From the NCBI GenBank assembly GCA_027063065.1, contig JAMOSO010000022.1, forward strand, positions 1 to 13,714: 13,714 nucleotides of DNA, in the 5' to 3' direction. Shown piece by piece: positions 1-13,714 of this stretch. The first letter of the stretch is position 1; each line of letters opens with the position of its first letter. The notes under the pieces were generated by a model, which saw nothing but the letters and a program-made list of their open reading frames with translations, was not told the DNA's origin and ran no database searches. The position numbers were made by a program, and so were the translations under genes. The stretch is from Planctomycetota bacterium (lineage in GTDB: Bacteria > Planctomycetota > JAMOSO01).

Positions 1-602
1 GTGGATCGGGCAAATCTACTTTATTAAAGGCAATTGCTAATTTATTGCCAATTAAGGGTGGACATATTAATTTTGCGGATAAGTCAAAACATATACAGAT
101 GGTTTTTCAAGATCCACGCTCGTCTTTGGATTCTAAAATGATTGCAGTAGATATCATCGCGGAGCCTTTGTTAAATTTTAAGATATGCTCTAAAGATCAA
201 GCCTATAAATTGGCTTTAGAAATGATGAAGAAGGTTAAATTAGATATAGAAAGTGCTAATCGTTTTCCGCATGAATTTTCTGGTGGTCAATGTCAGCGCA
301 TAGGTATAGCCAGAGCTTTAATCTTAAAACCGTCTTTATTGTTGTGTGATGAGCCTGTTTCGGCTTTAGATGTTAGTATTCAGGCGGAAATTTTAGATTT
401 GTTGATTGAGTTACAGCAAGACTTAAACCTTTCTATGTTATTTGTGTCTCATGATTTGGCGGTAGTTCGCTCTATTGCTCATCGTGTTGCAGTAATGTAT
501 CGCGGTCAGATTGTAGAGGTTAAATCAGCAGATGATATTTATACAAAACCTACTCATAATTATACTAAAGAGCTACTTTCAGCCATACCAGTTATCCCGT
601 AA
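1..602 (+). CDS. Opp/Dpp-type ABC importer ATPase, C-terminal part
   Basis: This is the nucleotide-binding subunit of a peptide-type ABC importer and would power uptake through the inner membrane. The gene is cut by the window edge. Reading from base 3, the first visible codons give GSGKSTLLKAIANLL, so the window starts inside the Walker A motif and the open frame continues upstream of the first possible TTG at 45. After that come a Q-loop (MVFQDPRSSLD, Gln codon at 108-110), an ABC signature (FSGGQCQRIGIARAL), a Walker B (LLLCDEPVSALD) and an H-loop (FVSHDLAVV). The VSALDVSIQAEIL and THNYTKELLSAIP wording is typical of OppF/DppF. The protein stops right after SAIPVIP, so the usual oligo_HPY extension of DppF/OppF is missing. 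It could be a separate subunit or the second half of a fused YejF/GsiA-type ATPase; the missing 5' end would decide. A murein-peptide substrate is inferred only from the genes downstream. Confidence 0.93.
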   Translation, partial: GSGKSTLLKAIANLLPIKGGHINFADKSKHIQMVFQDPRSSLDSKMIAVDIIAEPLLNFKICSKDQAYKLALEMMKKVKLDIESANRFPHEFSGGQCQRIGIARALILKPSLLLCDEPVSALDVSIQAEILDLLIELQQDLNLSMLFVSHDLAVVRSIAHRVAVMYRGQIVEVKSADDIYTKPTHNYTKELLSAIPVIP

Positions 603-627
603 TGGTTTTGGTTTATTGTTTTAATAT

Positions 628-639
628 TTAAGTGCTTAA
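628..639. repeat. Short palindrome TTAAG-TG-CTTAA between ABC gene and recycling cluster
   Basis: This is a perfect 5 bp inverted repeat with a 2 bp centre, inside the 69 bp gap before the Mur ligase gene. It is not followed by a run of T, so it is not a convincing terminator. The same core, AAG-CA/TG-CTT, recurs at 12522-12529 and 12652-12659, in front of popT and the porin gene. A protein-binding site is possible, but this is inference from three copies. Confidence 0.3.
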
Positions 640-671
640 TCAAATCTATTAAAAAGCCGATACAGTGATTT

Positions 672-2042
672 ATGGATAAAAAACATTATTTTTTTGTTGG
701 TTTAGGTGGTAGTGGTATGTCGGCCATTGCTCAGTATCTTGTGATGCAAGGGCATACGGTATCGGGCTCTGATCGCAGTTTTGATAACAATCAAAATAAT
801 GATGTAAAACAAGTATTACAGAATTTACAAATAAATATTTATCCACAAGATGGCAGTGGAGTGTCTGCCTCGGTAGATACTTTAGTTACATCTACAGCTA
901 TAGAGGCTAGTATTCCAGATGTTAAACGCGCTTTAGAATTAAACATAACAATTATTAAGCGTGCGCAGATATTGGCAGATATTCATAATAAATCCATTGG
1001 TGTTGCAGTAGGTGGCACAAGCGGTAAAAGCACTGTTACGGGTATGTGTACGCATATTTTACGTCAATTAGATGCTAATCCTTCTGTTATTAATGGTGGT
1101 TTATTATTAAATGTGTTACAAGAAAACTTACCAGGTCTTGGCAATGTTATTTGCGGTGACGGGGCTTGTGTTGTAGAGGCCGATGAAAGTGATGGTTCGA
1201 TAGAGCTTTATAATCCAGCGGTGGCAATTGTTACTAATATTAGTTTAGATCATAAACCACTTGCACAATTACGTCCTCTTTTTAAAGACTTTATACATAG
1301 AGCTTCTATAGGCGCAGTTGTTAATGCCGATTGTTTAGAAACTATGGCATTAGTTGGCAATCAAAATATTTTAACTTTTTCGACTAAACGTAAAGCTGAT
1401 TTATACGCTTGTGATATTACGCCGATTTTAGGTGGCGTTAGGTTTAAACTAAACAACCAAATAGTAAATTTGCAAGTTTTAGGCAAGCATAATGTATCCA
1501 ATGCGTTATCAGCCATTGCCGCTGTGTCATTGTTAGGTTATCCCATTGCCGCCGCCGCTAAGGCGTTGGAATCTTTTATGGGAATACGTCGCCGTTTAGA
1601 ATTAATTACAAAAATAAATGATATAACGATTATTGATGATTTTGCTCATAATCCCGACAAAATAACTGCTAGTTTAGAGGCGTTACAAGAATATTCAGGA
1701 CGATTAATAATTATGTTTCAGCCCCATGGTTTTGGTCCTACTAAATTTTTACGACATGGCTTAGTCGATGCTTTTGCACAAGGTTTAAAACCAGAGGATA
1801 TCCTTTATATGCCAGAAATTTTTTATGCTGGTGGCAGTGCCGTTAAAGATATTTCATCCGAAGACTTATGCAACGATATTAAATGTTGTGGCAAGTTAGC
1901 TATTTTTTGTAACGAAGGACGTAATCAAATTTTGCAAGAAATTAAAAAACAACTTAAACCAAAAGACCGTATTGTGATTATGGGTGCGAGAGACAATTCG
2001 TTAAGAGATTTCGCCTTAGAAATAGCAAACTCTTTGATATGA
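672..2042 (+). CDS. mpl: Mur ligase of the MurC/Mpl group, probable murein peptide ligase
   Basis: This is a cytoplasmic ATP-dependent ligase of the Mur family. Mpl joins recycled L-Ala-D-Glu-mDap tripeptide to UDP-MurNAc; MurC adds L-Ala only. All three Mur domains are visible: an N-terminal UDP-binding fold (FVGLGGSGMSAIA at residues 8-20), a central ATPase (GTSGKST at 115-121, EADESDG at 169-175, then TNISLDH) and a C-terminal domain (DDFAHNPDKI from 322, FQPHGFGP from 349). Its 456 residues are close to E. coli Mpl (457) and shorter than MurC (491). Unusual points are GTSGKST where MurC and Mpl usually have GTHGKTT, and AHNPDK where they have (A/G)HHPT. The start is the first ATG after the ABC gene; no good Shine-Dalgarno sequence is seen. 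The stop overlaps the ldcA start (ATGA). The Mpl role is inferred mainly from the neighbours LdcA, NamZ and MurU-AmgK. A paralogous MurC or a ligase with another peptide substrate remains possible. Confidence 0.8.
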   Translation: MDKKHYFFVGLGGSGMSAIAQYLVMQGHTVSGSDRSFDNNQNNDVKQVLQNLQINIYPQDGSGVSASVDTLVTSTAIEASIPDVKRALELNITIIKRAQILADIHNKSIGVAVGGTSGKSTVTGMCTHILRQLDANPSVINGGLLLNVLQENLPGLGNVICGDGACVVEADESDGSIELYNPAVAIVTNISLDHKPLAQLRPLFKDFIHRASIGAVVNADCLETMALVGNQNILTFSTKRKADLYACDITPILGGVRFKLNNQIVNLQVLGKHNVSNALSAIAAVSLLGYPIAAAAKALESFMGIRRRLELITKINDITIIDDFAHNPDKITASLEALQEYSGRLIIMFQPHGFGPTKFLRHGLVDAFAQGLKPEDILYMPEIFYAGGSAVKDISSEDLCNDIKCCGKLAIFCNEGRNQILQEIKKQLKPKDRIVIMGARDNSLRDFALEIANSLI

Positions 2043-2806
2043 CAAAGACTATAGCCTTAATTTCTCCTGCTTCACCAGTGAGTCCTAATGATGTGTTAGA
2101 AGGTAAAAATTTTTTAGAAGCTCGTGGGTATGATGTTATCGAATCTCCATATTTATATGACGTTGAAAGGTTTTTAGCTGGAGATGATATTTCTAGGGCT
2201 AAAGAATTTATGTGGGCATGGTGTCAAGATGGTATTGATTTAATTATTGCTGTTCGTGGCGGTTATGGCTCGCAGCGTATTTTGCCATATTTAGATTGGA
2301 ATGAGATAAAAAAACATAACAAATTATTTTTTGGATTTAGCGATATTACTGCTTTGCAACTGGCTTTGCTTGCCAAGTCCAATAAGCCTTCGTATAGCGG
2401 TTTTGTTTTGGTTGGTAGTGAAGGTCAAAATCGACAGGGGTTAATCGATATTATTGAAGATACAGTCAAGCCTGCAAAATATGTGGGCGGATGTTTGTCT
2501 TTGGTTTGCAGTTTGTTGGGTAGTGAATATCTGCCATCTTTTACCGACTCTAATATTTTATTAGAGGACGTCGGAGAAAAACCTTATCGTATAGATAGGA
2601 TGTTAAGTTCTTTGGACTTAGCAGGTTGTTTTGATGGTTGTAATTCGGTCACTTTTGGCAGTTTTAAAGATTGTTACTCGACAGATACGCAAGATGGCAC
2701 TATTGGTGATGTTTTAAAATATTGGCAGAACAAAATAACTAAACCCGTATATTTAAAAACAACTTATGGTCATGGCGCAGGAGAAATTATTAAATGTCAG
2801 TATTAA
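2039..2806 (+). CDS. ldcA: Muramoyltetrapeptide LD-carboxypeptidase (peptidase family S66)
   Basis: LdcA removes the terminal D-Ala from murein tetrapeptide in the cytoplasm, giving the tripeptide that Mpl reuses. Family marks are an N-terminal ALISPASPV, the RGGYGSQRILPYLDW block, the nucleophile motif GFSDIT (Ser101), GGCLSLVCSLLGSEYLP, the LLEDVGEKPYRIDRML block that carries the catalytic Glu (E176 or E180), and a C-terminal YGHGAGE with the catalytic His (H245). The Ser-Glu-His set is therefore complete. At 255 residues it is shorter than E. coli LdcA (about 304). The loss seems to lie between the Ser block and the GGCLSL block and at the C-terminus. There is no signal peptide. The start ATG overlaps the ligase stop by 4 bp, and the gene end overlaps the namZ start by 13 bp, so translation is probably coupled. 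Confidence 0.93.
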   Translation: MTKTIALISPASPVSPNDVLEGKNFLEARGYDVIESPYLYDVERFLAGDDISRAKEFMWAWCQDGIDLIIAVRGGYGSQRILPYLDWNEIKKHNKLFFGFSDITALQLALLAKSNKPSYSGFVLVGSEGQNRQGLIDIIEDTVKPAKYVGGCLSLVCSLLGSEYLPSFTDSNILLEDVGEKPYRIDRMLSSLDLAGCFDGCNSVTFGSFKDCYSTDTQDGTIGDVLKYWQNKITKPVYLKTTYGHGAGEIIKCQY

Positions 2807-3963
2807 CTGGTTTGCAACAAGTTAAAAATAAATGGCCCATACATCTTAAAGGAGCAAAGGTAGGTTTGGTCTGTCATCCGGCTTCTATTGATAATGAATA
2901 TAATCATGCTGTAGATATATTTCAAAAGGCAGATTTTTGCAAATTAACGACATTATTTGGGCCTCAACATGGAATCAAAGGGCATACGCAGGATAATATG
3001 ATTGAGTGGGAGGGTGGCATAGATGCAGTAACAGGTTTAAAATTATATTCGTTATACGGTAAACATAGGCAACCAACCGAGCAAATGTTTGCAAATTTAG
3101 ATGCGATTGTTATTGATTTGCAAGATGTTGGTGCCAGATATTATACTTTTATTTGGACTATGGATTTGATTTTTAAAACTGCCCAAGCCTGTGGAATTGA
3201 GGTTGTTGTATTAGATAGACCAAACCCCATTAATGGTATTGATATTGAAGGTAATGTTTTACAAAAAGGTTTTGAATCATTTGTAGGTTTGCGTCCATTG
3301 CCTATGCGCCATGCAATGACTATAGCAGAAATTGCCAATTATTTTGCAGGAGAATTTTATCCAAGTTTAAAATTAAATCTTATTTTGATGCATAGTTGGC
3401 AACGAGAAATGTTTTTTGATGAAACAAACCTACCGTGGGTTATGCCTTCACCAAATATGCCAACATTAGATACGGCTATAGTTTATCCAGGTGGATGTTT
3501 GTTAGAGGCAACTAATGTCAGTGAAGGACGTGGCACAACTAGACCGTTTGAAATAATCGGCGCACCTTGGATTGATGCAGAAAATTTAAGTGCCAAACTT
3601 AAATCAAAGCAATTATCGGGTTTGCAAGTTAGACCTGTTGGATTTCAACCAACTTTTCAAAAATATGCCAATGAGTTGTGTTTTGGTGTTCAATTACATG
3701 TTGTCGATAGAAAAACATTTAAATCAGTGGAGGCTATTACAGCTATTTTTGATATACTAAAGGATGCATATCCCGATAAATTTCAGTGGAAAAACCCGCC
3801 TTACGAATACGAGTACACAAAGTTGCCAATAGATATTTTAGCTGGTTGTAGCGACTATCGTGTGCGTATAGATGCACAAACTTCGTGGCAAGCAATGGTT
3901 GATAGTTATCGTTTGCAAATAGATATCTTTAATAAAACACGCCAAAAATATTTGCTTTATTAG
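2794..3963 (+). CDS. namZ: Exo-beta-N-acetylmuramidase NamZ (DUF1343, GH171), no signal peptide
   Basis: NamZ of Bacillus subtilis (YbbC) releases MurNAc from the non-reducing end of peptidoglycan fragments and founds glycoside hydrolase family GH171. This protein has the DUF1343 landmarks in order: GLVCHPASID, LFGPQHGIKG followed by QDNMIEWEG, IDLQDVGARYYTFIWTMD, LDRPNPING, FVGLRPLPMRHAMTIAEIA, SPNMPTLDTAIVYPGGCLLEATN and SEGRGTTRPFEIIGAPW. Its 389 residues match a complete enzyme domain. The N-terminus (MSVLTGLQQVKNKW) has no hydrophobic export signal. An in-frame TAA (2791-2793) lies directly before the ATG, so the start cannot be moved upstream. A cytoplasmic place of action is therefore likely, unlike the secreted Bacillus enzyme. 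AGGAG at 2779-2783, inside the end of ldcA, serves as the ribosome-binding site. The usual PEHG of many members reads PQHG here. The next gene starts 2 bp after the stop. Confidence 0.92.
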   Translation: MSVLTGLQQVKNKWPIHLKGAKVGLVCHPASIDNEYNHAVDIFQKADFCKLTTLFGPQHGIKGHTQDNMIEWEGGIDAVTGLKLYSLYGKHRQPTEQMFANLDAIVIDLQDVGARYYTFIWTMDLIFKTAQACGIEVVVLDRPNPINGIDIEGNVLQKGFESFVGLRPLPMRHAMTIAEIANYFAGEFYPSLKLNLILMHSWQREMFFDETNLPWVMPSPNMPTLDTAIVYPGGCLLEATNVSEGRGTTRPFEIIGAPWIDAENLSAKLKSKQLSGLQVRPVGFQPTFQKYANELCFGVQLHVVDRKTFKSVEAITAIFDILKDAYPDKFQWKNPPYEYEYTKLPIDILAGCSDYRVRIDAQTSWQAMVDSYRLQIDIFNKTRQKYLLY

Positions 3964-3965
3964 TT

Positions 3966-5579
3966 ATGTCAGGTATTAATTTATTTATTGCTGCTGCTGG
4001 ATATGGTTCAAGATTAGCACCATTAACTGATGAGATACCTAAGCCGTTAATAAAAGTAAATAATATTCCTGCGATAGATTATGTTTTAATGCATGCTTAT
4101 AGTAGTTTTGTTTTAAATAAAATTGTGATTAATACCCATCACTTGGCAGAACAAATAAGGCGATGGGCAAATAAAAGTTTATTGTCTAGCCAGATACATT
4201 TATTGTATGAAAGTCAAATCCTGGGTACTGGTGGAGCGTTGGCAAATGCAAAATCTGTATTGCAATCAGGTACAACACTTGTGTTAAATTCTGATGTTAT
4301 ATCTGATATGGATTTGGTTTCTATGTATGAATATCATCAAGTAAATCAAAATGACATTACTTTGGCAATCGACAGTAATGCACGCCATAAGACTGTTGGC
4401 TTGGATGTTAATGGTTGTTTGGTATGTGTGGGGTTGGATAATGATGTCGATAAACAAGTGGATAGGTGGGTAGGTTTTGCATGTGCGGCTTTATATCAGC
4501 CAAAATTTATTAGTTTATTGCCCGATGGTAATTCTCACGTAGTAAGTGCTTGGTTAAAGGCAAAACAATTAAATTTTAAAATAGGTACATGGGATATTGG
4601 CAATTGCTATTGGTGTGATATAGGTACTTTGCAGGATTTAGAAACTGCAAATATATATTTAAAAAAACATAGAATTGATTTTTATCCTAACGATAGATTT
4701 TTAAAAAATCGTAAGCCTAAATTTTTGGGTTCAGGGGGTGGCAATAGATGTTATTATCGCTGTCAAGATAGTTTATTGTCTTCTTCGCCATTAGATGATG
4801 AAGATATTTATTTTCAGGTTGAGCATACAGAGTTTTTTTTAGCAGCAGGTTTAAATGTTCCTAAAATATATGAAGTTGATTTTCCAACCAAAAGATTATT
4901 ATTGCAAGATTTGGGTGATATAACTTTACAGCAAGCACCAACATTGTCTAATTATAAAAAAACTTTAGATCAGTTATTTATTTTACATAGTTTAAATCCA
5001 AAAGATTGTTTTAAATTAAATAGTAGATGTTTAGATTATGCAATGTTACAGTGGGAATCGTCATATTTTAAAAAATATCATTTAGAGACCAGTTTAGATG
5101 ATATAAATTTGCAAAAGGAATTTGATTATTTAGCTAGTGAAGTATCTAAAATTCCAACTGGCATTATTCATCGAGATTGTCAAAGCCAAAATGTTATGCT
5201 TTTTGATAATCAAGCTTGGTTTATTGATTTTCAAGGAGCTAGACGAGGGGCGGTATTGTATGATTTAGCATCATTGCTAAGAGATCCTTATGTGGATATT
5301 TCTGATATGTATTTAGAATTGGTAGATTATTATTATTTTAAATTAAAACAAGTCAAGCATACTGCAATGAATAATTTTAAACGCAATTTACGTTTTTGTG
5401 GTATTCAACGGCATTTACAGGCCTTGGGTGCTTATGGGTTTTTAAGTACAGTTAAGGGTAAGCCGCAATATTTAAAATATATAAAACCGGCTTTAAATTA
5501 TTTGCTTAATGAGTTAGGCGATGATTTTCCTGCGATTAAGCAAGCATTATTAATTAAAAATAATAATCAATTTATTTGA
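3966..5579 (+). CDS. murU-amgK: Fused MurNAc-1-phosphate uridylyltransferase (MurU) and MurNAc/GlcNAc kinase (AmgK)
   Basis: One polypeptide holds two recycling activities. Residues 1 to about 225 form a sugar-phosphate nucleotidyltransferase: AAAGYGSRLAPLTDEIPKPL (catalytic Arg16 and Lys26), ESQILGTGGAL, then LNSDV for metal binding and WCDIGT near its end. From about residue 250 onward comes an aminoglycoside-phosphotransferase-fold kinase: GGGNRCYYRC, LLLQDLGD, the catalytic loop HRDCQSQN (H402, D404, N409), IDFQGARRG (metal-binding D421) and YDLASLLRD, which is a strong AmgK signature. Family knowledge: AmgK makes MurNAc-alpha-1-phosphate and MurU converts it to UDP-MurNAc, bypassing de novo synthesis through MurA. 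In Pseudomonas these are two adjacent genes; here they are joined in the order MurU then AmgK, with a linker of about 25 residues. It starts 2 bp after namZ, and its last 8 bp overlap the end of mutS on the other strand. The exact sugar preference is inferred. Confidence 0.9.
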   Translation: MSGINLFIAAAGYGSRLAPLTDEIPKPLIKVNNIPAIDYVLMHAYSSFVLNKIVINTHHLAEQIRRWANKSLLSSQIHLLYESQILGTGGALANAKSVLQSGTTLVLNSDVISDMDLVSMYEYHQVNQNDITLAIDSNARHKTVGLDVNGCLVCVGLDNDVDKQVDRWVGFACAALYQPKFISLLPDGNSHVVSAWLKAKQLNFKIGTWDIGNCYWCDIGTLQDLETANIYLKKHRIDFYPNDRFLKNRKPKFLGSGGGNRCYYRCQDSLLSSSPLDDEDIYFQVEHTEFFLAAGLNVPKIYEVDFPTKRLLLQDLGDITLQQAPTLSNYKKTLDQLFILHSLNPKDCFKLNSRCLDYAMLQWESSYFKKYHLETSLDDINLQKEFDYLASEVSKIPTGIIHRDCQSQNVMLFDNQAWFIDFQGARRGAVLYDLASLLRDPYVDISDMYLELVDYYYFKLKQVKHTAMNNFKRNLRFCGIQRHLQALGAYGFLSTVKGKPQYLKYIKPALNYLLNELGDDFPAIKQALLIKNNNQFI

Positions 5580-8169
5580 TAGATTGTTGCAATTCTTGCA
5601 ATTTAAGTAAGGCTTGCATTGGACTTAAATTATTAATATCAATTTGTTTTATTGCTTCTTCTATTTTGGAAGTTTGATTTAAATTAAATAAAGACAATTG
5701 TTTTTGTGAATTATTTGTTTTATTTAAGTTTTTACCTTTTGCAAGTTTTGGTTTGTTGTCTAAGTCTAATTCATTGGCTTCTAAGTTTTGTAATATTTCA
5801 TTAGCCCTGTCGGTTATTTCTTTTGGAACACCAGCAAGTTTTGCAACATGTATGCCATAGCTTTTGTCGGCGCGCCCAGCGATAATTTTATGCATAAATA
5901 TAACTTCGCCATTCCATTCTTTGACTGAAACATTGGCGTTTACTGCACTTGCAAACATATCTGCTAATTCTGTTAGTTCGTGATAATGGGTGGCAAAGAG
6001 TGTACGTGCTTTTATTGTATTGCATAGATGTTCGCTAATTGCCCATGCGATTGATAATCCGTCAAATGTTGAAGTGCCGCGTCCAACTTCGTCTAGCACT
6101 ACAAAACTTCGTTCGCTGGCATTGTGCAAAATAGAAGCGGTTTCAACCATTTCAACCATAAAAGTAGATTGTCCTTTGCTTAATTCGTCGCTGGCACCGA
6201 TGCGGGTAAATATACGGTCTACCACGCCTATGTGTGCGGATTTTGCAGGAACATAAGCACCCATTTGTGCCATCAAAATAATCAAGGCGCTTTGCCTGAT
6301 ATATGTTGATTTACCACTCATGTTAGGGCCCGTTAGGATAACCATTCGTGTTTGGTAATCTAAATTATTGTCATTAGGTACAAATTTTTCGCCTATAGAT
6401 ATAGACTCTATCACGGGGTGTCTGCCATCTATAACTTTTAAATTTAAACTTTCATCTACTATTGGACGGCAGTGGTTCATTTCTGATGCATAAATGGCCA
6501 ATGAACAAAAACAATCCAGTTTAGCAATGGCGCTGGCAACTTGTTGCATGGTATTGACGTGTGGTGTCAATGATGCCCTTAATTGTATAAACAAATCAAA
6601 TTCTAATTTTTTGATTTTTTCTTCTGCCCCTAGAACTTTGCTTTCGTAATTTTTTAGTTCATCAGTTATATAGCGTTCAGCATTTGTAAGGGTTTGTTTG
6701 CGTATATAATTTTCAGGAACCTTATCTTTGTGCATATTAGTAATTTCGATGTAATATCCAAAGACTCTATTGTAGCCAATTTTTAATGATGTGATGCCGG
6801 TGCGCTCGGCCTCGCATTTTTGAAATTGAGCAATCCAATTTTTACCACCTTTAGCAATTTCTCTCAATTCGTCTAGCTCTTGGTTAAACTTGGCTTTAAA
6901 TAGGTTGCCATCACCAATGGTAATAGGCGGTTCTTCTACTAGGGCATTTATAATAGGGTTGGTCAAAGGTGTAAGTTCTTCCATCTTATTGGCGCTGTCA
7001 CATATTTGTGCACTTTGAAAATCTTTTAGGATTGATTTTAATTTTGGTATGTGCGAACAGGTTTTGGCAATAGCTATTAAATCTCTTGCGTTTGCCTTTT
7101 CGTTAGCAATTTTTGCTGAAAGTCTTTGTAGATCGCCAATTTCTTTTAACTCTGCTATTAAAGATAAGAGCGTGTTGTTTTTTTCTAGTAGTTCTTGTAC
7201 GGCATTTAAACGTGCGTTTATATGTGTCGCATTTATTAAGGGGCGTCTTATCCAGTTTCTTAATAATCTAGCCCCCATAGCTGTTGATGTTTTATCCATA
7301 ACGTCAACTAATGAACCATTTTCATTGCGTTCGCGGGCAGTTCGTACAAGTTCAAGATTTAATTGCGACGCCTCATCTATTATTAAAAAGTCATTAGATT
7401 GAACAGCTTGAATATTTGTGATTTGCTTGATATTTTTACGCTGTGTTTCGCTAATGTATATGGATAATGCTCCGGCGGCTTTAATGGCATCGGTCATATT
7501 TTCTATACCGAAGGCTTGCAGAGTTTTTACACCTAGTAAGTTTTTAATTTTTTCTGTGGCCGATTGAAGCTCAAAATCAAATTTGGAGCGACGACTTAGC
7601 ATGTATTTTTGATTATTTAAGTTTGCAGATGAGGCTTCATCGCTAATTAAAATTTCACTTGGGGAAATACGTGCAAGAGCGTCATTGATTTTTTCTAATT
7701 GAATTTCTTCCAGATAAAACTCTCCTGTACTGATGTCTGCATAAGCCAATCCAGCATTTATACCGCCTTCAAATAAAGCAGCTATAAAATTGTTGCTTTT
7801 GGCCTCTAGCATATCGTCTTCTAAAATTGTACCAGGAGTGATAACTCTAGTAACTCCGCGTTTGACAATGCCTACCGCGGCAGTTGGGTCTTCTATTTGA
7901 TCGCAGATAATAACTTTTTGTCCAGCCTCTACCAATCTTTTAATGTATCCTTGGGAAGCGTGATGTGGTAAGCCGGCCATAGGGACTGGATTGTCAGATT
8001 TTTTATTTCGGCAGGTTAAGGCAAGTCCTAAGATACGGCTACATATTTTGGCGTCTTCGTGAAATACTTCATAAAAATCACCCATACGAAAAAACAAAAT
8101 GCCATCAGGATAGTCCGTCTTAATAGACATATATTGTCGCATCATAGGTGTTAGTTTTTCTGAGCCCAT
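5572..8169 (-). CDS. mutS: DNA mismatch repair ATPase MutS
   Basis: MutS binds base mismatches and small loops and starts mismatch repair with MutL. From the chosen start the protein is 865 residues, the normal size for MutS1. It shows the N-terminal MTPMM-type opening (LTPMMRQYMSIK), the mismatch-wedge motif GDFYEVF near residue 30 (Phe and Glu present), MAGLPHHA, the long lever and clamp domains, and a complete ATPase: Walker A GPNMSGKST (about 6306-6335), DELSKGQSTFMVEM, Walker B LDEVGRGTSTFDG and ATHYHELTEL. The C-terminal tail ends in the helix-turn typical of the family (NLSPMQALLKLQEL). The frame is open up to a TTG at 8184. The ATG at 8169 was preferred because AGGA lies 5 bases before it; an ATG at 8175 is the other option. 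It is divergent from rseP and convergent with the recycling cluster. Nothing looks broken. Confidence 0.96.
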   Translation of the reverse strand: MGSEKLTPMMRQYMSIKTDYPDGILFFRMGDFYEVFHEDAKICSRILGLALTCRNKKSDNPVPMAGLPHHASQGYIKRLVEAGQKVIICDQIEDPTAAVGIVKRGVTRVITPGTILEDDMLEAKSNNFIAALFEGGINAGLAYADISTGEFYLEEIQLEKINDALARISPSEILISDEASSANLNNQKYMLSRRSKFDFELQSATEKIKNLLGVKTLQAFGIENMTDAIKAAGALSIYISETQRKNIKQITNIQAVQSNDFLIIDEASQLNLELVRTARERNENGSLVDVMDKTSTAMGARLLRNWIRRPLINATHINARLNAVQELLEKNNTLLSLIAELKEIGDLQRLSAKIANEKANARDLIAIAKTCSHIPKLKSILKDFQSAQICDSANKMEELTPLTNPIINALVEEPPITIGDGNLFKAKFNQELDELREIAKGGKNWIAQFQKCEAERTGITSLKIGYNRVFGYYIEITNMHKDKVPENYIRKQTLTNAERYITDELKNYESKVLGAEEKIKKLEFDLFIQLRASLTPHVNTMQQVASAIAKLDCFCSLAIYASEMNHCRPIVDESLNLKVIDGRHPVIESISIGEKFVPNDNNLDYQTRMVILTGPNMSGKSTYIRQSALIILMAQMGAYVPAKSAHIGVVDRIFTRIGASDELSKGQSTFMVEMVETASILHNASERSFVVLDEVGRGTSTFDGLSIAWAISEHLCNTIKARTLFATHYHELTELADMFASAVNANVSVKEWNGEVIFMHKIIAGRADKSYGIHVAKLAGVPKEITDRANEILQNLEANELDLDNKPKLAKGKNLNKTNNSQKQLSLFNLNQTSKIEEAIKQIDINNLSPMQALLKLQELQQSIK

Positions 8170-8199
8170 TTTCATCCTAACCAAGTAATCAAAATATTT

Positions 8200-8226
8200 A
8201 TTATATCAATAGTTATTTAATATCAA
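8200..8226 (-). promoter_or_regulatory. Candidate mutS promoter
   Basis: On the minus strand, TTGATA (8221-8226) and a perfect TATAAT (8200-8205) stand 15 bp apart, about 30 bp before the preferred mutS start. The hexamers are good, but the spacing is shorter than the ideal 17. In DNA this AT-rich, chance matches are common. Confidence 0.35.
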
Positions 8227-8257
8227 GCTATATTGTTGATTTGCTATGGTTTGTAGT

Positions 8258-8287
8258 TTGTACAATTAATTGCATATAGTATATAAC
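8258..8287 (+). promoter_or_regulatory. Candidate rseP promoter
   Basis: TTGTAC (8258-8263) is followed after 18 bp by TATAAC (8282-8287), which would give a leader of about 35 bases before the rseP ATG. It lies in the 157 bp divergent gap between mutS and rseP, where a promoter for each side is expected. The assignment rests only on resemblance to the sigma-70 consensus. Confidence 0.35.
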
Positions 8288-8326
8288 AATATATAATTAA
8301 AATTTTATATTTATTGTAGAGATATT

Positions 8327-10264
8327 ATGTCGTTATTAGAGCAAATTATAACTTATGGTCCTGGCATTATTGCTGCGGTTTGTGGTTTTTCGTTAGTAGT
8401 TTTTATTCATGAGTTAGGGCATTTTTTGTTGGCAAAAAAAGCAGGGGTGCGGGTACATGTTTTTTCTATAGGCATGGGTAAGCGTATATGGGGTAAAAAG
8501 ATAGGCGATACTGATTATCGTATTGCTATGATTCCACTAGGTGGATATGTGCAAATGGCAGGTCAGGAGGACACTCCAGGAGCAGAGGAATTAACAGGTG
8601 CCGAGTGGGAATATCCTAGCAAAAGTGTTACTCAACGGATGCAGATAATTTCTGCAGGTGTTGTTTTTAATTTTTTATCTTCTTTTGTGTTTTTGTTTGT
8701 GGCAGCTTTGATTGGCATAACTTTTAAAGCTCCCGTAGTTGGTGATTTGCAGGATGGTTCGCCGGCACAACGCGCTGGATTGCATGCTGGTGAGAGGATT
8801 ACTAATTTAAATGATAAGCCTGTAAGGTCTTTTGAAGAATTAGCCGAGATGGTTGTGTTTCACGGCACTGAAAAACCATTAAGTTTGACTCTGGTTAAAG
8901 ATGGTAAGTCTCGTAAAGTACAATTGACTCCTGTTAAAGGTGCGTCTTCACCTGTACCTACCATAGGCGTAGCTCCAGCTCAAGGGACAACAATTTTGGG
9001 TATATCTCCACAGGGCGTAGCAGCAAAGGCCGGTCTTAAAAATGATGATAAAATTATATCAGTGGCAGGTGTAAAGGTTGAGTTTTGGTCAGAAGTTCAA
9101 AAATTATTTAATAAGTATGAAAATAAGCCAATTGAAATTATTGTAGAACGTAAAGGAAAAACCTTATCTTTTAATTTGATACCGCAAAGGGCGTTTGAAG
9201 TTTCAGGTGGCTTTGAATTTGGAGTGCCAGCAGTAATTAGTGAGGTTGCCGACGGCTATCCAGCTCAAGCGGCAGGCTTAAAGGCTGGTGATAAAGTTAC
9301 AGCAATAGATGGGCAGTCGGTGTCTAATTGGGCTCAAATGAGCAAAATTATTCAGTCTAAAAAAGAACAACCATTTACTATTACAGTTGAACGTAATGGG
9401 GCATTCTTATCTACTAGAGTAACTCCTAAGATAGATCCTGCCAGTTTACGTAGTATTATAGGAATTAGTTATAACGAAAAATCATTAAGTTCCAGATGGC
9501 AACGGTTTGTTTCTCGTGATGATTTAAATTTTGCATCTGTGTTGGTTACGCAGGTTCAAAAGGATTCTCCATCGTGGAAAGCGGGTTTGCGTGCTGGGGA
9601 TAGAATTATCAAAGTCAATTCAAAGGTTGTTAATTCTCGCATAGATTTAGCTAAGGCGTTAAACAATGCATATCAAAAAGTTGATTTACATTCTAAAGTA
9701 CCAGCAGTGTCTTTGACGTATATTCGCAATGGTCGTAATTACAATATTAGTTATGTAGGTGTCGCTAAAATACCATCGTATACAGATGATAGTGATATAG
9801 AATTAAACCCTGTTGGTATAGGGGTTGTATGTGATTATAAATCAGAGCTAGTGAAATTTGGTTTTGTCGAGTCACTTAAATACGCATTGACAGAGCCTTT
9901 AGCTATATTAGATCGTACTTATAGAACTTTCTTCAAGTTGGGCACGGGTGAGCTTTCTCCAAAGTTATTGGGTGGGCCTGTGATGATTTTTAAATATTCA
10001 TATAAAAAATACGTAGATGGATTGGGTAGTTTATTGTGGTTTTTAGCTTTAATCAGTATTAATTTAGCTGTGATTAATATTTTGCCAATACCTGTTATGG
10101 ATGGCGGACATTTAGTTTTGCTGATAATTGAAAAAATAAAAGGTTCGCCTATTAGTATGAAGGCTCAAGTAGCTTATCAGTATGTAGGGGTGGCATTTAT
10201 ATTGGTGTTGTTACCATTTGTAATGTTTAATGATATTATGCGTGAGCTCGGGATAGCGTGGTAG
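8327..10264 (+). CDS. rseP: RseP-type site-2 intramembrane metalloprotease with four PDZ domains
   Basis: This is an inner-membrane zinc protease that cuts transmembrane segments; in E. coli it releases sigma-E by cleaving RseA. The active site is intact: HELGH at residues 28-32 in the first membrane segment, followed by MIPLGGYVQMAGQ, and near the C-terminus NILPIPVMDGGHL (about 584-596), whose Asp completes zinc binding. The remaining membrane segments lie at about 105-127, 565-585 and 618-638. Between them are four PDZ-like units, each with a SPAQRAGL/AGD-type core, starting near residues 136, 220, 301 and 404. E. coli RseP has two PDZ domains in 450 residues; this protein has 645. The extra length is all in the PDZ region. 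The ATG is preceded by a weak AGAGA. It is the first gene of a likely pair with the CNNM gene 16 bp downstream. No anti-sigma factor is visible in the window. Confidence 0.94.
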   Translation: MSLLEQIITYGPGIIAAVCGFSLVVFIHELGHFLLAKKAGVRVHVFSIGMGKRIWGKKIGDTDYRIAMIPLGGYVQMAGQEDTPGAEELTGAEWEYPSKSVTQRMQIISAGVVFNFLSSFVFLFVAALIGITFKAPVVGDLQDGSPAQRAGLHAGERITNLNDKPVRSFEELAEMVVFHGTEKPLSLTLVKDGKSRKVQLTPVKGASSPVPTIGVAPAQGTTILGISPQGVAAKAGLKNDDKIISVAGVKVEFWSEVQKLFNKYENKPIEIIVERKGKTLSFNLIPQRAFEVSGGFEFGVPAVISEVADGYPAQAAGLKAGDKVTAIDGQSVSNWAQMSKIIQSKKEQPFTITVERNGAFLSTRVTPKIDPASLRSIIGISYNEKSLSSRWQRFVSRDDLNFASVLVTQVQKDSPSWKAGLRAGDRIIKVNSKVVNSRIDLAKALNNAYQKVDLHSKVPAVSLTYIRNGRNYNISYVGVAKIPSYTDDSDIELNPVGIGVVCDYKSELVKFGFVESLKYALTEPLAILDRTYRTFFKLGTGELSPKLLGGPVMIFKYSYKKYVDGLGSLLWFLALISINLAVINILPIPVMDGGHLVLLIIEKIKGSPISMKAQVAYQYVGVAFILVLLPFVMFNDIMRELGIAW

Positions 10265-10280
10265 TATATATTTTATATAA

Positions 10281-11330
10281 ATGAGTCTTTTAATAATATC
10301 TTTTGCACTTACAGTAGGCATCAGTTTTGTATGTTCTATTTTAGAGGCAATTTTATTATCTTTGCCACATTCTTATGCTCTTAACTTAGCCCAAACTTCA
10401 AGGGCGGGTAGATATTTAGAGCAATTTAAAGATAATATAGGCAGACCTTTATCTGCTATATTAACTTTAAATACTATAGCTAATACTGCTGGGGCAACCA
10501 GTGTGGGTGCCGAGGCGGTCAAAGTTTTTAGCGATAGCGTATTTAGTGATAGTGTAGTATTTATAAGTTCTGCCACATTGACAATTTCTATTTTGGTGTT
10601 TTCTGAAATTATCCCAAAGACGATAGGTACAGTATATTGTAAGGCTTTGTCTGTACCTGCGGCCTATTTAATTAAGTTTTTTGTGATTATCAGTTATCCA
10701 TTAGTTTTGATTTTTGAATATATCACTAATCATATTCAGGGCGATGAAGAACCTGTGAAGGTTTCTAGGGAGGAGATGTTGACGGTGGCGCAGATGGGCG
10801 CAAGCGAAGGAACTTTAAATAAACGAGAGGCGTTGTTAATTGAGAATATTTTAAAATTAGTGGATGTACAGGTCGAAGATGTAATGACGCCCCGAGCAGT
10901 GATTAAGGCGTATCAGCGTGATATGACAATAGGAGAGATAGTTAATCAACCTAAGATGATACGTTTTGCTAGAGTGCCAGTATTTACTAAAAACCTTGAC
11001 GATATAGATGGTATGGTTTTGCGTTATGATATTTTACGAAATCATGCAAAGGGCAAGGTTGGTTTGGCTGTTTCTTCATTGGCATCGCCTGTGCATATAG
11101 TCCCAGAAGGTATGAGTGTTGGCGCTGTGATGGAAGAGTTTATTAAACGTAATGAACAGTTGTTCATTGTTGTTGATGAACATGGTGGAACGGCTGGGTT
11201 GATATCTTTAGAGGATGCAGTTGAAACATTATTAGGTGTAGAAATTGTTGACGAGTTAGATACAGTTGCTGATATGCGTAAGTTGGCACGCGAACGCTTT
11301 GCTAGACGCCAAAGAAACCAAGATTTTTAA
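10281..11330 (+). CDS. CNNM/HlyC-CorC type membrane protein with CBS pair
   Basis: This is an integral membrane protein of the DUF21 (CNNM) group, linked in other bacteria to Mg2+/Co2+ movement or resistance. Residues 1 to about 150 form the membrane domain, with hydrophobic stretches near 1-24, 58-78, 90-112 and 120-147 and the hallmark SEIIPKTIG. Residues from about 185 to 320 hold two CBS units (VEDVMTPRAVIKAY; VDEHGGTAGLISLEDAVETLLG), which usually bind adenosine nucleotides. The C-terminal CorC_HlyC domain is absent: the chain ends in a basic tail after LDTVADMRKLA, giving 349 residues. Codons 83-92 hold a tandem FSDSV duplication. It follows rseP by 16 bp with no clear Shine-Dalgarno sequence, so it is probably co-transcribed. 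Its stop is 2 bp from the stop of the opposite-strand popT gene. The ion specificity cannot be read from the sequence. Confidence 0.9.
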   Translation: MSLLIISFALTVGISFVCSILEAILLSLPHSYALNLAQTSRAGRYLEQFKDNIGRPLSAILTLNTIANTAGATSVGAEAVKVFSDSVFSDSVVFISSATLTISILVFSEIIPKTIGTVYCKALSVPAAYLIKFFVIISYPLVLIFEYITNHIQGDEEPVKVSREEMLTVAQMGASEGTLNKREALLIENILKLVDVQVEDVMTPRAVIKAYQRDMTIGEIVNQPKMIRFARVPVFTKNLDDIDGMVLRYDILRNHAKGKVGLAVSSLASPVHIVPEGMSVGAVMEEFIKRNEQLFIVVDEHGGTAGLISLEDAVETLLGVEIVDELDTVADMRKLARERFARRQRNQDF

Positions 11331-11332
11331 AT

Positions 11333-12466
11333 CTAAGTATTTTTTTTGCCAATTTGTATTAGTTTCCAAGAAATTACAATGCCTATTAAACAACAAATTA
11401 TTGGTATTGTAATTTGATGAAATTCAGGAAGTTTATTACCTGCCATAGGTAACCATTTTACTTTTTCATTGATAGTTATATGCAGGCTGTCTAATTTTTC
11501 TTTGGTTGGCATAACTTTAAATGGCCATAAAACATATAGACTACCAATTACCATGCCAGTTAGACCAGCCATTGTGATGTTGTGATATTGTTGTAATGAC
11601 CAGTTTATTACCCGTGAAAATACTAGCAGGCCTATTATTGCACCGCTAGCAAAACAACAGGCAAGAGCAAAGACTTCGATGGTGCTAAAACGTGATACCA
11701 ATAGCAATGCGTCGGAATGCACACTTGGATGGTGTCCAAGTAAATCATTTAATAATCTGCCTACTATCCCTAATACAAAAAAATATTGTCCCATTAATAA
11801 CAATAAATAACTACCGCTGATTCCGGGTAGCATCATGGCGCATATAGCAATCATTGCCGAAATAAATACTATTATTGCTGAAATTTTAAAGTCAAAATTC
11901 GTCCCTAAAATTGTTCCGTATTTTTGCATAATCAAAGAACAACTTACGGCAATAGTTATGCCTATCATACCGGGTATAATTAAAATGCCATCAGGTTTAG
12001 TTTTGTTAGTGTATTTATATCTGCGCTTACCCGCTTTGATAGCATTGTATGGTACAGATATGGATGGCAAAATTAATCCGATAAACAAACTTAAAGTTTC
12101 TGGAGTGTAATGAATCATTAACCAGGGTATTATTTTTGATGCAATAGCTATGGCAAAGGCTATGCCCAATAATATATATCCTAAAAAAAAGCAGTCATAT
12201 TTTTTTAAAACATCAGTAAAATTTAAATGCCTTGAATTTACTTTTCTTTCTGGCGAAATGCTTTTGCGTAGTCTAAAAAAGTGTATTACCGCATTGTTAA
12301 GCTCGGACAATAGTTCGGGACCAAGACCTTTTAAGGCGTTTATAAAGCGTTCGTATATGCCTAAAAGCAACGCCAGTGTGCCACCGCTGACCCCAGGTAT
12401 TACATCGGCAATGCCCATGGCAATTCCTTTTGGAATAGTTTGAATTAATTCTTTTTTATTAATCAT
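11333..12466 (-). CDS. popT: DUF368 undecaprenyl-phosphate translocase (PopT-like)
   Basis: DUF368 proteins (PopT) were shown in Vibrio cholerae to return undecaprenyl phosphate across the inner membrane, recycling the lipid carrier of wall synthesis. This 377-residue protein has the family's opening block (KGIAMGIADVIPGVSGGT, residues 13-30), followed by LLLGIYERFI. It also has the second, half-repeat motif MLPGISGSYLLLLMG near residue 210, and many hydrophobic segments. Between the first two segments there is a polar, basic insertion of roughly 40 residues (about 50-90), and the C-terminal part has a polar loop before the last helix. The frame opens at ATG 12514, but the extra 16 residues (IFVDDYKRN...) are polar and absent from the usual family start, so ATG 12466 was chosen. 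Neither start has a good ribosome-binding site. It converges on the CNNM gene with a 2 bp gap. A transport role is family knowledge, not shown here. Confidence 0.9.
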   Translation of the reverse strand: MINKKELIQTIPKGIAMGIADVIPGVSGGTLALLLGIYERFINALKGLGPELLSELNNAVIHFFRLRKSISPERKVNSRHLNFTDVLKKYDCFFLGYILLGIAFAIAIASKIIPWLMIHYTPETLSLFIGLILPSISVPYNAIKAGKRRYKYTNKTKPDGILIIPGMIGITIAVSCSLIMQKYGTILGTNFDFKISAIIVFISAMIAICAMMLPGISGSYLLLLMGQYFFVLGIVGRLLNDLLGHHPSVHSDALLLVSRFSTIEVFALACCFASGAIIGLLVFSRVINWSLQQYHNITMAGLTGMVIGSLYVLWPFKVMPTKEKLDSLHITINEKVKWLPMAGNKLPEFHQITIPIICCLIGIVISWKLIQIGKKNT

Positions 12467-12644
12467 ATATTTAGAATAGCATAAATTACGCTTGTAATCA
12501 TCAACAAAAATCATCGTTATTAAGCACTTTTAGTAAAGAAACTTTTTATAATATTTTTGTTTTGTACTAAAGTTATTTCAAAGGATGTCGATAAAAGAGT
12601 TTAATATTTGTTTTTGATTATTTTTAGTTTTTTTAATTTTTTAG

Positions 12645-12689
12645 TTGCTATAAGCACTTATAAGGTTAAAATTTTATGAAATTTATACT
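12645..12689 (+). promoter_or_regulatory. Candidate promoter region of porin gene
   Basis: TTGCTA (12645-12650) is followed after 16 bp by TAAAAT (12667-12672), and a second -10-like TATACT lies at 12684-12689 without a clear -35. The palindrome TATAAG-CA-CTTATA (12649-12662) overlaps the -35 to -10 interval, where a regulator could bind. If transcription starts here, the leader before the porin ATG would be about 220-240 bases and include all the hairpins. Weak evidence. Confidence 0.3.
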
Positions 12690-12732
12690 TATCAACGATA
12701 AGGGTAAAAACACTTGGTTTAAATATTCATAG
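12676..12732 (+). CDS. Possible 18-codon leader ORF
   Basis: ATG to TAG encodes MKFILINDKGKNTWFKYS. TAAGG at 12661-12665 lies 10 bases before the ATG and could serve as a ribosome-binding site. It ends 10 bases before the next structured element. The peptide has no run of a regulatory amino acid and resembles no protein I know. It may be a chance frame, and it cannot be translated in full if transcription starts later than about 12670. Confidence 0.15.
   Translation: MKFILINDKGKNTWFKYS
12688..12702 (+). repeat. Small inverted repeat CTTATC-AAC-GATAAG
   Basis: This is a perfect 6 bp stem with a 3-base loop, just downstream of the candidate -10. It could be an operator half-site pair or the first small hairpin of the porin leader. 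It has no T-run after it. Confidence 0.35.
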
Positions 12733-12740
12733 TGTGCCCG

Positions 12741-12765
12741 CGAAAGGAGGTGAAATACAGTTTCG
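12741..12765 (+). promoter_or_regulatory. Weak hairpin displaying a near-perfect Shine-Dalgarno sequence without start codon
   Basis: CGAAA (12741-12745) pairs with TTTCG (12761-12765), leaving a 15-base loop that contains GGAGGTGA (12746-12753). Together with the A residues before it, this complements nearly all of the usual anti-Shine-Dalgarno end of 16S rRNA. No ATG, GTG or TTG sits at a normal distance behind it: an ATA at 12755 gives four codons only, and a TTG at 12766 lies 15 bases away with a 10-codon frame. A ribosome standby or leader-control site is conceivable. Confidence 0.4.
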
Positions 12766-12788
12766 TTGACGAGAAAGAATAGATTGAC

Positions 12789-12821
12789 TTGTTCATAACA
12801 ATCTCGGAGGAGATTGAACAA
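12789..12821 (+). repeat. Leader hairpin A (CAATCTC / GAGATTG with outer stem)
   Basis: CAATCTC (12799-12805) and GAGATTG (12810-12816) form a perfect 7 bp stem with a GGAG loop. TTGTT (12789-12793) and AACAA (12817-12821) extend it by 5 bp, with a 5-base bulge on the 5' side. No U-run follows, so it is not a rho-independent terminator. It is most likely an RNA structure in the porin mRNA leader. Confidence 0.65.
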
Positions 12822-12833
12822 ATAGACGATAGT

Positions 12834-12852
12834 AAATCTCACAGTGAGATTT
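12834..12852 (+). repeat. Leader hairpin B (AAATCTCAC / GTGAGATTT)
   Basis: This is a perfect 9 bp inverted repeat with one central base (in RNA, 8 bp around a 3-base loop). Its arms share ATCTC and GAGAT with hairpin A, so the two hairpins can exchange partners. It is followed by GCAAATG, not by a U-run. As DNA it would also be a typical size for an operator. Confidence 0.65.
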
Positions 12853-12858
12853 GCAAAT

Positions 12859-12893
12859 GTTTATCCGTGTAAAACCAAGAGGTTTACACAAAC
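12859..12893 (+). repeat. Leader hairpin C (GTGTAAA-CC / GG-TTTACAC with outer stem)
   Basis: GTGTAAA (12867-12873) and CC pair with GG and TTTACAC (12883-12889) around an AAGA loop, with a single bulged A at 12874. GTTT (12859-12862) and AAAC (12890-12893) add an outer stem with a 4-base 5' bulge. This is the same architecture as hairpin A. It ends 8 bases before the porin ribosome-binding site, close enough to influence translation or mRNA decay. Confidence 0.65.
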
Positions 12894-12901
12894 TAAAATT
12901 T

Positions 12902-12907
12902 AAAGGA
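12902..12907 (+). promoter_or_regulatory. Porin ribosome-binding site
   Basis: AAAGGA ends 8 bases before the ATG at 12916, in an unpaired A-rich stretch just after hairpin C. It fixes the start, as does the signal peptide that follows. Confidence 0.75.
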
Positions 12908-12915
12908 ATAATAGA

Positions 12916-13714
12916 ATGAAAAAAATTCTTACTGCTGTATCTGCTTTCGCCCTTGCGGGTTTTGTTGCTTCAACTGCTCAAGCTAAAATTACTGAGCTAA
13001 ACATTGGTGGTTCAATTGAACTAACTGGTATCTACGCTGATAACACTTCAGACATTAAAGATACTAACGTTGATGGCAATAACGATCAAACTGCTTATTA
13101 TGAATTAAACGTAGATCTTGATTTTGTTGGTAAAGCATCTGAAAATGTTGAGTTTGCTATTAAAACAGAATGGAATGATCTTTCAGACCGTGGCGCTGCT
13201 AATGGTTCTTTAGAACTTGATGAAGCTTACATCACATTAAAAGAGTTTGGTTATAAACCATTAACTGTAACTGCTGGTTTAACTAATCCAGTTATCAGTC
13301 TTCGTGGTGACGATGCTGCTATGACAGATATTGATATGATGGGTCTAACTGCTGATTTGGATTTTGAACCAGTACAAATTAAAGTATTTGCTGGCACTCT
13401 AAACGAAACTGACAATACTATTGGGTCTTTAGAAGATGCTATGGATAATGACTTTGCTAGTAATAATAAAGCCTTTGCTACACAATCAGATGATAGTGTT
13501 CAAGGTATGATTTTAGACTGGTGGTTTGGTGAAAATAATTTAGTAACTGGTTCTATTATGCATTTTCAAGAAGCTTCTAATCGTGCAGGATCAGTCGTAA
13601 CTGTAGCTGGTGATAACGAAAAAGAAGCTGATTATTTTCAATATATCTTAGGTGCTGACTGGTTCTTTGGTCAAAATATCGAAGCCTATGGTCAAATTGG
13701 TATGCAAGATGGTG
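12916..13714 (+). CDS. Porin-like outer-membrane beta-barrel protein, N-terminal part
   Basis: This is an exported protein, cut by the window end after 266 codons with the frame still open. Residues 1-23 form a classic signal peptide (MKK start, hydrophobic ILTAVSAFALAGFVAST, cleavage after AQA). The mature part starts KITELNIGGSIELTGIYAD, and alternating strands with aromatic ends follow (YYELNVDLDFVGKA, VEFAIKTEWND, IEAYGQIG), with many Asp, Asn, Gly and Thr residues. This looks like the barrel of a Gram-negative porin. It is rich in Asp and Glu, which would give an acidic barrel. Codon use favours GCT, ACT, GGT, CTT and GAA and differs from the upstream genes, as expected for high expression. 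The long structured leader agrees with that. The pore's substrate and exact family cannot be named. The N-terminus also fits other barrels of the same fold, but not a lipoprotein. Confidence 0.8.
   Translation, partial: MKKILTAVSAFALAGFVASTAQAKITELNIGGSIELTGIYADNTSDIKDTNVDGNNDQTAYYELNVDLDFVGKASENVEFAIKTEWNDLSDRGAANGSLELDEAYITLKEFGYKPLTVTAGLTNPVISLRGDDAAMTDIDMMGLTADLDFEPVQIKVFAGTLNETDNTIGSLEDAMDNDFASNNKAFATQSDDSVQGMILDWWFGENNLVTGSIMHFQEASNRAGSVVTVAGDNEKEADYFQYILGADWFFGQNIEAYGQIGMQDG

Follow-up and report, generated by a model that had tools for sequence, protein, structure and literature searches.

The question raised by this locus is whether a short run of adjacent genes can serve as one unit for salvage of the bacterial cell wall and, if so, what the Mur ligase encoded in it joins to what. 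Most of what is known about peptidoglycan recycling comes from proteobacteria, where it proceeds through AmpG, NagZ, AnmK, and Mpl. The original prediction described a salvage unit composed of a Mur ligase, LdcA, NamZ, and a MurU-AmgK fusion. This description is supported in outline by the domains and the spacing of the genes, but the ligase had to be reclassified and the arrangement resolves into two modules.

Gene layout and extension of the predicted operon

The window, that is, the whole stretch of 13,714 bp analyzed here, is the complete contig C22 of a metagenome-assembled genome (2.13 Mb in 71 contigs, 90.5% complete). Among the genomes covered by order- and class-level searches it is the sole representative of its class, and the lineage is sparsely sampled. 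The features are collected in Table 1. The predicted spacing proved exact, with a 4 bp overlap between the ligase and S66 genes, a 13 bp overlap between S66 and NamZ, and a 2 bp gap between NamZ and the fusion; the Opp reading frame is separated from the ligase gene by 69 bp. A chance grouping of five adjacent genes of one pathway on the same strand is very unlikely. Scans for promoters and terminators returned no more sites than shuffled sequences, which is within noise. The next gene after the MurU-AmgK fusion encodes MutS and lies on the opposite strand.

Table 1. Features of the salvage locus at the start of the window
Feature	Position	Strand	Basis
Fused OppDF ATPase, C-terminal part	1..602 (ORF 3-602)	+	Pfam, NCBIfam; overlap with contig C62
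MurC-like ligase, QPHGxxP subfamily, proposed murein (tri)peptide ligase	672..2042	+	Pfam Mur_ligase N/M/C, TIGR01082/TIGR01081 scores, motif, tree, model
S66 L,D-carboxypeptidase (LdcA type)	2039..2806	+	Peptidase_S66 and S66C; alignment
NamZ, exo-beta-N-acetylmuramidase family	2794..3963	+	NamZ_N and NamZ_C; PDB match; tree; N-termini
MurU-AmgK fusion	3966..5579	+	NTP_transferase and APH in a single ORF

Since the window is a whole contig, its Opp gene is truncated by the assembly. The missing part was located on contig C62, whose end overlaps the start of C22 over 98 bp with two mismatches, the 32 encoded residues being identical. Read in reverse (L283), C62 encodes OppA (518 aa), OppB (304 aa), OppC (429 aa), and the start of the fused OppDF, spaced by gaps or overlaps of about one base. 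The importer link of the original prediction is thereby supported and extended, the gene order across both contigs being OppA-OppB-OppC-OppDF-ligase-LdcA-NamZ-MurU/AmgK.

The MurNAc arm and the recycling genes of the genome

Both NamZ domains (PF07075 and PF20732) score above the gathering threshold, with 261.7 bits for NamZ_N and 176.1 bits for NamZ_C, and the protein matches PDB entry 4k05 with an E-value of 4e-70. In the fusion, MurU occupies residues 1 to about 235 and the AmgK kinase about 270 to 537. The top NCBIfam matches of the two domains are NAMPUrTaseMurU and NamurgluKinAmgK, both below cut-off, and the HRDxxxxN and DFQ catalytic motifs are present. Judging from these families, NamZ would release MurNAc from imported MurNAc-GlcNAc fragments, AmgK would phosphorylate it at C1, and MurU would convert the product to UDP-MurNAc, a route that would bypass AnmK and the MurNAc-6-phosphate step.

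This half of the operon is also found in other bacteria. Of the 80 NamZ loci in named genomes that are closest to that of the window, most are from Nitrospirota and fewer from Krumholzibacteriota, Gemmatimonadota, Acidobacteriota, and others. MurU is found downstream of NamZ in at least 59 of them, AmgK in at least 57, and the two are fused as a single ORF in at least 48, these counts being lower bounds because contig ends truncate several of the loci; the clustered ORFs are on the same strand as NamZ in 54 of 54 cases. The NamZ proteins of these loci mostly have no N-terminal extension, as is the case in the window, and in the tree the window NamZ clusters with a Nitrospirota-rich group (support 91/97), away from NamZ of its own phylum. 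None of the other operon genes is linked to NamZ in 20 regions around NamZ genes of that phylum, and the NamZ half accordingly seems to have closer affinities with Nitrospirota than with the phylum it occurs in. A Mur ligase or S66 gene was found near NamZ in none of the 80 closest loci.

The surrounding genome was examined by targeted searches, and the absences reported from it are provisional because the assembly is 90.5% complete. AnmK was not detected there, either with the PF03702 profile, which did detect the positive controls from E. coli and four others, or by BLAST with E. coli AnmK. The proposal that the NagZ/AnmK branch is dispensable is thus supported for AnmK and weakened for NagZ, since a GH3 protein is present that may have a NagZ-like activity. 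The genes next to it encode an AraC-type regulator and what appears to be an alpha-fucosidase. The amidase listed as missing in the original prediction also needs qualification: no cytosolic amidase was found in the genome, but it encodes one Amidase_2 protein, whose N-terminal hydrophobic membrane or signal stretch suggests export, so that peptide removal probably takes place outside the cell. The near self-containment of the unit does not extend to sugar entry, as no importer for a MurNAc-containing sugar was identified.

The sugar arm resembles the Pseudomonas-type MurNAc salvage pathway (AnmK, MupP, AmgK, MurU) in having AmgK and MurU domains that give UDP-MurNAc directly, and differs from it in that MurU and AmgK are fused and linked to NamZ, AnmK was not found, and a peptide arm is present in the same operon. 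NamZ family enzymes also supply MurNAc in Tannerella forsythia, where the muramidases are periplasmic and MurA and MurB are missing (PMC10465942, PMC7670621), whereas the enzyme here is of the cytosolic type. A MurNAc auxotrophy like that of Tannerella was rejected on the strength of searches for MurB and for canonical MurC, MurD, MurE, and MurF, all of which are present.

Peptide importer and L,D-carboxypeptidase

The OppA protein on C62, found by a genome search for family-5 binding proteins, has MppA (3o9p, 320 bits) as its top match among solved structures, compared with 314-317 bits for other OppA proteins and 286 bits for the enterobacterial OppA. The lead of MppA is narrow; it hints at binding of murein peptide by OppA but does not prove it. 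The E. coli protein MppA binds free murein tripeptide. The MurE of the source genome carries the DNPR motif, which goes with meso-diaminopimelate. As in the E. coli MppA/OppBCDF system, a binding protein nearest to MppA is combined with Opp permeases and ATPases; E. coli MppA is, however, encoded outside its transport operon (PMC6022919), and here the binding protein shares an operon with the ligase and LdcA.

The S66 protein is shortened (255 aa). Its two domains exceed the Pfam gathering score (115 and 85 bits), and alignment with E. coli LdcA and L211 shows that the Ser, Glu, and His motifs are kept (GFSD, LLEDVGE, and YGHG); against the NCBIfam equivalog NF008424 it reaches 127.5 bits, below the cut-off of 378. 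In the likely flow, an exported amidase would free murein peptides outside the cell, the MppA-like OppA with OppB-OppC-OppDF would import the free peptide, and LdcA would trim the tetrapeptide to a tripeptide.

A variant that overlaps with this explanation, and that we regard as rather unlikely, is that Opp takes up whole muropeptides and that all disassembly is cytosolic, with an unrecognized amidase. It is favored by the lack of signal peptides in both NamZ and LdcA, by the lack of a match to E. coli AmpG in a single-query BLAST search of the genome, and by the precedent of Agrobacterium, where muropeptides enter through YejBEF-YepA instead of AmpG (PMC9790009). Against it, OppA resembles the binder of a free tripeptide, and a separate YejABEF-like importer on contig C1 of the source genome is the better muropeptide candidate. 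The Agrobacterium system is similar to the present one in that AmgK/MurU lead to UDP-MurNAc, and an ABC importer replaces AmpG there and may do so here; AnmK and MupP, however, take part in its route, and the cytoplasm of A. tumefaciens appears to be without LdcA activity (PMC9790009).

The ligase was used to search 392 genomes of the phylum, and 35 neighborhoods were then read. Opp or S66 genes adjoin the ligase in only one of the 34 other loci of the phylum, in G017, a distant genome from another family, which has OppA-OppB-OppC-OppDF-ligase-S66 in identical order (48%, 54%, and 43% identity for OppA, OppB, and OppC, respectively). No such linkage is present in five ligase loci from Nitrospirota and Gemmatimonadota, so that among the ligase loci examined it is known from two genomes only. 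No NamZ match in G017 is among the matches listed. The conservation expected of the neighborhood in relatives therefore holds for each half, but no other locus examined holds both, and what is conserved falls into two modules, Opp-ligase-LdcA and NamZ-MurU/AmgK.

The ligase and the proposed salvage route

The original prediction assigned to the ligase an Mpl-type reattachment of the tripeptide. Its score against the Mpl profile TIGR01081 is 130 bits, below the cut-off of 388.7, and its score against the best profile, MurC (TIGR01082), is 302.9 bits, also below the cut-off of 335.1; the controls all pass, with 914 bits for E. coli Mpl on the former and, on the latter, 609.7 bits for E. coli MurC and 440.6 bits for the canonical MurC of the source genome. 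The hallmarks of Mpl are a (S/T)AFFDKRSK loop and EPRSNT in the C-terminal domain (PMC3060825). In the alignment the ligase lacks both, having ADESDGSIELYNP and QPHGFGPT in their place, and lacks GI(C/G)GTFM as well. A plain Mpl label is thus ruled out by profile score and motifs.

The residues that contact L-Ala in MurC are His376, Arg377, Arg380, Tyr346, and His348 in H. influenzae numbering (PMC3060825). Both histidines are kept in the ligase, and Arg377, Arg380, and Tyr346 are replaced by Gly353, Pro356, and Phe, respectively. All 26 aligned members of a subfamily with the signatures QPHGxxP and GARD have His352, Gly353, Pro356, and Ala439-Arg440-Asp441 unchanged. The subfamily forms a clade apart from canonical MurC (support 99/97; 46 rows, 36 distinct sequences), in which the window ligase pairs with that of G017 (96/88). 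Its members include four genomes reached via Nitrospirota NamZ loci and one via a Gemmatimonadota locus. When 17 genomes were queried with canonical MurC, 13 had both types, two had only the canonical enzyme, and in two only the subfamily type exceeded the threshold; canonical MurC hence accompanies the subfamily ligase in 13 of 15 compared genomes, and does so in the source genome too. The ligase appears to represent a separate, apparently uncharacterized subfamily that is the sister group of MurC.

The predicted model of the ligase (pLDDT 94) is nearest to MurC 1p3d (Z 48, 1.7 Å), ahead of Mpl 3hn7 (Z 32), a match that reflects the predicted fold and does not separate substrates. Together with the best profile (MurC, 303 bits), a MurC-like G-loop and P-loop, and the missing Mpl insertion, this model is in line with a reading that we consider unlikely, in which the ligase acts as an additional MurC isozyme that attaches a single amino acid, L-Ala or a different one, to salvaged UDP-MurNAc, with LdcA and Opp serving peptide catabolism. 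Set against this, a canonical MurC with an intact QPHRxxR is already encoded beside murG, both arginines contacting L-Ala are lost across the subfamily, and in two distant genomes the ligase gene is flanked by those for a peptide importer and for LdcA. On these same three grounds a peptide substrate is the best inference. The earlier assignment consequently survives in part: the enzyme is neither a member of the Mpl family nor a typical MurC, and the joining of a peptide is still what we infer from its sequence.

The ligase shares with Mpl of E. coli and Psychrobacter the Mur ligase architecture, the position of a MurC relative beyond canonical MurC, and probably the joining of recycled peptide to UDP-MurNAc; it differs in carrying QPHGxxP and GARD in place of the Mpl motifs and in scoring far under the Mpl cut-off. 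As an enzyme doing the job of Mpl, it would join the tripeptide to UDP-MurNAc. We lean, with some reserve, toward the view that the QPHGxxP/GARD subfamily of the window's phylum, Nitrospirota, and Gemmatimonadota is a third type of ligase for murein peptides, which attaches recycled stem peptide to UDP-MurNAc and could replace Mpl, and which occurs here in one operon with a peptide importer and a NamZ-MurU/AmgK route supplying UDP-MurNAc.

The locus as a whole is probably a cytoplasmic cell-wall salvage operon, in which the arm for murein peptide and that for MurNAc would meet at UDP-MurNAc. That it instead feeds on foreign peptidoglycan debris, imported as food and not rebuilt into wall, is improbable, for although a dedicated importer heads the operon and a GH3 enzyme lies beside an apparent fucosidase in the genome, MurU and the ligase yield wall precursors rather than catabolites, and UDP-MurNAc feeds MurC-MurF, all of which are present.

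In the open-access literature searched, which misses most NamZ papers, neither the joined operon nor the ligase subfamily was found to be described; the statement that the complete arrangement was not known as a described operon agrees with this. The NamZ-MurU/AmgK cassette, common in Nitrospirota and relatives, would represent an alternative recycling route, and the ligase subfamily could account for peptide reuse without a typical Mpl.

Other genes on the window and in the same genome

Downstream of the salvage operon, the window encodes an RseP-type protease with four PDZ stretches and, as a further gene of the cell-wall lipid cycle, a member of the undecaprenyl phosphate translocase family (PopT/DUF368). 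Elsewhere in this genome, a single ORF on contig C57 joins the chromosome segregation protein ScpA (residues 20-236) to MurD (about 257-686).

Coordinates of the features discussed
Feature	Location	Strand	Length (aa)
MurU-AmgK fusion	window 3966-5579		537
RseP-type protease	window 8327-10264	+	
PopT/DUF368	window 11333-12514	-	
ScpA-MurD fusion	L004:406-2610		734
OppC, contig C62	L283:1062-2351		429
OppC, second locus of the operon type	L211:4605-5978		457

OppC and canonical MurC

The OppC homologues of the operon type (L283, L211) are unusually long, with a large insertion ahead of the permease domain. The canonical MurC of several families in the phylum (L255, L256, L257, L266, L274) carries Gln at the position of H. 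influenzae MurC Arg377 (QPHQxxR).

Nitrospirota-type clusters and the MurU-AmgK middle segment

Five Nitrospirota-type loci (L101, L113, L120, L126, L159) also encode a homologue of AmpG (53-56% to the E. coli protein), located a few kb away from the NamZ-MurU/AmgK cluster and in the opposite orientation to it. The Nitrospirota MurU-AmgK fusions comprise 561-721 residues; compared with them, the window protein is missing about 60-80 residues from its middle, a segment whose hexapeptide-like appearance suggests a putative left-handed beta-helix in the Nitrospirota proteins.
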